Positions 1 to 64,000 of a stretch of DNA of 64,000 nucleotides are shown piece by piece. The notes under the pieces were generated by a model that was given only the letters and a program-made list of their open reading frames with translations, made no database searches and had not been told where the DNA came from. The position numbers and the translations under genes are program-made. The stretch covers positions 62,001-126,000 of the forward strand of contig MKTZ01000001.1 in the NCBI GenBank assembly GCA_001898505.1. The letters run 5' to 3'. The DNA comes from Sphingobacteriales bacterium 50-39 (lineage in GTDB: Bacteria; Bacteroidota; Bacteroidia; Chitinophagales; Chitinophagaceae). Every line of letters begins with the position of its first letter. Positions within the stretch are counted from its first letter, which is position 1.

Positions 1-139
1 ATTGCTTTTGTGACGGCTGTTTTTTACAGGAAGCTTGGAGGGAGGGCAATAAGACAACAGGATCAATGCCGAGGAGATAATTTGTCGCATGTGGATAAGG
101 TTTAGTAATGGGGCAAGCTGATTAAAATCGGATTAAATG

Positions 140-181
140 TTAACGTTAATATAATTTTTGGGGCAAATCCCGCTACATTTG
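140..181 (+). promoter_or_regulatory. Putative promoter and palindrome before susC
   Basis: A perfect match to the Bacteroidota -7 element (TACATTTG, 174-181) lies 31 bases before the susC start. No convincing TTTG box is found at the usual 19-21 base spacing. Upstream at 140-149 is a perfect 10-bp palindrome, TTAACGTTAA, with the central CG typical of LacI-family operators. The rest of 1-212 shows no gene that I can recognise. Confidence 0.45.
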
Positions 182-212
182 ATTTGTCACATATACTAAA
201 ATTTACTGTCAC

Positions 213-3200
213 ATGAGAAAAGCACTAATGCTATTAGCAGTGTTAGTAATTTGCACTACACTCGCTTTTTCCCAAGTCAAAACAATTACGGGCAGGATCG
301 TTGATCAATCTGGGGCGCCTGTTCCCTTCGTTACCATTCACATTAAAGAATCGAAGCAGACTGTTAGCGCCGATGCAGAGGGCGGCTTTGCCATTAAAGC
401 GGAGCCTTCCCAAACGCTGGTTATTACAGGCACCGGTTTTGCAACCAAAGAGATCAAGGTCGGTGATCAGACCTCATTGACGATACAGATGTCAAAAAAA
501 GAGAGCAACCTTACGGAGGTGGTTGTTACCGCATTGGGTATCAAGCAAGAGAAAAAAGCCCTGGGATATGCCACACAACAGGTATCCGGGGCGTCACTGG
601 TCCAGGCTGATGCCACCAATACATTATCGGGACTTGGGGGCAAGGTGGCGGGGTTACAGATATCCAGCTCCACGGGAACACCTGGCGCTGCTACTTACAT
701 GAGATTAAGAGGAGTTACGAGTCTCGTGGCAGGGCAGCCGCTGATCGTTGTGGATGGGGTTCCCATTGATAACTCCAATACCGGCGTATCTCTCGGGAAT
801 GTGGCTCAATCCAACAGGGCCATCGATATCAACCCGGATGATATTGAGAATGTCTCTGTCATCAAAGGGCCTGCGGCCGCAACCATGTATGGGACACAGG
901 GCAGTGATGGCGTCATCTTGATCACCACCAAGCGCGGAGGAAAGGCGCGGAGTGGCAATAGGTTTGATATCACGTATTCTGCTAATTTCACTTTTGATGA
1001 GGTCAATAAGCTTCCTGAGCTCCAAATGAAATATTCGCAAGGGTATAATGGTCTATATAATGCGCCCAACTCTTCGGCTAGCGGGCGGAGACTTACTTGG
1101 GGAGCATTGATAGATACCCTGAAATGGGATGGTGTTGCTACTGAATGGGATCCACACGGGTCTATCGTAGGGGCATCTAATCCCGCTGGGAAGACAAAGG
1201 TTGTTCCTTATAATAATGCCAAGCAATTTTTCCGGACAGCCTTTTCCCAGACACATAATCTCTCTTTAAGCGGTGGGAATGATTTTTCCAGCTATCGGTT
1301 TTCATTTTCCAATCTTGCTTCGTCAGGTATCATACCTGTCAGCAGCTTCAACAGGACCACTTTTCTCGTAAGTGGTGATACCAGGCTGAGCGATAAGTTA
1401 AAGACAGGAGCAACAGTCAACTATATTGTATCCGGTGGCAATCGCGTTCAGGAGGGGAGCAATACCAGTGGTATTATGCTGGGGCTAATGCGTACGCCGA
1501 CCACTTTCGACAACTCCAATGGTGTAAGTGATCCAAAGAATACAAAGGCTTTTTTGCTCAGCGATGGAAATCAGCGGACTTTTCGGGGTGAAGGCAGCAG
1601 GAGTGGAGGTAAATATGACAACCCTTACTGGACCATTAACCGGAACCCTTTCAGAGATAAGGTTCAGCGGATCTTAGCCAATGCTTACCTTTCATATGAC
1701 CCCTATAGCTGGCTGAATATTACTGAGCGTATTGGTGTGGATCATTATGGTGATGACCGTTTCCAGTCATTTGCCATCAGTTCCAATGGGCATCCAACAG
1801 GACAAATCGATTATACGGATATCTCCAATACGATTTACAACAATGATCTGCTGGTGACTATGACGCATAATCTGACAGATGATCTGAAAGGAACCTTGCT
1901 ACTGGGCAATAACCTCTATTTTACAGAGTACAACCAGAACAACCTGGAAGGTGACGGTTATGTTGCACCGGATTATTATTCCCTGGCAAATACTTCCAGC
2001 CAATTGGCCAGCAACAGCTACCAGCGGACAAGCAGGCTGGCGTTCAATGCCCAGGCAAAATTCGACTATAAAGGCTACCTGTTCGTAGACGGGGGCATAC
2101 GGGCTGAAAAGTCTTCTACCTTTATTTCTTACGCTGTGCCTTATCCCAGTTTTGTTTACTTCCCTTCTGCGGGTGCCAGCTTTATTTTCTCTGATGCATT
2201 CAACATGACAAGCAAAGCTTTTTCATATGGCAAGCTCAGGTTTTCATATGGACAGGCCGGCAGGCTCCCCGGCATTTACGGAACAACGAATACATTTGCC
2301 GGAACCTCGGTTGTAGGACTTGCCGATGGCTGGACCAGTGGTATCTCCTTCCCCATCAATGGCCAGCAGGCCGTATTTGGCAACGGCCTTGGAAATGCGA
2401 ATCTCAAACCCGAACGGACTTCTTCCATCGACATTGGTACGGAGCTACGCTTCCTGGAAAACAGACTTGGACTTGACGTGACTTATTACGTGTCCAAATC
2501 TCATGACCTCTTGTTGTCTGTACCTATTTCCCCATCTTCGGGCTATGGCTCCTATTATACGAATGGAGCTTCCATGGAGAACCATGGACTGGAAGTTGTC
2601 CTGAATGCCACGCCTGTCAAGGCTGGTGATTTCCGCTGGGACATGAATATCAATTGGAGCTTCAACAGGAGCAAAGTCACTGCACTGGCGCCGGGTGTAA
2701 GCACTTATACTATTACCGGATTTACGGGCGCCCTGATCGAGAATATTGTCGGTCAGCCCTATGGTATCGTATATGGAACCGACTTCCTGCGGGACAGCAA
2801 GGGCAATCTGATCGTATCGGATGGCCAGGATGGTACACCTGCAGGATATCCCATTGCAGGAACGAATTCAATTCGTATCGGCAACCCCAATCCCAAATGG
2901 ATCGGGGGCTGGCAAAATACTTTTAGCTACAAAGGGTTTACTTTAGGAGCCTTGTTTGAGACCAAGCAAAAGTTTGATGTCTGGAACGGTACAAAAGGCG
3001 CCATGACTTACTTCGGTACGGCAAAGGTCACGGAGAACAGGGGTACGAGTTACACCTTCCAGGGCGTGCTGGGACATGCGGATGATAATGGCAACGCGGT
3101 TGTAACAGGCGGCGCTAACAAGACCCCTGTACTGCTCGACCAGAGCTGGTACAGCGATTATATCGGGAACAGCTTTACAGGTCCTGCTGCTCAGTCTGTA

Positions 3201-3449
3201 GAAGACGGAACATATGTCAGGCTTCGGGAAGTATCGCTGGGATATACATTCAACACAAAGTCCTGGGGTACCCATAATTTTATCAAATCTCTCACTGTAA
3301 CGGCCATAGGAAGGAATCTGTGGCTGCACACAAAATACAGCGGTGTTGATCCGGATACCGGTCTGGGTGGAAGCGCCGGTCTTGGTATCGACTATTTCAA
3401 CAATCCCGGCACGAGGACCTTTGGCTTCAATGTTAAAGTAGGACTGTAA
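213..3449 (+). CDS. SusC/RagA-family TonB-linked outer membrane protein
   Basis: This 1078-residue protein is a TonB-dependent outer-membrane transporter that works with a SusD-type lipoprotein to import oligosaccharides or other large nutrients. A signal peptide (residues 1-20, ending LAFSQ) is followed by a carboxypeptidase-regulatory-like domain (about 24-95). Next come the TonB-box segment with EVVVTALGIKQEKKALGY (about 102-120), the plug with the LRGVTSL and VVDGVPIDN motifs (about 163-187), and a long beta-barrel ending in aromatic GFNVKVGL. The ALGIKQEKKALGY signature marks a common SusC subgroup. A SusD partner follows 34 bases downstream. No glycosidase or sensor lies next to it, so the substrate cannot be named. 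Confidence 0.95.
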   Translation: MRKALMLLAVLVICTTLAFSQVKTITGRIVDQSGAPVPFVTIHIKESKQTVSADAEGGFAIKAEPSQTLVITGTGFATKEIKVGDQTSLTIQMSKKESNLTEVVVTALGIKQEKKALGYATQQVSGASLVQADATNTLSGLGGKVAGLQISSSTGTPGAATYMRLRGVTSLVAGQPLIVVDGVPIDNSNTGVSLGNVAQSNRAIDINPDDIENVSVIKGPAAATMYGTQGSDGVILITTKRGGKARSGNRFDITYSANFTFDEVNKLPELQMKYSQGYNGLYNAPNSSASGRRLTWGALIDTLKWDGVATEWDPHGSIVGASNPAGKTKVVPYNNAKQFFRTAFSQTHNLSLSGGNDFSSYRFSFSNLASSGIIPVSSFNRTTFLVSGDTRLSDKLKTGATVNYIVSGGNRVQEGSNTSGIMLGLMRTPTTFDNSNGVSDPKNTKAFLLSDGNQRTFRGEGSRSGGKYDNPYWTINRNPFRDKVQRILANAYLSYDPYSWLNITERIGVDHYGDDRFQSFAISSNGHPTGQIDYTDISNTIYNNDLLVTMTHNLTDDLKGTLLLGNNLYFTEYNQNNLEGDGYVAPDYYSLANTSSQLASNSYQRTSRLAFNAQAKFDYKGYLFVDGGIRAEKSSTFISYAVPYPSFVYFPSAGASFIFSDAFNMTSKAFSYGKLRFSYGQAGRLPGIYGTTNTFAGTSVVGLADGWTSGISFPINGQQAVFGNGLGNANLKPERTSSIDIGTELRFLENRLGLDVTYYVSKSHDLLLSVPISPSSGYGSYYTNGASMENHGLEVVLNATPVKAGDFRWDMNINWSFNRSKVTALAPGVSTYTITGFTGALIENIVGQPYGIVYGTDFLRDSKGNLIVSDGQDGTPAGYPIAGTNSIRIGNPNPKWIGGWQNTFSYKGFTLGALFETKQKFDVWNGTKGAMTYFGTAKVTENRGTSYTFQGVLGHADDNGNAVVTGGANKTPVLLDQSWYSDYIGNSFTGPAAQSVEDGTYVRLREVSLGYTFNTKSWGTHNFIKSLTVTAIGRNLWLHTKYSGVDPDTGLGGSAGLGIDYFNNPGTRTFGFNVKVGL

Positions 3450-3483
3450 GAAACTTATTATTCAAAACACAATATTTTTGATA

Positions 3484-4818
3484 ATGAAAACTCTTTTTAT
3501 AAGAATATCGGGTGTACTGCTGGTGATCGTTGCCCTGGCGTCATCCTGCAAGAAAACACTTTTCCCCGCCGGGATCAATACGGACCCAAACGCATCAACG
3601 AAGGATCGCCTATTACCGAATGTCCTGTTACCCGGTGCTCAATACAGCATTGCCTACACGGTAGGCGGGGATGTATCCAGATTTACGTCTGTATTTATTC
3701 AATCAGTAAGGGGAAGCGCCAGGCAGTTCAAAGCCTATGATCAATATGTATTCACAGCACAGGATTTCGACAACTGCTGGTCTAATTTTTATACCCAGGG
3801 ATTGAATGATCTCTTCACGCTGAAGGAACTGGCTGCGCAGAAAGGATATTCCCACTACAGCGGGATCGCCAAGGTCCTGCTGGCATACCATATAGGCCTG
3901 GCTACTGACCTGTGGGGGGATGTACCTTATTCCCAAGCATTCAGGGGAGATTCCAGCGTACTGGAGCCGAAATATGACAAGCAGCAGGACGTCTACGATT
4001 CCGTATTTTCTCTTTTAAGCTCTGCGATTACAGATCTGGGTGCTGCAAAAGGCCTGGTAGAGCCGGGCGCCGATGATTTCATTTACGGTGGTACGCTCAG
4101 CAAATGGATCAAGCTGGCCTATTCACTGGAAGCCAGGTTCTATCTCCATCTGTCCAAAGTAGATAACACCTATGCGGATAAGGCATTGGCTGCTGCCGCC
4201 CAAGGATTTGCCAGCAACTCCGACAATGCTGCCGTACCCTTCTTTGATGATGGTACGGAGGCAAATCCCTGGTATCAGTATGTGACTCAGCGTGGGGATA
4301 TTTCCTATGACAATGGATATTTGTACCAGCTGATGACGGCAAAGTCGGATCCCCGATTGAACTCCTATTTCGACCTGGCGGGGAATGGAATAGGAGATGC
4401 CATTGGAGCTTATAATGCTCCTGTATCTCTTATGACCTATTCAGAATTGATGTTCATCCAGGCCGAGGCGCACTCTGCTAAGGGGGATGGACAGGAGACG
4501 ACAGCTTATAATACCGCGGTAACAGCGTCATTTAACGCCCTTGGATTGGATGGGACAGCCTATTTGACAGCCAATCCACTGATCGGAGCGGATCATGCTA
4601 CGCGTCTGCCAACAATCATTACGCAGAAATATGTCGCCTTGTTCTCGGAGCCAGAGCCTTTTATGGACTGGAAAAGGACGGGGATACCTTCACTGACACC
4701 TACTACGGGCGCGAATATTCCCAGGAGATTCATTTATGTGCAGGCAGAATTGGATCACAACGGAAAAAATGTGCCTTCCGGATTAACGTTGTATTCCAAG
4801 AGCTGGTGGGATCAATAG
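3484..4818 (+). CDS. SusD/RagB-family nutrient-binding lipoprotein
   Basis: This 444-residue lipoprotein is the predicted surface partner of the preceding SusC and captures substrate above the barrel. The N-terminus is a lipoprotein signal with lipobox VALASSC, so the mature protein starts at Cys. The sequence resembles the SusD-like group 2 branch (LAYHIGLATDLWGDVPYSQAF, then EARFYLHLSK, then a C-terminal EPFMDWKRTGIPSL). The frame is open from a TTG at 3478, but the ATG at 3484 gives the better signal peptide. It forms an operon with the SusC gene. Confidence 0.93.
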   Translation: MKTLFIRISGVLLVIVALASSCKKTLFPAGINTDPNASTKDRLLPNVLLPGAQYSIAYTVGGDVSRFTSVFIQSVRGSARQFKAYDQYVFTAQDFDNCWSNFYTQGLNDLFTLKELAAQKGYSHYSGIAKVLLAYHIGLATDLWGDVPYSQAFRGDSSVLEPKYDKQQDVYDSVFSLLSSAITDLGAAKGLVEPGADDFIYGGTLSKWIKLAYSLEARFYLHLSKVDNTYADKALAAAAQGFASNSDNAAVPFFDDGTEANPWYQYVTQRGDISYDNGYLYQLMTAKSDPRLNSYFDLAGNGIGDAIGAYNAPVSLMTYSELMFIQAEAHSAKGDGQETTAYNTAVTASFNALGLDGTAYLTANPLIGADHATRLPTIITQKYVALFSEPEPFMDWKRTGIPSLTPTTGANIPRRFIYVQAELDHNGKNVPSGLTLYSKSWWDQ

Positions 4819-4854
4819 ATTAGGCCATACTTTATTAGATCATGCAGATCATGG

Positions 4855-4879
4855 AAAAGGTCACCTTTGGTGGCCTTTT
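4855..4879 (+). terminator. Terminator after the first SusCD operon
   Basis: Stem AAAAGGTCACC (4855-4865), loop TTT, and GGTGGCCTTTT (4869-4879), with one G-U pair, lies 37 bases after the susD stop. The T-run is the end of the 3' arm. Confidence 0.8.
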
Positions 4880-4897
4880 CTATTTGCGGTATCTTTG
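4866..4897 (+). promoter_or_regulatory. Canonical Bacteroidota promoter for the DUF3467 gene
   Basis: TTTG at 4866-4869, a 20-base spacer, then TATCTTTG at 4890-4897 match the TTTG-N19/20-TAnnTTTG consensus exactly. The ATG follows 13 bases later. The -33 box occupies the loop and the first base of the 3' arm of the upstream terminator. Confidence 0.8.
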
Positions 4898-4910
4898 AGG
4901 AAACTTTTTT

Positions 4911-5225
4911 ATGTCTGATAATCAGCAGCCGAACAGCCAGCTAAATATAGAGATCAGCGAGGAGACAGCGGAGGGACAGTATGCAAATCTGGCTATCATC
5001 ACCCATTCCCATGCTGAATTTGTGATCGACTTTGTAAATGTGATGCCGGGTACGCCCAAGAGTAAGGTAAAGAGTCGTATCATACTCACTCCGCAGCATG
5101 CCAAGCGGTTTATGAAGGCGTTGACGGAGAATCTGGTGCGGTTTGAGACGGCCAATGGGAAGATACAGGATCTGGAAGAGGTGCAATTGCCGATGAATTT
5201 CGGGGGGCCGTCGGCGCAGGCGTAA
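4911..5225 (+). CDS. DUF3467 domain protein
   Basis: This 104-residue acidic soluble protein is recognisable as DUF3467 from the core NLAIITHSHAEFVIDFVNVMPG followed by SRIILTPQHAKRFMKAL. The family is small, conserved in many bacteria and has no established function. It stands alone between a terminator with an embedded promoter and a hairpin cluster, so it is probably a monocistronic housekeeping gene. Confidence 0.85.
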   Translation: MSDNQQPNSQLNIEISEETAEGQYANLAIITHSHAEFVIDFVNVMPGTPKSKVKSRIILTPQHAKRFMKALTENLVRFETANGKIQDLEEVQLPMNFGGPSAQA

Positions 5226-5254
5226 ACTTTTACCTAATACATTCTCATGTATGG

Positions 5255-5329
5255 GCGGACCAGCGGTCCGCGGCCATTACACGGATGCTAATGATGGCCC
5301 TTCGGGCGGCGGAACGCCTGTGGCGTTCC
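5255..5329. repeat. Two perfect GC-rich hairpins
   Basis: GCGGACC (5255-5261) pairs with GGTCCGC (5265-5271) over a 3-base loop. GGAACGCC (5311-5318) pairs with GGCGTTCC (5322-5329), also over a 3-base loop. They sit between convergent DUF3467 and radC and may be mRNA 3'-end structures or REP-like elements. No other copies were noticed in the window. Confidence 0.55.
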
Positions 5330-5340
5330 TGGCGGGCGGC

Positions 5341-5370
5341 ATAAAGGGCTGCTTCACAGCAGCCCTTTAT
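5341..5370. terminator. Bidirectional terminator overlapping the radC 3' end
   Basis: Perfect 12-bp inverted repeat ATAAAGGGCTGC (5341-5352) / GCAGCCCTTTAT (5359-5370) with a 6-base loop. The 3' arm also encodes the last residues of RadC, whose TGA stop (5354-5356, minus strand) is in the loop. It can serve both convergent genes. Confidence 0.7.
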
Positions 5371-6043
5371 CGGCAAAACTATAGTATCCTTCCTCACTTA
5401 CTATAATATGGTCCAGCAGCCGCAGATCAAGGTGTCTGGCTCCTTCCTTTATTTTACGGGTAAATTCCTCGTCAGCCCGGCTGGGCCGGAGACTGCCGGA
5501 GGGATGATTATGGCATAGAATGATGCTGGTAGCGTCTTCTTCGAGGGCTTTTCTGAAGATAATGCGAGGGTCGGCTACGGTGCCGGTGAGGCCGCCCCGG
5601 CTGAGGATGCCAAAGTGGAGGATCTTTCCGGAGCTGTTGAGATAGAGGGCTGCAAATACCTCTTGTCGCTGGTCTTTCAGCATGAGCTGTAAATAGGCGG
5701 CGGCTTCGCGACCCTCCTTTAGCCGGGGTTTTTTCAGCATGGCGGCCTCGCGCCGACGGCCCAGCTCCATGGCAGCGGATATGATGATGGCCTTGGCCTG
5801 GCCGATGCCTTTGATCTTCATCAATTCCTTAACGGGGAGGTTACCCAAGTGGCGGAGATCGTTCCTGCCGAGCTTTAAGACGTCCCTGGCGAGTTCAATT
5901 GCGTTACGATCAGGAGTGCCAACACCGATGAGAATGGCCAGCAGCTCGGAATTACTCAGGGCTTCAGGGCTTTTACTGAGTAGTTTTTCGCGTGGCTGAT
6001 CGTCTTTTGCCCATTTTTTTATGGGGGTTTTTCCAGCTTGCAT
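5354..6043 (-). CDS. radC: RadC/JAB-domain protein
   Basis: This is a 229-residue RadC-family protein of full family length. A helix-hairpin-helix region (about residues 30-100, containing LMKIKGIGQAKA) precedes a JAB/MPN domain. The metal motif is visible: His178 and His180 in CHNHPSG, Ser188 and Asp191 in PSRAD. RadC proteins were once linked to DNA repair, but the role is not settled and the JAB fold suggests a metallo-hydrolase. The start is the only ATG that leaves the N-terminal region intact. Confidence 0.93.
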   Translation of the reverse strand: MQAGKTPIKKWAKDDQPREKLLSKSPEALSNSELLAILIGVGTPDRNAIELARDVLKLGRNDLRHLGNLPVKELMKIKGIGQAKAIIISAAMELGRRREAAMLKKPRLKEGREAAAYLQLMLKDQRQEVFAALYLNSSGKILHFGILSRGGLTGTVADPRIIFRKALEEDATSIILCHNHPSGSLRPSRADEEFTRKIKEGARHLDLRLLDHIIVSEEGYYSFADKGLL

Positions 6044-6177
6044 AAATCAATTTAAACCATTATTTTGTACTTTATAAAGAAGAGTTAAAATAAGGACGCA
6101 AGTCTTTCGTTATTAGCTCAGATTGACTGTTTTTTCGAGATAATCCGAATCTATTGAAAATCTTAATCTAAAATCCA

Positions 6178-6384
6178 ATGAAACGAACTACTTTCAACGC
6201 AATTGGCGGCTGGCAGCCTTTCCTGTTCTGTATCGGTATGTATGTTGTCGCCCTGATGTTCTCCATCTTCGTTTGCTCCTCCATTTTTTATGTGATCAAT
6301 TCCAAATCTTCCGACAAGGATGCTGCAAAAGTTGCTATTGTCCCTACCAACGCGGGCAGTCAGCTGGCTTCTGTAAACCACTAA
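6178..6384 (+). CDS. Small single-pass membrane protein
   Basis: I do not recognise a named family in this 68-residue protein. A hydrophobic segment at about residues 13-40 (FLFCIGMYVVALMFSIFVC) is flanked by a short basic N-terminus and a polar C-terminal tail. A clear terminator follows 17 bases after the stop, which supports a real, separately transcribed gene. It is divergent from radC. Confidence 0.65.
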   Translation: MKRTTFNAIGGWQPFLFCIGMYVVALMFSIFVCSSIFYVINSKSSDKDAAKVAIVPTNAGSQLASVNH

Positions 6385-6401
6385 AACTGTTAACTTTTTG
6401 A

Positions 6402-6442
6402 GACCATTTCCTCGTGTAAAACCGGGGAATGGTCTTTTTTTT
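6402..6442 (+). terminator. Rho-independent terminator
   Basis: Arms GACCATTTCC (6402-6411) and GGGGAATGGTC (6424-6434) flank a loop and are followed by eight T residues. This ends the small membrane-protein gene. Confidence 0.85.
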
Positions 6443-6475
6443 CAGGTGCGACCAAAGGACAATCATTAACGGTTT

Positions 6476-6515
6476 GCGTGAATTGAGCTACATTCGTTTA
6501 GCGCTCAATTCACGC
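6476..6515. promoter_or_regulatory. 13-bp inverted repeat upstream of prs (possible operator)
   Basis: GCGTGAATTGAGC (6476-6488) and GCTCAATTCACGC (6503-6515) are perfect inverted arms separated by 14 bases. The repeat covers the expected -33 region of the prs promoter, so it is placed like a repressor or activator site rather than a terminator. Confidence 0.6.
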
Positions 6516-6523
6516 ACATTTTA

Positions 6524-6531
6524 TATCTTCG
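6524..6531 (+). promoter_or_regulatory. -7 element of prs
   Basis: TATCTTCG matches TAnnTTTG with one change and ends 20 bases before the chosen prs start. Confidence 0.55.
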
Positions 6532-6551
6532 CCCCACATTTTACCATTTTT

Positions 6552-7502
6552 ATGCAGCATTTAGCCAAGATCTTCTCCGGCACGGGATCACAATACCTGG
6601 CTGAGAAAATTGCTCAACAATTCGGTACCCTTTCCGGAAAGATTACTATTCAACGATTTAGCGATGGAGAGATCCAGACGACCTTTGATGAGAGCATTCG
6701 GGGGGACATGGTGTTTTTGGTACAAAGCACTTTTGCCCCGGCGGAGAACCTGCTGGAACTGTTGCTCATGATCGATGCGGCCCGCCGGGCTTCGGCTTAT
6801 AAGGTGGTGGCGGTGATCCCATATTATGGGTATGCACGGCAGGATAGGAAGGACAAGCCCCGGGTGGCAATTGGTAGTAAGTTGATTGCCAATATGTTAG
6901 TGGCGGCTGGGGCGGATAGGGTCATTACGATGGACCTGCATGCTCCACAAATCCAGGGATATTTTGATATACCGGTGGACCACCTGGACAGCTCGGCCAT
7001 TTTTATCCCTTATATTGAGCAACTTAAGGTAGAAAACCTTACCTTTGCGGCCCCTGACGTGGGTAGTGCCAACCGTATCCGGGAGGTCGCTTCTTATTTC
7101 AATGCGGAAATGGTGATCTGCGACAAGCACAGAAAGCGTGCGAATGAGATTGCGAGCATGGTGGTCATCGGGGATGTGACGGACAAGGATATCGTGCTGA
7201 TCGATGACATTTGTGATACGGGAGGAACGCTGGCAAAATCGGCGGGCCTTTTGAAGGAAAAGGGGGCCAGGAGCGTGCGGGCGTTGTGTACGCATCCGGT
7301 GTTGAGCGGCAAGGCGTATGAAAATATAGAGAACAGTGTGCTGGAGGAGCTGGTGGTGTGTGATACGATACCGCTGAAGAGGCAAAGCCCGAAGATCAAG
7401 GTGTTGAGCGTTGCGGAATTGTTTGCGGTAGCCATCCGGAATGCCCATGAGAACAGGAGTATTACGGGGCTGTTCATTCACTCGCAGTTGCGGAACAAGT
7501 AA
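6552..7502 (+). CDS. prs: Ribose-phosphate pyrophosphokinase
   Basis: This 316-residue enzyme makes PRPP from ribose 5-phosphate and ATP, feeding purine, pyrimidine, His, Trp and NAD synthesis. Family hallmarks are IQRFSDGEIQTTF, PYYGYARQDRKDKPR, the DLHAPQIQGYFDIPVDHL segment and the PRPP-binding loop DIVLIDDICDTGGT. The frame is open from an ATG at 6429, but that codon lies inside the preceding terminator. The ATG at 6552 gives the normal family length and follows a -7 element. rplY follows 48 bases later with no terminator between, so the two are probably cotranscribed. Confidence 0.97.
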   Translation: MQHLAKIFSGTGSQYLAEKIAQQFGTLSGKITIQRFSDGEIQTTFDESIRGDMVFLVQSTFAPAENLLELLLMIDAARRASAYKVVAVIPYYGYARQDRKDKPRVAIGSKLIANMLVAAGADRVITMDLHAPQIQGYFDIPVDHLDSSAIFIPYIEQLKVENLTFAAPDVGSANRIREVASYFNAEMVICDKHRKRANEIASMVVIGDVTDKDIVLIDDICDTGGTLAKSAGLLKEKGARSVRALCTHPVLSGKAYENIENSVLEELVVCDTIPLKRQSPKIKVLSVAELFAVAIRNAHENRSITGLFIHSQLRNK

Positions 7503-7550
7503 CCAGGACAGCGGCTCAGGTAAGTAAGGTAATTAACAAACACACATAAA

Positions 7551-8195
7551 ATGAGAACGATTACAATCGAAGGACAACTCAGGACCGAAAAGGGCAAACA
7601 AGCCACCCGCCAACTTCGCTCTGAGGAAAAAGTGCCCGGTGTAATTTATGGGGGTGCAAAGGAGGTGAATTTTTCAGCTCCTGCGACGTCTTTTAAAACA
7701 CTGGTCTACACTCCTGACTTCCAATTGGCGGAGGTCAAGGTAGATGGCAATTCTTACAAGTGCATTTTGAAAGATCTGCAGTTTGATAAGGTGACGGACG
7801 AGCTGATCCATGTCGACCTCCTGGAGCTGGTGGAAGACAAAAAGGTGATAGCTACCATTCCCATTAAATTCACCGGCGCTTCAAAAGGTGTAAAGGATGG
7901 CGGTAAGCTTATCACCAAGATGAAAGCCTTGAAGGTAAAGACCTATCCCAAGTACCTTAAGGAGAATATCGAAGTGGACCTGACGGAGCTGGAATTGAAT
8001 GGCAACGTACGGGTAGAGGATGTGAAGGCGGAGAACTATGAGATCCTGAACTCGCCCCGTATCCCTATCGCCTCGGTAGTGCTCACCCGTCAATTGAAAC
8101 AGGAAGAAGCTGGTGCTGCTCCTGCGGCCGGTGCTGCTCCTGCGGCTGCCGCCGCTCCTGCTGCGGCCAAACCTGCTGCGGGTGGAAAGAAATAA
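7551..8195 (+). CDS. rplY: 50S ribosomal protein L25 (CTC type)
   Basis: This 214-residue protein is a long-form L25/CTC protein that binds 5S rRNA. The N-terminal L25 domain (about 1-95) contains RQLRSEEKVPGVIYGG and the C-terminal beta domain spans about 100-185. The tail from about residue 190 is low-complexity Ala/Pro/Gly ending in a basic patch, a frequent feature of Bacteroidota L25. The gene order prs-rplY-pth is common in bacteria. Confidence 0.95.
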   Translation: MRTITIEGQLRTEKGKQATRQLRSEEKVPGVIYGGAKEVNFSAPATSFKTLVYTPDFQLAEVKVDGNSYKCILKDLQFDKVTDELIHVDLLELVEDKKVIATIPIKFTGASKGVKDGGKLITKMKALKVKTYPKYLKENIEVDLTELELNGNVRVEDVKAENYEILNSPRIPIASVVLTRQLKQEEAGAAPAAGAAPAAAAAPAAAKPAAGGKK

Positions 8196-8212
8196 AGTAA
8201 TTTATTAGTAGG

Positions 8213-8242
8213 AACCCGGTTAAATTTATAACCGGGTTTTTG
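8213..8242 (+). terminator. Terminator after rplY
   Basis: AACCCGGTTA (8213-8222) pairs with TAACCGGGTT (8229-8238) over a 6-base loop, followed by a short T-run. Confidence 0.85.
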
Positions 8243-8284
8243 TTATTTTTAAACCCTTTATGGGTAAGCTTTTGATCCTCGCAT

Positions 8285-8863
8285 ATGGCTAAATATCTCA
8301 TTGTGGGATTGGGTAATATCGGGGCAGACTATGCTGGCACCAGGCATAATATAGGCTTTGACGTAGCGGATGCGCTTGTAAAAAAGCATGAGGGCTCCTT
8401 CAGACTGGACCGACTAGCCGAAGTGGCGGAGATCAGATGGAAAGGGAAGACACTGATCACGATCAAGCCGACCACCTTCATGAATCTTAGCGGCAAGGCG
8501 GTGAAATACTGGATGGACAAGGAAAAGATCTCTTTGGAAAATGTATTGATCATTGTTGATGAACTGGCTCTGCCGCTGACCAAATTCCGGCTCCGGCCGG
8601 CGGGAAGCAGCGCGGGTCATAATGGGCTGCGGAGCATAGAAGAGGTGCTGGGTACGGATGGCTATCCCAGGTTGAGATTCGGTATTGGCAATAGTTTCCC
8701 GAAAGGAAGACAGGTAGATTTTGTGCTGGGGAGATGGAAGGAAGATGAGCTCCCCCTGGTCCGTCAGAAGGTCGACAAGACGGTGGAATTGGTGGAAAGC
8801 TTTGCCACCAGCGGGATTGAGCGGACCATGAACCAGTACAATAATTTGGATTTTACGCTATGA
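8285..8863 (+). CDS. pth: Peptidyl-tRNA hydrolase
   Basis: This 192-residue enzyme releases peptides from peptidyl-tRNA that drops off ribosomes. The substrate-binding and catalytic motif GLGNIGADYAGTRHNIG contains Asn11 and catalytic His21. TFMNLSGKAV and SAGHNGLRSIEEVLG are further family signatures. Length and start are normal. It lies downstream of rplY behind a terminator, so it may have its own promoter. Confidence 0.96.
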   Translation: MAKYLIVGLGNIGADYAGTRHNIGFDVADALVKKHEGSFRLDRLAEVAEIRWKGKTLITIKPTTFMNLSGKAVKYWMDKEKISLENVLIIVDELALPLTKFRLRPAGSSAGHNGLRSIEEVLGTDGYPRLRFGIGNSFPKGRQVDFVLGRWKEDELPLVRQKVDKTVELVESFATSGIERTMNQYNNLDFTL

Positions 8864-9021
8864 TTTATAAAGGGGAATCTTTATTTTCGCATTAATATTG
8901 TATTCACCCTTAAATGTGTAGATATTTAAATATTCAATATTCCTGTGCTGGTGCCCGGGGTCTTTTCAGGCCGAATGAGAACTGGTTTAAAGAATTTTCT
9001 ATTTAAAAACCCTTATTGAAT

Positions 9022-9633
9022 ATGAAAATATTCTGTGTTGGCCGTAACTATGTGGCTCATGCCAAGGAATTAAATAATGAGATACCGGACGAGCCTATTA
9101 TATTCATGAAGCCAAAGAGCGCATTGCTACAGGCACATACGCCCTTTTATTACCCCGAGTTCACCAACGAGCTTCACTATGAATGTGAACTGGTGCTTCG
9201 TATATCCAAGAACGGTAAATATATACAAGATCGATTTGCCAGCAAATACTACGATGCTGTTACGGTAGGCATCGACTTCACCGCCAGGGATATCCAGAAT
9301 GAGCTGAAGGAAAAGGGGCTGCCCTGGGAGAAGGCGAAGGCCTGGGACAATTCAGCCGCCATCGGCAAATGGATACCTCTTCAAAATGTCAAGAACAAGA
9401 AAGACCTTAATTTCTGCCTATACAAGAACAAGGAGCTGGTGCAGCAGGGCAATTCAGGCCTGATGATCAACAGCTTTGACAAGGTAGTGGCTTATATTTC
9501 CAATTATTTTTCTGTCAATATCGGAGACCTTGTATTTACGGGAACGCCTGCGGGAGTGGGCGAGTGTGTAGTAGGAGATGAACTGGAGGCATTTATAGAA
9601 GACGATAGCTTGTTGACCATAGAGATAAAATAA
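9022..9633 (+). CDS. Fumarylacetoacetate hydrolase family protein (acylpyruvase-like)
   Basis: This 203-residue protein is a single FAH domain, as in FAHD1-type acylpyruvate hydrolases or oxaloacetate decarboxylases. Visible motifs are FCVGRNYVAHAKEL at the N-terminus, metal ligands in HYECELVLRI, the GIDFTARDIQNELK segment and the GDLVFTGTPAGVG loop. The ATG at 9022 is preferred over a TTG at 9016. The 150 bases upstream hold a TATTTTCG at 8882-8889 but no clear promoter. The exact substrate is unknown. Confidence 0.9.
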   Translation: MKIFCVGRNYVAHAKELNNEIPDEPIIFMKPKSALLQAHTPFYYPEFTNELHYECELVLRISKNGKYIQDRFASKYYDAVTVGIDFTARDIQNELKEKGLPWEKAKAWDNSAAIGKWIPLQNVKNKKDLNFCLYKNKELVQQGNSGLMINSFDKVVAYISNYFSVNIGDLVFTGTPAGVGECVVGDELEAFIEDDSLLTIEIK

Positions 9634-9654
9634 TTGTATCGTCAAGATATTTAT

Positions 9655-9688
9655 GCCCATTCTGAGAAATGCAGAATGGGCTTTTTTT
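9655..9688 (+). terminator. Strong terminator after the FAH-family gene
   Basis: GCCCATTCTG (9655-9664) pairs with CAGAATGGGC (9672-9681) over 7 bases, followed by seven T residues. Confidence 0.92.
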
Positions 9689-9692
9689 ATAC

Positions 9693-11759
9693 ATGATAAC
9701 TGTCGATATTCTTTCCAGGGCTTATGGTCTCATGTGCACGGCACGTGAGATGGCTACGACGTATGAGAACAACCGCGTCCTTTGCAAATATGTACATTCC
9801 ACTTCCAGGGGGCACGAGGCTATTCAGTTGGCTACGGCTTTTCACCTGCAGTCCTGTGACTGGATCAGCCCTTATTATCGCGACGAGAGTATATTGTTAG
9901 GTCTTGGGTTCGAGCCATACCAGCTGATGTTGCAGCTGCTGGCCAAGGGGGGCGATATATTTACCGGTGGGCGGGAATACTATGCTCATCCTAACTACCG
10001 GGAGAAGGACAAGCCGGGGATCATCCATCAAAGCAGCGCTACCGGTATGCAGGCCATTCCTACGACGGGGATTGCGCAGGGGCTGGCATATCTGGAAAAG
10101 ATCGGCTCTACGCTGTTGAGAAGAGGGGAGCATGGGGAGGCGCCCGTCGTCATCTGCAGCCTGGGTGACGCCAGCGTGACGGAAGGGGAGGTCAGCGAGG
10201 CTTTTCAATTTGCGGTGCTGAAAAAACTGCCGATCATCTACCTGGTGCAGGACAATGACTGGGGGATCAGCGTGCGGTCGGAAGAATCGAGGGCAATGGA
10301 TGCTTATGAATATGCGGCGGGTTTTTCAGGGATGGCGCGTATACGTATCGACGGTAGTGACTTCCAGGAAAGCTATGAAGCAATGGACCGGGTGATTGGG
10401 GAGGTAAGGAATGGCCGTTGTCCTTACCTGGTACAGGCAAAGGTTCCGTTGTTAGGGCATCATACCAGCGGGGTAAGGAAGGAGTTTTATCGTAGCGCGG
10501 AAGATCTGGAGGAGCATGCCCTTCAGGATCCATTGCCAAAGTTAAGGGCGCGGATGCTTGGATTGGGGATGGAGCCCGGCCGACTGCTGGCTATCGAGAA
10601 AGCGGCTGTCGCGCTGGTAGCGGAGCATTTCCGGGAGGCGGTAGCGGCGCCTGAGCCGGACCCGGCGACCGTGATGGATTTTGTCTTTGTTCCGACGCCT
10701 GTGAAGGAGGAAGAAGGGGAGCGGAGTCCGTCCAGGGGGGAGAAGGTCATCATGGTGGATGCCGCCTTGTTCGCCATCCGTGAGATCATGGAAGACTGTC
10801 CGGAGGCATTACTATATGGCCAGGATGTGGGGCGGCGGCTGGGTGGAGTATTCAGAGAGGCGGCCACGCTGGCGGAGCAGTTTGGGGATCATCGGGTCTT
10901 TAATACGGCCATACAGGAGGCCTATATCATCGGCTCGACGGTGGGGATGAGTGCGGTGGGGGCGAAGCCAATCGTTGAAGTTCAATTTGCAGACTATATC
11001 TATCCGGGGTTCAATCAACTGGTGACGGAAATATCGAAGTCCTGTTACCTCAGCGCCGGTAAATTCCCGGTGCAGACGTTGATCCGGGTACCTATCGGGG
11101 CCTATGGAGGGGGTGGGCCTTATCATAGCGGGAGTATCGAGACGACGCTGTTGTCTATCAAGGGCATAAAAGTGGTGTATCCTTCCAATGCAGCGGACAT
11201 GAAGGGTTTGATGAAGGCTGCGTTCCTGGATCCGAACCCTGTGATCATGTTGGAGCATAAGGGGCTGTATTGGAGCAAGGTGCCGGGGACGGAGGATGCC
11301 AAATGTGTGGAGCCTTCCAGGGACTATATACTACCGCTGGGGCGGGCGGGTATTGCCCTGACTGCGGATGGGGCGACTACCGGGAGAGGGGAGACCTGCT
11401 GTATCATTACCTATGGCATGGGGGTGTATTGGGCCAAGGCGGCGGCAAAGCATTTCCCGGGATGTGTGGAGGTGCTGGACCTGCGGACTTTGTATCCATT
11501 GGATGAGAAACTGATCTTTTCTACTGTCCGGCGGCATGGGAAGTGTCTGGTGCTGACGGAGGAACAACAGAATAATTCTTTTGCAGAGGCGCTGGCCTGG
11601 CGTATCTCGTCACATTGTTATGTGCATCTGGATGCGCCGGTGGAGGTGATGGGAGCCCTGGACCTGCCGGCGGTGCCCATGAATATGGGGCTGGAGAGCG
11701 CCATGCTGCCGAGTGCGGCCAAACTGGCCGAAAAAATCGAGAAGTTACTGGATTATTAA
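9693..11759 (+). CDS. Fused 2-oxoacid dehydrogenase E1 (alpha-beta) subunit
   Basis: This 688-residue protein fuses E1 alpha (about 1-330) and E1 beta (about 345-688) of a branched-chain 2-oxoacid or acetoin/pyruvate dehydrogenase type complex. The alpha part shows the thiamine-diphosphate motif beginning GDASVTEG and ending near DNDW. The beta part shows EVQFADYIYPGFNQL and YGGGGPYHSGS. Such fusions are common in Bacteroidota, usually for branched-chain 2-oxoacids. No E2 or E3 gene is adjacent. An ATG at 9669 sits in the loop of the upstream terminator, so the ATG at 9693 was chosen. Confidence 0.92.
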   Translation: MITVDILSRAYGLMCTAREMATTYENNRVLCKYVHSTSRGHEAIQLATAFHLQSCDWISPYYRDESILLGLGFEPYQLMLQLLAKGGDIFTGGREYYAHPNYREKDKPGIIHQSSATGMQAIPTTGIAQGLAYLEKIGSTLLRRGEHGEAPVVICSLGDASVTEGEVSEAFQFAVLKKLPIIYLVQDNDWGISVRSEESRAMDAYEYAAGFSGMARIRIDGSDFQESYEAMDRVIGEVRNGRCPYLVQAKVPLLGHHTSGVRKEFYRSAEDLEEHALQDPLPKLRARMLGLGMEPGRLLAIEKAAVALVAEHFREAVAAPEPDPATVMDFVFVPTPVKEEEGERSPSRGEKVIMVDAALFAIREIMEDCPEALLYGQDVGRRLGGVFREAATLAEQFGDHRVFNTAIQEAYIIGSTVGMSAVGAKPIVEVQFADYIYPGFNQLVTEISKSCYLSAGKFPVQTLIRVPIGAYGGGGPYHSGSIETTLLSIKGIKVVYPSNAADMKGLMKAAFLDPNPVIMLEHKGLYWSKVPGTEDAKCVEPSRDYILPLGRAGIALTADGATTGRGETCCIITYGMGVYWAKAAAKHFPGCVEVLDLRTLYPLDEKLIFSTVRRHGKCLVLTEEQQNNSFAEALAWRISSHCYVHLDAPVEVMGALDLPAVPMNMGLESAMLPSAAKLAEKIEKLLDY

Positions 11760-11786
11760 AAGTCTACAAAAATAGTGGACTATTTA

Positions 11787-11818
11787 TTTGGAGATGCCGA
11801 ATGTGTGTTTTATATTTA
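11787..11818 (+). promoter_or_regulatory. Near-consensus promoter in a convergent spacer
   Basis: TTTG (11787-11790), a 20-base spacer and TATATTTA (11811-11818) differ from the Bacteroidota consensus at one base. No well-supported protein gene follows before the convergent thiF-type gene. The transcript would contain nested inverted repeats (11824-11833 with 11868-11877, and 11842-11854 with 11918-11930). Confidence 0.4.
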
Positions 11819-11949
11819 CTCTACCAATTTGATAGGATACTTCCTGATACCCTGGTTGACAGGCTTGATCAAATTGGAATGGCAGGTGGTTGTCAATTCC
11901 TGTATTGTCACCGGTGGCCAGGGCATCAGGGAGAATTAAAACAAAGTAT

Positions 11950-12096
11950 ATGCAACGTCTCGCGGCTTTATCTTTTTTGGGTGTGGTGCTGGTCCTGCTG
12001 GCCTTCACGGTGGTGCATGATACAAAAAAGCCGGACCTGGCGGCCCGGACTTGTTTGGTCGGAGCTGTGCTCCGCCCCACGCCTGTGCAAAAATGA
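11950..12096 (+). CDS. Possible 48-residue membrane microprotein
   Basis: The frame opens with MQRLAALSFLGVVLVLLAF, a single hydrophobic helix, and ends in a polar tail. It follows the promoter-like sequence at 11787-11818. Its 3' half overlaps the terminator of the minus-strand cysteine operon, and no family was recognised, so it may be a chance frame. Confidence 0.22.
   Translation: MQRLAALSFLGVVLVLLAFTVVHDTKKPDLAARTCLVGAVLRPTPVQK
12024..12052 (-). terminator. Probable terminator of the cysteine operon
   Basis: On the minus strand, AAGTCCGG and CCGGCTT arms (12052 to 12028, one bulge) are followed by six T residues (12029-12024), about 50 bases after the stop of the thiF-type gene. Confidence 0.55.
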
Positions 12097-12100
12097 TCCA

Positions 12101-13531
12101 TTAATATTTTGTCAGCTCGGGCTGGACTTCGTCTATATAAGACAGTATGCCGCCCTTGAGGTTGTACAAATTGGTGAACCCGAATTTTTCTTCCAGCTCG
12201 CGGATGGCTTTTGCGCTTCTGCCTCCCATTTTGCAATGAACCACTACTTTTCTTTCGGTGTCGATCCTGCCGGCGTTGTCGCTGACGGTGGCAAGGGGAA
12301 TGAGTTCGCCGCCAATGTTGACGATGTCGTATTCGTGCGGTTCCCTGACATCGATGAGCTGGAATTTCTCCCCTTTGACCTGCCAGTCGTATAGCTCTTT
12401 TGCGGTGATCTCTTTCAGGGGTTTTTCTTCCACTGCCCGCATGCCGCAGAATTGTTCATAGTCGATGAGGGCTGTGATGGTGGGGTTCTTCCCGTTGATG
12501 GGGTTGTCTTCCCTTCTCTTGATATTAAAGGTCCTGTTCTCGAAGTTGAGGGCGTCAAAAATGTAAAATCTTCCGGAGAGGGTTTCTCCTACGCCTGTAA
12601 TGACCTTGATGACTTCGAGGGCCTGCAGGCTGCCGATGATACCGGGCAGGACGCCGAGGACGCCGCCTTCGGCGCAGCTGGGAACGAGTCCGGGAGGGGG
12701 AGGGGTGGGATAAAGGTCACGGTAGTTGGGGCCTGTATGACCCTTGCTGTCGGTGTAATTGAATACGGATACCTGTCCTTCGAACTGGAAGATGGATGCG
12801 TATACATTGGGTTTGCCCAGCAGGACAGCAGCGTCGTTGACGAGGTAGCGGGTGGGGAAATTGTCTGTCCCGTCCGCGATGACATCGTAATCCTTAAAGA
12901 TCTCGAGGGCGTTCGAAGAGTTGAGATGGGTATTGTAGAGATGCAGTTTTATATAAGGGTTGAGGGCTTCGAGCCTTCTTTTGGCAGCCTCTACCTTGGG
13001 CTTGCCGATCTCATCGATACCGAACACCACCTGCCGTTGGAGGTTGCTGTCATCCACGACGTCGAAGTCGACAATACCGATGGTGCCGACACCTGCGGCT
13101 GCCAGGTACAGGAGCACGGGGCTGCCGAGTCCACCGGAGCCAATGACGAGGACCTTTGACTTCTTCAGCTTTTGCTGGGCCTCCATACCAAAACCGGGGA
13201 TGATGATATGTCTGTTGTACCGGGCCAGCTCTTCTTTTGTAAAGAGGGGTTGGTCGGGACTGCCGCCGGCGATGGCGGGAACGATGCTGATGACGGTGTC
13301 GTCCTTTACGGCGGTGTGCTCCTGCTGGAGATCGCGGATATCGTTATTGCCTACAAAGATATTGACGTAGCTGCGGATGCCGCCACCTTCGTCGAGCAGA
13401 TGCTTTTTAAGATCGGGAAAATTCCGGGTCAGCTCATTAACGGTGTCCTGTATCGTACCGGCCTTGACTTCCAGTCTGGCGGTGTTATTGGTGAATTTCC
13501 TCAGCGGTGTGGGAATGATCACGGTTGCCAT
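12101..13531 (-). CDS. Sulfur carrier-E1-rhodanese fusion (CysO/MoaD-ThiF/MoeZ type)
   Basis: This 476-residue protein has three domains. Residues 1-90 form a ubiquitin-like MoaD/CysO sulfur carrier ending in PAIAGG (Gly89-Gly90). Residues about 95-345 are an E1-like adenylating domain with ATP loop GSGGLGS (131-137), DFDVVDDSNLQRQ and conserved Cys286 in SCAEGG. Residues about 375-476 are a rhodanese with active-site Cys433 in VHCKMGGRS. MoeZ of Mycobacterium combines the last two domains and activates CysO. Here the carrier itself is fused to the N-terminus. It lies 20 bases after the JAMM peptidase gene and in one operon with cysM, which points to thiocarboxylate-dependent cysteine synthesis. 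A role in molybdopterin or thiamine sulfur transfer is the alternative. Confidence 0.92.
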   Translation of the reverse strand: MATVIIPTPLRKFTNNTARLEVKAGTIQDTVNELTRNFPDLKKHLLDEGGGIRSYVNIFVGNNDIRDLQQEHTAVKDDTVISIVPAIAGGSPDQPLFTKEELARYNRHIIIPGFGMEAQQKLKKSKVLVIGSGGLGSPVLLYLAAAGVGTIGIVDFDVVDDSNLQRQVVFGIDEIGKPKVEAAKRRLEALNPYIKLHLYNTHLNSSNALEIFKDYDVIADGTDNFPTRYLVNDAAVLLGKPNVYASIFQFEGQVSVFNYTDSKGHTGPNYRDLYPTPPPPGLVPSCAEGGVLGVLPGIIGSLQALEVIKVITGVGETLSGRFYIFDALNFENRTFNIKRREDNPINGKNPTITALIDYEQFCGMRAVEEKPLKEITAKELYDWQVKGEKFQLIDVREPHEYDIVNIGGELIPLATVSDNAGRIDTERKVVVHCKMGGRSAKAIRELEEKFGFTNLYNLKGGILSYIDEVQPELTKY

Positions 13532-13551
13532 TTTATTTATCCTTTTTTATT

Positions 13552-13980
13552 TTATGAGAATTGGTAATCTATTATTTTTTCTTCTTCGAACTGCTGGTTA
13601 TCGTTCAATACCCAGGAGCGCAGGGTGACGACTTCCTTTTCGAGCACGGACACGATGACATAAGAGAAAAAGGGCTGCGCCGCCACCCTATCATGCTCAG
13701 AAGGGATAGCGGGGTGATTGGGATGGGAATGATATATTCCCAATAAGGTCCAATCGTGGTCCAGGGCATGTTGCTCGGCTGTCATATAATCCAGCGGAGA
13801 GATCTCAAATCGTCTGCGTTTGTCTCCTTCTTTGGAATTGTCTACGGCCAGTATGTCGACAAGAATGCGTGTGCCGTCATGCTCTTCCCTGCCGAAGAGG
13901 AAGCCGCAGCATTCGTCGGGGAATGTGTTTATTGCATCCTCGATCATTAGCTGACGGACCCCGGGTTCGATGATGATCAT
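13552..13980 (-). CDS. JAMM/MPN+ metallopeptidase (Mec-like)
   Basis: This 142-residue protein is a stand-alone JAMM zinc peptidase. Glu23 (in PDECCGFL) and the motif HSHPNHPAIPSEHD give the full HxHx7SxxD ligand set (His84, His86, Ser94, Asp97). In Mycobacterium the homologue Mec removes cysteine from the CysO-Cys adduct. Its ATG overlaps the cysM stop (ATGA), so the two are translationally coupled. In this operon it could also cut after the internal Gly-Gly of the neighbouring fusion protein; that is inference. Confidence 0.92.
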   Translation of the reverse strand: MIIIEPGVRQLMIEDAINTFPDECCGFLFGREEHDGTRILVDILAVDNSKEGDKRRRFEISPLDYMTAEQHALDHDWTLLGIYHSHPNHPAIPSEHDRVAAQPFFSYVIVSVLEKEVVTLRSWVLNDNQQFEEEKIIDYQFS

Positions 13981-14921
13981 TGTTGTAAAAGTTTTTTGAT
14001 TATTTCACTGTATTTATCTGCGTTGTCGGGCAGCACGGTAACAAGGGTCCCTTCGTCCAGCTGTTGCGCGATGCGCAGGACGCCGGCGAGGTTGGCTGCG
14101 GAAGAGGGACTTAACAGGAGCCCTTCATATTTATAGGCTGCCTTGATCATGTCGTGCGCTTCTTCGGTGCTGACCTCATAATTCGCATCGGCAACGGTGG
14201 GATCATAGATCTTTGGCACGAGGGCTGTCTCCATATGCTTCCATCCTTCCAGACCGTGCAGGGCAAAGTCGGGCTGGAGAGATATGAGCTGAATGGAAGG
14301 TTTTAGCTCACGTAGCCGGCGGCCAGTGCCTACAAAAGTACCGGTAGTACCCAGACCTGCGACAAAATGGGTGATCCCGGGCAGGGCTCCATAAATTTCC
14401 GGGGCGGTGGTATGATAATGGGCTTTCCAGTTGTTCTGGTTCTTGTATTGATCAGCGTAATAATAGCTTTCAGGGTCTTCCTCCGCCAGGCTTTTGGCGA
14501 CCTGCTGGGCCCCATCGGTGCCCTCAAAGCGGGATGTGAGGATGAGGCGGACGCCCAGCGACTCGAGGATATCTTTCCTTTCCCTGGAGGCATTTTCGGG
14601 CAGGCAGAGGGCGACGGGGATGTCGAGCTCTTTGGCGATATGTGCATAGGCGATGCCTGTATTGCCGCTGGTGGCATCCAGAAGAGTGCGGCGCCGGGAA
14701 AGGTCGCCGTTTTCTATGGCCTTGCGGATGATATTGTAGGCGGCGCGGGCCTTGACGCTGCCGGACAGCTGCATCCATTCCTTCTTGGCATAGACGTGTA
14801 CGTTCTTTTTATTCAACAGACGGGTGACCCGGTGCAGCGGGGTATTCCCTATCTTTTTCTCCAATCCTTTTACGGAAGAGAGGAGGTCGTTATGGGCGAT
14901 AAGATCGGTTGTTGTTGACAT
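13977..14921 (-). CDS. cysM: PLP-dependent cysteine synthase (CysM type)
   Basis: This 314-residue fold-type-II PLP enzyme is related to CysM/CysK. The PLP lysine is Lys57 in LSGSVKAR, the phosphate-binding and substrate loop is DATSGNTGIAYA, and AGLGTTGTFVG is the glycine-rich PLP-phosphate loop. The C-terminus is rich in Lys/Leu and close to the family end. Adjacent JAMM and CysO-type genes suggest the CysM branch, which in Mycobacterium uses O-phosphoserine and a carrier thiocarboxylate; substrate choice here is inferred. It is the first gene of the operon, behind a leader with a Cys-rich peptide and terminator. Confidence 0.93.
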   Translation of the reverse strand: MSTTTDLIAHNDLLSSVKGLEKKIGNTPLHRVTRLLNKKNVHVYAKKEWMQLSGSVKARAAYNIIRKAIENGDLSRRRTLLDATSGNTGIAYAHIAKELDIPVALCLPENASRERKDILESLGVRLILTSRFEGTDGAQQVAKSLAEEDPESYYYADQYKNQNNWKAHYHTTAPEIYGALPGITHFVAGLGTTGTFVGTGRRLRELKPSIQLISLQPDFALHGLEGWKHMETALVPKIYDPTVADANYEVSTEEAHDMIKAAYKYEGLLLSPSSAANLAGVLRIAQQLDEGTLVTVLPDNADKYSEIIKKLLQQ

Positions 14922-14935
14922 ATGCTATAAATAAG

Positions 14936-14961
14936 AAAAGCTCCACTTGCGGTGGAGCTTT
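14936..14961 (-). terminator. Attenuator terminator in the cysM leader
   Basis: Read on the minus strand, AAAGCTCCAC (14961-14952) pairs perfectly with GTGGAGCTTT (14946-14937) over a 5-base loop. The run continues TTTTCTTATTT. It lies only 15 bases before the cysM ATG, so it is inside the leader rather than after a gene. The 5' arm can pair alternatively with the upstream segment at 15006-15012. Confidence 0.75.
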
Positions 14962-14990
14962 ATATGTTTGCTGAAAACAGTTTACTAAGC

Positions 14991-15077
14991 TTATAAGAGG
15001 TCATCCTCCACCAAAATAACCATGGCTTGCTTACAACAGCAACAACAACAAGCTATATTTGCAAATCCGTGGTTCAT
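14991..15077 (-). CDS. Poly-cysteine leader peptide of the cysM operon
   Basis: This 28-codon ORF begins MNHGFANIA and then has six consecutive Cys codons (residues 10-15; TGT TGT TGT TGC TGT TGT), followed by KQAMVILVEDDLL and TAA. It starts 16 bases after the -7 box of a promoter and ends 30 bases before the terminator hairpin. Coding GGTGGAG at its 3' end (15012-15006) is complementary to CTCCACC (14957-14951) in the terminator. Poly-Cys leader peptides controlling sulfur genes are known in mycobacteria; the position before a cysteine synthase operon makes a cysteine-sensing role likely here. Confidence 0.75.
   Translation of the reverse strand: MNHGFANIACCCCCCKQAMVILVEDDLL
15006..15012 (-). 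promoter_or_regulatory. Antiterminator segment
   Basis: GGTGGAG on the minus strand is exactly complementary to CTCCACC in the 5' arm and loop of the terminator at 14937-14961. A ribosome held on the Cys codons (15050-15033) would leave it free, and a ribosome finishing the leader would cover it. GAGG here can also pair with CCTC at 15000-14997. Confidence 0.6.
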
Positions 15078-15093
15078 GTGAATGATGAGAGCA

Positions 15094-15125
15094 TAAAAGT
15101 AGGGAATTTGCTGTTCCCCACCAAA
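15094..15125 (-). promoter_or_regulatory. Promoter of the cysM leader
   Basis: On the minus strand, TTTG (15125-15122), a spacer of exactly 20 bases and TACTTTTA (15101-15094) match the Bacteroidota promoter with one mismatch. The spacer carries an inverted repeat, GGGAA/TTCCC (15102-15106 and 15114-15118), a possible operator. Confidence 0.65.
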
Positions 15126-15160
15126 AAAGTAGAGTAAACATATATAAATAATTGATAATC

Positions 15161-15853
15161 ATGGAAAACGCTGCTGTTAAAGGAAAAAGAATCGCTGCCG
15201 GCAAGGCAATTGAGTACATCAAGGGGGGCATGACGCTGGGGTTGGGGACGGGGTCCACGGCCTATTGGGCCATCCAGGGGATCGGGGAAATGGTAAAAAA
15301 CGGGCTGTCGGTGAAGGCGGTAGCCACTTCTGAACAGTCGGAGGCGCTGGCGAGGGAGCTGAATATTCCAATCATCCCCTTTTCGGAGGTGGGGCAGCTG
15401 GATATTACCATCGACGGGGCGGATGAGGTGGATAGGGGGCTGAACCTGATCAAGGGTGGGGGCGGCGCGTTGTTGAGGGAAAAGATCGTAGCGGCTGTTA
15501 CGAAGTTCTATATCATCATCGTCGATGAGAGCAAACTGGTGGAGCATCTGGGGAAATTTCCCCTGCCGGTGGAGGTGGTCCCTTTTGCCTGGGAGCTGAC
15601 GGAGCGTAAGCTGGCGGCGTTGGGGTGTACTCCGCGGATGCGGATGGCGGGGGATAAGCCTTATCTGACGGATAACAGCAATTATATTTTCGATTGTTCC
15701 TTTGGAAGGATCGAGGACCCGGCTGGGCTGCACCGGCGGGTGAGTGATATTACGGGGGTGATGGAGGATGGGTTCTTTATCGGCATGGCGGATATCGTCG
15801 TGTCGGGGACGGCAGATGGGGGGGCGAGGGTGATAGAGCGGGGGAAATTATAA
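15161..15853 (+). CDS. rpiA: Ribose-5-phosphate isomerase A
   Basis: This 230-residue enzyme interconverts ribose 5-phosphate and ribulose 5-phosphate in the pentose phosphate pathway. Family motifs are LGLGTGSTAYWAI near the N-terminus, TIDGADEVDRGLNLIKGGGGALLREKI and VDESKLVEHLG (catalytic Asp/Lys region). A TTG at 15152 could extend it by three codons, but the ATG at 15161 is preferred. It diverges from the cysM leader. Confidence 0.96.
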   Translation: MENAAVKGKRIAAGKAIEYIKGGMTLGLGTGSTAYWAIQGIGEMVKNGLSVKAVATSEQSEALARELNIPIIPFSEVGQLDITIDGADEVDRGLNLIKGGGGALLREKIVAAVTKFYIIIVDESKLVEHLGKFPLPVEVVPFAWELTERKLAALGCTPRMRMAGDKPYLTDNSNYIFDCSFGRIEDPAGLHRRVSDITGVMEDGFFIGMADIVVSGTADGGARVIERGKL

Positions 15854-15889
15854 GATATTGATGGTTAGATACTTGTGGGTTTGGGGAGA

Positions 15890-15921
15890 TTTGAAAGATC
15901 AAGGGGAAATTTATATCTTTG
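15890..15921 (+). promoter_or_regulatory. Perfect Bacteroidota promoter
   Basis: TTTG (15890-15893), exactly 20 bases, and TATCTTTG (15914-15921) match the consensus at every position. The transcript would start at about 15926 and run towards the 22-codon ORF at 15938 and antisense to the minus-strand membrane-protein gene. Confidence 0.7.
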
Positions 15922-15937
15922 GATAAATTTGGAAGAT

Positions 15938-16006
15938 ATGGCAAAGCCCAGAGTACAACCCAAACCTAATACGCCTCATCCCAGTATAAGGACTAGGTAT
16001 AAATAG
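15938..16006 (+). CDS. Candidate 22-residue basic peptide
   Basis: An ATG 16 bases after a perfect promoter opens a frame of 22 codons ending in TAG. The peptide (MAKPRVQPKPNTPHPS then IRTRYK) is rich in Pro and in Arg/Lys. Its last 14 bases overlap, tail to tail, the end of the minus-strand membrane-protein gene. I recognise no family; the transcript could instead be a noncoding antisense RNA. Confidence 0.35.
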   Translation: MAKPRVQPKPNTPHPSIRTRYK

Positions 16007-16547
16007 CACGCACTATTATGAATATAGCTATTGCTATGAGCAGTAGAGATATTTTTAACGTTCTTCTATACTGTGCAGATCTTTTATCATTGGATGTTAT
16101 CATTCTTTCAATCTTGTCCTGGATACTTTCTATTTCATTGTACAAAACATTTTTGTAAGATTCTTCTTCGGCACGACCCTTAAATATTTCCTGATAGAAT
16201 ATTTCTTCGGGAGGGCTCCCTTTGCAAAATACGTCCTTTGGATATATCAACTGAAATAAGAGGGTAAATGAGTAGGTGGATAGGATAGCAATGCAGATGG
16301 AGAAACAGATGATCCAACCACTACCATGGGTAATTTTCGACTTCTCAGAGAATGCATAGCCTAATAGTCCTGATAGCGCTGCAACGTATGACAGCAAGAT
16401 AGACATTCATCTTTGCGTAATGGCCAGTGATTCCTCTATGATCTCGTCCAGGTGTTCTTTTGCCTGGTCAAGAACAAATTTGTAGGTTTCAACAGAGACC
16501 TTCTCCCAATCGGCGACGTCGGACTCCCACAATAATGGCTCGTTCAT
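15993..16547 (-). pseudogene. Three-helix membrane protein gene interrupted by an in-frame TGA
   Basis: Read on the minus strand from ATG at 16547, 46 codons (MNEPLLWESDVADWEKV to EESLAITQR) end at TGA (16409-16407). The next codon in the same frame is ATG (16406), opening a further 137 codons. The upstream part is an acidic amphipathic helix. The downstream part has TM helices at about residues 2-19, 30-54 and 115-135 and a coiled-coil at 80-110. Together they would form one protein of about 184 residues. This fits a single gene split by a nonsense mutation, or a two-protein arrangement with zero spacing. Family and function are not recognised. Confidence 0.6.
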
Positions 16548-16583
16548 AAGTAAGGGTTATCTATAAATGTACAACTTACTTAT
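16546..16583. promoter_or_regulatory. Inverted repeat in a divergent promoter region
   Basis: ATAAGTAAG (16546-16554) and CTTACTTAT (16575-16583) are perfect 9-base arms 20 bases apart. The right arm overlaps the GH35 -7 element TATCTTCG (16581-16588) and the left arm overlaps the start codon of the minus-strand gene. Confidence 0.5.
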
Positions 16584-16592
16584 CTTCGGGAC

Positions 16593-18410
16593 ATGAATAA
16601 ATTCCTTTGGATCCTTCTGGTAGCGTTCCTTGCAGGCCATACCCTGATGGCCCAGGACAGGCATGTATTTTCTTTTCGCGACACCACATTCTTGCTGGAC
16701 GGCAAGCCCTTTCAGATCATCAGCGGTGAGATGCATCCGGCGCGTATTCCCCGGGAGTACTGGCGGCATCGTATCCGGATGGCGAAGGCGATGGGGTGTA
16801 ATACCATTGCAGTGTACCTGTTCTGGAACTATCATGAGTCCTCTCCGGGGGTATGGGATTTCCGAACGGGCAATCACGATATAGCGGCTTTTATCCGGAT
16901 GTGCGGCGAGGAGAAGATGTGGGTGCTGCTGCGTCCGGGACCTTATGTATGCGCGGAGTGGGATTGGGGAGGTCTGCCTTTTTATCTGTTGAAGACGCCG
17001 GATATGAAAGTGCGTTGTATGGACCCACGGTATATGAGTGCGGTGAAGCGTTATGTCGCTCGTGTGGCGGCGGAGGTGGCGCCTTTACAATGTGACAAGG
17101 GCGGTCCCATCTTGATGACGCAGATCGAGAATGAGTATGGCAGCTATGGTAATGACAGGACTTACCTGGAGACGTTGCGAAAATGGTGGCGGGCTTCGGG
17201 GATCAGCGTTCCTTTCTATACGGCGGATGGCGCTACGGACTATATGCTGGGGGCGGGGAGCCTGCCGGGCTGCGCTATTGGACTGGACAGCGGTGGCAGC
17301 GATGGGGATTTCGCCCAGGCCTTTTCGCAGAACCCTCATGTGCCGGCCTTTAGCAGCGAGAGCTATCCGGGATGGCTCACTCACTGGAAAGAAAAATGGC
17401 AACGTCCGGACACGTCCGGGATACTGCGGGAGGTGCGTTATCTTTTGTCGCACGGGCGGTCCTTAAATTTATATGTGGTGCATGGCGGGACCAATTTCGG
17501 ATTTACGGCGGGGGCCAACGCATTTTCTCCTGTCCAGTTCCAGCCGGACGTGACGAGCTACGATTACGACGCTCCTATCGACGAGCAGGGTAATGCCACT
17601 CCCAAATATTATGCATTGCGAAAGCTCATTGGAGAATATGCGGGTAAAAAGCTGCCGGATGTGCCTGCGTCTGTACCTGCGATGGAGACAGCTTCTTTTA
17701 GCCTGGAACCATTCACTTCCCTGTGGGAGCATTTGCCTGCGGGGGTGAGATCGCCGCAGCCGCGTCCTATGGAGGATTATGGTCAGCACAGCGGTATGAT
17801 CCTTTACAGAACTCATCTCATCGGGCATAAGAGCGGCAGTCTCACGATCACGGAGCCGCATGACTATGCGATGATATTCCTGAACGGGCGGCTGGTGGAC
17901 ACGGTGTTCCGTGATGGCGGCAAATGGACGGTGAAGCTGCCGAAGTCGGAGGTGAAGGACCCGCTGCTGGAAATATTGGTAGAAGGGATGGGGCATATCA
18001 ATTTTGCGCAGTATATGATCGACCGGAAGGGAATAACGGACCGGGTGACCCTGAATGGAATGACCTTGATGAATTGGGAGATATTCAACCTGCCGTTGAG
18101 TGAATCATATGTGGGAGGATTGACGAATGGGATGAGCAAGGGAGGCGACCTTAAGGAGGGAATATTTTTTAAGGGGAGCTTTGAGCTTGAGCAGGTGGCG
18201 GATACCTATTTCGATATGAGCGGGTTTAAGAAAGGCGTGGTGTGGGTCAATGGCCACAATCTGGGAAGATATTGGTATGTAGGGCCGCAGCAGCGGCTAT
18301 ACTGCCCCGCCTCCTGGTTGAAGAAGGGGAAGAATGTGATGGTGGTATTGGACCTGCAGCAGCATGAGGGAGCTGCCGTGAAAGGCAGGAAAACGTTGGA
18401 TGGTGAATAA
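16593..18410 (+). CDS. GH35 beta-galactosidase
   Basis: This 605-residue secreted glycoside hydrolase has a signal peptide ending LMAQ (residues 1-20). A GH35 catalytic barrel spans about 28-350 and C-terminal beta-sandwich domains follow to about 590. Acid/base Glu181 lies in QIENEYGSYG and nucleophile Glu256 in FSSESYPGW, matching the family. It should release beta-linked galactose from oligosaccharides in the periplasm. It is not next to a SusCD pair. The stop is followed directly by the ATG of the next gene, so the two are an operon. The -7 element ends 4 bases before the ATG, suggesting a leaderless mRNA. Confidence 0.94.
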   Translation: MNKFLWILLVAFLAGHTLMAQDRHVFSFRDTTFLLDGKPFQIISGEMHPARIPREYWRHRIRMAKAMGCNTIAVYLFWNYHESSPGVWDFRTGNHDIAAFIRMCGEEKMWVLLRPGPYVCAEWDWGGLPFYLLKTPDMKVRCMDPRYMSAVKRYVARVAAEVAPLQCDKGGPILMTQIENEYGSYGNDRTYLETLRKWWRASGISVPFYTADGATDYMLGAGSLPGCAIGLDSGGSDGDFAQAFSQNPHVPAFSSESYPGWLTHWKEKWQRPDTSGILREVRYLLSHGRSLNLYVVHGGTNFGFTAGANAFSPVQFQPDVTSYDYDAPIDEQGNATPKYYALRKLIGEYAGKKLPDVPASVPAMETASFSLEPFTSLWEHLPAGVRSPQPRPMEDYGQHSGMILYRTHLIGHKSGSLTITEPHDYAMIFLNGRLVDTVFRDGGKWTVKLPKSEVKDPLLEILVEGMGHINFAQYMIDRKGITDRVTLNGMTLMNWEIFNLPLSESYVGGLTNGMSKGGDLKEGIFFKGSFELEQVADTYFDMSGFKKGVVWVNGHNLGRYWYVGPQQRLYCPASWLKKGKNVMVVLDLQQHEGAAVKGRKTLDGE

Positions 18411-19421
18411 ATGGATTCGATCACGCATATAGCGTTAGGCGCCATTATTGGGGATGCCGTGGCGGGGCGAAAAATCGGTAGGATCGCGATGCTGCTGGGA
18501 GCGGTGGCGCAGAGTCTGCCGGACATCGACTTCGTGGCTTCTTCCTGGATGGATACCGCGCATGATGTGATGGCGCACCGGGGTATCACGCATTCTCTTT
18601 TGTTCGTGGCGGTGGTGGCCCTCTTATTTGCCTGGGTTGGGCGGTGGAGGTGGCGTGGCGCGGGTATGTCTTTTGGGTGGTGGTTCTTTTTCGCGGGGCT
18701 GGAACTGTTCATTCACATCTTCATCGACGCATTCAACGCATATGGTACGGGCTGGTTCGAGCCTTTCAGCCATTACCGGGTATCCTTCAATATCCTCTTC
18801 GTGGTGGATCCTTTCTTCTCGATATGGCTTGGTATTTCGTTCATAGTACTGCTGTTCCTGAAAAGCCATAGCAGGTGGCGTGTCTTCTGGATACGGTTTG
18901 GGCTGATCATGAGCTGTTGCTACTTCTATTATTGTCTTCTGAATAAATACAGGATCGACAAGTGGGCAACGGAGGCGCTGCACAGTCAGCGGATACAATA
19001 TGACAGGTATTTCACTACGCCGACCCCGCTGAACAACTGGCTGTGGTATATCGTGGCGGAGGATTCGGCGGGTTTTCACGCGGGATATCTGTCTTTGTTG
19101 GGCCATACGAGGTCGGTGCAATGGAGCTATTTTCCCCGAAATGATTCTCTTTTAAATACGCTGCGATCGAGGGAGGACGTGCGTGAGCTGGTGCGATTCT
19201 CGCAGCGGTTTTATACCATCGAACAATGGGGCGATACGCTGGTGTTCAACGATCTGCGGTTTGGGCAAATACGGGGATGGGAGGATGGAAAGGCGCGGTT
19301 TGTCTTCCATTATTTTTTGCACCAGCCGGGGGAGAATGAGATCATATTGCAACGGGGGCGTTTGGCGGGGTGGGACCGAAGGGCCTTTCGAATTTTTTTA
19401 CAAAAAATTGAAGGGAGATGA
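18411..19421 (+). CDS. Membrane-bound metal-dependent hydrolase (DUF457/YdjM-like)
   Basis: This 336-residue integral membrane protein carries the DUF457 N-terminal pattern DSITHIALGAIIGDA, QSLPDIDF and AHRGITHSLLF, with His and Asp residues likely to bind metal. About five hydrophobic helices lie in residues 25-180. The C-terminal part (about 190-336) is soluble. Members are annotated as LexA-regulated or metal-dependent hydrolases without a defined substrate. It starts immediately after the GH35 stop. Confidence 0.85.
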   Translation: MDSITHIALGAIIGDAVAGRKIGRIAMLLGAVAQSLPDIDFVASSWMDTAHDVMAHRGITHSLLFVAVVALLFAWVGRWRWRGAGMSFGWWFFFAGLELFIHIFIDAFNAYGTGWFEPFSHYRVSFNILFVVDPFFSIWLGISFIVLLFLKSHSRWRVFWIRFGLIMSCCYFYYCLLNKYRIDKWATEALHSQRIQYDRYFTTPTPLNNWLWYIVAEDSAGFHAGYLSLLGHTRSVQWSYFPRNDSLLNTLRSREDVRELVRFSQRFYTIEQWGDTLVFNDLRFGQIRGWEDGKARFVFHYFLHQPGENEIILQRGRLAGWDRRAFRIFLQKIEGR

Positions 19422-19432
19422 TCAACTCCCTT
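19411..19432. terminator. Palindrome holding both convergent stop codons
   Basis: AAGGGAG (19411-19417) and CTCCCTT (19426-19432) flank ATGATCAA, which contains the TGA of the upstream gene and, on the other strand, the TGA of the PLD gene. A weak A/T hairpin (AATTTTTT / AAAAAATT) lies just upstream. Probably a bidirectional terminator. Confidence 0.5.
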
Positions 19433-20606
19433 TCTCCTGCCGGAAATAAAATGTAAAAAGGAAGAAAAGCAACCGTATGGTCTGGAAGGCCAGCCATTGC
19501 ATGAACTGAGCGTATACGGAGTGGTGAAAGTTCTTTTCTGTGATGCGGACTGAGTGCCGGGCAATGATCTCGTCCATCTCCTTTTCCACCGTCCCCGCGA
19601 ACGCTGCATTCCGGACGTCCATATTCAATTCCACGCTGGCGTAGGCGCTGATCTTATTTACATTATAGGAACCATTGGTCATCCATTGTCCATCGTATAC
19701 GGCGAGCTTGCCGTGGAGAACGGTGTCGAGGTATTCATACACTTCGATGTTGTTGCGAAGGAGCCACCGGTACATGTACCGCTCGGCATATCGTGAGATC
19801 TTTACATCGGAGATGCTGCCTACGATGACCTTTATTTTGACACCGCGGCGGGCGGCGAGGGCCATTTGCCGGCGGAAAATGGAGCCGGGTAGAAAATAGC
19901 TGGAAAGTATGGTGATATGGGAATGGGCATTCCGGAACATCTCGAGGTAACTTTTGGATATCTGGCTTTTGCCCTGCACCCAGTCGTTGCGTCGCACCCT
20001 TACCATGCATTCTTCGGTGGGGGTGGTGCCGGGCAGCCATGAGAATTTTTCCTTGCGTCCTCCGTCCTTTTTCCAGTAGGCTTTTGTCCACATGTCCCTG
20101 CAAATGATATGGAGCTTGAGCGCAGCCTCGCCTTCCACGAACAGGGCCCTGTCGAGCCAGGCTTTTTGCCCGCCGATGTCATTGTATCTGTCGCTGATGT
20201 TAACGCCCCCGGCCAGGCCATAGGAGGCGTCCACGACCACTACTTTATGGTGCATTCTTCGCCCGAAGTAGAATTGGCGGCTTTTGATCAGGGGCCAAAA
20301 CCAGCGGAATCGTATGCCGGCCTCCTTCCATTCCCTTATAATATCCCTGGAGAGGTCCTGGGAGGCATATCCATCGAGGAGCACGTATACCTGTACCTTG
20401 CGTTGGGCGGCCCGTATGAGCGCGGCGCTGACCGTCAGGCCCGTCTCATCGCCCTCGAAGATATAAGTTTGCAGGTGGATCATGATCCTGGCCTGGTCGA
20501 TCATTTGTATGAGCGTGGAAAAATAGTCGCTGCCGCCGTGGACGAGTCTGACCTTGTTGTGATGCGTATAGCCTGCCAGTAATTTAGGCTTTCTTTTTTT
20601 TGACAT
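19422..20606 (-). CDS. Phospholipase D-type cardiolipin synthase
   Basis: This 394-residue protein has two HKD motifs: MHHKVVVVD with following GGVNISDRY, and LHGKLAVYD with following TNGSYN. These are the two half-sites of PLD-superfamily cardiolipin synthases, which join two phosphatidylglycerols or use related phospholipids. The usual N-terminal membrane helices are absent; one hydrophobic C-terminal helix (QTIRLLFFLFTFYF) could anchor it. ATG at 20606 (MSKKRKPK) was preferred over 20642. Length is somewhat short for ClsA, closer to ClsB. Confidence 0.88.
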   Translation of the reverse strand: MSKKRKPKLLAGYTHHNKVRLVHGGSDYFSTLIQMIDQARIMIHLQTYIFEGDETGLTVSAALIRAAQRKVQVYVLLDGYASQDLSRDIIREWKEAGIRFRWFWPLIKSRQFYFGRRMHHKVVVVDASYGLAGGVNISDRYNDIGGQKAWLDRALFVEGEAALKLHIICRDMWTKAYWKKDGGRKEKFSWLPGTTPTEECMVRVRRNDWVQGKSQISKSYLEMFRNAHSHITILSSYFLPGSIFRRQMALAARRGVKIKVIVGSISDVKISRYAERYMYRWLLRNNIEVYEYLDTVLHGKLAVYDGQWMTNGSYNVNKISAYASVELNMDVRNAAFAGTVEKEMDEIIARHSVRITEKNFHHSVYAQFMQWLAFQTIRLLFFLFTFYFRQEKGS

Positions 20607-20722
20607 GGAATAGTTGAAGGTAAAAAAAAGTAAGCGTTCCATAAAACAAGGCGGACGGGCAGCTCATGGTTGCCTTTTCCTCGTACTATAGAAAGCAGCG
20701 CCCTGGCTCAGAACTGACTCAG

Positions 20723-20741
20723 AACGGGCCGGAGGCCCGTT
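20723..20741. terminator. Hairpin downstream of the lipoprotein gene
   Basis: AACGGGCC (20723-20730), GGA, GGCCCGTT (20734-20741) is a perfect 8-bp hairpin 17 bases after the minus-strand lipoprotein stop. There is no strong T-run. Confidence 0.45.
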
Positions 20742-20757
20742 GTCCAGGACGGACATT

Positions 20758-21330
20758 TTATTTCCCTACTGTCCGGCCCTTGAGGGTTCGGGATTTATGT
20801 TCGAGCTTGTCCTTTACATTTTTCCGTATCAGGAGGGTGACGGAAGCAACGTCCTGGCAGCTGCCGCAGTGGGCCCTGAATTTATTGGAGTCATACATCA
20901 CGGCGGTGGTGCCATTCTTCCATTCTACGCCATATAACGAATATTCATTAAATGTATATCCGCTGCCGGGGCCAAAAGGGAGATTGTTATTACCTTTTTC
21001 GAAGCTTATCATCAGTTTATCTCCTTCCACTCCTTCACAGATGCCTGGAGTAAGGGCGGGAATAATGACCTCGTTGATATATTTCCCATTCTCGAGCTTT
21101 ACGACACCGGAGGTAACCTCTACCTTCTGATCGCCCAGGTTTCGTTCGAGCACGATCTTCTGATCGACATAGAACTGCACCTGCTTGAGGTCGATATTTC
21201 CGCCTTCCAACTTCTGTTTCAGGTCTTTGGTAAAGGGTACCAGGCTGGATCTGGATACTTTGGAGCTGCTACAGCTGGATAGGGAAAGGACTAAGGAACT
21301 TACTATCAATATGCCATGGATTCGTCTCAT
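20758..21330 (-). CDS. Predicted lipoprotein of unknown function
   Basis: This 190-residue protein has a lipoprotein signal peptide with lipobox LSLSSC (Cys20). The mature part is mostly beta-strand-like, with YVDQKIVLER and an AHCGSCQD motif carrying two cysteines near residue 155. I recognise no characterised family. It is divergent from the ABC permease gene. Confidence 0.75.
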   Translation of the reverse strand: MRRIHGILIVSSLVLSLSSCSSSKVSRSSLVPFTKDLKQKLEGGNIDLKQVQFYVDQKIVLERNLGDQKVEVTSGVVKLENGKYINEVIIPALTPGICEGVEGDKLMISFEKGNNNLPFGPGSGYTFNEYSLYGVEWKNGTTAVMYDSNKFRAHCGSCQDVASVTLLIRKNVKDKLEHKSRTLKGRTVGK

Positions 21331-21458
21331 AGTATAGTTTTATGGGGGATTAGACCCGGAAGGTGGGGAATGGTTTAGTTGGGAAGTGACTTTTTTTGGG
21401 GCTGTATGCAACAAATGTCGTCGGTGCGCGCCTTTACTCAAATGAGAAAAAACGACCT

Positions 21459-23828
21459 ATGCTAAAGAATTTCTTTAAAGTAGCCATTCGTAACCTCTGG
21501 AAGCACAAGGGGTACAGTTTTCTGAACATTTTTGGGCTGGCAATGGGAATGACCTGCAGCCTGCTGATCCTGCTCTGGATCCAGGACGAGCGGAGCGTGG
21601 ATGCCTGGCATGAGAAGGGGGACAGGCTTTACAGAGTGTACGAGCGGCAGTATTATGACGGGAAGATCGAGGCAGGGTATTATACCCCGGGGCTGTTGCC
21701 GGCGGAAATGAAGAAGATGCTGCCGGAGGTGGAGCTGGCGTCGGGGTTCACCTGGGAGGGGGACAATACCTTCCAGGTAGGGGAAAAGACCTTAAAGGAG
21801 AAGGGCTGTTCGGCGGGGCCGGACTTTTTTAAAATGTTCAGCTATCCCTTATTGGAGGGCAATCCGGCGACGGCCCTGCCTGGTCCGACGGATATTGCTA
21901 TTTCGCGGAAGATGGCGGTGGACTTTTTTGGCTCGCCCCGAGAGGCGATCGGCAAACCGATCCGTTATCAGAACAGCAAAATTTTTAAGGTGACGGCGGT
22001 GTTCGAGGATGTGCCGGATATATCCTCGGATAAGTTCGACTATTTGAAGAGCTGGGATAATTTCCTGGAAGAGAACAGCTGGGCAAAAGAATGGGGGAAT
22101 AACGGGCCGAATACGTTGCTGTTGCTGCGGAAGGATGCGAATGCGGACCTGGTGACAAAGAAAATTGCACATTTCCTGGATAACTATAATAAAGAGCAAA
22201 GCAAGAGTTTCCGGATCGAGCTGGGCATGCAGCGGACCAGGGAAGCCTACCTGCATTCGACTTTTAAAGACGGGAAGATAGCGGGAGGACGTATCGAATA
22301 CGTGCGTCTATTCAGCATCGTGGCGGTCTTTATCCTGCTGATAGCCTGTATCAATTTTATGAACCTGACGACAGCCCGGTCGGTGAAGCGGGCCAAGGAG
22401 ATAGGGATACGCAAGGTGGTAGGCGCTGTCCGGCCGGCCCTGATCCGGCAATTTATCAGCGAGGCGATCCTGCTGGCTTTTTTCTCGATGATACTGGCGC
22501 TGGGGTTGCTGGTGCTGGTATTGCCTTTCTTTAATCAGATGACGGGAAAACATATCGCCTTCCCTTATGGATCTTCTTCTTTCTGGTTGTGGATGGCGGC
22601 TCTTACGCTGGTGACGGGTGCGATCGCGGGCTCTTATCCGGCGCTGTTCCTTTCCTCCTTCCAGCCGATAAGGGTACTGAAAGGATCTCTGAAATTTGGC
22701 GGGGGGGCGGCCTGGCTGCGAAAGGGGCTGGTGATCTTTCAATTCGTACTGTCCATCGTGCTGATCATCGGGACGATCGTCATTGCGAGCCAGGTGAACT
22801 ATGTCCGAACGATGAACCTGGGTTTTGACCGGGAAAATCTTGTCTATATCCCGCTGGAGGGAGATCTTACGGGTAAGTATAAAACATTCAAGGAGGAGGC
22901 CCTGCGTCTTCCGGGGGTGGGTGATGTTTCGCGTATGACACAGGAGCCTACCCAGATCGAGAATGGGACGGGTGGGGTGGGCTGGGACGGCAAGGACCCG
23001 AATGTGCAACCTATGTTCACGCAGGCCTCGGTTGGATATGGTATGGCCCGAACGCTGCGTCTGCAATTTGTGGCGGGCAGGGATTTTTCTCAGGACTTTC
23101 CAACGGATTCGGTGGGGTATCTCATCAACGAGTCGGCTCTGAAGAAAATAGGATATAAGGACCCTATCGGCAAGCGACTGACCTTTTGGCAAAAAAAGGG
23201 AACGATCGTGGGAGTGCTGAAGGATTTTCATTTTAATTCATTGCATGAGCCTATCCAGCCGTTGATCATCCGGCTGCGGGAAGAGGAATCCTGGGGGAGT
23301 GCGCTCGTAAGGACAAAGGCGGGGCAGACGAAGCAGGCGCTGGCGGAGCTGGAAAGATTGTGCAGGGAGCTGAACCCGAAATTTCCTTTCACGTATAGAT
23401 TTGCGGACGAGGAATATCAGAAATTATATAAGAGCGAAGCCATCGTGCACAGCCTGTCGAACTGTTTTGCGTTTTTGGCGATATTTATCTCCTGTCTGGG
23501 TTTGCTGGGGCTGGCGATGTTCACGGCGGAGCAGCGGACGAAGGAGTTCGGGATACGGAAGGTGCTGGGGGCAAGGGTCGGTACGTTGTTCGGGCTGTTG
23601 TCGAGAGAGTTCCTGCTGCTGGTGCTGATAGCTTTTGTGGTGGCTTCTCCTTTGGCGTGGTGGGCGATGCATGCATGGCTGCAGAATTTCGCGTATCATG
23701 TCGATGTGCAGTGGTGGGTGTTCCTGCTGGCGGGTGGGGCGGCCCTGTTGATAGCGCTGATGACGGTGAGCTTTCAGGCATTGAAGGTGGCGGTGGCAAA
23801 TCCGGTGAAGAGTTTACGGGTGGAGTGA
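21459..23828 (+). CDS. FtsX/MacB-type ABC transporter permease
   Basis: This 789-residue permease has an N-terminal AIRNLWKHKGYSFLNIFGLAMGM segment and first TM helix. A periplasmic MacB-like domain spans about 45-280 and a first FtsX domain with three helices about 285-425 (ARSVKRAKEIGIRKVVGA). A second periplasmic domain and second FtsX domain (TKEFGIRKVLGA, about 680-789) follow. Such double-FtsX permeases are abundant in Chitinophagaceae. No ATPase gene is adjacent, so its partner must be elsewhere. The frame is open from a TTG at 21396; ATG at 21459 gives the conserved N-terminus. Confidence 0.93.
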   Translation: MLKNFFKVAIRNLWKHKGYSFLNIFGLAMGMTCSLLILLWIQDERSVDAWHEKGDRLYRVYERQYYDGKIEAGYYTPGLLPAEMKKMLPEVELASGFTWEGDNTFQVGEKTLKEKGCSAGPDFFKMFSYPLLEGNPATALPGPTDIAISRKMAVDFFGSPREAIGKPIRYQNSKIFKVTAVFEDVPDISSDKFDYLKSWDNFLEENSWAKEWGNNGPNTLLLLRKDANADLVTKKIAHFLDNYNKEQSKSFRIELGMQRTREAYLHSTFKDGKIAGGRIEYVRLFSIVAVFILLIACINFMNLTTARSVKRAKEIGIRKVVGAVRPALIRQFISEAILLAFFSMILALGLLVLVLPFFNQMTGKHIAFPYGSSSFWLWMAALTLVTGAIAGSYPALFLSSFQPIRVLKGSLKFGGGAAWLRKGLVIFQFVLSIVLIIGTIVIASQVNYVRTMNLGFDRENLVYIPLEGDLTGKYKTFKEEALRLPGVGDVSRMTQEPTQIENGTGGVGWDGKDPNVQPMFTQASVGYGMARTLRLQFVAGRDFSQDFPTDSVGYLINESALKKIGYKDPIGKRLTFWQKKGTIVGVLKDFHFNSLHEPIQPLIIRLREEESWGSALVRTKAGQTKQALAELERLCRELNPKFPFTYRFADEEYQKLYKSEAIVHSLSNCFAFLAIFISCLGLLGLAMFTAEQRTKEFGIRKVLGARVGTLFGLLSREFLLLVLIAFVVASPLAWWAMHAWLQNFAYHVDVQWWVFLLAGGAALLIALMTVSFQALKVAVANPVKSLRVE

Positions 23829-23880
23829 GGGCCTGCCTTTGGCGGATTCGAGGGAGGCTGTGGCAGACCAGTGAGGGCCG

Positions 23881-26145
23881 CTATCGGAGGCGTCCATGCA
23901 GGCGGAGGTGCTGTTGTACGGCCCGTATCTCTCCGAAGCTGTAATCATCGCCCAGCCGGGCTTTGACGGGACCGATCTTTGCGTCGTCCCCGAATTCCAG
24001 TAGAGCGACCCTGATGAACTCTATCTTGCGCTCGGGCACGAGCTCTTTTATATCTATCTCTCCTGTGAGGATGAAGGATGCCAGGTGGCCTTCGACGGTG
24101 TTGAGGGCGAGGCCGCGGCGGGATGCGATCTCGGCAATGGGGATGCCTGCTTTGTAGAGATGAAGGCTGATACGATGGGTTTCTCCTTTTGGCGTTTTTG
24201 TTTTGCCGGAGGTATTTTCGGGAGAAGATGTTGCAGCGGGGTCTGCGTCTGTGGAGGGGTTGAGGGTTTGTGCGTGGGCGAGGCGGGTGTTCTGAAGATC
24301 GGAGAGGACCGCGTCTACTCCTTTTTGCAGGCCATCTACCAGGGTGAGCGCGTCTTCCAATTGTTGTTTTTTTCGGGTGAGCATGGTCTTTAGCTCCTTC
24401 AGTTCGGTGTGGTATTTCTTTATCTTTTTGCGAACTTTGATCTCCTCTATATGCTGTTGCAGGGGCTGGAGCTGATCTTCTTCCAGGCTCCGCAGGAACC
24501 AGGTAGCAGCGGCCTGAATTCTTTCCTGTAATTGCCGGTAGCCATTCTCCCGGGCGGTGTAAAAGAGGTGCTCCAGCTGGCGGGAGAATTTGAGGGCGGT
24601 GTCCTGCTGATGGATGGAGGTTTCCAGCCAGGATGCTGTCAGGCTGATGGCATCTGTTTTGCCGGGGATCTGGCGGTGGTCGAAGCCGGCCTGATGATCC
24701 CGTATGGCTTCGGTGAGGCGTGACCATTCAAAGGCTTTCAGCAGGGTGTTCCGGATGTAATTGTATTGCTCGTCCCGCAAGTAGCTAAGTATCTCCTCGC
24801 CGGACTGCCGGCTGTTGGTATAATCAATGACCCTTGGGTCTGTGCTGATGGACGACGGGTGTATACGGGATTGCAGCACGAGCCCTTCGATGGAGCGGAG
24901 TCTGCTAAGGGCTACGTATACCTGTCCGGGGGCAAAGGATTGTCCGGCATCGATGACGGCCCTATCAAAGGTCAATCCCTGGCTCTTGTGGATAGTGATA
25001 GCCCAGGCCAGGCGAATGGGATATTGAGAGAAGGCGCCGAGCTCTTCTTCCTCGATCTTGTCTTTCTCCCTGTTGTATTGATAGCGAATGTTTTTCCATG
25101 TCTCTTTTTCCAGTATGAGCTCGCCGGGCTCGTTGGGAAAGATGATGATAATCTTGTCGCCTGTGATGGCTTTGATGGCGCCTATCTTGCCGTTGAAATA
25201 TCTACGGGACTCGCCTTTGTCATTTTTGATGAGCATGATCTGGGCGCCTTCCTTTAGCTGGAGGATCTTTTCGGCCGGAAAGGCTTTATCGCTGAACTCT
25301 CCTGTGATGGTGGCATCGAAGGCGTGGAGCTTGCCGCGTAGTCTGCCGAGTTCGGCCTGGTTGATGTTTTCGGCGCGTGCGTTGTGAGAGGTGAGGGTGA
25401 TATAGCTGCTGTCCCGGGGTGGTGTAAAATCGGGCTGATAATGATCGTGCAATTTTTCCAGGTCATAAGGGGTAGCGCTGTTGTTACGGATATTGTTCAG
25501 GATCCCGATAAAGGCCGCTTCCTGCTGCCGGTAGATCTTTTTTAATTCGAGGTAGATGGGGGGCTGCTCGCGGATGACCTTCGCATCAAAAAAGAAAGGG
25601 CTGTTATAATATTCCTTTAGCAGCTGCCACTCATCTTGTGATACGACGGGAGGAAGCTGAAAGAGGTCGCCTATATAAAGGACCTGTACACCGCCGAATG
25701 GTAGCAGTGGCTGGTTGCGGAAATGGCGGAGAAGGACGTCCACGGCGTCGAGCATATCTGCCCGGACCATGCTGATCTCGTCGATGATGAGCAGCTCGAG
25801 CTCTTGGAGCAGCTCGCGTTTGGGGGCGTTGATACGGATGCCGGACAGCAGGCTGTTGGGGTCGGTGGCGCCGGAGCGACCTGTATTCCATCCATATTGT
25901 TGCGCGGGGACATAGGGGCCGAAGGGGAGCTGAAAAAAGGAGTGCATGGTGGTGCCTCCTGCATTGATGGCTGCTACGCCTGTGGGTGCGACGACGGCCA
26001 ATTTCTTGAACGTGTTGTCCCGGATATATTGCAGGAAGGTGGTCTTCCCGGTGCCGGCCCGACCCGTGAGAAAAAGGGATCTGCCCGTCTGGTTTACGAA
26101 TCGGGCGGCCAGCTGAAAATCCGGATTGGTCAGGTCGGTTGACAT
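23881..26145 (-). CDS. PIF1-like helicase with C-terminal helix-turn-helix
   Basis: This 754-residue protein is an SF1 helicase of the PIF1/RecD-like branch. Walker A is GRAGTGKTT (28-36), Walker B is LLIIDEISM (about 117-125), and QLPPVV plus AWAITIHKSQGLTFDRAVID and VYVALSRLRS are later helicase motifs. Residues about 540-620 form a basic coiled segment. The C-terminal about 100 residues (HLYKAGIPIAEIASRRGLALNTVEGHL) form the HTH_40 domain also seen at the end of RecQ-type helicases. It likely unwinds DNA in repair or replication restart. Confidence 0.92.
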   Translation of the reverse strand: MSTDLTNPDFQLAARFVNQTGRSLFLTGRAGTGKTTFLQYIRDNTFKKLAVVAPTGVAAINAGGTTMHSFFQLPFGPYVPAQQYGWNTGRSGATDPNSLLSGIRINAPKRELLQELELLIIDEISMVRADMLDAVDVLLRHFRNQPLLPFGGVQVLYIGDLFQLPPVVSQDEWQLLKEYYNSPFFFDAKVIREQPPIYLELKKIYRQQEAAFIGILNNIRNNSATPYDLEKLHDHYQPDFTPPRDSSYITLTSHNARAENINQAELGRLRGKLHAFDATITGEFSDKAFPAEKILQLKEGAQIMLIKNDKGESRRYFNGKIGAIKAITGDKIIIIFPNEPGELILEKETWKNIRYQYNREKDKIEEEELGAFSQYPIRLAWAITIHKSQGLTFDRAVIDAGQSFAPGQVYVALSRLRSIEGLVLQSRIHPSSISTDPRVIDYTNSRQSGEEILSYLRDEQYNYIRNTLLKAFEWSRLTEAIRDHQAGFDHRQIPGKTDAISLTASWLETSIHQQDTALKFSRQLEHLFYTARENGYRQLQERIQAAATWFLRSLEEDQLQPLQQHIEEIKVRKKIKKYHTELKELKTMLTRKKQQLEDALTLVDGLQKGVDAVLSDLQNTRLAHAQTLNPSTDADPAATSSPENTSGKTKTPKGETHRISLHLYKAGIPIAEIASRRGLALNTVEGHLASFILTGEIDIKELVPERKIEFIRVALLEFGDDAKIGPVKARLGDDYSFGEIRAVQQHLRLHGRLR

Positions 26146-26241
26146 ACTGCGTAAAGTAGGGGGTGCAAGTTAGGCAAAAGGGGAAGGAATATTTTTTTAA
26201 ATATTTTGCCGGGCCGGCCTGCGGGGGCGGGGCGGTCCGAC

Positions 26242-26907
26242 CTACTTTTCGAAGACGAGGGCTTCGGGATTGGCGCCCAATTCGGTGAGCAATTGGGTGA
26301 TGTCGTTGACCATTTTATCGGGTCCGCAGATATAAAAGGGTTTGCTGAAATCTCCTATTTCGCGGAGCAGGAATTCTTTGTTGATGGGGCCTTTGCGATA
26401 ATTGGGGTTTTCTTCCCGGGTGAGGATATAATGCGCATGGAGGCCAAGGATGCCATCGAACTCTTCTTTCAGGATGATGTCCTGGCTGGTCTTATTGGAA
26501 AAATACAGCTGATTGCCTTTGACCTTGCCGTCCTTGTGTAATTGCCGGAATATGGCGATAAAGGGTGTGATACCGGCGCCTCCTGCAATGAAATAGCCTT
26601 CGCCATGATAGGAGATGGCGCCCCACACGTCGCGGAGTATCAGTTCATCGCCCGGCACTAATTTGCTGAGCTCGTTCGTAACGCCGTCATGATCGTGGTA
26701 CGATTTTATGGTAAATTCCAGATAGGGCCAATCGTTGAGACTGGTGAAGGTGAAAGGGCGGCGTTCTTCTTTCCATCTGCCCTTGTTGATGGATATTTCC
26801 GTAGCCTGCCCTGGTTCGAACCGATAGCCTGCGGGTTTTTCGATCTGATACGATCGTACGTCGTGTGTCACATTCCGGATGGACAGTATCTTGACAATTT
26901 TTTCCAT
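26242..26907 (-). CDS. FAD/NAD(P)-binding oxidoreductase (ferredoxin reductase-like)
   Basis: This 221-residue protein has the two-domain ferredoxin-NADP reductase fold. The FAD domain includes YRFEPGQATEI and RRPFTFTSL (about residues 25-55). The NAD(P) domain includes FIAGGAGITPFIAIFRQL and ends with FYICGPDKMVNDI. No ferredoxin-type cluster domain is present. ATG at 26907 (MEKIVKILSIRN) was chosen because the 29 codons upstream have no family similarity. It diverges from nudK. Confidence 0.88.
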   Translation of the reverse strand: MEKIVKILSIRNVTHDVRSYQIEKPAGYRFEPGQATEISINKGRWKEERRPFTFTSLNDWPYLEFTIKSYHDHDGVTNELSKLVPGDELILRDVWGAISYHGEGYFIAGGAGITPFIAIFRQLHKDGKVKGNQLYFSNKTSQDIILKEEFDGILGLHAHYILTREENPNYRKGPINKEFLLREIGDFSKPFYICGPDKMVNDITQLLTELGANPEALVFEK

Positions 26908-26969
26908 GATACAATTTACGAATAAGTGGGGGATCTTCCTATCGGCGTGGCCGGTGAAAGGGAAAGCCC

Positions 26970-26977
26970 TATATTCG
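26970..26977 (+). promoter_or_regulatory. -7 element of nudK
   Basis: TATATTCG ends 4 bases before the nudK ATG, which would place the transcript start at or next to the start codon. Confidence 0.45.
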
Positions 26978-26981
26978 ATGC

Positions 26982-27563
26982 ATGAAAAACACAAAGGTTA
27001 CAATAATCGATACAAAAGTTCTTTCTGACAACTGGTACACGCTCCGGAAGGTGACTTATGATTATCAAAAAAAGGACGGCAGCCTGGAGCGGCAAACCAG
27101 GGAAGCCTATGACCGTGGGAATGGGGCTACGATCCTGTTGTACAATGTGAAAGAGAAAAAAGTGATCCTTACCCGTCAGTTCCGGCTGCCCACTTTTATA
27201 AATGGGAATGAATCAGGGATGCTGATAGAGGCCTGTGCGGGGCTATTGGATAAGGACAATCCGGAGGATGCCATCCGAAGGGAGACGGAGGAGGAGACGG
27301 GGTATAAGGTGGCCAGCGTGCGGAAGATATTCGAGGCCTATATGTCGCCGGGCTCGGTGACGGAGATCCTGTATTTTTTTGTGGCGGAGTATGAGCGGAG
27401 CATGAAAATAAATGATGGGGGTGGTGTGGCTCATGAACAAGAAGACATAGAGGTGTTGGAACTGGATGCGGACAAGGCGATGTCGATGATCGGTACGGGT
27501 GAGATCCGGGATGGCAAGACGATCATGTTGTTGCAATATGCCCGGCTGAATGGATTGATATAA
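26982..27563 (+). CDS. nudK: GDP-mannose pyrophosphatase NudK
   Basis: This 193-residue Nudix hydrolase closely follows the NudK pattern. The N-terminal swapped beta-domain (about 1-45) is followed by QFRLPTFINGNESGMLIEACAG and the Nudix box REETEEETGY-type helix (RRETEEETGYKV, with its metal-binding Glu residues). Enzymes of this type hydrolyse GDP-mannose to mannose 1-phosphate and GMP. Length is normal. Confidence 0.92.
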   Translation: MKNTKVTIIDTKVLSDNWYTLRKVTYDYQKKDGSLERQTREAYDRGNGATILLYNVKEKKVILTRQFRLPTFINGNESGMLIEACAGLLDKDNPEDAIRRETEEETGYKVASVRKIFEAYMSPGSVTEILYFFVAEYERSMKINDGGGVAHEQEDIEVLELDADKAMSMIGTGEIRDGKTIMLLQYARLNGLI

Positions 27564-27566
27564 AAG

Positions 27567-27604
27567 CGGGGGAGTATCAACTTTTCCAATATAAGTTCCC
27601 CCCG
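27567..27604. terminator. Shared terminator of convergent nudK and amidohydrolase
   Basis: CGGGGG (27567-27572) pairs with CCCCCG (27599-27604), enclosing AACTT (27579-27583) / AAGTT (27593-27597). The structure includes the last codons of the minus-strand amidohydrolase. Confidence 0.5.
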
Positions 27605-28827
27605 TGCGCAAGAGCAGCTGTCCCGGACATCCTGGCGACAGCTTCGGCAGAACAACCGGCATCTATCAATACAAACTCCGCGGTATCACCAGTTTTTGGC
27701 CATTGCTTATTTCCTTTGTCGTCTAAAGGAAGTACATTATGCGTGGCGAAACGCAATGTCCTGGAAAGATCGAATTCGGTGGACCAGCCATATAGCTCCG
27801 CCATCAGGTGTGCTTTCTGAAGCATATTGCCGGAGCCGAAAGTGCTCCAATAGTCCTGTACATTATCGTTGCCCACCAGCACTTCTACACCCCGTTGTAC
27901 CAAGGTGGGAATGGGCATTGTCCTGTTGCGGAACGGGATGGCGGAGACGATACCTACTTTAGCTGTCACCAGTTTTTCTGCCATTTCCTCCACTTCCTTC
28001 GGCGGGAGATATGCCAGCGCAAAGGCATGACTTACAAAGGTACGCCCTTGCAGTTGCGGATTGAAAAGCGCCTGCTCCGCCAGGTACCCGATGGTGCGTA
28101 TGCCTTCTTTTCCTGCGTCGTGCAGGTGGATGTCGATGCCTTTGTTATTGTCTATCGCAAGCCGCACTGTAAAATCGATGGCTTTTTCAATGTTCTTATC
28201 GATGCTGAAAGGATCCAGTCCGCCAATGAAAGCCACGCTGTCCAACTGTGCGGCTTCTTTCATCAGGGGAGCCGAATCGGTGTAATAAAGGCCATGCTGA
28301 GGGAAAGCTACCAGCTCTGCGCTAAATGTATCTTTTTTGTTGTCAAGCGCTTTTTGCAGATTCTCCAGCGAACGAAGACCTGAAGTTGTATCTACGTTAA
28401 AATGGGTTCGGGCGAAAGTGGTGCCGTAGTTTTGCAAAAGGTTGATCAGCAATTCTGCTCTATGGGTGGATGTTTCAAGCAGCCGGGGAATGATCTCCTG
28501 TTCGTAAGCGATCATATCCTGAACGGTCTTCCGTTTTGGCGAAAGAGCCTGCCAGGGTAAACCATACAAGGTTTTGTCTATATGCACGTGCATATCTTTG
28601 AACGCGGGCAGCATCAGCAGCCCTTTCGCGTCGACAGCCCCGGCCAGCTGCGTATTGTTGGGAAGGATCTTTGTTATTTTCCCGTCGTTGATCTCCATGC
28701 AGAACAATTCGGTCCTGGTGCCGAAGACGCCGTCCTCGTCAGCCATAAAAGCTGTTTCCAAGCGGACGTTTTTTAAAACATAATTGTTTTTTGTGAGTGC
28801 AGCGTATGTTGTTTCCATTGTATTCAA
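27577..28827 (-). CDS. Amidohydrolase, cytosine deaminase-like (cytoplasmic copy)
   Basis: This 416-residue metal-dependent hydrolase has the TIM-barrel ligands MHVHIDK, GIDIHLHDAG, VSHAFAL and VGNDNVQDYW, as in the cytosine deaminase/CodA group. It has no signal peptide. It is the last gene of a minus-strand cluster and starts 9 bases after a close paralogue. The two share gene-wide similarity (for example LKNVRLET, AELVAFPQHG, STFGSGN/NTFGTGS). The substrate cannot be read from sequence. Confidence 0.9.
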   Translation of the reverse strand: MNTMETTYAALTKNNYVLKNVRLETAFMADEDGVFGTRTELFCMEINDGKITKILPNNTQLAGAVDAKGLLMLPAFKDMHVHIDKTLYGLPWQALSPKRKTVQDMIAYEQEIIPRLLETSTHRAELLINLLQNYGTTFARTHFNVDTTSGLRSLENLQKALDNKKDTFSAELVAFPQHGLYYTDSAPLMKEAAQLDSVAFIGGLDPFSIDKNIEKAIDFTVRLAIDNNKGIDIHLHDAGKEGIRTIGYLAEQALFNPQLQGRTFVSHAFALAYLPPKEVEEMAEKLVTAKVGIVSAIPFRNRTMPIPTLVQRGVEVLVGNDNVQDYWSTFGSGNMLQKAHLMAELYGWSTEFDLSRTLRFATHNVLPLDDKGNKQWPKTGDTAEFVLIDAGCSAEAVARMSGTAALAHGGNLYWKS

Positions 28828-28836
28828 TATAGATGA

Positions 28837-30162
28837 TCAAAAAACGATATTCCCCTGGTATATCAGCGATCTGACAGGCGAAATCCTCGATACGGCTTCG
28901 GCCGAGCAGCTTGCATCGATGAGGACGAGATCGGCGGCATCACCCACTTTGGGCCACTGCTGTACGCCTTTGTCGTCCAGAGGCAACGGACCTGTTGTCG
29001 CCAGCTTTAATATTCTCGATAAACCGAATTCCGTGGTATATCCATACAATTGCGCGACCAAATTCGCTTTTTGCAGGACACTCCCTGTTCCAAATGTATT
29101 CCAGTGGTCCATGATGCTGTCGTTGCCGGTCATTACTTTTACTCCGTGCTTCATTAGGGTGGGGATGGGCATGATCAAACCGCCGAAAGGTATGGTGGAA
29201 TTGATACCAATTTGGGCAGCGGAGAGCTTTTCGGCCATCTCTTCCTGTTTGGCAGTATCTAATTTCCCTAAAACAAAACAGTGGCTCAGATATGTCCGCC
29301 CTTTCAGGACGGGGTTTTTGTTGACCTTATCGATCAGGTATTCCACCGTCTTTAACCCCGACTCCCCCGTCTCATGCAAGTGGATGTCGATGCCTTTATT
29401 ATGATCCAGGGCTAATTGTACCGTAAAGTCCATTGTTTTTTCAATGGCGCCGTCAACGGTGTAAGGATCTACGCCACCAATAAAATCAATATCCATTGTA
29501 GCGGCTTCTTTCAGATAAGGAACGGTATCTGTATAAAACACTCCATGCTGTGGGAACGCTACCAACTCGGCTCCGAAGACGTTCTTTTTGTTTTCCAGGG
29601 CCTTTTGAAGATGTTTCAGGGAATCCAATTTGGAGGTTGGTTCGATATTGACATGGCTGCGTGCAAACGCGGTTCCTTTGGATTGCAGCAGTTCAATCAT
29701 CTTTTCCGCCTTGTAGGTGGAGTTTTTCAGCATTTCCGGCAGGATCTTCTGTTCCAGCGCTATCATCCCTTTCACGCCTCCTATTCTTCTTCTTGTCGCT
29801 TGCCAGGGGCCGCCGTAAAAGGTCTTATCCATATGGATGTGCATATCCCTAAATGAAGGAAGCATCAGCATGCCTTTGGCATCGATGGCATTGGCATTGG
29901 GCTGATTGGGGCTGATCTTTTTTATTTTTCCGTCCTCTATCTCAATAGAAAAAAGCCCGGTGGTCGTGGCGATGACATCCTCGCCTTCCTGCTCAAAACC
30001 TGTCTCCAGACGAACGTTCTTCAACGTATAACGGTTAGCCGCGCTGCCCCAGGGTGCGCCGTTGGGCTGTGTCTGGAATGCCTTTGGAGCAAATGCCAAT
30101 CCCGCAAGGCCTAATGCGGAGTTTTTAAGGAAATCTTTGCGCGATATGGATGAATGTTGCAT
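28837..30162 (-). CDS. Amidohydrolase, cytosine deaminase-like (Tat-type signal)
   Basis: This 441-residue paralogue of the next gene has an N-terminal Tat-like signal, SRKDFLKNSALGLAGLAF, absent from its neighbour. Only one Arg is present in the usual twin-Arg pair, as in many Bacteroidota Tat signals. Metal ligands are MHIHMDK, GIDIHLHETG, LSHCFVLG and TGNDSIMDHW. It is probably exported. The AraC-family gene lies 75 bases upstream on the same strand and may control the pair. Confidence 0.9.
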   Translation of the reverse strand: MQHSSISRKDFLKNSALGLAGLAFAPKAFQTQPNGAPWGSAANRYTLKNVRLETGFEQEGEDVIATTTGLFSIEIEDGKIKKISPNQPNANAIDAKGMLMLPSFRDMHIHMDKTFYGGPWQATRRRIGGVKGMIALEQKILPEMLKNSTYKAEKMIELLQSKGTAFARSHVNIEPTSKLDSLKHLQKALENKKNVFGAELVAFPQHGVFYTDTVPYLKEAATMDIDFIGGVDPYTVDGAIEKTMDFTVQLALDHNKGIDIHLHETGESGLKTVEYLIDKVNKNPVLKGRTYLSHCFVLGKLDTAKQEEMAEKLSAAQIGINSTIPFGGLIMPIPTLMKHGVKVMTGNDSIMDHWNTFGTGSVLQKANLVAQLYGYTTEFGLSRILKLATTGPLPLDDKGVQQWPKVGDAADLVLIDASCSAEAVSRISPVRSLIYQGNIVF

Positions 30163-30237
30163 GCTGTAACTTTTGACTGAGATGATCCTGTATCAAAGTT
30201 ACATTGGCGGCGGCCTGCCAAACCTGAAGGATTTATG

Positions 30238-31113
30238 TCATTCTTTGTAATATTTATCACTTCCCCGGAATCCGGTGGGCGTCAACCCTGTCTGGCTTTT
30301 AAAAAAGTTGGAGAAATATGCGTGATCTGCGAAGCCCAATTCAAAAGCAATTTCTTTAATGGAAAGATCGGGGCTTTGGAGCAGCCTTTTGGCTTCCGTA
30401 CATACCCGTTGTTGTATGAGCCGGGTAGCCGATACTTTCAAATGTTTTTTGCAAAGGATATTCAGATAATTGGCGCTGATATGCAGTTTTTCGGCATAAA
30501 AGGCCACTGACTTTTGTACTTTGAAAAATTCATCTATCAGCATATTGAATTTCGCCAGCCGGGGGTTGGACTGGTAAACTTTAAATTCCGTAAAGGCATT
30601 CTCTGCTTCCCTGCTTACTATTGCTGCAATAACGGCGGCACGCGCGCTGATCAAATGCACGAGCGAATTCTCCTTCTTCAGCTCATCTTTAATGGCGTCA
30701 AATTCATAAAGCAACAGTTGGAAGGCATTTTTAGTCAGGCGGATGACGGGATGGTTTTGGTAATTGGCAAATGAGAATCTGAAATAAGGGGCAAACTGTT
30801 CGAAAAAGGATCGCTCTATCATCAGCTGGTAACCTATTGTCCCCGCCCGGATGTCCCATTTATGCATTTGTCCGGGGAACAGTACATGGACCTGGCGATT
30901 GCCGATGGGGTGATCTACCGAATCTATGTTATGTATGCCTTTTGCCCGGTCGAACAGGTTGATGATAAAAAAATCGTGTTTATGCGGTGTTTCTATTCGT
31001 CTGGCCCCATGCAGCTCATTGAACAAAAGCTCTTTCTGGCCGGCTGTCTGTCCCTTGCGGAATCCTTCAATACCTATGACGGGCACTGGGCTATTCTCCT
31101 TATATACAGGCAT
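30238..31113 (-). CDS. AraC-family transcriptional regulator
   Basis: This 291-residue protein has an N-terminal cupin-like sensor domain (about 20-160, with TPHKHDFFIINLFDRAKG). The C-terminal double helix-turn-helix spans about 190-285 (LHISANYLNILCKKHL, then IKEIAFELGFADHAYFSNFFKSQTG). The layout resembles regulators of carbon-source genes. It lies between an Ntn-type hydrolase (18 bases upstream) and the amidohydrolases (75 bases downstream), all on the same strand, so it most likely regulates this cluster. Confidence 0.9.
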   Translation of the reverse strand: MPVYKENSPVPVIGIEGFRKGQTAGQKELLFNELHGARRIETPHKHDFFIINLFDRAKGIHNIDSVDHPIGNRQVHVLFPGQMHKWDIRAGTIGYQLMIERSFFEQFAPYFRFSFANYQNHPVIRLTKNAFQLLLYEFDAIKDELKKENSLVHLISARAAVIAAIVSREAENAFTEFKVYQSNPRLAKFNMLIDEFFKVQKSVAFYAEKLHISANYLNILCKKHLKVSATRLIQQRVCTEAKRLLQSPDLSIKEIAFELGFADHAYFSNFFKSQTGLTPTGFRGSDKYYKE

Positions 31114-31131
31114 AATGTCGGTGATTGAGTG

Positions 31132-32562
31132 TTATCTGGCACCGAACAATGTCCAGGGGTAGGCGCGCAGGGCGGTGAGATATTTTGCCTGCCAGGCATA
31201 TTCGGGATGCAGCTTGTAAAAGGGGGCGGCGATGAAATCCTGTCCGCAGGGATGACCCATATGAGCCCAGAATTTGAGGTCCTTTGCCAGATCGGCTGTT
31301 GTCAGCTTGCTTTGGACGGCTCCTCCGGGATAATAGGCGGGCCAGTCCCATTCCATACACCCCTTTTTATCCTCATCCACGTGGCCGCAAACGACGCATT
31401 TATTGTTCGCGTTAGCGTGATGGGTGACATCGTAGTGGTCGGACTCTATCTTTTTGCCTTCCTCGAGATCGATCTTACCCTTCATATCTACGAGCACAAG
31501 CTGTTCCATTCTTTTTTTACGGGCATTGGGAGAAGTAGTGGGATCGGTGGTGCTGAAGGTGGTCTCCTCCTTTATCAATTTGGGATCGCTGGCAAAGTTC
31601 GATCCAACGATGGCGGTATCTTTCGACCTCCATACCCTGTAGTCTTTCAGCCCCAGCTCGAGCTTGGCAACCTCGTTGGTTTTGATATCCCCGATGAGCC
31701 AATCGTTGGCATATCCTCCATTGTTGCCTGTTACAAATATCTGAATGACATCGTCGATGCTGTTGGCATATTGTGCGGACTTCCTGGCACGTACGAACTC
31801 GGGTGTCTGGGTGGAGTCGAAGCCTTTGAATTGGGTGATGGTAGTCTCGGTGATGAGGATGCCGTTGCTGGTAATGACGAAATCGTCTCCGCTGTGGATA
31901 TAGCCGGGCATGCAGTCCATCAGCATATGGCTGCCTTTGTCGGGGACGATGTCGGCGATGACATTCCAATGCTGGCCTATCATATACGACGTCCAGTTGT
32001 TGTGGCCTATCACGATCTTACCATCCTTTGTATAGCTGCCGGTGACGATGAATGCGCTGCAATTGCCGGGGGCTTTGTTGTCCCCGCTGCCTGGTTTTTG
32101 TTTGTCCATCAGTTGGGGGACATAATAATAAGCCAGCTCTTCTTGTGCATTGAGAGCGGTGATATCGAGGCTGTCGTAATTTTTATGCTTTGCTTTTAAT
32201 CCGGCCACGATGCCGTTGATCTCGGCCTTGTATTCGGAGTCGACCTTTGGCCATAGGAAACTGGCGGCGCAATGGCGGTAGAACTCCCAATCCTTTTTTG
32301 TTTCATGCTGCAGGAAGGAGGACAATGCTTGCAGGGTAGTATCGATGTCTTCAGCAAGCAGATATCCATGCTGGTAACCAATATCGGAAGGGCTGCCCTC
32401 CAGGTGGACATAGATCCACCCACTGCTGTCTTTTCTGGAGGCCCTGGCGAGTGGATCGGCGGCGGTGGATGTGGCTTTATTGTCTGTTTTGTCTGTCCCT
32501 GTCCCACAGGCGAGGGCGAAAAAGGGAATGAGGAACAAAAGTTTTGGTGTGTAGTAGCGCAT
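31132..32562 (-). CDS. C45/phospholipase B-like Ntn-hydrolase lipoprotein
   Basis: This 476-residue protein has a lipoprotein signal (FFALACG). GWIYVHLEGSPSDIGYQHGYLLAED is typical of the C45 acyltransferase / phospholipase B-like superfamily. GNCSAFIVTGS holds the probable catalytic Cys that becomes N-terminal after self-cleavage, and HNNW follows it. Later segments (DWLIGD, TTFSTTDPTTSPNARKKRME) fit the same family. The product may hydrolyse amide bonds of acylated substrates outside the cytoplasm. It starts the minus-strand cluster with AraC and two amidohydrolases. Confidence 0.82.
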   Translation of the reverse strand: MRYYTPKLLFLIPFFALACGTGTDKTDNKATSTAADPLARASRKDSSGWIYVHLEGSPSDIGYQHGYLLAEDIDTTLQALSSFLQHETKKDWEFYRHCAASFLWPKVDSEYKAEINGIVAGLKAKHKNYDSLDITALNAQEELAYYYVPQLMDKQKPGSGDNKAPGNCSAFIVTGSYTKDGKIVIGHNNWTSYMIGQHWNVIADIVPDKGSHMLMDCMPGYIHSGDDFVITSNGILITETTITQFKGFDSTQTPEFVRARKSAQYANSIDDVIQIFVTGNNGGYANDWLIGDIKTNEVAKLELGLKDYRVWRSKDTAIVGSNFASDPKLIKEETTFSTTDPTTSPNARKKRMEQLVLVDMKGKIDLEEGKKIESDHYDVTHHANANNKCVVCGHVDEDKKGCMEWDWPAYYPGGAVQSKLTTADLAKDLKFWAHMGHPCGQDFIAAPFYKLHPEYAWQAKYLTALRAYPWTLFGAR

Positions 32563-32629
32563 AGATCTGAGATTGTAATAAAGTTAGGACAAAAAACGCT
32601 CTTCTGGCAGGGCGGGGGAAATTGCGCAG

Positions 32630-32637
32630 TATATTTG
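32630..32637 (+). promoter_or_regulatory. -7 element of the alkD-like gene
   Basis: TATATTTG exactly matches TAnnTTTG and ends 16 bases before the ATG. No good -33 box was seen. Confidence 0.5.
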
Positions 32638-32653
32638 ATATTCAAGCTAAAAT

Positions 32654-33313
32654 ATGCATACTGTCGAGTCTATTCTTTCCCAACTTCGGGAATTGGGCAC
32701 ACCTGCCGCCAGGGAGGGTATGCAACGGTTTGGCATCGATGTGAGCCATGCGTTGGGGGTGTCGATACCTGCCCTGAGGGCGCTCGGAAAGAAAATAAAA
32801 AAAGATCATGCCCTGGCGCTTGCGTTATGGGAGTCGGGCTGTCATGAGGCGAGGATACTTGCTTCGATCATCGATGATCCCGCGCTGGTGACGACCCGGC
32901 AGATCGATGCCTGGGTAAAGGAGTTCAATTCCTGGGACCTTTGTGACCAGGTGTGCGGCAATCTTTTCGACAGGACGGCTTTTGCGGTGGAGAAGGCGAT
33001 AGCATTCAGCAAGCGTAAGGAGGAGTTTGTCAAGCGGGCGGGGTTCGTATTGATGGCGGAGTATGCGGTGCATAATAAAAAGGCGGAGGACGAGGTTTTT
33101 TTGTCCTTTTTGCCTCTTATCGAAAAAGAGGCCCATGATGATCGGAATTTTGTAAAGAAGGCGGTGAACTGGGCCCTGCGTCAGATCGGTAAAAGGAATG
33201 CGCGTCTGCGGAAGGCGGCTATCTCTACAGCGGAGCGTATTCTGCAGCAGGACAGCAAGGCGGCGCAATGGGTCGCCCGGGATGCGCTGAAAGAATTGAA
33301 AAAGATCAGTTAG
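32654..33313 (+). CDS. AlkD-like DNA alkylation repair protein
   Basis: This 219-residue all-helical HEAT-repeat protein matches the DNA alkylation repair family. Characteristic segments are FGIDVSHALGVSIPALRALGK, FNSWDLCDQVCGN (Trp and Asp of the lesion-binding site) and NFVKKAVNWALRQIGKRN. AlkD-type enzymes excise alkylated purines such as 7-methylguanine. Its last bases overlap, tail to tail, the end of the cupin gene by 8 bases. Confidence 0.9.
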   Translation: MHTVESILSQLRELGTPAAREGMQRFGIDVSHALGVSIPALRALGKKIKKDHALALALWESGCHEARILASIIDDPALVTTRQIDAWVKEFNSWDLCDQVCGNLFDRTAFAVEKAIAFSKRKEEFVKRAGFVLMAEYAVHNKKAEDEVFLSFLPLIEKEAHDDRNFVKKAVNWALRQIGKRNARLRKAAISTAERILQQDSKAAQWVARDALKELKKIS

Positions 33314-33767
33314 GCGATTTTATCTCCTGCTCCTTGTTATCCAAGAGGATGATGAATTGTTTTTCCGTATTCATAAGATAGTTGAGGATGAATTTTGCCG
33401 GGGCTGTCGGTGAGGCATTGTCGAAATGTGTGATGACGGCGCCCGCAGGCTCGTAGAAGGGATCGCCGGCCTTTAGGATGCGGGCGGAGTCTCCTTTCAC
33501 CTGGAAGTAGATAGTGCCTGAGACGATGTATCCAACGACGGGGCAGGGATGTTTGTGAAGGGGGCCTTTTTGGTCAGGGGCGAGGTTGATCTCGCGGATG
33601 TCGACCCTGGAGATGGGGCGGGCGTCAAACCGGGCCAGCATGAGCTGTTTGCGGAGGATGGGGGGCTGGGGGGCCGGGGATTGGTTGGTTGGCGTTTGCG
33701 CGGTGGCCAGGATGCTGTTGAGCACGAGGAGCATGGTGAGTGTGGGGATGTGGTGGAGGCGGGTCAT
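33306..33767 (-). CDS. Secreted cupin-domain protein
   Basis: This 153-residue protein has a signal peptide ending ILATAQ and a single cupin barrel. GPLHKHPCPVVGYIVSG and FYEPAGAVITHFDN are the two cupin motifs, with several His that could bind metal. Such small secreted cupins are common and mostly uncharacterised. Confidence 0.82.
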   Translation of the reverse strand: MTRLHHIPTLTMLLVLNSILATAQTPTNQSPAPQPPILRKQLMLARFDARPISRVDIREINLAPDQKGPLHKHPCPVVGYIVSGTIYFQVKGDSARILKAGDPFYEPAGAVITHFDNASPTAPAKFILNYLMNTEKQFIILLDNKEQEIKSPN

Positions 33768-33893
33768 TCTTTTAAAGTTTGCTACAAAAATAGGTTTCTG
33801 ATTTTGCCATTAGTTCAGTGGGGATTGAACTATGACGGTCGGCTCTGACTGGCCAGGAGGTGATGAGGGAGGGCGGCGATGAGGAGGGTGGGG

Positions 33894-34826
33894 CTATCTT
33901 CTTTTAAAGACGGAGGGGTTCTCGCCTGTCAGGCGCCGGAACAGCTTGTTGAAATAGGACAGGCTTTCAAAGCCGACCTCGTAGCAGGCTTCGGAGACGG
34001 TGAGTCCTTTTAGCAGCAATGTCTTTGCCTGTGTGATCCTGTATTGATTTACGAAGTCGGTAAAGGTCATGTTCGTCTGTTTTTTGAAGTAGCGGCAAAA
34101 AGCGGCGGTGCTCAAATGCACGCTGGCGGCTACGGTGTTGACATCGGGATGCTTATCGTAATTGGCATGGATGTATTTATAGATGGAGCCCATCCTGATC
34201 TTGTCATCGAGGAAAAGCTTGATACTGGTGTCCTGCTGGTTGAGTTGGGTGAACTCTTTTGAAGTGGCGAGTAATTGAAAGACCTCCAGCAAACTGATCA
34301 GCTGTTGAAAATGAGGCTGATCTTGCATATAGTGTAGCTTTTCTGCTACTGTCCGTTTGGTCTCTCCGTCGAATGCAATTCCGAGATAAGCCTTTTCAAA
34401 GAGGGTGTGTATTTGGGCGAATTCGGGTGTCTCACTGAATGCGTCGCCGAGGAAGCTTTCTTTTAGCTGTACGACAATTTGTTGATAGGATGTCTCTATA
34501 CCATAGTCGAAATTCAAATGCGGCACATTGGGGCCGATGAGGACGAGATCGCTGCCTGTGAAGTTGGAGATATGACGTCCCACATGACGGATACCTGTCA
34601 GGGCTTCCACAAAGACCAGTTCGTATTCGGGGTGATAGTGCCAGTAAAAATAGTTCTTCAGGCTGGGGGTAAAGAGCCTGAATGACTTGCCGGGGTCGAC
34701 GACCACTATTTCCTTTTGAATTTTGATAGGAGGATATTTGTCTGTAAAGTTCGGAAAATTGATGGTATGGTGATAAAATATGTCAATGGAGAGCAAAAGT
34801 TGGTCACTGTGAAGGCTGTAATGCAC
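33894..34826 (-). CDS. AraC-family transcriptional regulator
   Basis: This 310-residue regulator has an N-terminal cupin sensor (FRLFTPSLKNYFYWHYHPEYELVFVEA) and a C-terminal double helix-turn-helix (VHLSTAAFCRYFKKQTNMTF and VSEACYEVGFESLSYFNKLFRRLTG). The only in-frame near-5' start that reaches this length is GTG at 34826. Homologous sequence seems to begin near residue 35, where ATC stands in the place expected for a start, so the true N-terminus is uncertain. It diverges from the dioxygenase gene by 36 bases and is its probable regulator. Confidence 0.87.
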   Translation of the reverse strand: MHYSLHSDQLLLSIDIFYHHTINFPNFTDKYPPIKIQKEIVVVDPGKSFRLFTPSLKNYFYWHYHPEYELVFVEALTGIRHVGRHISNFTGSDLVLIGPNVPHLNFDYGIETSYQQIVVQLKESFLGDAFSETPEFAQIHTLFEKAYLGIAFDGETKRTVAEKLHYMQDQPHFQQLISLLEVFQLLATSKEFTQLNQQDTSIKLFLDDKIRMGSIYKYIHANYDKHPDVNTVAASVHLSTAAFCRYFKKQTNMTFTDFVNQYRITQAKTLLLKGLTVSEACYEVGFESLSYFNKLFRRLTGENPSVFKRR

Positions 34827-34862
34827 CTGTCATTGGGGGAGCTTTGTATCAAAATTTGTTAT

Positions 34863-35858
34863 ATGGAACAACCTACTATGGCTGCGACGATGGGGGCGAC
34901 AATGGCTCCGGCTACCGGACCGGAAGGTGCGCATAAAGACATTCCGGGTAATCCTTCTACTTCCAAGACGAGCAGGGTGAAGCTCAATGACCGTAGCAAT
35001 GGCGAGCCGTTGCGGGTTTTGTCTGAAGCGGAGTGGCAATTTTGGATACACAATGGCTATATCGTTGTAAAGGGTGCTGTGCCCCGGGAGCAGGTGGCGC
35101 GGCTGGCTGATTTTCTCTGGGAGTTCGAGGAGAAGGACGCCCATGATCCTGCGACCTGGTATACGGCGCCGAGAGCTGAGATGAAGATGAAGGAACTGAC
35201 GAACACCGGCATGGTGGAAGTGTATAATCATCAGTATCTGTGGGATAACAGGCAGTACCCGAAGGTGCACCAGGCGTTTGCGGATATCTGGGGTGAGGAG
35301 AAGCTATGGGTTACGATCGACCGGGCCAATCTGAACTTCCCTATTCGTCCGGGTTATGAGTACAAGGGTTTTATCCATTGGGATTATGATCCTGAAACGA
35401 AGCCGCAGAATGTGCAGGGGGTATTGGCGCTGGCGGACCAGACGGATGAGCATATGGGTGGTTTTCAATGTGTGCCGGAGCTGTATCGTACTTATGACAG
35501 CTGGAAGCTGACGCAGCCGGAGGACAGGGATCATTTTAAACCGGATGTCACCGGGTTTGGGATCGTGAAGGTGGCTATGGAGGCGGGTGATCTTTTGATA
35601 TTCAACAGCACACAGCCGCATGGCATCCGGGCAAATACCAGTGGGGATAAGGTACGGATGGCCCAGTATATATCCATGATGCCGGCGGAGGAAGATAATG
35701 AGGCGCTGCGTGAGTGGCGTATCTCTTCCTGGCGGGAAAGAAGGGCGCCGGAGGGGTATGCATTTCCGGGCGACCCAAGGAAATGGGAGCAGACAAAATA
35801 CGGAACGGCGGAACTTTCTCCTCTGGGCAGGAAGCTGCTGGGACTGGATAGATGGTAA
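34863..35858 (+). CDS. Phytanoyl-CoA dioxygenase-family protein
   Basis: This 331-residue protein is a Fe(II)/2-oxoglutarate-dependent dioxygenase of the PhyH group. The iron triad is visible as HWD in KGFIHWDYDPE and His in STQPHGIRANT. The Arg of HGIRANTSGDKVRMAQY probably binds 2-oxoglutarate. ATG at 34863 follows an upstream open region with no similarity. The substrate is unknown; the divergent AraC gene suggests an inducible catabolic role. Confidence 0.9.
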   Translation: MEQPTMAATMGATMAPATGPEGAHKDIPGNPSTSKTSRVKLNDRSNGEPLRVLSEAEWQFWIHNGYIVVKGAVPREQVARLADFLWEFEEKDAHDPATWYTAPRAEMKMKELTNTGMVEVYNHQYLWDNRQYPKVHQAFADIWGEEKLWVTIDRANLNFPIRPGYEYKGFIHWDYDPETKPQNVQGVLALADQTDEHMGGFQCVPELYRTYDSWKLTQPEDRDHFKPDVTGFGIVKVAMEAGDLLIFNSTQPHGIRANTSGDKVRMAQYISMMPAEEDNEALREWRISSWRERRAPEGYAFPGDPRKWEQTKYGTAELSPLGRKLLGLDRW

Positions 35859-35892
35859 GGGGCCGGAAGGCCCTTCCCGTTGGATAGATGGT
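35845..35892 (+). repeat. 12-bp direct repeat at a deletion junction
   Basis: TGGATAGATGGT occurs at 35845-35856, as the last codons of the dioxygenase gene, and again at 35881-35892, exactly where the truncated RND gene begins. The 24 bases between include a small hairpin (GGGCCGGAAGGCCC-like). Confidence 0.6.
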
Positions 35893-37234
35893 GAGTCGCG
35901 GGGGTGGATGGAAGACGCCGGAGGAAAGGCTGCCCGGGCTTGTGGGTGTCCTGCAGGCGCGTATTGCCAAGGCGGGGATCAAGAGTGCGAATGTGGTGGT
36001 CGCGGCTCCGCCGCCTATACGGGGTATTGGCCGGGCAGCGGGTTTTTCCATGCAGATCGAGCAGGGCAATACGAGTGACGATGTACACCAGTTCGAGAAT
36101 GTGGTGAAGAAATTCGTGGCTGCCTGTAAGAAGGTGCCGGCCACTTCTACGGCCTTCTGCTATTATGGCGCGCATACACCGAGCTACAACCTGACGGTGG
36201 ACAGGGATAAGTGTCAGAAACTGGGAGTGAGCATTTCGGATGTCTTTAATACGATGCAGGCGTATATGGGCAGCCTGTTCGTCAATAATTTCACGTTGTA
36301 CAACCGGACCTTTCATGTGGTGGTGCAGGCGGATACGGTGTTCCGGGCCCTGATCTCGAATATGGATAAGTATTATGTGCGCAACCAGGCGGGGCAGATG
36401 CTGCCGCTGGGGACGCTGATCAGCTATGAGCCGGTGGAGACCGCGCCATTGATCACGCACTTCAATATATTCCGCAGCGCGGAGGTGGATGGATCGACGC
36501 CGGTGGGTTATAGCTCGGGGCAGGGTATTCAGGCGTTGAAGGAAATAGCGGCGCGGGTGTTGCCACAGGGATATAAGTATGAGTTTTCGGGGCTTAGTTA
36601 CGAGGAGATCAAGGCGGGGCAGACTACCATCTATATTTTTGCATTTTCTATTCTGTTTGTTTTTCTTTTTCTGGCTGCCCTTTATGAAAGCTGGTCGGTG
36701 CCCTTGTCAGTGATGCTGGCTTTTCCGATCAGCGCCTTTGGAGCGATACTGACACTGACATTTTTGCCCATGCTAACGAATAATGTCTATGCACAGATAG
36801 GTTTGATCACGCTGATCGGATTGTCGGCGAAGAATGCGATCCTTATCGTAGAGTTTGCCAAGGTGCGGGTGGACGGGGGTGATCCATTGCTGCAATCCAC
36901 GCTGGAGGCGGTGAAACTGCGTCTACGGCCTATCGTGATGACGTCACTGGCTTTTATCCTGGGGGTGATGCCGCTGGTGCTGGCTTCGGGGGCGGGGGCG
37001 GTGGCGAGAAAAACGATTGGGTTTGCGGTGTTGGGTGGGATGCTGGCTTCTACCTCGATGGCGATCTTTATTGTGCCGGTGCTGTATGTGCTGTTTACCA
37101 AGTGGTCGTATGGGAAAAAGCAGCTGGAGTGGTTGAGGGCGCATAAAGATGATCTGGCGGAAAAGGCGCGTCGGGTGGAGGCGCAGAATATCGATCCGGA
37201 GCTGGAGTATGAGTTTGGGAAGGGGCGGTCATGA
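35888..37234 (+). pseudogene. 5'-truncated RND efflux pump (AcrB/HAE1 family)
   Basis: The 448-codon frame aligns only with the C-terminal about 40% of AcrB-type pumps. It starts in the second porter region (APPPIRGIGRAAGFSMQIEQG), runs through QGIQALKEIAARVLPQGYKYEFSG and on to the final TM helices (PIVMTSLAFILGVMPLVL). The first about 600 residues, including TM1-TM6, are missing. There is no membrane-fusion or outer-membrane partner gene. The remaining frame is uninterrupted, so the deletion looks recent. The fragment should not function as a pump. Confidence 0.85.
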
Positions 37235-38131
37235 TTTGTCCCATTTATTTCTGAATGTCTCGTAAGCCTCTTTCCCATCATAGCAATTCCTGCCGCGATG
37301 TGTATTGAAGCGAGTCTTTAACCAGCTTTCAAACTGGCTTATCTTTTCATTGAAAAGGGATGATTTGTCAGCGACATTGCCCTTGTCGAGGTATTGCGTG
37401 CAGTATCGAATGGAATAGTGCAAACCATATCCTAACATATGAATGGGGGCGGATAGTTCTATCAATTCCAATTTGCGCCAGCGATCATTTTTTATAACTA
37501 TTCCATTTTCATGTTCGAATGTGTCCATTTCCGACCTGTCGACAGGCCGGATGGAGAAATAGAAGTCGAGATAACGATGATTGGCAGTAATGATCTCTAT
37601 GGCTTTTTCATAGGATACCTGTTCAAAGTATCGTTGCTGGCCATGCCAATACCAGCAGTACACATAGAATTGGAGGTCGTTGAATAAATGGGCTAAGAAA
37701 TCCTTAAGGTCCTGGTTTTTCCAGTAAGAGGAGAGATTTTTGAACTTGTATTTGATCATTGGCTTTTCACAAAATGTAATGGGGTGGGTCAACAGTTCTT
37801 CGGTGGGAGAATAGTCAATGTCAATGGACATCGCTGTGGACACTTTTTTACATTGTGTGCAGGTGGTGATGACATCGATATGTTTGACATCGGAGGTTCC
37901 TTCTCTTTTGGTGTAGTCGAATTTTACATGGAACCATTCATTTTTGCAGCGGCATTTCTTTTTCTTAGGGTATTCATCCTGGATGAGGTCATACCAGTGA
38001 TCAAGGCTGTCGAGTATCAGATAATTCAACCCCGTGGCGGCGGTCATCAGGCCTACCCCTTCTTCCTTCAGGAGGCGTAGCTGGAACTCCTGGTGGCCTG
38101 TATTGGTGGCAATATCAATAAATATATTCAT
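37229..38131 (-). CDS. Hypothetical protein with paired Cys motifs
   Basis: This 300-residue soluble protein is not recognised. It has CRCKNEW and TTCTQCKK motifs about 45 residues apart, which could form a zinc ribbon, in the first half. The second half is Tyr/Trp-rich with VYCWYWHGQQRYF. The frame can be extended to 38290, but the ATG at 38131 (MNIFIDIATNTGHQEFQL) gives a more natural start; the extension is Pro-rich with no similarity. Its TGA overlaps the stop of the RND remnant in TCATGA. Confidence 0.65.
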   Translation of the reverse strand: MNIFIDIATNTGHQEFQLRLLKEEGVGLMTAATGLNYLILDSLDHWYDLIQDEYPKKKKCRCKNEWFHVKFDYTKREGTSDVKHIDVITTCTQCKKVSTAMSIDIDYSPTEELLTHPITFCEKPMIKYKFKNLSSYWKNQDLKDFLAHLFNDLQFYVYCWYWHGQQRYFEQVSYEKAIEIITANHRYLDFYFSIRPVDRSEMDTFEHENGIVIKNDRWRKLELIELSAPIHMLGYGLHYSIRYCTQYLDKGNVADKSSLFNEKISQFESWLKTRFNTHRGRNCYDGKEAYETFRNKWDKS

Positions 38132-38268
38132 GAGATATACAAGATACGTCTCTTTCCCGGATTGCCGCTGGATGAGGACTGGTGGTGGCCAGGCTGCCGG
38201 ATGAACGGTGAGGCTGCCGCTGGTGGAAATTACCCTGTCGTCCTGAACTATTTGGTTTATGTTGAAAC

Positions 38269-38800
38269 ATGCGCCGGAAAATTCTTCCATACTATATATG
38301 CCAGCTGACCGGGTGGGCCATGGTACTGATCGTGCCTGTGCTCGTAAATATCCGCTCGATGTACTATGCTCCTTTTGTAGTAGTCCCGGGAATGATCAGC
38401 TCCCATCTGTTAAGGACTGTCATTGTCAGGGCCGGATGGCTGAAATTACCTCTTACGAGGGTTTGGATGCGTGCGTCTATAGCGGTGCTGGTGACCTGTA
38501 TCGTAGCGGCATCGCTGTCCTGGATCGGCGATGTGTGGATGACGTACAGGGAATTTACAAAAGGGACCTGGAATTGCGGGTCTCTGCCATGCAGGAGCAA
38601 TATGAACGTTCCGGTACGGATATGGAGAACATGCTGGCGAGGATGCAACGGATAGCGTCATTGATCGAGGCGGACCCGGACAGATCGCGCGAAGAGATCA
38701 CGGAATTCAGCAAGCTGTTGCGGTCGGGGTATATGCGGTGAAGGATAATTACCTGCTGTATGTTGATCGGATTCCACAGAGAGGGGAAGAGTTTACTCAA
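38269..38800 (+). pseudogene. Decayed LytS-type sensor kinase
   Basis: The first frame (from 38269) encodes hydrophobic helices with VVPGMISSHLLRTVIVRAGWLKLPL, typical of the membrane part of LytS/YehU-type kinases. From about 38560 the similarity continues in a second frame (RDLELRVSAMQEQYERSG, then IASLIEADPDRSREEITEFSKLLRSGY). The NPHFLFN phospho-acceptor box is not present and the ATPase domain is missing. A last fragment (NYLLYVDRI) continues in a third frame. This reads as a frameshifted, truncated remnant overlapping the DUF4142 gene end. Confidence 0.6.
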
Positions 38801-39338
38801 TTGATCTTTTGGAAAGACTATCTACCCATGCGAGGAATCTCTGCAACAAGGGAAGATATTCATTGGTATATGCTTTTACGGAGGTATTGCTGCCATAATT
38901 CAGCTGGGATTGGAATATATCAATGGCCTGTCGGTGGTCTGTAACCTCGTTGGCGATGTAGGCGATGTCGAATGCAGTGCCTTTAAGCGTTGCTATGGAA
39001 TTTATCTGGATGCTGTCGGGGCCCTGGGACAGAGGTATCTGCAGGCTGTCCGCGAGGGAGGAGAGCTTTTGCATAGCGTCGTGGTATTTTTGGGCGGTGG
39101 TAGCGCCGTAGAGGCGGACATCGGGCGTGGCTCCCCGGGTGGCGGCCATTTGTCCGGTCTGGACCTGGGTCTGATCGAAGGCGCTGGCATCTATAAGGAA
39201 TTGTTTATCATGGATGGTGTAGGCGGGCAAAGGGTATTCCTGGGTGCGAGGGCAGCATCGGGAGAGTATTGCTGCGGCGATCAGGAAGCCTGAGAGAGCA
39301 GTTAGAACCCGTTGAAGGGATGTTGGGGACTTGCTCAT
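38793..39338 (-). CDS. DUF4142-like protein
   Basis: This 181-residue protein has an N-terminal hydrophobic signal ending near ILSRCC (possible lipobox). The mature part is helical with TAQKYHDAMQKLSSLADSL and TLKGTAFDIAYIANEVTDHRQAIDIF, the ferritin-like DUF4142 pattern. Members are often exported and linked to stress responses, without a defined function. Confidence 0.75.
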   Translation of the reverse strand: MSKSPTSLQRVLTALSGFLIAAAILSRCCPRTQEYPLPAYTIHDKQFLIDASAFDQTQVQTGQMAATRGATPDVRLYGATTAQKYHDAMQKLSSLADSLQIPLSQGPDSIQINSIATLKGTAFDIAYIANEVTDHRQAIDIFQSQLNYGSNTSVKAYTNEYLPLLQRFLAWVDSLSKRSIE

Positions 39339-39731
39339 AACCAGCTATTTCCTATTTATATACAAATTTTGTGCTATAAGTTGATTTTGATATTGCCATG
39401 AGCCGTAAAGCAGAGCAAAGGAATATAATGTTAATGGCTGGTTAACGGAGTGTGCAGTAAAATATATTCTTTGCTGCGGGCAAAATATGAGATGAAAAAA
39501 TTATATTTTTAAAGTAGAAATTTACTCACACCTATTAGCATATGCCCACCTATTAGGAGTCGCAGGTAGTCCTGGAGAAAATCAAAACATATTGGAGTTT
39601 CGGGACAAGCAATAGGTCAATCTAGTCAAAAGGCATAGTCCATTCCCAAGGAAATTTCAGACGGTGTTCGAAAAACGCGGCATATAGTTTCATCGGCGAA
39701 CACACCATCTTTTTCAAGCTACCGTGGAACG
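39339..39731. other. A/T-rich noncoding stretch
   Basis: No gene is supported here. A 9-bp direct repeat ACCTATTAG (39530-39538 and 39548-39556) and an imperfect hairpin (GGTGTTCG near 39665 with CGAACACACC, then CTTTTT) are visible. The composition is more A/T-rich than the flanking genes. Confidence 0.5.
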
Positions 39732-40009
39732 GACAAGTTCATCGTGGGGATTGTCTTGGCTGTCATTACGTTCTGGCTGTTTGCACAGACGACGTTAAAC
39801 ATTGCGCCGGCGATGAGTGCAGATCTTAAGATCGCGCTGCCGGAACATTACTGGTTTCTCTCTCTCTGGTACAAACGGAAGCGGGCCTTTCTTCTTTGCA
39901 GCCTGGTCTAATTGCGGTCGGATATATGATCGCCATATTCAGTACCATTCGGGTAGGGGAGAGATTGCTCCAGAAAATGGGGCCCCGGAAACCAAGTGCA
40001 GTTGATTAA
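39732..40009 (+). pseudogene. Remnant of an MFS (DHA2-like) transporter
   Basis: DKFIVGIVLAVITFWLFAQ followed by TTLNIAPAMSADLKI reads as the first TM helix and loop of a drug:H+ antiporter, then breaks down. A second frame gives PGLIAVGYMIAIFSTIRVG and ERLLQKMGPRKP, an internal segment of the same family, before TAA at 40007. The order is right but most of the protein is missing and the frame changes, so this is a gene relic. Confidence 0.6.
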
Positions 40010-40061
40010 TATGGTTGTAACGACTCAAAGTTTGGCTTTCGGAAGTTTAAAATATTTAATT

Positions 40062-40640
40062 ATGAAAAAATATATGCTTGTTTTCATAGTAGTCGGGTAT
40101 GCAATTAGCGCTTCTGAAGCCCAGACAAGTTGGAAGAACGACCCCATGCACTCGAAATTGACGTTTACTGTAGTCCACAAAGGGTTTTCGGACGTTTTTG
40201 GTTTGTTTCAAAAATTTGATGTTACAGTGACTGCCTCTAAACCTGATTTCAGTGACGCTATATTTCTCCTTTCGGTGGATATGTCATCCGTTAATACTGA
40301 AGTCAAAATGCGTGACGATGATCTAAGAAGCCCTAATTATTTTGACGTTGCGAAATATCCAAAAATGATCTTTAAATCGACTTCCATTATCAATACGACT
40401 GGAATGAAAGATAGATATAAGATTGCCGGGGACCTGACGCTACACGGTGTGACCAAATCGATAACAATGGATTTGTGGTACAGGGGAACTATTTATGATG
40501 CTATGTCAAAAAAAAGCAAGGTAGGTTTTCAAATTACCGGAATTTTGAACCGGGCTGACTTTAATGTGGGGCCGCCTGACCCGACTGACATCAGTACCGA
40601 CGTTCGCATAAAGGCAGATGGAGAGTTTTTCCCAGGGTAA
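40062..40640 (+). CDS. YceI-family periplasmic protein
   Basis: This 192-residue protein has a signal peptide (MKKYMLVFIVVGYAISASEA) and a YceI lipocalin-like barrel. SWKNDPMHSKLTFTVVHKGF is the N-terminal family signature, and FDVAKYPKMIFKSTSI and GDLTLHGVTKSITMDL are later ones. YceI proteins bind isoprenoid-type lipids in the periplasm. ATG at 40062 was chosen over an upstream ATG because it begins the signal peptide. Confidence 0.92.
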   Translation: MKKYMLVFIVVGYAISASEAQTSWKNDPMHSKLTFTVVHKGFSDVFGLFQKFDVTVTASKPDFSDAIFLLSVDMSSVNTEVKMRDDDLRSPNYFDVAKYPKMIFKSTSIINTTGMKDRYKIAGDLTLHGVTKSITMDLWYRGTIYDAMSKKSKVGFQITGILNRADFNVGPPDPTDISTDVRIKADGEFFPG

Positions 40641-40691
40641 GAGTGATGGAAGCGGGCAATAAGATTTATCACAAATTTAATTACGGATGTT

Positions 40692-41957
40692 ATGGAAATA
40701 AATAGAATTAAAGCGTTCAATAATAAAATGGACAGCATTATCGACAAACTGCTCCCAGACCTGGAAGAGATTTATAAAGATATTCATAGAAACCCCGAAC
40801 TCTCCATGCAGGAGGTCCGCACATCGAAAATTGCTGCGGATTATTTAACGAAATATCAATTCGAGGTTTCAACGGGTATCGGGGTGACCGGAGTTGTGGG
40901 CATTTTGAAGAATGGGGAGGGGCCTACGGTAATGCTCCGTGCTGATATGGATGCACTCCCAGTGACAGAGACGACGGGGCTGCCTTACGCCAGCACGAAA
41001 GTAGGAAGAGATGAAGAAGGGACAGAGGTCGGTGTATCGCATGTATGCGGGCATGATATGCACGTGACATGGCTGATGGGAGCCGCAAAGCTTTTTTCGG
41101 AGCATAAGGAGGATTGGAAAGGAACGCTAATGGCTGTTTTCCAGCCCGGAGAGGAGGTCGGACGTGGCGCACAAAGTATGATTGATGATCGGATGATCGA
41201 TCGTTTCCCCAAGCCTGATATCATCCTTGGACAGCATGTAATGGTGGGCGAAGCCGGGACGGTAGGTCATCGCAGTGGCGCTATATTATCTGCCGGGAAC
41301 AGTCTCAAAGTCAAACTTTTCGGTCGTGGGGCACATGGGTCTCAGCCCCAAACGTCCATCGATCCGGTGATTATGGCTGCTGCTACTACCATGCGTTTAC
41401 AGACCATCATTTCCCGCGAGGTAGCGCCAATAGAGAACGCTGTTCTGACGATCGGGGCATTGCAAGCCGGCACAAAAGAGAATATTATTCCGGAGGATGC
41501 TACCCTAAAGTTAAATATCCGGACTTTTAATGACGGCGTACGGGATCATATTCTTTCGGCGGTCAAGCGTATCTGTTGCGCGGAATGCAGGGCATCGGAC
41601 GCACCGAAGGATCCGGAGTTTACCACATTGGACAGTTACCCCTTAACAGTGAATGATGCAGCGGCCACGCAGAAGGTGGCGGCGGCCTTCGATGCACAGT
41701 TCGGTGATAATTCGCACGAGACACAGCCTGCTTCGGCGAGTGAGGGTTTCAGTGTTTTTGGGCGAAATTGGAAAGTACCCTATGTTTTTTGGTTCGTTGG
41801 AGGAACGGATCCCAAGACATACCTGGACGCGAAAAAGAACAACCGCCTGAATTCTATTCCCAGCAACCATTCACCCAAGTTTGCACCAGTAATACATCCA
41901 ACGTTAAAAACTGGTTTACAAGCTATCATGACAGCTGCTTTAGCCTGGTTTAATTAA
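40692..41957 (+). CDS. M20-family metallo-amidohydrolase
   Basis: This 421-residue protein is an M20D-type aminoacylase/hippurate-hydrolase-like enzyme. MLRADMDALPV, SHVCGHDMHVTWLMGAA (metal-binding Cys and His), VFQPGEEVGRGAQSMI and GRGAHGSQPQTSIDPV are family motifs. It should cleave an N-acyl amino acid or a similar amide in the cytoplasm; no signal peptide is seen. It is followed by the TRIC-like gene after 12 bases, so the two are probably an operon. Confidence 0.92.
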   Translation: MEINRIKAFNNKMDSIIDKLLPDLEEIYKDIHRNPELSMQEVRTSKIAADYLTKYQFEVSTGIGVTGVVGILKNGEGPTVMLRADMDALPVTETTGLPYASTKVGRDEEGTEVGVSHVCGHDMHVTWLMGAAKLFSEHKEDWKGTLMAVFQPGEEVGRGAQSMIDDRMIDRFPKPDIILGQHVMVGEAGTVGHRSGAILSAGNSLKVKLFGRGAHGSQPQTSIDPVIMAAATTMRLQTIISREVAPIENAVLTIGALQAGTKENIIPEDATLKLNIRTFNDGVRDHILSAVKRICCAECRASDAPKDPEFTTLDSYPLTVNDAAATQKVAAAFDAQFGDNSHETQPASASEGFSVFGRNWKVPYVFWFVGGTDPKTYLDAKKNNRLNSIPSNHSPKFAPVIHPTLKTGLQAIMTAALAWFN

Positions 41958-41969
41958 ACAGTTACTCGG

Positions 41970-42614
41970 ATGGAAAAATTGCATGCGCTTTACAATATTC
42001 TTGATTTGGCGGGAACTTTTGCATTTGCCATCAGTGGAGCAGCAGCGGCAAAGCAACGGGGGCTGGATCTGTTCGGGATTTGCGCCGTCGCATTTTCCGT
42101 AGCTTGTGGCGGCGGGATCATTCGAGATCTGTGTATAGGCGCTATCCCGCCTGCGGGCCTATCGAACTGGCATTACCTGACAACGGCATTGGTCGCTGCT
42201 GGAATGACGGTTGGTCTATATCCATTGGTGCGGCGTCTCAGTCAGCCGGTGGTATTTTTCGACTCTCTGGGCTTATCCTTATTTGCCGTCACCGGTGCTC
42301 AGAAAACAATTGCTTTTAATCATAATGCGGAAGTTGCTGTTCTTTTAGGCGTCACGACAGCTGTTGGTGGTGGCGTTTTGCGCGATATTTTACTGAATAG
42401 GATTCCAGTTATATTAGAAAAGGAGATTTATGCGTCGGCAGCGCTTGTTGGGGCGCTGGTCGTTGTTTTGGGGAATTATTTTAAATGGTTGACCAGTGAT
42501 TGGGTATCCGTCGTTGCGATGGCGATGTGTTTAGGTCAGCGTCTATTGGCGCTGCGGTATCACTGGAACCTACCTGTTTATTCAAAGAATACGACTGGAT
42601 CAGATTCGCAATAG
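41970..42614 (+). CDS. TRIC/UPF0126-family membrane protein
   Basis: This 214-residue protein has about seven TM helices arranged as two repeats, each with a Gly-rich motif (CGGGIIRDLCIGAIPP and VGGGVLRDILLNRIPVI). That is the bacterial TRIC cation channel family signature (YadS/YicG). Transport of monovalent cations or small molecules is proposed for the family. Confidence 0.9.
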   Translation: MEKLHALYNILDLAGTFAFAISGAAAAKQRGLDLFGICAVAFSVACGGGIIRDLCIGAIPPAGLSNWHYLTTALVAAGMTVGLYPLVRRLSQPVVFFDSLGLSLFAVTGAQKTIAFNHNAEVAVLLGVTTAVGGGVLRDILLNRIPVILEKEIYASAALVGALVVVLGNYFKWLTSDWVSVVAMAMCLGQRLLALRYHWNLPVYSKNTTGSDSQ

Positions 42615-42659
42615 ACTGATTGACTTCAGGTGCGGGTTCCTTTGCTTTGATAGCCTTTT

Positions 42660-43952
42660 TTAACTGATCACCTGATTTCTGACGGCTGGAATGCTAATCG
42701 ATGTTTTCAATTTGTAGATACGTGGTACAGCCAGCAGAAGAGTTGATAAAACGATCATGAAAACCCCATTGATACGCATCATCTTGCTGATTCCAATTAG
42801 ATCCGCGCTTTTTCCTACCAAAAAAGAAGCAAACGGCTGGAGTCCCAAAATGGTCATCATAAATGTGCTTACGATCCTTGCGCGCATGTTTTTTGGCGTA
42901 AGCTCCTGAGCGAGTCCAACGGATAGCGTGAGTACGTTGGCCGCACCCAGACTTGCCATAAACTGACAAAGGATGGCCAGGGGCTGATTGTGTGTGAAAG
43001 AAATCAGGATGTACCAGGCTCCTGCCCAAATTACCCCTCCGCCAATCACAACGCAGGAGCGTTTGACTCGTTGGATAAAGGGCAAAATAACCAAAATCCC
43101 AACCAGGGATCCTGCTCCGGCGGCGCCGATTAAATTTCCCAACGTATCTGCACTTCCTTTTAAGACGATCGAGGAAAAGGCCGGAAGCAGTTGTACCAGC
43201 GACATGCCGAAAAAAGTTTGAATGGCTGCGAATAAAATGATTAGGCGAAGCAGCTTCTGTCTTTTAAGGAAATTTAATCCTTCCTGAAATTGTTTTAACC
43301 CGCCCTCTGGTTCAGCTTTATCTGGCCTTCTTGAAGGGATTATCGCAATACAAATAATAGACACTATAACGCTTACGCCGTTGGCCCAAAACAAAACGGC
43401 TGCGGTTGTTGACGCCATAACCCATCCTGCAATGGCAGGACCCGCCAGGCGGGTAAGCTGATTAAGGGAATTGTTTAAAGCGATTGCTTTTTTAATATTC
43501 CCAGGTCCTGCGAGTTCGCCAATAAAGGTTTGTTCGGCGGTGACATTGAACGCAGTAGCTGTTCCCAGTAAAAAAGCCAGCACATAAATATGCCACAACA
43601 ATAGCACATTCTTCTGAATCAGCAAGGCCATTATGAAAGCGAATGCCATCGTCAACACCTGGGTGATCAAAAGTATATTTTTCTTATCAAACCTGTCAGC
43701 AAACACGCCTGCCCAGGGGCCAAAAATAAAGAAGGGGATCTGGGATAGAAAGGCTACTATACCGAGTGCGGTTGCTTTATGAGTTAATTCCCATACAATC
43801 CAAGCCTGGGCTGTCTGCTGCATCCAGTCGCCGAGTAGGTTTACTAACTGTCCGGTCATGTAGATACGGATGTTCTTTACCTTGAGCGTGGAGAAATTAT
43901 CTGTGAGGACCGCCAATTTGCTGGGCATCGGCCTTTTGGAGTTTCGTTTCAT
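42660..43952 (-). CDS. MFS transporter (EntS/MFS_3 type)
   Basis: This 430-residue protein has about 12 TM helices and the MFS_3 pattern GQLVNLLGDWMQQTAQAWIVWELT in helix 1. ADRFDKKNILL is the loop 2-3 motif. Related exporters move siderophores or drugs. ATG at 43952 (MKRNSKRPMP) is preferred; the frame is open to 44033 with an Arg-rich stretch that lacks similarity. The next gene on this strand is 299 bases away. Confidence 0.88.
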   Translation of the reverse strand: MKRNSKRPMPSKLAVLTDNFSTLKVKNIRIYMTGQLVNLLGDWMQQTAQAWIVWELTHKATALGIVAFLSQIPFFIFGPWAGVFADRFDKKNILLITQVLTMAFAFIMALLIQKNVLLLWHIYVLAFLLGTATAFNVTAEQTFIGELAGPGNIKKAIALNNSLNQLTRLAGPAIAGWVMASTTAAVLFWANGVSVIVSIICIAIIPSRRPDKAEPEGGLKQFQEGLNFLKRQKLLRLIILFAAIQTFFGMSLVQLLPAFSSIVLKGSADTLGNLIGAAGAGSLVGILVILPFIQRVKRSCVVIGGGVIWAGAWYILISFTHNQPLAILCQFMASLGAANVLTLSVGLAQELTPKNMRARIVSTFMMTILGLQPFASFLVGKSADLIGISKMMRINGVFMIVLSTLLLAVPRIYKLKTSISIPAVRNQVIS

Positions 43953-44251
43953 TACGTGCTGAATTTGCGCTCTTCGGTATCGAACGAACGCCAGATGAAC
44001 TCGTACCCTCCTTGAGCGCGTCAAGGGATTCATTTTTCATTGTATCTGGTTTGGTTATTAATCAGCCAGTCCGCGATTGGCCAGGATCGAGCACGATATC
44101 GCCCATCCGTTTGTGCCATAAGAGTGCTGCCCAATATTTGGGGCGGGGCACGCAACTCGAACATGGAGGTATCCTGGCCGCCGATCACTTCGGCCATTTG
44201 GACATTGCAGGATTGGAATCGTTTATCGACCTTCGTAAGGAATGGCATGTC

Positions 44252-44857
44252 TTACTTGCCGAGGCCCATTTGAGTCATATAGGTCTGGTTATCCCAAAAC
44301 AATGATTCTTCAATCATTAAGCCGTCTTTCCAATGACCGACCGTGCACATCGGTATTTTAAATGACTTGCCTGTTGGCGGAATTGACTTGCCGTTCCCAA
44401 TGGGCATGGGCTTTGTAAATGTGCCTTCCATAACACCCGTAACGCATGTCCATTCGCCGGTGCCGCTTCCAAAGCGGATAGGGTGCACTTTAATTCGTGT
44501 ATCTGGGGCATACACAAACATTGCGATCATGTCTTGAATATGTTTTTCAAGACCGTTTGTATGGTGGCCGTCCGGCCAATTGACAACAATGTCATTTGAA
44601 TGGGTTTCATGGAAACGGACCCATTGCTGGTTAGTGAATACGACAAAATCAAGCGTGTCAAATTTGGTAAGATGTTGTTCCAGCGTATCGGCGCCATCGA
44701 CATATTTCTTCAGAACGTTGGTCATTGAATCAACTTTCGATTGCATTTCTGGAGAAGCACCGCTTTGCGTTCCTGAACAGCCTGAACCGGCGATCATGAA
44801 ATAGCTAATACATAAAGTCAAAATTGCTGGAGATAGGTTGTCAATAGATCGTTTCAT
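44252..44857 (-). CDS. SnoaL/NTF2-like lipoprotein
   Basis: This 201-residue protein has a lipoprotein signal with lipobox near AGSGC. A SnoaL-like fold follows, with HETHSNDIVVNWPDGHHTNGLEKHIQDM and WTCVTGVMEGTFTKPM and an end EESLFWDNQTYMTQMGL. Such ester-cyclase-like proteins have varied or unknown substrates. The 218 bases between this gene and the MFS gene hold only short frames without recognisable similarity. Confidence 0.8.
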   Translation of the reverse strand: MKRSIDNLSPAILTLCISYFMIAGSGCSGTQSGASPEMQSKVDSMTNVLKKYVDGADTLEQHLTKFDTLDFVVFTNQQWVRFHETHSNDIVVNWPDGHHTNGLEKHIQDMIAMFVYAPDTRIKVHPIRFGSGTGEWTCVTGVMEGTFTKPMPIGNGKSIPPTGKSFKIPMCTVGHWKDGLMIEESLFWDNQTYMTQMGLGK

Positions 44858-45010
44858 TGTATTTGTTTTAGTTGTGAGTGTTAGTGGTTGTCATGGCCGG
44901 GAGGGCGTATTGTGAGAGATGAGTGCAGTAACGAATACGAAGCCTTGGGTGATTGGGTTCATTCATCAGGGGAGAAGATATTCTTTTCGAGATATGCATG
45001 GCTCAGTTTA

Positions 45011-45850
45011 TTATCCAAATTTTACGGATGTCATGGTAATCGATCCGGCAACCGATTTATCATTGAAAATTAAGATCGGGTCCTTATCTGTTTTCAGCCC
45101 CAGGGAATAGATAAGCGGAATGTAATGTTCCGGTGTCGGTATTGCCAGTCTGCTGTCTTTTAATTTTTCGTATGAAATAAGTGTTTGGGAGTCACCCGTC
45201 CTGATCAGCTGTTTAATACGATCATTTATTTGCAATGCCCAGTCAAAACCGTAGCCTGGAACCTGCATTTTATCCCAGGCAATCATTCGAAGATTGTGGA
45301 CGATGTTGCCGCTGCCAATAATCAACACGCCCTTAGAACGGAGAGAATAGAGCTCTTTGGCAAGATCGAAATGATATTGTGCGTCCCGGGTATAATCGAT
45401 GCTTAATTGGAGGACCGGGATATTGGCTTGAGGGTACATATGTTTAACGACGGACCAGGCGCCGTGATCAAGGCCCCATTCATGATCCAAAAAGGCCTTT
45501 GTGGAGTGAATAAGCGATGCTGTCTCTTCTGCCAGCAATGGATAGCCCGGCGCTTTATATTGTACTCTATAAAGTGGCTCGGGAAATCCGGCAAAATCAT
45601 GTATTGTTCGAGGGAATTCCATCGCCGTTACCATCGTTCCTTCTGTAAGCCAGTGGGCGGATATCACGAGAACCGCCGCGGGTACGGGAATCTCTTTTGC
45701 TATTTGTGCCCAACCCTGGCTAAACTCATTATCTTCAATCCCGTTCATGGGGGAGCCATGCCCGATGAACAATACGGGCATCATATAATCTTTTTGTGGA
45801 AGACCGCCGGTGAACTTGTTGAATTGCGATAGATTACTCATATTTTCCAT
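45011..45850 (-). CDS. ygiD: DODA-type extradiol ring-opening dioxygenase (YgiD-like)
   Basis: This 279-residue protein matches the YgiD/4,5-DOPA dioxygenase group. MPVLFIGHGSPMNGIEDNEFSQGW holds the first metal-binding His, VLVISAHWLTEG the second, and DHGAWSVVKHMYPQA and IIGSGNIVHNLRMI follow. It opens catechol-type rings using non-haem metal. The start could also be Met4 or Met23. It is followed downstream by the SnoaL-like gene on the same strand after 153 bases. Confidence 0.9.
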   Translation of the reverse strand: MENMSNLSQFNKFTGGLPQKDYMMPVLFIGHGSPMNGIEDNEFSQGWAQIAKEIPVPAAVLVISAHWLTEGTMVTAMEFPRTIHDFAGFPEPLYRVQYKAPGYPLLAEETASLIHSTKAFLDHEWGLDHGAWSVVKHMYPQANIPVLQLSIDYTRDAQYHFDLAKELYSLRSKGVLIIGSGNIVHNLRMIAWDKMQVPGYGFDWALQINDRIKQLIRTGDSQTLISYEKLKDSRLAIPTPEHYIPLIYSLGLKTDKDPILIFNDKSVAGSITMTSVKFG

Positions 45851-46403
45851 GTTGATATAAAGGCATTAGAGATAACAGGATATTCAATACCCGGCCGTCT
45901 GTCTCGCGATCTTCTATATTTACCAGTGCCAATCGGATTGATGAAAAACGGAAGTGTCGTATTCAATCAAGTGACAAAAAGGGAAACCTCTCCGGAAATG
46001 ACCGGGTCATGTTCTTTCTCTTAGAAATACAATAGTGCTTTGCAATATTAATCAAGATGCTATGTAGCTATTCCATAAGGAGCAGAAGCAGTGGTGCAGA
46101 AACAACTCTAATAGATAAGGTGTGGAGTATCGCAATTATAAATTTATAGTAAATCAGGTAAATAAAAAATGTTTTTCGCAGAAAGGGAGAAGATGATTTA
46201 TGACATGTTAACGTCTTCTTAACCAGAAAAGTGAGGTGAAATGAAAACTATTTTGTAGATTATTATAGTGCTTAGGACATGACCAGGAGGAAAGGCGATA
46301 CCGGAAAACCTTTCGCACTGACGCAGGAAATTCTCCTGTACCTGTTGGTTCTTTGCCAGGGGATTGAAGGGGCTCTGACGGAGGTGATAGAAATGTTTTC
46401 CCG
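45851..46403. other. Noncoding stretch between DODA and SDR remnant
   Basis: About 550 bases have no supported gene. An 11-bp imperfect dyad (TGACC/GGTCA) lies near 46005. Some short frames could be gene relics, but I recognise nothing in them. Confidence 0.4.
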
Positions 46404-46653
46404 TCACGAGCGCACCGGGGGCATTGCTGACGGCAACGTCCTGTCGGCAGTGGCTGTACGCCGGGACTCACGGTAACCTACAGCTGCGTTGTGGATAACG
46501 GCGTCAAAATGTCCGAGCTGATTGACCTCTTCGGCGAGCTGAATGGTCTGTTTGATGCTGGACAGGTCGGCTTGCAGTACTGTCCGGGCGTCGGGGATGG
46601 GCTGCCATCTGACCGAGACCGTCGGCAGAGCCGGTGATGAAGATGCTTGCCAT
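46404..46653 (-). pseudogene. Remnant of a short-chain dehydrogenase
   Basis: From ATG at 46653 the minus strand reads MASIFITGSADGLGQMAA, the NAD-binding start of an SDR, and then loses about 30 residues. After a frame change it continues with ADLSSIKQTIQLAEEVNQL and GHFDAVIHNAAVGYRE, the middle of the same domain, and breaks up before TGA at 46404. No catalytic Tyr-Lys region is left. Confidence 0.7.
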
Positions 46654-46702
46654 AGGGAGAAGTTGGATCAAAATTAGGATTTTAAAAGGAGCCGGGTGCA
46701 AA

Positions 46703-47887
46703 TTATGGCCCCGCCTGACGGGTGCAGATCTCTTCAATGGTTGATGGGGTGGATCCATCAAAGCCGGTGTGCGTGTAAACAACCTTTCCGGACTTGTCGA
46801 TGATGACGAGTGTGGGGAAGTCTGCGGCACCATATTCTTTTGCCACTGCCTGTCCATTTGACAAAACGGTGTATTGGATGTTGTGCTTGTTGCAAAACCA
46901 GGCAATGTCGGCTTTTGAGTCATAAGCATTAATGCTGATGATCTTAACGGGCCGGTCCTTAAACTTTTCCTTCAGCTGATTCAAATGCGGGACGCTTTGT
47001 ATGCAGGGGCCGCAATTCTTTATCCAAAAGTCCAAAAGGATGACCTGCCCTTTCAAATCATCCAGGGAAATGGTGGTGTTGTTTGTCGGGGACTCGAGTT
47101 TCCAGGTGGGGGCCTGGGCTCCAGCAGCGATTAGCCGGGGGGATGTGGCTTTGTCTTCCGTCCTCCTGTAACTATTGACGTAAGTCGAATAGTACCATGA
47201 CAGTTCATCCGGGACCACAGGGTTGGCTTGGAGGCGGATAAAGGTTGTCGTGATACGATCGCTGTTTGCGTCGTTGGCTTGTATTGTTTCATAAGGCAGG
47301 CCGTCAGCCTTTTGTACCAGGATCTTATAAATGAAATTATATTTTGTGTCCATGGGGTCCAGCGCATGTCCCAGATTTTGTATGCGCCTTTTCCCGAGGT
47401 CCAGGGTAATCTGTGTGCAGGGTATGCCACGGGCGGTGGTATCGATGGCCGTGCGGGTTACGGTTGGATCGTTTATAAGCAGGGGCAGTATATTCCTGAG
47501 CGTGATAATAGAGTTGTATAAAAAGGAAAGGTGCTGGAAATTGCTTTTGCCGGGGTGATCGTCTATTTGCATCGTCCTGGTTTTTTTCTCCAGTCTAAAT
47601 TTTTCGGAGCCGTTGTATATTTCTTTTGATGTCGAATCTTCCACCTGGTATTTGAAACCGGTGAGGGTGTCGGTGGTCTCAAGATCATAAAAGACCTTCC
47701 ATGACGAGGTGTAGTGATAATTCTCGGACGGATAGTTCAACTCCCTTGTATTCTCGTATTCGAACTTCTTCAGGTTGTTGAGCTTGCGGGAGACCTCGCT
47801 GAGGATGGAGTCGGGTGATGCCACGACGGGCTGCGTCTTGGGGACGGGGCCTTGCCATGAAAGCAGGATAAGAAGGAGGAGCTTCAT
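46703..47887 (-). CDS. TlpA-like thioredoxin-fold protein
   Basis: This 394-residue exported protein has an N-terminal hydrophobic signal (MKLLLLILLSWQG). A region of about 250 residues without a recognised name follows, then a C-terminal TlpA/ResA thioredoxin domain with active site FWIKNCGPCIQSVPHL. It should reduce or exchange disulfides in the periplasm. The ATG at 47887 is chosen because longer frames run into an operator palindrome and the SusD terminator. It lies after the second SusCD pair but has its own promoter. Confidence 0.88.
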   Translation of the reverse strand: MKLLLLILLSWQGPVPKTQPVVASPDSILSEVSRKLNNLKKFEYENTRELNYPSENYHYTSSWKVFYDLETTDTLTGFKYQVEDSTSKEIYNGSEKFRLEKKTRTMQIDDHPGKSNFQHLSFLYNSIITLRNILPLLINDPTVTRTAIDTTARGIPCTQITLDLGKRRIQNLGHALDPMDTKYNFIYKILVQKADGLPYETIQANDANSDRITTTFIRLQANPVVPDELSWYYSTYVNSYRRTEDKATSPRLIAAGAQAPTWKLESPTNNTTISLDDLKGQVILLDFWIKNCGPCIQSVPHLNQLKEKFKDRPVKIISINAYDSKADIAWFCNKHNIQYTVLSNGQAVAKEYGAADFPTLVIIDKSGKVVYTHTGFDGSTPSTIEEICTRQAGP

Positions 47888-47906
47888 GAAAATGGTTTTA
47901 GCTACT

Positions 47907-47930
47907 AATGTACGAATATATTCGTACATT
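47907..47930. promoter_or_regulatory. 24-bp perfect palindrome with embedded -7 element
   Basis: AATGTACGAATA and its exact reverse complement TATTCGTACATT are joined without a spacer. On the minus strand the centre contains TATATTCG (47920-47913), a -7 element 25 bases before the TlpA ATG. The layout fits a dimeric repressor such as BlaI/MecI type blocking the promoter; no such regulator gene is in this window. Confidence 0.75.
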
Positions 47931-47969
47931 GGTGAATGTTCGGGGTAAATTATTCTGGTTGGACGGATG

Positions 47970-48005
47970 AAAAAAGCCCTGGCCTGCAGGTTTGCAGGCC
48001 AGGGC
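47970..48005 (-). terminator. Terminator of the second SusCD operon
   Basis: GCCCTGGCCTGCA (47976-47988) pairs perfectly with TGCAGGCCAGGGC (47993-48005) over 4 bases, with six T residues on the minus strand (47975-47970). Confidence 0.93.
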
Positions 48006-48037
48006 GGGGTCCCTGAGTTTTCTATGTCTGTCAATAT

Positions 48038-49720
48038 CTAGTATCCGTCGTTCTGCTTAAGATAGCCTGTCAGGTTAGAGGCTGCGTCGATGGCGTTTTG
48101 CGGAATAGGGAAGACCCTTTTCTTCGCATCCGAATTGGTTTTTTCCGTCCAGCTGCCTTCGTATTTGCCAAAGCGGACCATATCGGTGCGTCTTACCATT
48201 TCCCAATACAGTTCAAAGCCTCTCTCCCTGAAGAGAATATCGCTGGTCATGGAGGTCAATGCGACTGCGGGGGTGGTGGCGGTGCGGGCGGCCCTGATGG
48301 TGTTGACGTCGGCCAGGGCGCCTATTGCGTCGTTGGACGCTCTTAGCTTGGCTTCGGCCCTCATCAGATGGATATCGGCCAGGCGGAGAATGACGATGTC
48401 GGCCTCGCCTTTGTTCCTTCCGCTGTTGGAGCTTTTGCTGAACTCATATTTCTCTACCCTGTAGCCTGTGCTGTAGTTGCTGCCGGCGGTAGTGAAGTCT
48501 ACCTGTTCTGTAAAATCCACGGGCAGGGTAGGCTTGCTTCTCGTGGTATTGAAGAGCATGCTGACTTTGAGCTTCCCGTCGGGGCAGGTTATGAATGCGC
48601 CGCTGGCATCCTTGGTGAGCCCGTATTGCTGGCCTCTGAGGATACCGCGGTTGATATTGAAAGCGGCGGCATCTACGCAGCCGTCAGCCTGGGGTAGGTT
48701 CTCTTTATAAAACCGGGGATCGGCTGCGGCGGGATCGGTGGGGGCGTTGGCATCGACCCATGTGTGATAGAAGTCGGGGGTAATGGCGGGGCCGTCTGTA
48801 CCGTTGGCGGAAGTAAAGGCGGGCAGCGGGAACTGATCCCCTGACAGGGAGAAGTAGGCCATCCTGTTGTGGCTGTTGCTGATGTCAGGACGCTGGTCTA
48901 CGGCAAAGATGATCTCTTTGTTGGTATGATTGGCATTGCCGAAGATGGAGAAATATTCGGAAGCCAGGGCATATTGGTTGGAGGAAATGATCTTATTGCA
49001 ATAGTCGACGACCTTGTTCATATCGTCTGTCTGGAAGGAGAAAGACACGGCATAACGATCCCTGTACACAGCGGCGTTCAGATACAGCCGGGCGAGCAAG
49101 CCCCAGACGGCGCCTTTGGTGATACGGCCGGGACCGGTGGTATTGTCGAGCACGGGCTCGATGGCGAGCAGCTCGGACTCGATGTACTTTATGGCCTCAT
49201 CGCCCCTTACAATTTTGGAGGTGGCATTGGGGTCTTCCTTTACAAATATGAGCCCGAAAAGGTCCAGCGTCAGCAGGGAATAATAGGCCCGCATGCCCCG
49301 GGCTTCTGCCAGGAACAAGGGGGCGCTGGCATCCTTGTTGGTCTTGAGGGCGCTGATGGCTGTGACGGCCCTGGACAGACCGGTGACGATAGAGGTCCAG
49401 GTGTTTTGTACGTTGGGGTCGGTGCTGACGGTCTCATGTCTGTGCATGGACAAATAAATACCGTTGTCACCCCAGTCGGTGCCGCCTCTGTACGGCAGGA
49501 TGGCCTCATCGGTGGATATCTCCTGCAGCGTAAAATACCGTGTGTGCAGGAAAATGTCGGGCAATACATTGTATACGGGCGCGATCAGGCCTTCTGCGAG
49601 CTGCTTGTCGGTGAGCCCGGTGACGGAAGATTCATCCAACACCTTTTCATTTAATTTCGTACATCCGACCATGGAAAGGCTGGCCAGACAGATCAAATAT
49701 TTTATAGATAGCTTTTTCAT
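48038..49720 (-). CDS. SusD/RagB-family nutrient-binding lipoprotein
   Basis: This 560-residue lipoprotein has the lipobox LSMVGC. TPR-like SusD segments (TGLSRAVTAISAL, EARGMRAYYSLLTLDLFG, GAVWGLLARLYLNAA) and a C-terminal RERGFELYWEMVRRTDMVRFG plus VFPIPQNAID are typical. It forms a pair with the SusC gene 12 bases upstream. Confidence 0.95.
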   Translation of the reverse strand: MKKLSIKYLICLASLSMVGCTKLNEKVLDESSVTGLTDKQLAEGLIAPVYNVLPDIFLHTRYFTLQEISTDEAILPYRGGTDWGDNGIYLSMHRHETVSTDPNVQNTWTSIVTGLSRAVTAISALKTNKDASAPLFLAEARGMRAYYSLLTLDLFGLIFVKEDPNATSKIVRGDEAIKYIESELLAIEPVLDNTTGPGRITKGAVWGLLARLYLNAAVYRDRYAVSFSFQTDDMNKVVDYCNKIISSNQYALASEYFSIFGNANHTNKEIIFAVDQRPDISNSHNRMAYFSLSGDQFPLPAFTSANGTDGPAITPDFYHTWVDANAPTDPAAADPRFYKENLPQADGCVDAAAFNINRGILRGQQYGLTKDASGAFITCPDGKLKVSMLFNTTRSKPTLPVDFTEQVDFTTAGSNYSTGYRVEKYEFSKSSNSGRNKGEADIVILRLADIHLMRAEAKLRASNDAIGALADVNTIRAARTATTPAVALTSMTSDILFRERGFELYWEMVRRTDMVRFGKYEGSWTEKTNSDAKKRVFPIPQNAIDAASNLTGYLKQNDGY

Positions 49721-49732
49721 TTTTGTGCTTTT

Positions 49733-52700
49733 TTAGAGTGATACGTTGATGCCAAAGAGAATGGTCCTTGCTTTGGGATAGCTGTTATAGTCTATGCCAT
49801 AGGAAGAGACGCCGTCATCGCTGCGATCGGTGTTGACTTCAGGATCATAGCCGTCATATTTGGTGATGACGAACAGGTTCTGTCCCGTCACGGAGATCCG
49901 GATGGACTTTGCCCATTTATCGATGCCCATGGCCCTTGTGTTGACATCATATGCAAGGGAAAGGTTATTCAGACGGAGGTAGGCGCCACTCTTAAGATAC
50001 CTGCTGCTGACGGAGGCGGGATTATTGATGGACTCCTTCGGATCGGCGGCGGCAGCGGGGGTGGTATTTACGCTCTTGGCCAGCCTGGCTTTGTAAAAGT
50101 TGGTGTTGGCGGTATTGTCATACAGCTTGTTGCCGGAGATGCCGTTGAAGCCGGCCTGGAGGCTGAATCCTTTGAAGCCGAAGCTGCCGGAAAAGCCATA
50201 CAGCAGATTGGGAAGCGCGGTGCCCAGTACCTGTCTGTCCTTATCGGTGATGATATTGTCGTGATCGCGGTCTTCGTACTTGCTCAGGCCGTTGTCGCCG
50301 ATGCCAATATATTTGAGCATATAGAACGAGCCGATGGGGTGTCCGTTGACATAGCCGTTGATGGTGGCGGAAGTCAGTCCGGAACCTTGTGCGGACCCTG
50401 TGGTGATGACGGTGTAGGGCGAATGTTTCACTTCATTCTTGATGCTGGTCATATTACCACCTATGGAGAAATTCATGTCCTTGCCGAGCTTTTTGGAATA
50501 GTTCAGTTCCACTTCGAGGCCATTGTTATCGACAGTCATGTCCTTGATATTGGACCAGTACTCCTGTGCGGGCTGTACGGGGTCGGCGGGATAACCTTTG
50601 AGCAGGATATGGCTGGACCTCTTCTTAAAATAATCGACGGTACCTGTCAGGGCTCCCTGCCATAAGCCAAACTCGAGACCGATGTCTGTCTGGTTGGAGA
50701 CTTCCCACTGCAGGTCGGGATTGGCGGGTCTTACATAGGTGTAGCTGGCGGGGTAATTTCCCGAAGCATACAGGGGATAGCTGCCGCCGGATGCAATGAA
50801 CAGTGGCTGGGTTTTTTTGGCGGGGATCTCCTGGTTACCTGTCCTGCCCCAGCCTGCCCTCAATTTCAAATTGCTGAAAGGCGAGGAGCTCTTCTTCATA
50901 AAGTCTTCCTCGGTGATGATCCAGCCCAAGGAGAAGGAGGGGAAGTAGCCATATCTGTTGTTGCTGCCGAACTTGGTGGAGCCGTCGGCCCTGAAATTGA
51001 CGGTGGCCAGGTATTTATTGTCGTATTGGTATGTCACCCGTCCAAAGAAGGATTGCTGCTCATTGATGGTAGCGGAACCCTTTGCGGTGTTGTTGGTGGA
51101 AAGAGCGGGCTGACCCGTGCTGGGGTCATATATGGGCTGAATATTGCCCACGGGATAGTTCTGGGTGAGATAGTCCCTGGTCTGGATAAAGAACTTCTGA
51201 TAGGAATAGCCGCCCAGTACGGACAGGTTATGTACATTCTTTACGAGGGAGTAGGTCAGGTAGTTCTCGATGAGGGTATTCCTATTGGTATTATAAAAGG
51301 TCTCGAGGCTGCCGGGCCGGGCGGGTACCGCGCTGGCGAGGCTCTGGTAATTCCGGGTGCCGGTGGAGTTGTCGATGCCGAAATTGAGCTTATAGACGAG
51401 CCCTTTCACGATCCTCACGGAAGGGGACAGGCTGCCGATGAAACGATTGATGGTAGCGACGTCCTGGTCGAGATTGAAATAGATCAGGGGGTTGCTGATG
51501 TTGAGGTATACGGCGGGCTTGCCGACAGAGTCATAGGCGGGATAGGTGGGGTTATTGGTCAACGCTTCGCCGATGCCAAAGGGAGGGCGGACGTTGTTGG
51601 TGCTGGAATAGTTCAGGACGGCATCGATGACGATCCTGTCGTCCAGGAATTTCTGGGTGGCGTTGAACCTTCCGGTGTACCTGTCCAATGTATTCTTTTT
51701 GATGACCCCTTCCTGCTTCTGAGCGCTGAAGGAGGCGTAATAGGTCAGCTTATCGCTGCCGCCGCTGAGTCCCATATTATAATTCTGGGTGAGCGCTGTC
51801 CTTGTGATCAGCTTCTGCCAGTCGGTGTTGCCGCCTTTGTCGTCGAGGGTGCCGCCAATCTCGGGGACGATCTTCCTGAATTCGGCAGCGCTGTATACGG
51901 GCAGGGCCCGGGCCATCTTCGAGACGCCGAGGCTGGCGGACATCGTGAGCAGGGAAGAGCCGGAGCGGCCTTTTCTCGTGGTAATGATGATCACGCCGTT
52001 GGCCCCGCGGGAACCATAGATGGCGGTGGCGGAGGCATCCTTTAATACATCCATGGATACGATGTCGGCGGAGTTGATAAAGTTCAAGGGATCGCCTCCA
52101 CCGGTGGTGGAGTTATCCAGTGGCAGTCCATCCACCACAAAGAGGGGCGTATTGCCTGTACGGATACCGCCGGGGCCCCGGATGGAGATACCCATGGAGG
52201 CTCCGGGCTCGCCGCTGGAGGAGGTGACGTTGACACCGGCGGCCTTGCCCTGGATCAATTGTTCGGGGGAGGTCACGACCCCCCGATTGAAATCCTCGGT
52301 CTTCAATGATTTTACGGCGCCGGTGACATCCCTTTTTGTCTGGGTGCCATAACCCATGACGACGACATTTGTCAGCTCTGTGGAGGCGGATTGCAGGATG
52401 ATGTCGAGCTGGGTCTTGTCGCCGACGGGGATCTCCCGGGTGGCAAAGCCGACATAGGAAATAATGAGGATAGCGTTCCCATCGGAGACGGATATGCTAT
52501 AGCTGCCATTTTTGTCGGTGGTCGCGGTCTGATGGCCGCCTTTGACGGAGATGGTGGCTCCTGCCAGGGGATTGCCGTCAGACTGACTGACCTTTCCGGA
52601 TATTCTTATTGTTGACTGAAAGGGGGAAAAGTTTTTAAACTTTTCGGTGCTGTTGAACCCATAGGCTGTTTTTAGCGTAAGCAGCGGGATCAGGACAAGG

Positions 52701-52738
52701 CAAAAGATTGCCTTTGCCGCGAATTTTAATTCTGACAT
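49733..52738 (-). CDS. SusC/RagA-family TonB-linked outer membrane protein
   Basis: This 1001-residue transporter has a signal peptide (to about residue 28) and a carboxypeptidase-regulatory-like domain with ISGKVSQSDGNPLAGATISV. TNVVVMGYGTQTKRDVTGAV is the TonB-linked segment; the plug holds LFVVDGLPLDN and DASATAIYGSRGANGVIII, and a barrel follows. The substrate is unknown. No SusR-like or anti-sigma gene is adjacent. A -7 element TATCTTCG lies 41 bases upstream. Confidence 0.95.
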   Translation of the reverse strand: MSELKFAAKAIFCLVLIPLLTLKTAYGFNSTEKFKNFSPFQSTIRISGKVSQSDGNPLAGATISVKGGHQTATTDKNGSYSISVSDGNAILIISYVGFATREIPVGDKTQLDIILQSASTELTNVVVMGYGTQTKRDVTGAVKSLKTEDFNRGVVTSPEQLIQGKAAGVNVTSSSGEPGASMGISIRGPGGIRTGNTPLFVVDGLPLDNSTTGGGDPLNFINSADIVSMDVLKDASATAIYGSRGANGVIIITTRKGRSGSSLLTMSASLGVSKMARALPVYSAAEFRKIVPEIGGTLDDKGGNTDWQKLITRTALTQNYNMGLSGGSDKLTYYASFSAQKQEGVIKKNTLDRYTGRFNATQKFLDDRIVIDAVLNYSSTNNVRPPFGIGEALTNNPTYPAYDSVGKPAVYLNISNPLIYFNLDQDVATINRFIGSLSPSVRIVKGLVYKLNFGIDNSTGTRNYQSLASAVPARPGSLETFYNTNRNTLIENYLTYSLVKNVHNLSVLGGYSYQKFFIQTRDYLTQNYPVGNIQPIYDPSTGQPALSTNNTAKGSATINEQQSFFGRVTYQYDNKYLATVNFRADGSTKFGSNNRYGYFPSFSLGWIITEEDFMKKSSSPFSNLKLRAGWGRTGNQEIPAKKTQPLFIASGGSYPLYASGNYPASYTYVRPANPDLQWEVSNQTDIGLEFGLWQGALTGTVDYFKKRSSHILLKGYPADPVQPAQEYWSNIKDMTVDNNGLEVELNYSKKLGKDMNFSIGGNMTSIKNEVKHSPYTVITTGSAQGSGLTSATINGYVNGHPIGSFYMLKYIGIGDNGLSKYEDRDHDNIITDKDRQVLGTALPNLLYGFSGSFGFKGFSLQAGFNGISGNKLYDNTANTNFYKARLAKSVNTTPAAAADPKESINNPASVSSRYLKSGAYLRLNNLSLAYDVNTRAMGIDKWAKSIRISVTGQNLFVITKYDGYDPEVNTDRSDDGVSSYGIDYNSYPKARTILFGINVSL

Positions 52739-52778
52739 AGTGCTTTAGTTAGGAGTGAGTAACTATTAGTTAGCGCGG

Positions 52779-52786
52779 CGAAGATA
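52779..52786 (-). promoter_or_regulatory. -7 element of the second susC
   Basis: On the minus strand TATCTTCG (52786-52779) lies 40 bases before the susC ATG. The leader contains a TAACTA/TAGTTA dyad (52760-52772). Confidence 0.45.
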
Positions 52787-52858
52787 TCCAGACTTGTCTA
52801 TCAACTGCTGTTTTTCTATTAAAAAATATTTAAGTCTGTAGAAGTGACGGTGTTCCCT

Positions 52859-55228
52859 TTACTCGGTCCGTAGGCTGGTCACTGGACTGGCCAGGGCGGC
52901 CTGTATGCATTTAAAGCTGACGGTCAGGATGGTAATCAGCAGCGTTATGATCCCTGCGGCGGCAAACACCCACCCGCTGATATCGGTGCGATAGGCATAG
53001 CCTTGTAAAAAAACGTGCAGCCCATACCAGGCGAGGGGGAAGGCGATGGCGGCGGCAATCACCACGAGCATCAGAAAGTCTTTCGAGAGCAGCGTTACGA
53101 TATGCGGGACGCCTGCGCCAAGCACTTTTCGTACGCCAATCTCCTTCACCTTGCTCCCGGCGGTATAGGTTACGAGGCCAAACAATCCGAGGCAGGAGAT
53201 CAGGATGGCCAGCGCGGCAAAACAATTAAAGAGCTGCCCGACGTGCGTATCGGTCTTGTAGAGATCGGCAAACTCACTGTCTAAAAAAGTATAGATAAAG
53301 TCATAGTTGGGGTTATATTTTTTCCATATCCTTTCAGCGGAGGCAAGGGCCCGGGAGACATCCTTGCCGGTGGTCTTTATATACATCTTTCCCCGCCAGC
53401 TGGTGCTATAATGAATGATGAGGGGATGGATGCGGGTGCGCATGTCCTGGAAATGGAAGTCCTTTGCCACACCGGCAATCACCCCGTTGACGCCGTGCAT
53501 CGTGAAACGCCTGCCGACGGCGGGCTCGCCGATACCGGCCTCTTTTATAGCTGTCTGGTTGAGGATGAAATTAGCGCTGTCGGCGGGCGTGCCGGTGAAG
53601 CCTGTCCCTTCCACGAGCTGTATGCCCATCACCTCGGGGAAATTCCTTTCCACGGGCATCTGGACAATATTGAATGCCTGCTGGTCGGGACGCTTGCCGT
53701 TCCAACTAATGTCTACGGTGCCTGAATGGCTATCGATAATATCCACTCCGGCCTCGGTGACGCCGAGGATGCCGGGTTGCTGCAACAGTTCGGCCTTTGC
53801 GGCCTCATAGTGGTTGTTGATATCGCGCATCCAGAAGCTGAATACATTCTCTTTGTCGTAGCCGAGGTTCTTTTCCCGAATATATTTTAACTGCCGGCCT
53901 ATGATGATGGTGCCTGTTATCAGCATGATGGAGAAACTAAACTGAACCACCACCAGCACCTTACGAAAATTGCCCTTTCTGCCAATGCCGCTGAGCTTGC
54001 CTTTTAGCGCCTCGAGCGGACGGAAGGAGGAGAGGGTGATGGCGGGGTAAATGCCTGCCAGCAGGAGGGTGGCCAGCAGGGTGAGGCCATACACTGTCAA
54101 TACCTGGGTCGACCAGGGCTTGAATACCATGTTCTTGTCGGCAATATTGTTGTAGAGGGGCAGTACGAGGTAGATGAGACCGGTGGCGAGCGCCAATGCT
54201 ATGAGGAAAATGAGCATGGACTCGCTCAGGAATTGCAGGAACAGGCTTGTCTTGCCGGCGCCGATGATCTTACGTACGCTGATCTCCTTGCTGCGTTTGA
54301 TGGCGCGGGCGGTGATGAGGTTTACATAATTTATACAGGCTATGACGAGCACGATGACGGCTACGAGGAAGAACACCTTTACGACCATCATGCCCTGCTC
54401 GCTGCCATCTACGGCATAGAGATGGGTTTTGGTCAACGGATTCAGCACATAGCTAAGGTGCTTTGTAAAATCGTCCTTCTCGTTGCGTCTGTGTATCGCA
54501 GCCAGCTTTTGTTCGGCGGCGGCGGGGTTGGCGTGGGGCTGCAGTAACAGGTAGGTATCGTAATTGAACTGGCCCCAGCTGCTGTTGAGACTTTTCCAAT
54601 AGTGGGTGGTGTCGAACTCCTGCTCGAGCTGTTGAAAATTGAACGCTATGTTGAATTGAATGGAAGAGTTCTCGGGTATATCTTTCATCACGCCTGTGAC
54701 ATGGTATATTTTTTTGTCATCGCCTGTGAGCGCCAGGCCGATAGGGTCCTGGTCGCCAAAGATCCTTTTGGCGGTGGTTTCGGACAGGATAATGGAATAG
54801 GCATCGGCAAAGGGGTGCTGGGGGTTGCCTTTTACCAGGGGGTAGGTGAACATGCTGAAGAAAGAGGGATCGACATGTTTGTTATGCCACTCCACAAATT
54901 TCTTCCCATCGTACTCAAAATAGGTGATGCCCCAGTTATCTATCATGCGGCAGGCGTCCTTTACTTCGGGGGCTTCATTTTTGGCATATATGGCGATGGG
55001 GGCAGGTGTAGTGTTCCAAACGGAGGCGCTGCCTGCATTATCAATCTTTGGCAGCAGCCTGTAAAGATCGGCAGCGTGGGTATTAAATCTGTCATAGCTG
55101 AGTTCGTCGTGCGTCCAAAGCAGGAGCAGGATGCTTACGGCCAGGCTGAGGGACAGGCCGGTGATATTGATGAATGAATAAGTTTTGCTTTTGCGCAGGT
55201 GGCGGAGGGCTATTTTGAAATGGAACAT
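52859..55228 (-). CDS. FtsX/MacB-type ABC transporter permease
   Basis: This 789-residue permease has the same length and architecture as the one at 21459. It begins MFHFKIALRHLRKSKTYSF, has ARAIKRSKEISVRKIIGA in the first FtsX domain and SKVKEIGVRKVLGAG in the second, with two large periplasmic domains. No ATPase gene is adjacent. ATG at 55228 is preferred; 24 upstream codons have no similarity. Confidence 0.93.
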   Translation of the reverse strand: MFHFKIALRHLRKSKTYSFINITGLSLSLAVSILLLLWTHDELSYDRFNTHAADLYRLLPKIDNAGSASVWNTTPAPIAIYAKNEAPEVKDACRMIDNWGITYFEYDGKKFVEWHNKHVDPSFFSMFTYPLVKGNPQHPFADAYSIILSETTAKRIFGDQDPIGLALTGDDKKIYHVTGVMKDIPENSSIQFNIAFNFQQLEQEFDTTHYWKSLNSSWGQFNYDTYLLLQPHANPAAAEQKLAAIHRRNEKDDFTKHLSYVLNPLTKTHLYAVDGSEQGMMVVKVFFLVAVIVLVIACINYVNLITARAIKRSKEISVRKIIGAGKTSLFLQFLSESMLIFLIALALATGLIYLVLPLYNNIADKNMVFKPWSTQVLTVYGLTLLATLLLAGIYPAITLSSFRPLEALKGKLSGIGRKGNFRKVLVVVQFSFSIMLITGTIIIGRQLKYIREKNLGYDKENVFSFWMRDINNHYEAAKAELLQQPGILGVTEAGVDIIDSHSGTVDISWNGKRPDQQAFNIVQMPVERNFPEVMGIQLVEGTGFTGTPADSANFILNQTAIKEAGIGEPAVGRRFTMHGVNGVIAGVAKDFHFQDMRTRIHPLIIHYSTSWRGKMYIKTTGKDVSRALASAERIWKKYNPNYDFIYTFLDSEFADLYKTDTHVGQLFNCFAALAILISCLGLFGLVTYTAGSKVKEIGVRKVLGAGVPHIVTLLSKDFLMLVVIAAAIAFPLAWYGLHVFLQGYAYRTDISGWVFAAAGIITLLITILTVSFKCIQAALASPVTSLRTE

Positions 55229-55311
55229 ATGAGCAGTTTGACGTTTGAGGATGACGATTACGGTAGCTATAGGGGCGCAGGAAAAATGAGAATGTTGCAC
55301 GGGGGAAGGTG

Positions 55312-55319
55312 TAAATTTG
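55312..55319 (+). promoter_or_regulatory. -7 element of ywbE
   Basis: TAAATTTG, a perfect TAnnTTTG match, ends 4 bases before the ywbE ATG. Confidence 0.5.
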
Positions 55320-55323
55320 AAAG

Positions 55324-55536
55324 ATGAACGGGCAATACAGAAAAGATATCTACCCTGGCCTGGATGTGGCCATTATACTTAAAAAGGATCAGCGAAGCGG
55401 TAAACTGACGTACGGGATCGTCAGGGATATACTGACGTCAGCGGCATATCATTCAAGGGGGATAAAGGTGCGGCTGCAGGATGGGCAGATCGGCAGGGTG
55501 GCGGAAACGGATGTGACGGGTCCGGAGGGGGAATAA
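55324..55536 (+). CDS. ywbE: YwbE-family protein
   Basis: This 70-residue protein matches YwbE across its length, with RKDIYPGLDVAIILKKDQ, SGKLTYGIVRDILT and HSRGIKVRLQDGQIGRV. The family is small, conserved in Firmicutes and Bacteroidota, and of unknown role. The gene is probably monocistronic, ended by the hairpin at 55538. Confidence 0.9.
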   Translation: MNGQYRKDIYPGLDVAIILKKDQRSGKLTYGIVRDILTSAAYHSRGIKVRLQDGQIGRVAETDVTGPEGE

Positions 55537-55537
55537 A

Positions 55538-55562
55538 ACCGGCAGACCCTGGGCCTGCCGGT
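55538..55562. terminator. Bidirectional terminator between ywbE and epimerase gene
   Basis: ACCGGCAG (55538-55545) pairs with CTGCCGGT (55555-55562) over 9 bases. It lies between two convergent genes. Confidence 0.65.
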
Positions 55563-55570
55563 GTCACGGA

Positions 55571-56458
55571 TCAGAAGTAGATGCCTGGCACCAGGTCCTC
55601 CAGCAAACCGGGCTGTGTGGGCTGCCAGTCCAGGGCCTTCCGGGTCTTTGCGCTGGATGCGGGGCAGCCGAGGGAGGCAAAATGAGTGAACCAGGTGAAA
55701 TGCGCTTCCGCCTCCTTTTCTGTCCGGCTGACTACGGGTACGTGCAGGCCCTGACCGATGGCCCCGGCGATGTCGCGGAACAGGATGCCTTCTTCTGCAA
55801 CGGCGTGGAATGTTTTTTGCGCGGGGGTGCGCTCGGCGATGAGACGGTACAATACTGCCGCGTCCTGGCGATGAACGGCGGGCCAGGGGTTCTTTCCTTC
55901 CCCGATATAAACGGATTCACCTTTCTCTTTGGCCATGTTGATGATCATCGGTACAAAACCGTGGTCGCCCTTGTCGTGGACGGTTGGCGGGAGTCGCACG
56001 ATGTATGCATTCGTGCCTTTGGCGGCAGCGGCATTTGCTGCTTCTTCTGAAGCGGCACGGGGGATAGTGTCCGAGCCTGGAGGAGTGTCATCTTCTGTAA
56101 CAATACGTTCAGACCTCAGCAAGCCGATGCCGGAAGTGATGATCATTGGACGGTCTGAACCTGTCAGGGCGGCGCCCAGCGCCTCGATGACTTTTCTGTC
56201 ATCCTCGCAATTGGCTTTGAACCGGGAGAAGTCGTGGTTAAAAGCGGTATGGATGACTGCGTCGCATTCGGCTGCGCCTTTTTGCAGGATGGGGAGATCG
56301 TTGACATCGCCCCGATGGACTTGCGCACCTGCCTTTCTTATACTTTCAGCCGAGCTGTCGGAGCGGGCCAGTCCGAGGACCTGGTGACCGGCATCGATCA
56401 ATTCTTTAACAATAGCGGAGCCTGCAAAGCCGGAGGCTCCTGTAACGAATATACGCAT
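55571..56458 (-). CDS. NAD-dependent epimerase/SDR family protein
   Basis: This 295-residue extended SDR starts with MRIFVTGASGFAGSAIVKEL (Rossmann GxxGxxG). It contains SESE-like ERIVTEDD and PRAASEEAANA regions and VHRQDAAVLYRLI typical of NAD(P)-dependent nucleoside-sugar epimerase-like proteins. The standard YxxxK motif is not evident, so activity is uncertain. It is the last gene of a minus-strand trio with the Crp-type and ABM-like genes. Confidence 0.85.
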   Translation of the reverse strand: MRIFVTGASGFAGSAIVKELIDAGHQVLGLARSDSSAESIRKAGAQVHRGDVNDLPILQKGAAECDAVIHTAFNHDFSRFKANCEDDRKVIEALGAALTGSDRPMIITSGIGLLRSERIVTEDDTPPGSDTIPRAASEEAANAAAAKGTNAYIVRLPPTVHDKGDHGFVPMIINMAKEKGESVYIGEGKNPWPAVHRQDAAVLYRLIAERTPAQKTFHAVAEEGILFRDIAGAIGQGLHVPVVSRTEKEAEAHFTWFTHFASLGCPASSAKTRKALDWQPTQPGLLEDLVPGIYF

Positions 56459-56540
56459 GCAATGATGTTTTATTTATCAAAATTGCAGCGGGATTGGCCG
56501 GTGGAAAAGGACATTTGACCATAATTTGCCGGGGTCGACA

Positions 56541-57116
56541 TTAACGACGCAATTGTGCCTGCCGGATGCGGGTGAGGGTCTTTATGGAGATGCCCAGGTA
56601 AGCGGCGATCATGTGTAGCGGCAGTCGGGCCAGGAGGTCGGGGGAGGAATGGATGAACTCCTGGTATTTTTCTTCGGGTGTGGCACTCAGCGCTGTCAAT
56701 ATGCGGCGCCCGCTGTTGTAGATATTACGTGAAATGAGCTGCTGGGCAAAAGATTGTAACGATGGGATGGTTGCCAGTAATTTGTCAAAGTCTGCTTTCG
56801 GCCAAAGCAGGACCTCGCTGTTCTCTATTGCTGCAATGTTATAGCGGGCAGGCTGCTGCCTGTCGTAACTCTCTACATCCAGCGTCCAGCTGTGTTCGGG
56901 TGCGAACTGCAGGATGTGTTCGCTGCCGTCTGCTGCGGTACCGAATGTTCTGAGCAGTCCTTTGCTTATGAAAATCTTGTAGCGACATATTTCGCCCTCG
57001 TGCAGCAAAAATTCGTTGCGACGCAGGGTCTTTGGGATTGCCAGCGACCTGATCTGGTCCATATCCCCGTTGTCGAGATGGGTATGAGCGCGAAGATATA
57101 ATTCAAATTCATCCAT
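56541..57116 (-). CDS. Crp/Fnr-family transcriptional regulator
   Basis: This 191-residue protein has an N-terminal cyclic-nucleotide-binding-type barrel (about 20-120, with RNEFLLHEGEICRYKIFISKGLLR). The C-terminal helix-turn-helix spans about 150-190 (IAAYLGISIKTLTRIRQ). No Fnr-type Cys cluster is seen. It starts 6 bases after the stop of the ABM-like gene, so both are cotranscribed, and it probably regulates this small operon. Confidence 0.9.
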   Translation of the reverse strand: MDEFELYLRAHTHLDNGDMDQIRSLAIPKTLRRNEFLLHEGEICRYKIFISKGLLRTFGTAADGSEHILQFAPEHSWTLDVESYDRQQPARYNIAAIENSEVLLWPKADFDKLLATIPSLQSFAQQLISRNIYNSGRRILTALSATPEEKYQEFIHSSPDLLARLPLHMIAAYLGISIKTLTRIRQAQLRR

Positions 57117-57122
57117 GGATAT

Positions 57123-57494
57123 TCAAAGGTACGCAAGGTGCTCGCGGGAAACGCCTTCCCATAAGGTAAAATATTTTACGCCAAAGGAAGCGATACTTGA
57201 TTTGGCGGCGAGGGATAGTTCGCCGAATACTTCAAAACGGCTGACCTCTGCTATTTCCAGGAGCTGTCCTAATTGAGGGCCCGCATGCGTCAAATGATGC
57301 AGGAAGGCATCTGAATCCGGGAAGGTCTCGCTGAGGTACCATTTATCTTCACCTTCATGGAAAAACCACTGACATTGCAGCGTGAGGGGTTCGTCTGCAC
57401 GTACGATGGCATTCATCTCCCTGGCAATTCTTTTGAAATCAGGCAGTTGATGTCTTTGAACCACCAATTCAACGGTAAATTTTACAGTTGCCAT
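57123..57494 (-). CDS. ABM-like small alpha-beta barrel protein
   Basis: This 123-residue protein resembles antibiotic-biosynthesis-monooxygenase-like dimeric barrels, with PDFKRIAREMNAIVRADEPLTLQCQWFF and SETFPDSDAFLHHL. ATG at 57494 (MATVKFTVELVV) is preferred over 57563. Function is unknown. The gene diverges from the nuo operon. Confidence 0.7.
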   Translation of the reverse strand: MATVKFTVELVVQRHQLPDFKRIAREMNAIVRADEPLTLQCQWFFHEGEDKWYLSETFPDSDAFLHHLTHAGPQLGQLLEIAEVSRFEVFGELSLAAKSSIASFGVKYFTLWEGVSREHLAYL

Positions 57495-57545
57495 GATCTT
57501 GTCTAAGTTATTTGTTTTTTTTGAATTTAAGCGGTTAAAAATCGG

Positions 57546-57581
57546 TATATTGGCATAGGTCAAAATAACTCTTTACCTATG
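57546..57581 (+). promoter_or_regulatory. nuo promoter region with dyad over the nuoA start
   Basis: TTTG (57520-57523) and TATATTGG (57546-57553) are 22 bases apart, a weak promoter fit. CATAGGT (57554-57560) and ACCTATG (57575-57581) are perfect arms; the second contains the nuoA ATG (57579-57581). Confidence 0.45.
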
Positions 57582-57929
57582 GGAAGCTCTTCGTTAATTG
57601 TTCTTTTTATAGCCGGGGTTGCTTTTTCAGCCGGGGGGATTGCTGTCGCCCGGATCTTTGTAAAGGGGACAAAAAACTGGCAGAAAGGGCAGGCCTATGA
57701 GTGCGGTGTCCCAACCGCGGGCAGTCCCTGGAACCAGTTCAATGTGGGGTATTATTTGTATGCCCTGATCTTTCTCATTTTCGATGTAGAACTTGTCTTT
57801 ATGTATCCCTGGGCGGTAGCGGTCAGGAAAATAGGGATAGCGGGTCTCGTGGAGATCGTGGTATTCCTGTTCATGCTGTTCATGGGATTTTTGTATGCAC
57901 ATAAAAAGGGAGCGTTGAAATGGATGTGA
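57579..57929 (+). CDS. nuoA: NADH-quinone oxidoreductase subunit A
   Basis: This 116-residue membrane subunit of complex I has three TM helices. YECGVP and the conserved [15 protein letters not shown] segment are diagnostic. It opens the operon and overlaps nuoB by 10 bases. Confidence 0.95.
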
Positions 57930-58435
57930 GTCCACAAAATACAGGTAATAAACCTTTTCCGGGGGAAGTGCACCCAACGGCGGGGGGAGGTATCCTGGTG
58001 ACCAAACTGGATGAGGTGATCAATTGGGCGCGGTCGAACTCGTTGTGGCCGCTGGTATTCGGTACGTCCTGCTGCGCCATCGAGATGATGTCAACGGCGG
58101 CCCCGAAATACGACTGGTCGCGGTTTGGGTTCGAGGTGGCGAGGGCTACGCCGAGACAGGCGGATGTGATCATCATTGCGGGGACCATCGTCAACAAAAT
58201 GGCCCCTGTGCTAAAGAGACTTTACGACCAGATGGCCGATCCTAAATATGTGATAGCCATGGGGGCCTGTGCTACGAGCGGAGGGCCTTTCTTTTACAAT
58301 ACCTATTCGGTGGTAAAGGGTGCGGATCATGTGATCCCGGTGGATGTATATGTTGCGGGTTGTCCGCCCCGTCCGGAAGCGCTGCTGCATGCATTGATCA
58401 CTTTACAGGAAAAAATAAGGAGCGGCGTTTCATGA
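57920..58435 (+). CDS. nuoB: NADH-quinone oxidoreductase subunit B
   Basis: This 171-residue subunit carries the N2 [4Fe-4S] cluster that passes electrons to quinone. Ligand Cys are seen in [19 protein letters not shown] and [11 protein letters not shown]. It overlaps nuoA by 10 bases and nuoC by an ATGA. Confidence 0.96.
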
Positions 58436-58887
58436 ATAAAGAAGAATTGAAAATAAGACTGGGGGAGCTGTTTCCTGCGGCTGCGTTCGAGGAAGGTGGG
58501 GAATGGACTACGGTGACGATCGATGCTGCAGAATGGGAAGGGTTTGCACGGGAGATCCGGTGGGCCGAGGGGCTTGCATTCGACTATTTGTTTTGTGTGA
58601 CGGCCGTCGACTGGCGTACACATTTTACCATGGTGTACCACCTTACATCTACCCTTCATCGTCATACATTGGTGGTGAAGGTGAAGCTGGATCATGAGCA
58701 ACCGGTGATCCGAACGGTGTCGGATATCTGGCGTACGGCGGAATTCCATGAGCGGGAAGCGTTCGACCTGATGGGTGTGGTATTCACGGGTCACCCTGAC
58801 CTGCGGAGATTGTTCATGACGGATGATTGGAAGGGATGGCCTTTGAGGAAAGATTATGAAGATCCTGTTAATATGATCAAACTATAA
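58432..58887 (+). CDS. nuoC: NADH-quinone oxidoreductase subunit C
   Basis: This 151-residue peripheral-arm subunit contains [26 protein letters not shown] and GWPLRKDYE, the NuoC signature. ATG at 58432 overlaps the nuoB stop (ATGA) and is preferred over a longer frame from 58360. nuoC and nuoD are separate here, not fused as in E. coli. Confidence 0.94.
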
Positions 58888-58888
58888 A

Positions 58889-60004
58889 ATGATCGAAGAA
58901 GTAGGCACGACCGAACAAGGGGACCTGGTGATCAATGTCGGTCCCCAGCATCCATCCACGCATGGGGTGCTGCATCTTGTCATTACGCTGAACGGAGAAA
59001 CGATCAAAAAGGTAGAGCCTCACCTGGGATATATTCATCGCAGCATCGAGAAGATGTGCGAAAGCCTGTCTTACCGGCAATTTATTTATGTGACCAGCAG
59101 GATGGATTATCTTTCTTCCCATATCAATAATCACGGCTGTGCCTTATGCGTGGAAAAGGGAATGCAGATAGAAGTGCCAGCCAGGGCGAAAGTGATCCGC
59201 GTCCTGATGGACGAGCTGACAAGGCTGGCCTCCCATCAGCTGTGGTGGGGAGCGATGGCTATGGATGTGGGGGCGCTCACACCTTTTTTCCATGCATTCA
59301 GGGAGAGGGAGACTATTAATGATATTATGGAAGAAACCTGTGGGGCCAGATTGACTATGAACTACATGGTGCCTGGCGGGGTAATGGCGGATATACATCC
59401 CAACTTTCAAAAGAGGGTAAAGGAATTCCTCCAATTTTTCCGGACGAAGATCGATGAGTACGACGAACTGGTAACGGGAAATATTATCTTTTGCAGCAGG
59501 ATGAAGGGCATTGGGTATCTGTCTCCGGAAAGTGCTGTCTCTTATGGCTGCACGGGTCCTACGGCCAGGGGCAGCGGCATAAGCTGTGATATCCGGAAAT
59601 TATATCCTTATGAAGTTTACGGAGAGCTGCAATTTGACGAGGTAACCGTTGCCGAGGGCGATTGCTTTGCACGCTATATGGTGCGTATGCAGGAGATGCG
59701 TCAGTCCCTCTCCATTATAGAACAATTGATCGATAATATCCCGGAGGGAGAGTTCCAGGCGAAGACGAAGGCTGTGCTGAAATTACCCAAAGGAGAATTT
59801 TATTCGAGAGTGGAAACGGCGCGGGGTGAGTTTGGCGTGTATATTATTAGCGAGGGGGCAACGACGCCGTACCGGATAAAGTTCCGGAGTCCCGGGTTTT
59901 CCAACCTCTCTGCGCTGGATCATATGGCAAGGGGACATAAGATCGGGGATTTGGTGGCGATCATGGGGACATTGGATCTGGTGATACCGGATATTGACAG
60001 GTGA
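58889..60004 (+). CDS. nuoD: NADH-quinone oxidoreductase subunit D
   Basis: This 371-residue 49-kDa-type subunit lines the quinone site next to NuoB. NVGPQHPSTHGVLHL is the N-terminal hallmark, and GYIHRSIEKMCESLSY and MAIMGTLDLVIPDIDR-type ends fit. It begins 1 base after the nuoC stop. The next gene is nuoH, 44 bases on; the usual nuoE-F-G module is not here. Confidence 0.95.
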   Translation: MIEEVGTTEQGDLVINVGPQHPSTHGVLHLVITLNGETIKKVEPHLGYIHRSIEKMCESLSYRQFIYVTSRMDYLSSHINNHGCALCVEKGMQIEVPARAKVIRVLMDELTRLASHQLWWGAMAMDVGALTPFFHAFRERETINDIMEETCGARLTMNYMVPGGVMADIHPNFQKRVKEFLQFFRTKIDEYDELVTGNIIFCSRMKGIGYLSPESAVSYGCTGPTARGSGISCDIRKLYPYEVYGELQFDEVTVAEGDCFARYMVRMQEMRQSLSIIEQLIDNIPEGEFQAKTKAVLKLPKGEFYSRVETARGEFGVYIISEGATTPYRIKFRSPGFSNLSALDHMARGHKIGDLVAIMGTLDLVIPDIDR

Positions 60005-60048
60005 GACCGGGGCCATCCGGCCAGGGGGCAGGGTGAAAAAATAACGAT

Positions 60049-61125
60049 ATGCTGAGCATAGAAAATATAACCCATTCCATCGATGTGTGGCTGAACCGCA
60101 CATTCAGTCCGACTGTTGCCGTCCTGCTGGAATCACTGATCGTCGGGCTGTGCGTGATCGGATTGTTTGCGCTGCTGGGGCTGGTCCTGGTGCTGATGGA
60201 GAGAAAGGTCTCTGCCTATATGCAGATCCGGCTGGGGCCCAACCGTGTGGGACCCGGGGGCAGCTTGCAAACCGTGGCGGATACCCTGAAACTGGCGATG
60301 AAGGAGGGGTTGACGCCCGATGGCGCGGACAAGTTCCTGTTCAACCTGGCGCCTTTCCTGGTGATAGTGGTGGCAATGATGATCCTTGCCCCTGTGGCTT
60401 TTGCCAAGGGGACCCAGATCTGGGATATCAATATCGGCGTACTGTATATAACGGCTATTTCTTCTCTTTCGGTGATCGGCATACTGATGGCGGGCTGGGC
60501 CAGCAACAATAAATATTCTCTGCTGGGCGCCATGCGGAGCGGCGCGCAGATCGTCAGCTACGAATTGTCCGCGGGGATATCGGTCATTTCCATCGTAGTG
60601 CTTACGGGCAGTCTGCGGATCTCAGATATCATCGCCTCCCAGCAGGATGGCTGGTGGCTTTTCAAAGGACATGTTCCGGCCGTGATATCCTTTATCATTT
60701 TTATCATCGCTGTCACGGCGGAGACCAACCGGGCGCCTTTTGACCTGGCGGAGGCGGAGTCGGAGCTGACGGCGGGATTCCACACAGAATATTCGGGGAT
60801 GAAATTTGCGCTCTTCTTCCTGGCGGAGTATGTGAACATTTTTATCGTGTGCGCTATTGCCGCGACTCTGTACCTGGGTGGCTGGATGCCTTTGCATATC
60901 GGGCACTGGGCGGGGTTCAACGGGGTGATGGATTATATCCCGTCCTCCCTGTGGTTTATAGGGAAGACCTTTTTTTTGATATTCATGATCATGTGGTTCC
61001 GCTGGACCTTCCCACGTCTCAGGATCGACCAGTTGCTGAACCTGGAGTGGAAGTATTTGTTGCCGCTGAGCATGGTGAATTTGCTGTTGACGGCATTGAT
61101 CGCCATCGAACGGTGGCATTTTTGA
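60049..61125 (+). CDS. nuoH: NADH-quinone oxidoreductase subunit H
   Basis: This 358-residue membrane subunit with about eight TM helices connects the quinone site to the proton-pumping arm. MERKVSAYMQIRLGPNRVGP and ETNRAPFDLAEAESELTAGFHTEYS are diagnostic. Confidence 0.96.
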   Translation: MLSIENITHSIDVWLNRTFSPTVAVLLESLIVGLCVIGLFALLGLVLVLMERKVSAYMQIRLGPNRVGPGGSLQTVADTLKLAMKEGLTPDGADKFLFNLAPFLVIVVAMMILAPVAFAKGTQIWDINIGVLYITAISSLSVIGILMAGWASNNKYSLLGAMRSGAQIVSYELSAGISVISIVVLTGSLRISDIIASQQDGWWLFKGHVPAVISFIIFIIAVTAETNRAPFDLAEAESELTAGFHTEYSGMKFALFFLAEYVNIFIVCAIAATLYLGGWMPLHIGHWAGFNGVMDYIPSSLWFIGKTFFLIFMIMWFRWTFPRLRIDQLLNLEWKYLLPLSMVNLLLTALIAIERWHF

Positions 61126-61139
61126 TACAACTAAAAAGA

Positions 61140-61616
61140 ATGTTCTTAAAGAAATATATATCGGAAGTTTTTGGCGCGGTGCGTTCCCTTTTAAAGGGGA
61201 TGCGTCTGACGGGCTATTATTTCACCCATCATAAGGAGATCATTACCCAGCAGTACCCGGATAACAAAGAGGAAATGAGGCTGCCGGATCGGTTTCGCGG
61301 GGAGGTGGTCATGCTGCATGATGAGAAGAACGAGCATGCCTGTACGGGCTGCACTGCCTGTGAGCTGGCCTGTCCCAATGGAACGATCAAGATCATAACC
61401 AAATTCGACATCACTCCGGAGGGCAAGAAGAAAAAGGCGCTGGACACTTTTATTTACCACCTGGAGCTTTGTACGATGTGTAACTTATGTATCGAGGCCT
61501 GTCCTACGGATGCTATCAAGATGGCGCAAAACTTTGAGCACAGTGTGTATGACCGCAGCAAACTGACAAAAAAATTAAATAAACCGGGTTCTAAAATCAG
61601 AGAGGGCGTTGAATAA
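61140..61616 (+). CDS. nuoI: NADH-quinone oxidoreductase subunit I
   Basis: This 158-residue subunit carries two [4Fe-4S] clusters, ligated by CTGCTACELACP and CTMCNLCIEACP. The start ATG at 61140 (MFLKKYISEVF) is preferred over longer in-frame readings. It overlaps nuoJ by one base (TAATG). Confidence 0.95.
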   Translation: MFLKKYISEVFGAVRSLLKGMRLTGYYFTHHKEIITQQYPDNKEEMRLPDRFRGEVVMLHDEKNEHACTGCTACELACPNGTIKIITKFDITPEGKKKKALDTFIYHLELCTMCNLCIEACPTDAIKMAQNFEHSVYDRSKLTKKLNKPGSKIREGVE

Positions 61617-62140
61617 TGAGCGCGTCTGCTGTCATTTTTTATATACTTTCCTTTTTTATCCTGGCTACCGGCCTGCTGGCGGTGACTTCCCGAAAAATAT
61701 TCCGTTCGGCCATCTGGCTGTTGTTCTCCCTCACGGGCATTGCGGGTTTGTATTTCTGGTTGCAAATGGAATTTATTGCGGCGGTGCAGATCGTGGTCTA
61801 TGTAGGGGGGATCGTCGTGCTGATCATCTTTTCTATCTTCCTAACCCAGCAAACGGGCAAGGACCTGCCGGCGCCGGTGCGGGTTCGAAGCATTTTCTCG
61901 GTACTGGCTGTATGCGCGGGGTTTGTGCTAACCTGTCTGATGGTGCGGCAATATGCGTTTGGGGTGGGACGGACTGTCGGGGCGGGCGTTGATGCCAGCG
62001 TGGGTAATATCGGGGCACAAATGCTCAGCACTACGGAGCATGGGTATGTATTGCCTTTCGAGGCGATCAGTATCCTGTTGCTGGCGGCCATGGTCGGCTG
62101 TATCGTTATTGCTATCAAAACAAAACCGGGAGACAAATGA
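61616..62140 (+). CDS. nuoJ: NADH-quinone oxidoreductase subunit J
   Basis: This 174-residue membrane subunit has about five TM helices with QIVVYVGGIVVLIIFSIFL. It overlaps nuoK by an ATGA. Confidence 0.93.
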   Translation: MSASAVIFYILSFFILATGLLAVTSRKIFRSAIWLLFSLTGIAGLYFWLQMEFIAAVQIVVYVGGIVVLIIFSIFLTQQTGKDLPAPVRVRSIFSVLAVCAGFVLTCLMVRQYAFGVGRTVGAGVDASVGNIGAQMLSTTEHGYVLPFEAISILLLAAMVGCIVIAIKTKPGDK

Positions 62141-62451
62141 GTCCGATACCATTGAGCCATATTTTAGTTGTAAGCGCTGCTCTCTTCTTTATAGGCATGT
62201 ATGGCTTGTTGACGAGGCGGAATATGATCACGATGCTGATGGCGGTGGAGCTGATCCTGAACAGCGTGAACATCAATTTTGTCGCTTTTAATAAGTACCT
62301 GTACCCGGACAAACTGGAGGGGGTGTTCTTTACTTTGTTCATCATCGCCATTGCGGCTGCGGAAGCGGCCGTGGCTATTGCGATCATAATCAATCTATAC
62401 AGGAATTTTCATTCCATCGATGTGGAGGATGCGGATGAAATGAAATTTTGA
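62137..62451 (+). CDS. nuoK: NADH-quinone oxidoreductase subunit K
   Basis: This 104-residue subunit has three TM helices. MYGLLTRRNMITMLMAVELILNSVNINFVAF and AAAEAAVAIAIIINLYR hold the conserved Glu residues of the proton path. It overlaps nuoJ by 4 bases. Confidence 0.95.
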   Translation: MSPIPLSHILVVSAALFFIGMYGLLTRRNMITMLMAVELILNSVNINFVAFNKYLYPDKLEGVFFTLFIIAIAAAEAAVAIAIIINLYRNFHSIDVEDADEMKF

Positions 62452-62462
62452 ATACGCCGCTT

Positions 62463-64000
62463 ATGCCAAACTATGCTTATATCGCCTTGATCCCCTTACT
62501 GCCGCTGGCGGCCTTTGTGGTGCTGGGTTTGTTCGGCAGGAGATATTTCCGGGGCTGGTCGGGCGGCATTGGGACATTGGCTGTCCTGTTCTCCACGGGG
62601 CTGTCGCTTTGGGCGGCTTATCGGTACTTCTTTGTCGACGGGAAAGTGGGTGAAGGGTATCATCAGGTGATCGCCCTGAAGACGACCTGGCTGTCCTTTT
62701 CTCCGGGACTGTCCATCGATATGAGCGTTGTCCTCGACCCTATATCGGTGATGATGATCGTTGTGGTCAGCTTTGTCTCCCTGATGGTACATGTTTTCAG
62801 CATGGGGTATATGAAGGGAGAAACGAGGTACGGCACTTATTTTGCTTTTCTCGGGCTCTTCACTTTTTCCATGTTGGGGCTGGTGTTGTCGGGGAATATC
62901 TTCGAGATCTATATATTCTGGGAATTGGTCGGCTGTTCCTCGTATCTGCTGATCGGGTATTATTTCGACAGGCCTACGGCGGTCGCTGCGGCTAAAAAGG
63001 CTTTTATCGTCACACGACTGGCGGACCTTGGGTTTCTTATCGGGATATTGATCCTGTCTTTCTATGCAGAGACGCTGGATTTTCGCACATTGATCCAACG
63101 GCTGACCGATCCTACTTCTCAGCTGGCTGGCATCACTTCGGCGTCTTTCCTGGGGATATCTCTGCTGTCATGGGGGCTGTTCCTCGTATTTGTCGGCGGG
63201 GCGGGGAAATCGGCGCTGTTCCCGCTGCATATCTGGCTGCCGGATGCGATGGAAGGACCTACGCCTGTGTCCGCGCTGATCCATGCTGCCACGATGGTGG
63301 TGGCGGGGGTGTACCTGGTAGCGAGGTTGTATCCCGTGTATATCTATTCGGACGCAGCCGTGTTGCAGGTGGTCCTTTATGCCGGTGCGGTCTCCGCTCT
63401 TTTGGCGGCGCTCATCGCCTGTACGCAGACGGATATCAAGCGGGTGCTTGCTTATTCGACGATGTCGCAGATAGGGTATATGATGCTGGCGTTGGGGACG
63501 GTGCATTCTGCAGGAGAAGCGGGGACGCTGGGATTTACAGCATCCATGTTCCATCTCTTCACCCATGCGTTCTTTAAAGCTTTGCTCTTCCTTTGTGCGG
63601 GCGTGATCATTCATCGGGTGCATAGCAACGAAATGAAGGATATGGGGGGATTGAGAAAATTACTGCCCTTGACACACGGATGCTTTTTGATCGCCTGTCT
63701 GGCGATCTCGGGTATCCCTCCTTTCTCGGGGTTCTTTAGTAAGGAGGATATTCTGCTATCGGCCTGGCATGCGAATAAGTTCGTGTATGGCATTGCGTTG
63801 TTTACTTCAGGGCTGACGGCTTTTTATATGTTCCGACTGTATTTTTCTGTTTTTTGGAGGCGTCAGGTGTGGGGCGGGGATGGTCATCATGGAGAGGCGC
63901 CCGTGACGATGAAGATACCATTGGTGATACTGGCGGCGGGGGCTGTTTTTGCGGGGTTCATTCCTTTTTCCCGGTTGGTCACTTATGATGGCCTGCCTCA
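62463..64000 (+). CDS. nuoL: NADH-quinone oxidoreductase subunit L (partial)
   Basis: The ATG at 62463 (MPNYAYIALIPLLPL) opens a frame that stays open to the window end (about 512 codons). It encodes an antiporter-like proton-pumping subunit. HIWLPDAMEGPTPVSALIHAATMVVAG and ACTQTDIKRVLAYSTMSQIGYM are hallmarks. The 3' end is beyond the window. Confidence 0.95.
   Translation, partial: MPNYAYIALIPLLPLAAFVVLGLFGRRYFRGWSGGIGTLAVLFSTGLSLWAAYRYFFVDGKVGEGYHQVIALKTTWLSFSPGLSIDMSVVLDPISVMMIVVVSFVSLMVHVFSMGYMKGETRYGTYFAFLGLFTFSMLGLVLSGNIFEIYIFWELVGCSSYLLIGYYFDRPTAVAAAKKAFIVTRLADLGFLIGILILSFYAETLDFRTLIQRLTDPTSQLAGITSASFLGISLLSWGLFLVFVGGAGKSALFPLHIWLPDAMEGPTPVSALIHAATMVVAGVYLVARLYPVYIYSDAAVLQVVLYAGAVSALLAALIACTQTDIKRVLAYSTMSQIGYMMLALGTVHSAGEAGTLGFTASMFHLFTHAFFKALLFLCAGVIIHRVHSNEMKDMGGLRKLLPLTHGCFLIACLAISGIPPFSGFFSKEDILLSAWHANKFVYGIALFTSGLTAFYMFRLYFSVFWRRQVWGGDGHHGEAPVTMKIPLVILAAGAVFAGFIPFSRLVTYDGLP

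Follow-up and report, generated by a model that had tools for sequence, protein, structure and literature searches.

The window, by which we mean the whole 64,000-nucleotide stretch of DNA analysed here, carries on its minus strand a cysM-like cysteine synthase gene and, behind it, genes for a JAMM protease-like protein and a ThiS-ThiF/MoeB-rhodanese fusion protein. A short leader frame with six consecutive cysteine codons precedes these genes, and rpiA lies on the opposite strand, directed away from the leader-cysM unit. The features of the locus are as follows.

15134-15129, minus strand: CTCTAC, one half, in variant form, of a motif that recurs in relatives as TAGTCTAC-N7-ATAGGAA and reads CTCTAC...GGTGGGGAA in the window; a possible regulator-binding site
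15125-15122, minus strand: TTTG, a -33-like promoter box, read from the sequence
15101-15094, minus strand: TACTTTTA, a -7-like promoter box, read from the sequence by eye
15077 (ATG) to 14991 (end of TAA), minus strand: leader peptide frame of 28 codons, MNHGFANIACCCCCCKQAMVILVEDDLL, read from the sequence and with counterparts in relatives
15050-15033, minus strand: six Cys codons TGT TGT TGT TGC TGT TGT, the proposed sensing site, read from the sequence
15021-14999, minus strand: hairpin GGUUAUUUU-GGUGG-AGGAUGACC, 9 bp with a GGUGG loop (-7.1 kcal/mol), a proposed protector
15012-15006, minus strand: GGTGGAG, the predicted antiterminator strand (duplex with 14957-14951, -14.2 kcal/mol; covariation)
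14961-14937, minus strand: intrinsic-terminator-like hairpin AAAGCTCCAC-CGCAA-GTGGAGCTTT, 10 bp, followed by a T-rich tract (-14.2 kcal/mol, predicted)
14957-14951, minus strand: CTCCACC, a shared strand with two possible partners: GGTGGAG, or the 3' arm of the terminator, to whose 5' arm and loop it belongs
13977-14921, minus strand: cysM-like cysteine synthase of the PALP family, ATG at 14921, from profile search
13552-13980, minus strand: JAMM/Prok-JAB protease-like protein, the second gene, from profile search
12101-13531, minus strand: ThiS-ThiF/MoeB-rhodanese fusion protein, the third gene, from profile search

The promoter boxes, the 28-codon frame, the six Cys codons, GGTGGAG, the hairpin and the cysM start codon had all been named in the original prediction, and each was found where it had been placed. 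The T-rich tail that it had also named is present, but the U tract behind the 10-bp stem is weak (TCTTATTTAT); the tail reads TTTTCTTATTT if the stem is taken as 8 bp. TTTG and TACTTTTA are separated by a 20-nt spacer and are promoter-like by the Bacteroidota -33/-7 consensus, and in several relatives TATATTTG or TACTTTTA was seen by eye just 5' of the leader ATG. Further downstream, 20 nt separate the last Cys codon from GGTGGAG and 39 nt separate the run from the start of the stop codon.

The best NCBIfam profile for the cysM-like gene was TIGR01138 cysM, at 275 bits and thus below the cut-off of 394. By their predicted products, the genes behind the leader (cysM-JAMM-ThiS/ThiF/rhodanese) fit cysteine synthesis. 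The ThiS-like carrier at the front of the fusion protein contains an internal GG (..AIAGGSPDQP..) and the JAMM protease gene adjoins; by inference, the protease might free the carrier. Elsewhere in the window, at 9669-11759 on the plus strand, a single protein matches both E1 alpha and E1 beta of pyruvate dehydrogenase-type complexes, in head-to-tail order.

Poly-Cys leaders before cysM in related genomes

We drew 147 Chitinophagaceae genomes, 11 of which carried a close cysM (E <= 1e-60). A Cys-cluster short ORF, a G-rich GGTGG-like segment and a terminator-like hairpin were found at all ten of these loci with upstream DNA; L013, which has none, was excluded from the counts. In addition, named genomes were scanned by cysM alignment, and the best 80 of at least 581 loci were kept. 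In the resulting set of 90 loci (10 from the family and the best 80 of at least 581 named ones), 44 contained an ATG-started poly-Cys leader followed by an intrinsic terminator, 5 a leader without a terminator and 41 no leader under the ATG-only rule. Cys runs with no terminator under the rule were seen in L070, L079, L082, L090 and L105, and some of the 41 loci counted as having no leader do show Cys-rich frames under less strict criteria, without an in-frame ATG at L041, L059 and L075 and as a long frame at L066.

According to the record titles, the positive loci among the best 80 of at least 581 named ones belong mainly to Chitinophagaceae, Saprospiraceae and unclassified Bacteroidetes/Bacteroidota. 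Culturable strains with a cysM leader of the window type include Flavitalea sp. BT771 (L034) and Pseudoflavitalea rhizosphaerae KACC 18655 (L040). One Flavobacteriales locus in this selection (L069) was positive, and others (e.g. L045, L052, L060, L061) were negative. Three positives stand under other titles: L096 (Acidobacteriota), L107 (Bacterium HR08) and L072 (Rhodopirellula, possibly a doubtful label). The leaders of L096 and L107 have three Cys residues, in the context CCCRR, and their antiterminator is unusually long (about 13-16 bp) and different in sequence; these two loci suggest that the predicted leader-terminator device reaches beyond Bacteroidota. The leader of L010 (L010:1355-1467) stops directly past four Cys codons and a Phe codon, unlike its relatives, with GGTGGGC and the terminator kept; this early stop is either a real variant or an assembly error of a draft genome.

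A draw at the level of the order, which shares some organisms with the family and named draw, comprised 298 genomes, 65 of them with a cysM match at E <= 1e-60 (68 matches). We examined 66 loci, leaving out two at contig ends (G255:C337 and G287:C19), and set aside L149, L156 and L162 with less than 250 nt of upstream DNA, which left 63. A poly-Cys leader starting with ATG, GTG or TTG was present in 47 of the 63, and 45 of the 47 also had an intrinsic terminator; five of the 16 loci with no leader are distant matches at 40-41% (L199-L203). The Cys-cluster ORF before cysM is more than a product of chance: it occurred on the coding strand in 46/66 order-level loci vs 1/66 on the opposite strand, and in 0.3% of dinucleotide shuffles of the upstream stretches. 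The original prediction had proposed a comparison with other Chitinophagaceae; the leader-terminator unit is present there and is not confined to that family.

Two leader-terminator units in series were found at 8 of the 44 positive loci (L044, L047, L048, L050, L051, L063, L069 and L078; the named scan comprising the best 80 of at least 581). The run is limited to three Cys codons in the upstream unit of L044, in that of L063 and in each unit of L078.

Covariation and folding of the leader RNA

The pairing segments change together between clades. Leaders of the Chitinophagaceae type carry GGTGG(A/G) and a terminator arm CTCCACC, and those of the Saprospiraceae type carry GGAAAGGC and the arm GCCTTTCC. 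Further combinations of leader and arm are GGAGGGC and GCCCTCC in L086, GGTGAGG and CCTCACC in L180 and L184, CGGGAAAGGC and GCCTTTCCCG in L050, and CTCTCCGGCGGTGG and CCACTGCCGGAGAG, with one G-U pair, in L096.

We reassigned terminator arms among leaders whose terminator starts no more than 120 nt past the last Cys codon; the first leader of L065 was excluded, its nearest terminator being 253 nt away. Over 52 leaders from 44 loci, the duplex of a leader with its own arm averaged -14.31 kcal/mol vs -10.37 kcal/mol (sd 0.36) after reassignment, and 0 of 10,000 reassignments were as low, a count that overstates independence because the loci are related. All but three of the leaders (49/52; the exceptions are L005, L008 and L010) beat the mean of the comparison arms, and 38/52 had a z below -2 against mononucleotide shuffles. 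A second set comprised 35 leaders that differ from one another within the 40 nt that follow the run; here the own arm gave -13.97 vs -9.30 (sd 0.40) for reassigned arms, again with 0 of 10,000 as low, and 33 of the 35 beat the mean of the others. The exceptions were L154 and the first L185 frame, which is probably not a true leader. Identical leader peptides are encoded by L007/L040, L011/L043 and L151/L152.

The change of core sequence between clades with complementarity kept is itself the evidence, and covariation is the decisive part of the case for an antiterminator. Conservation of the Cys run and covariation of the pairing had been proposed as a check of the original prediction; the run, the pairing and the spacing are kept in many relatives with diverse cores, and the prediction withstood this sequence half of the check. 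Pairing of the Cys codons with the A/C-rich stretch before the terminator (e.g. in L007) was also considered and was rejected, being no stronger than in dinucleotide shuffles (52 leaders, mean z -0.41).

In fold predictions for the window locus, the full RNA 3' of the Cys run folded into the GGUGG hairpin plus the terminator (-26.8), and the RNA cut at 14950, directly past the shared strand, paired GGUGG with CCACC in its best fold (-14.2). When the 3' arm of the terminator alone was blocked in the full-length RNA, the best fold (-14.6) was another structure without the GGUGG:CCACC pairing, and because the blocked full-length RNA prefers this other fold, the energies alone do not prove the antiterminator at the window locus. 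Overall fold stability was uninformative as a test of the element: the whole leader in the window was not unusual (z -1.76), and the related leader regions showed no unusual stability (mean z -0.20 over 52).

The 9-bp GGUGG hairpin at 15021-14999 is, in the folding model, a plausible third, protector-like element that was absent from the original list of parts. In a set of 18 Chitinophagaceae-type leaders, the two sequences flanking GGUGG are complementary to a degree matched by just 10 of 5,000 reassignments, and a hairpin of this kind is missing from the best fold of several relatives (e.g. L034, L035, L036, L046, L081). This flank pairing would also be expected if the hairpin were a ligand- or protein-binding RNA, riboswitch-like, with the poly-Cys ORF secondary. 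The covariance models of Rfam 15 gave no match in the window at gathering thresholds; Rfam holds described families only. Beyond the Chitinophagaceae-type leaders, however, another sequence stands in place of the hairpin, with the Cys run and the pairing of leader and terminator kept, and the weak mean fold z given above likewise argues against a binding RNA, which we consider very unlikely.

Ribosome position and the cysH leaders

The spacing from the run to the antiterminator strand and on to the terminator is steady across the leaders. Counted from the last Cys codon, the median positions are about +14 to +25 (pairing strand), about +34 (stop codon) and about +68 (start of the terminator). 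A halted ribosome reaches about 11-15 nt ahead of its A site, and with this reach a ribosome stalled at the Cys run in the window would leave GGTGGAG uncovered. With an assumed footprint, a ribosome at the stop codon overlaps the antiterminator strand by at least 3 nt in 36/52 leaders; in the remaining 16/52 the overlap is below 3 nt, so that either the passing ribosome or a protector hairpin would have to take over this role.

Unbroken runs of 4-8 Cys codons occur in 39 of 51 distinct leaders, and 34 of the 51 have at least one TGC within the last unbroken run. TGT and TGC vary between leaders, an interchange expected if the codons are there to code for Cys. In another reading the run is not a sensor: the short ORF would encode a small thiol- or metal-binding peptide, with the terminator serving as a constitutive brake. 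Cys-rich peptides could bind metals, and regulation of the operon by stalling at the Cys codons is itself a prediction. Against a functional peptide, clades differ in the residues on either side of the Cys run, and the run sits at a steady distance 5' of the antiterminator strand. Moreover, the GGTGG segment is read in different frames by different leaders (e.g. L005 and L011 vs L001), so it is the RNA and not the peptide that is kept there. A peptide of this kind thus seems to us exceedingly improbable.

The genome of the window (7.9 Mb) was scanned with the patterns TGY x5 and TGY x4 then TRR. One more convincing poly-Cys leader was found, before cysH-cysD (G000:C16:15192-16002; L032 at about 1344-2311; L114); it ends in ...NTCCCCC, with the stop codon directly after (L032/L114). 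Other poly-Cys patterns in this genome were rejected, as they overlap, on the same or the opposite strand, other frames of at least 100-150 codons (several Gln-rich) or, apart from the cysM and cysH leaders, have no 150-codon open frame within 400 nt downstream.

Within the family, a cysH leader was present at 29/88 loci vs 1/88 on the opposite strand, with none under the rule at 59/88. The last Cys codon lies 0-2 codons from the stop in 29/29 of these leaders, and a terminator-like hairpin between leader and cysH was found in 0/29 under the rule used for cysM. The first 40 nt past the stop have C 0.256, G 0.116 and T 0.391, with C > G in 28/29. Loci with no leader are an imperfect control, as coding DNA may fall within the 60 nt that precede their match start, and the comparison was therefore made with the cysM stretch from the stop codon to the terminator (n=50); it has C 0.143 and G 0.138, with C > G in 22/50.

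These cysH leaders, with the Cys run near the stop, no terminator-like hairpin and a tail with C > G, bear on an alternative in which the cysM leader, too, acts on translation or via Rho: the poly-Cys ORF would set ribosome loading on cysM or the access of Rho, a mode of action put forward for poly-Cys leaders of actinobacteria and mycobacteria, and the hairpin would be incidental. The cysH leaders resemble those of Actinobacteria, for which the passages covered describe Cys-codon runs 5' of cys operons and cbs that have no conserved terminator hairpins, and where Rho was suggested (PMC1262725). In those passages the actinobacterial run likewise lies near the stop codon (PMC1262725). The cysH leaders fit this type, and the cysM leader, with its stop codon beginning 39 nt past the run and a predicted terminator, is further from it. 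An action via Rho or translation would leave unexplained why 45 of the 47 order-level cysM leaders have an intrinsic terminator at a steady distance with a covarying 5' arm, and the cysM stretch past the stop is not C-rich. We therefore regard this alternative as unlikely for the cysM leader.

A candidate cysteine attenuator and its place among known leaders

Taken together, the locus has a short, putatively translated ORF in which codons for the amino acid made by the downstream operon form a run, a predicted intrinsic terminator between leader and cysM (its U tract weak in the window), and an antiterminator strand complementary to the 5' arm of the terminator and kept by covariation. All of these parts were read from the DNA itself, as were the order and distances in which they stand, their recurrence in relatives and the covariation. 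They suggest that the cysM leader works as a ribosome-mediated transcription attenuator and senses charged tRNA-Cys, a reading to which we assign a probability of about 0.88. Classical amino-acid attenuation was what the original prediction had proposed, and the conserved Cys run, the spacing and the covarying antiterminator-terminator pairing support it.

The dynamics, the cysteine response and termination itself are predicted to run as follows. With ample cysteine, the ribosome would pass the six Cys codons and run over GGUGGAG; with this strand covered, or refolded in its own hairpin, the CUCCACC arm would join its downstream partner and transcription would stop before cysM. With Cys-tRNA in short supply, the ribosome would halt within the Cys run, which ends 20 nt 5' of GGUGGAG, and the free GGUGGAG would catch the emerging CUCCACC, so that the terminator would be blocked and the cysM-JAMM-ThiS/ThiF operon transcribed. 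If the leader were not translated, the GGUGG hairpin and the terminator would form as the predicted default, the off state.

The mechanism itself is known. Enterobacterial trp and his attenuators combine a leader with control codons and mutually exclusive antiterminator and terminator structures; the cysM leader differs from them in amino acid, phylum and sequence, and its protector (1:2) helix is less clear. In mycobacteria, Canestrari et al. (2020) reportedly showed by experiment that poly-Cys leaderless short ORFs exert a cysteine-responsive control of downstream genes. Those ORFs and the cysM leader are alike in that a poly-Cys short ORF stands before regulated genes, as far as citing passages describe them; the mycobacterial ORFs are described there as leaderless and as acting by translation attenuation, and the citing passages mention no terminator/antiterminator pair.

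The uORFC-8-2 motif 5' of cysS in Rhodobacterales is a predicted cysteine transcription attenuator (PMC8632094) and, in the passages covered, shares with the cysM leader the predicted ribosome-mediated attenuation, the Cys codons and the intrinsic terminator. It is described with two tandem Cys codons, before cysS, in alphaproteobacteria, with one consensus fold (PMC8632094, in the part covered), whereas the cysM leaders have 4-8 unbroken Cys codons (39/51), come mostly from Bacteroidota and vary in pairing sequence by clade. The window leader, with its cysM-like gene and six Cys codons, is thus set apart from uORFC-8-2 by description. Within the same phylum, the transcriptome of Flavobacterium psychrophilum gave clues for leader-peptide attenuation before amino-acid operons, and the passages covered name no cysteine leader (PMC9723704). 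In the full-text literature searched, which most subscription papers lie outside and of which passages from PMC1262725, PMC8632094, PMC13236596, PMC9723704, PMC7366714, PMC4833913, PMC2965389, PMC9094748 and PMC9031893 were covered, no cysteine leader was found described in Bacteroidota, nor was a cysteine attenuator family before cysM.

Upstream of the leaders, the palindrome-like TAGTCTAC/GTAGACTA occurs in 6/18 cysM upstream regions (0.05 expected) and 16/88 cysH upstream regions (0.6 expected). It was located before cysM leaders at L006:2661-2668, L007:2696-2703, L008:1202-1209, L037:2735-2742 and L039:2711-2718, and before cysH at L115:1350-1357 and L143:1323-1330; the window carries no more than the CTCTAC variant (15134-15129), which was not clearly enriched before cysH (10/88 vs 5.25 expected). 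The palindrome is perhaps a shared transcription-factor site. More tentatively, at somewhat less than even odds, these elements may form a Bacteroidota cysteine regulon read by ribosome stalling, with two builds per cell (the cysM attenuator, in some cases doubled, and the stop-adjacent cysH-cysD leader) and a transcription factor acting at the shared motif. Within this joint reading, the cysH build probably works via Rho or coupling.

The cysM leader offers a testable cysteine sensor in a phylum for which the literature searched yielded no description of a cysteine leader. It suggests that short Cys-rich ORFs before sulfur genes serve regulation and are not genes for small proteins. Serial doubling, and the use of two builds for the same amino acid within a single genome, would serve as natural experiments on attenuator tuning and on the pace at which pairing sequences can diverge under a constant mechanism.
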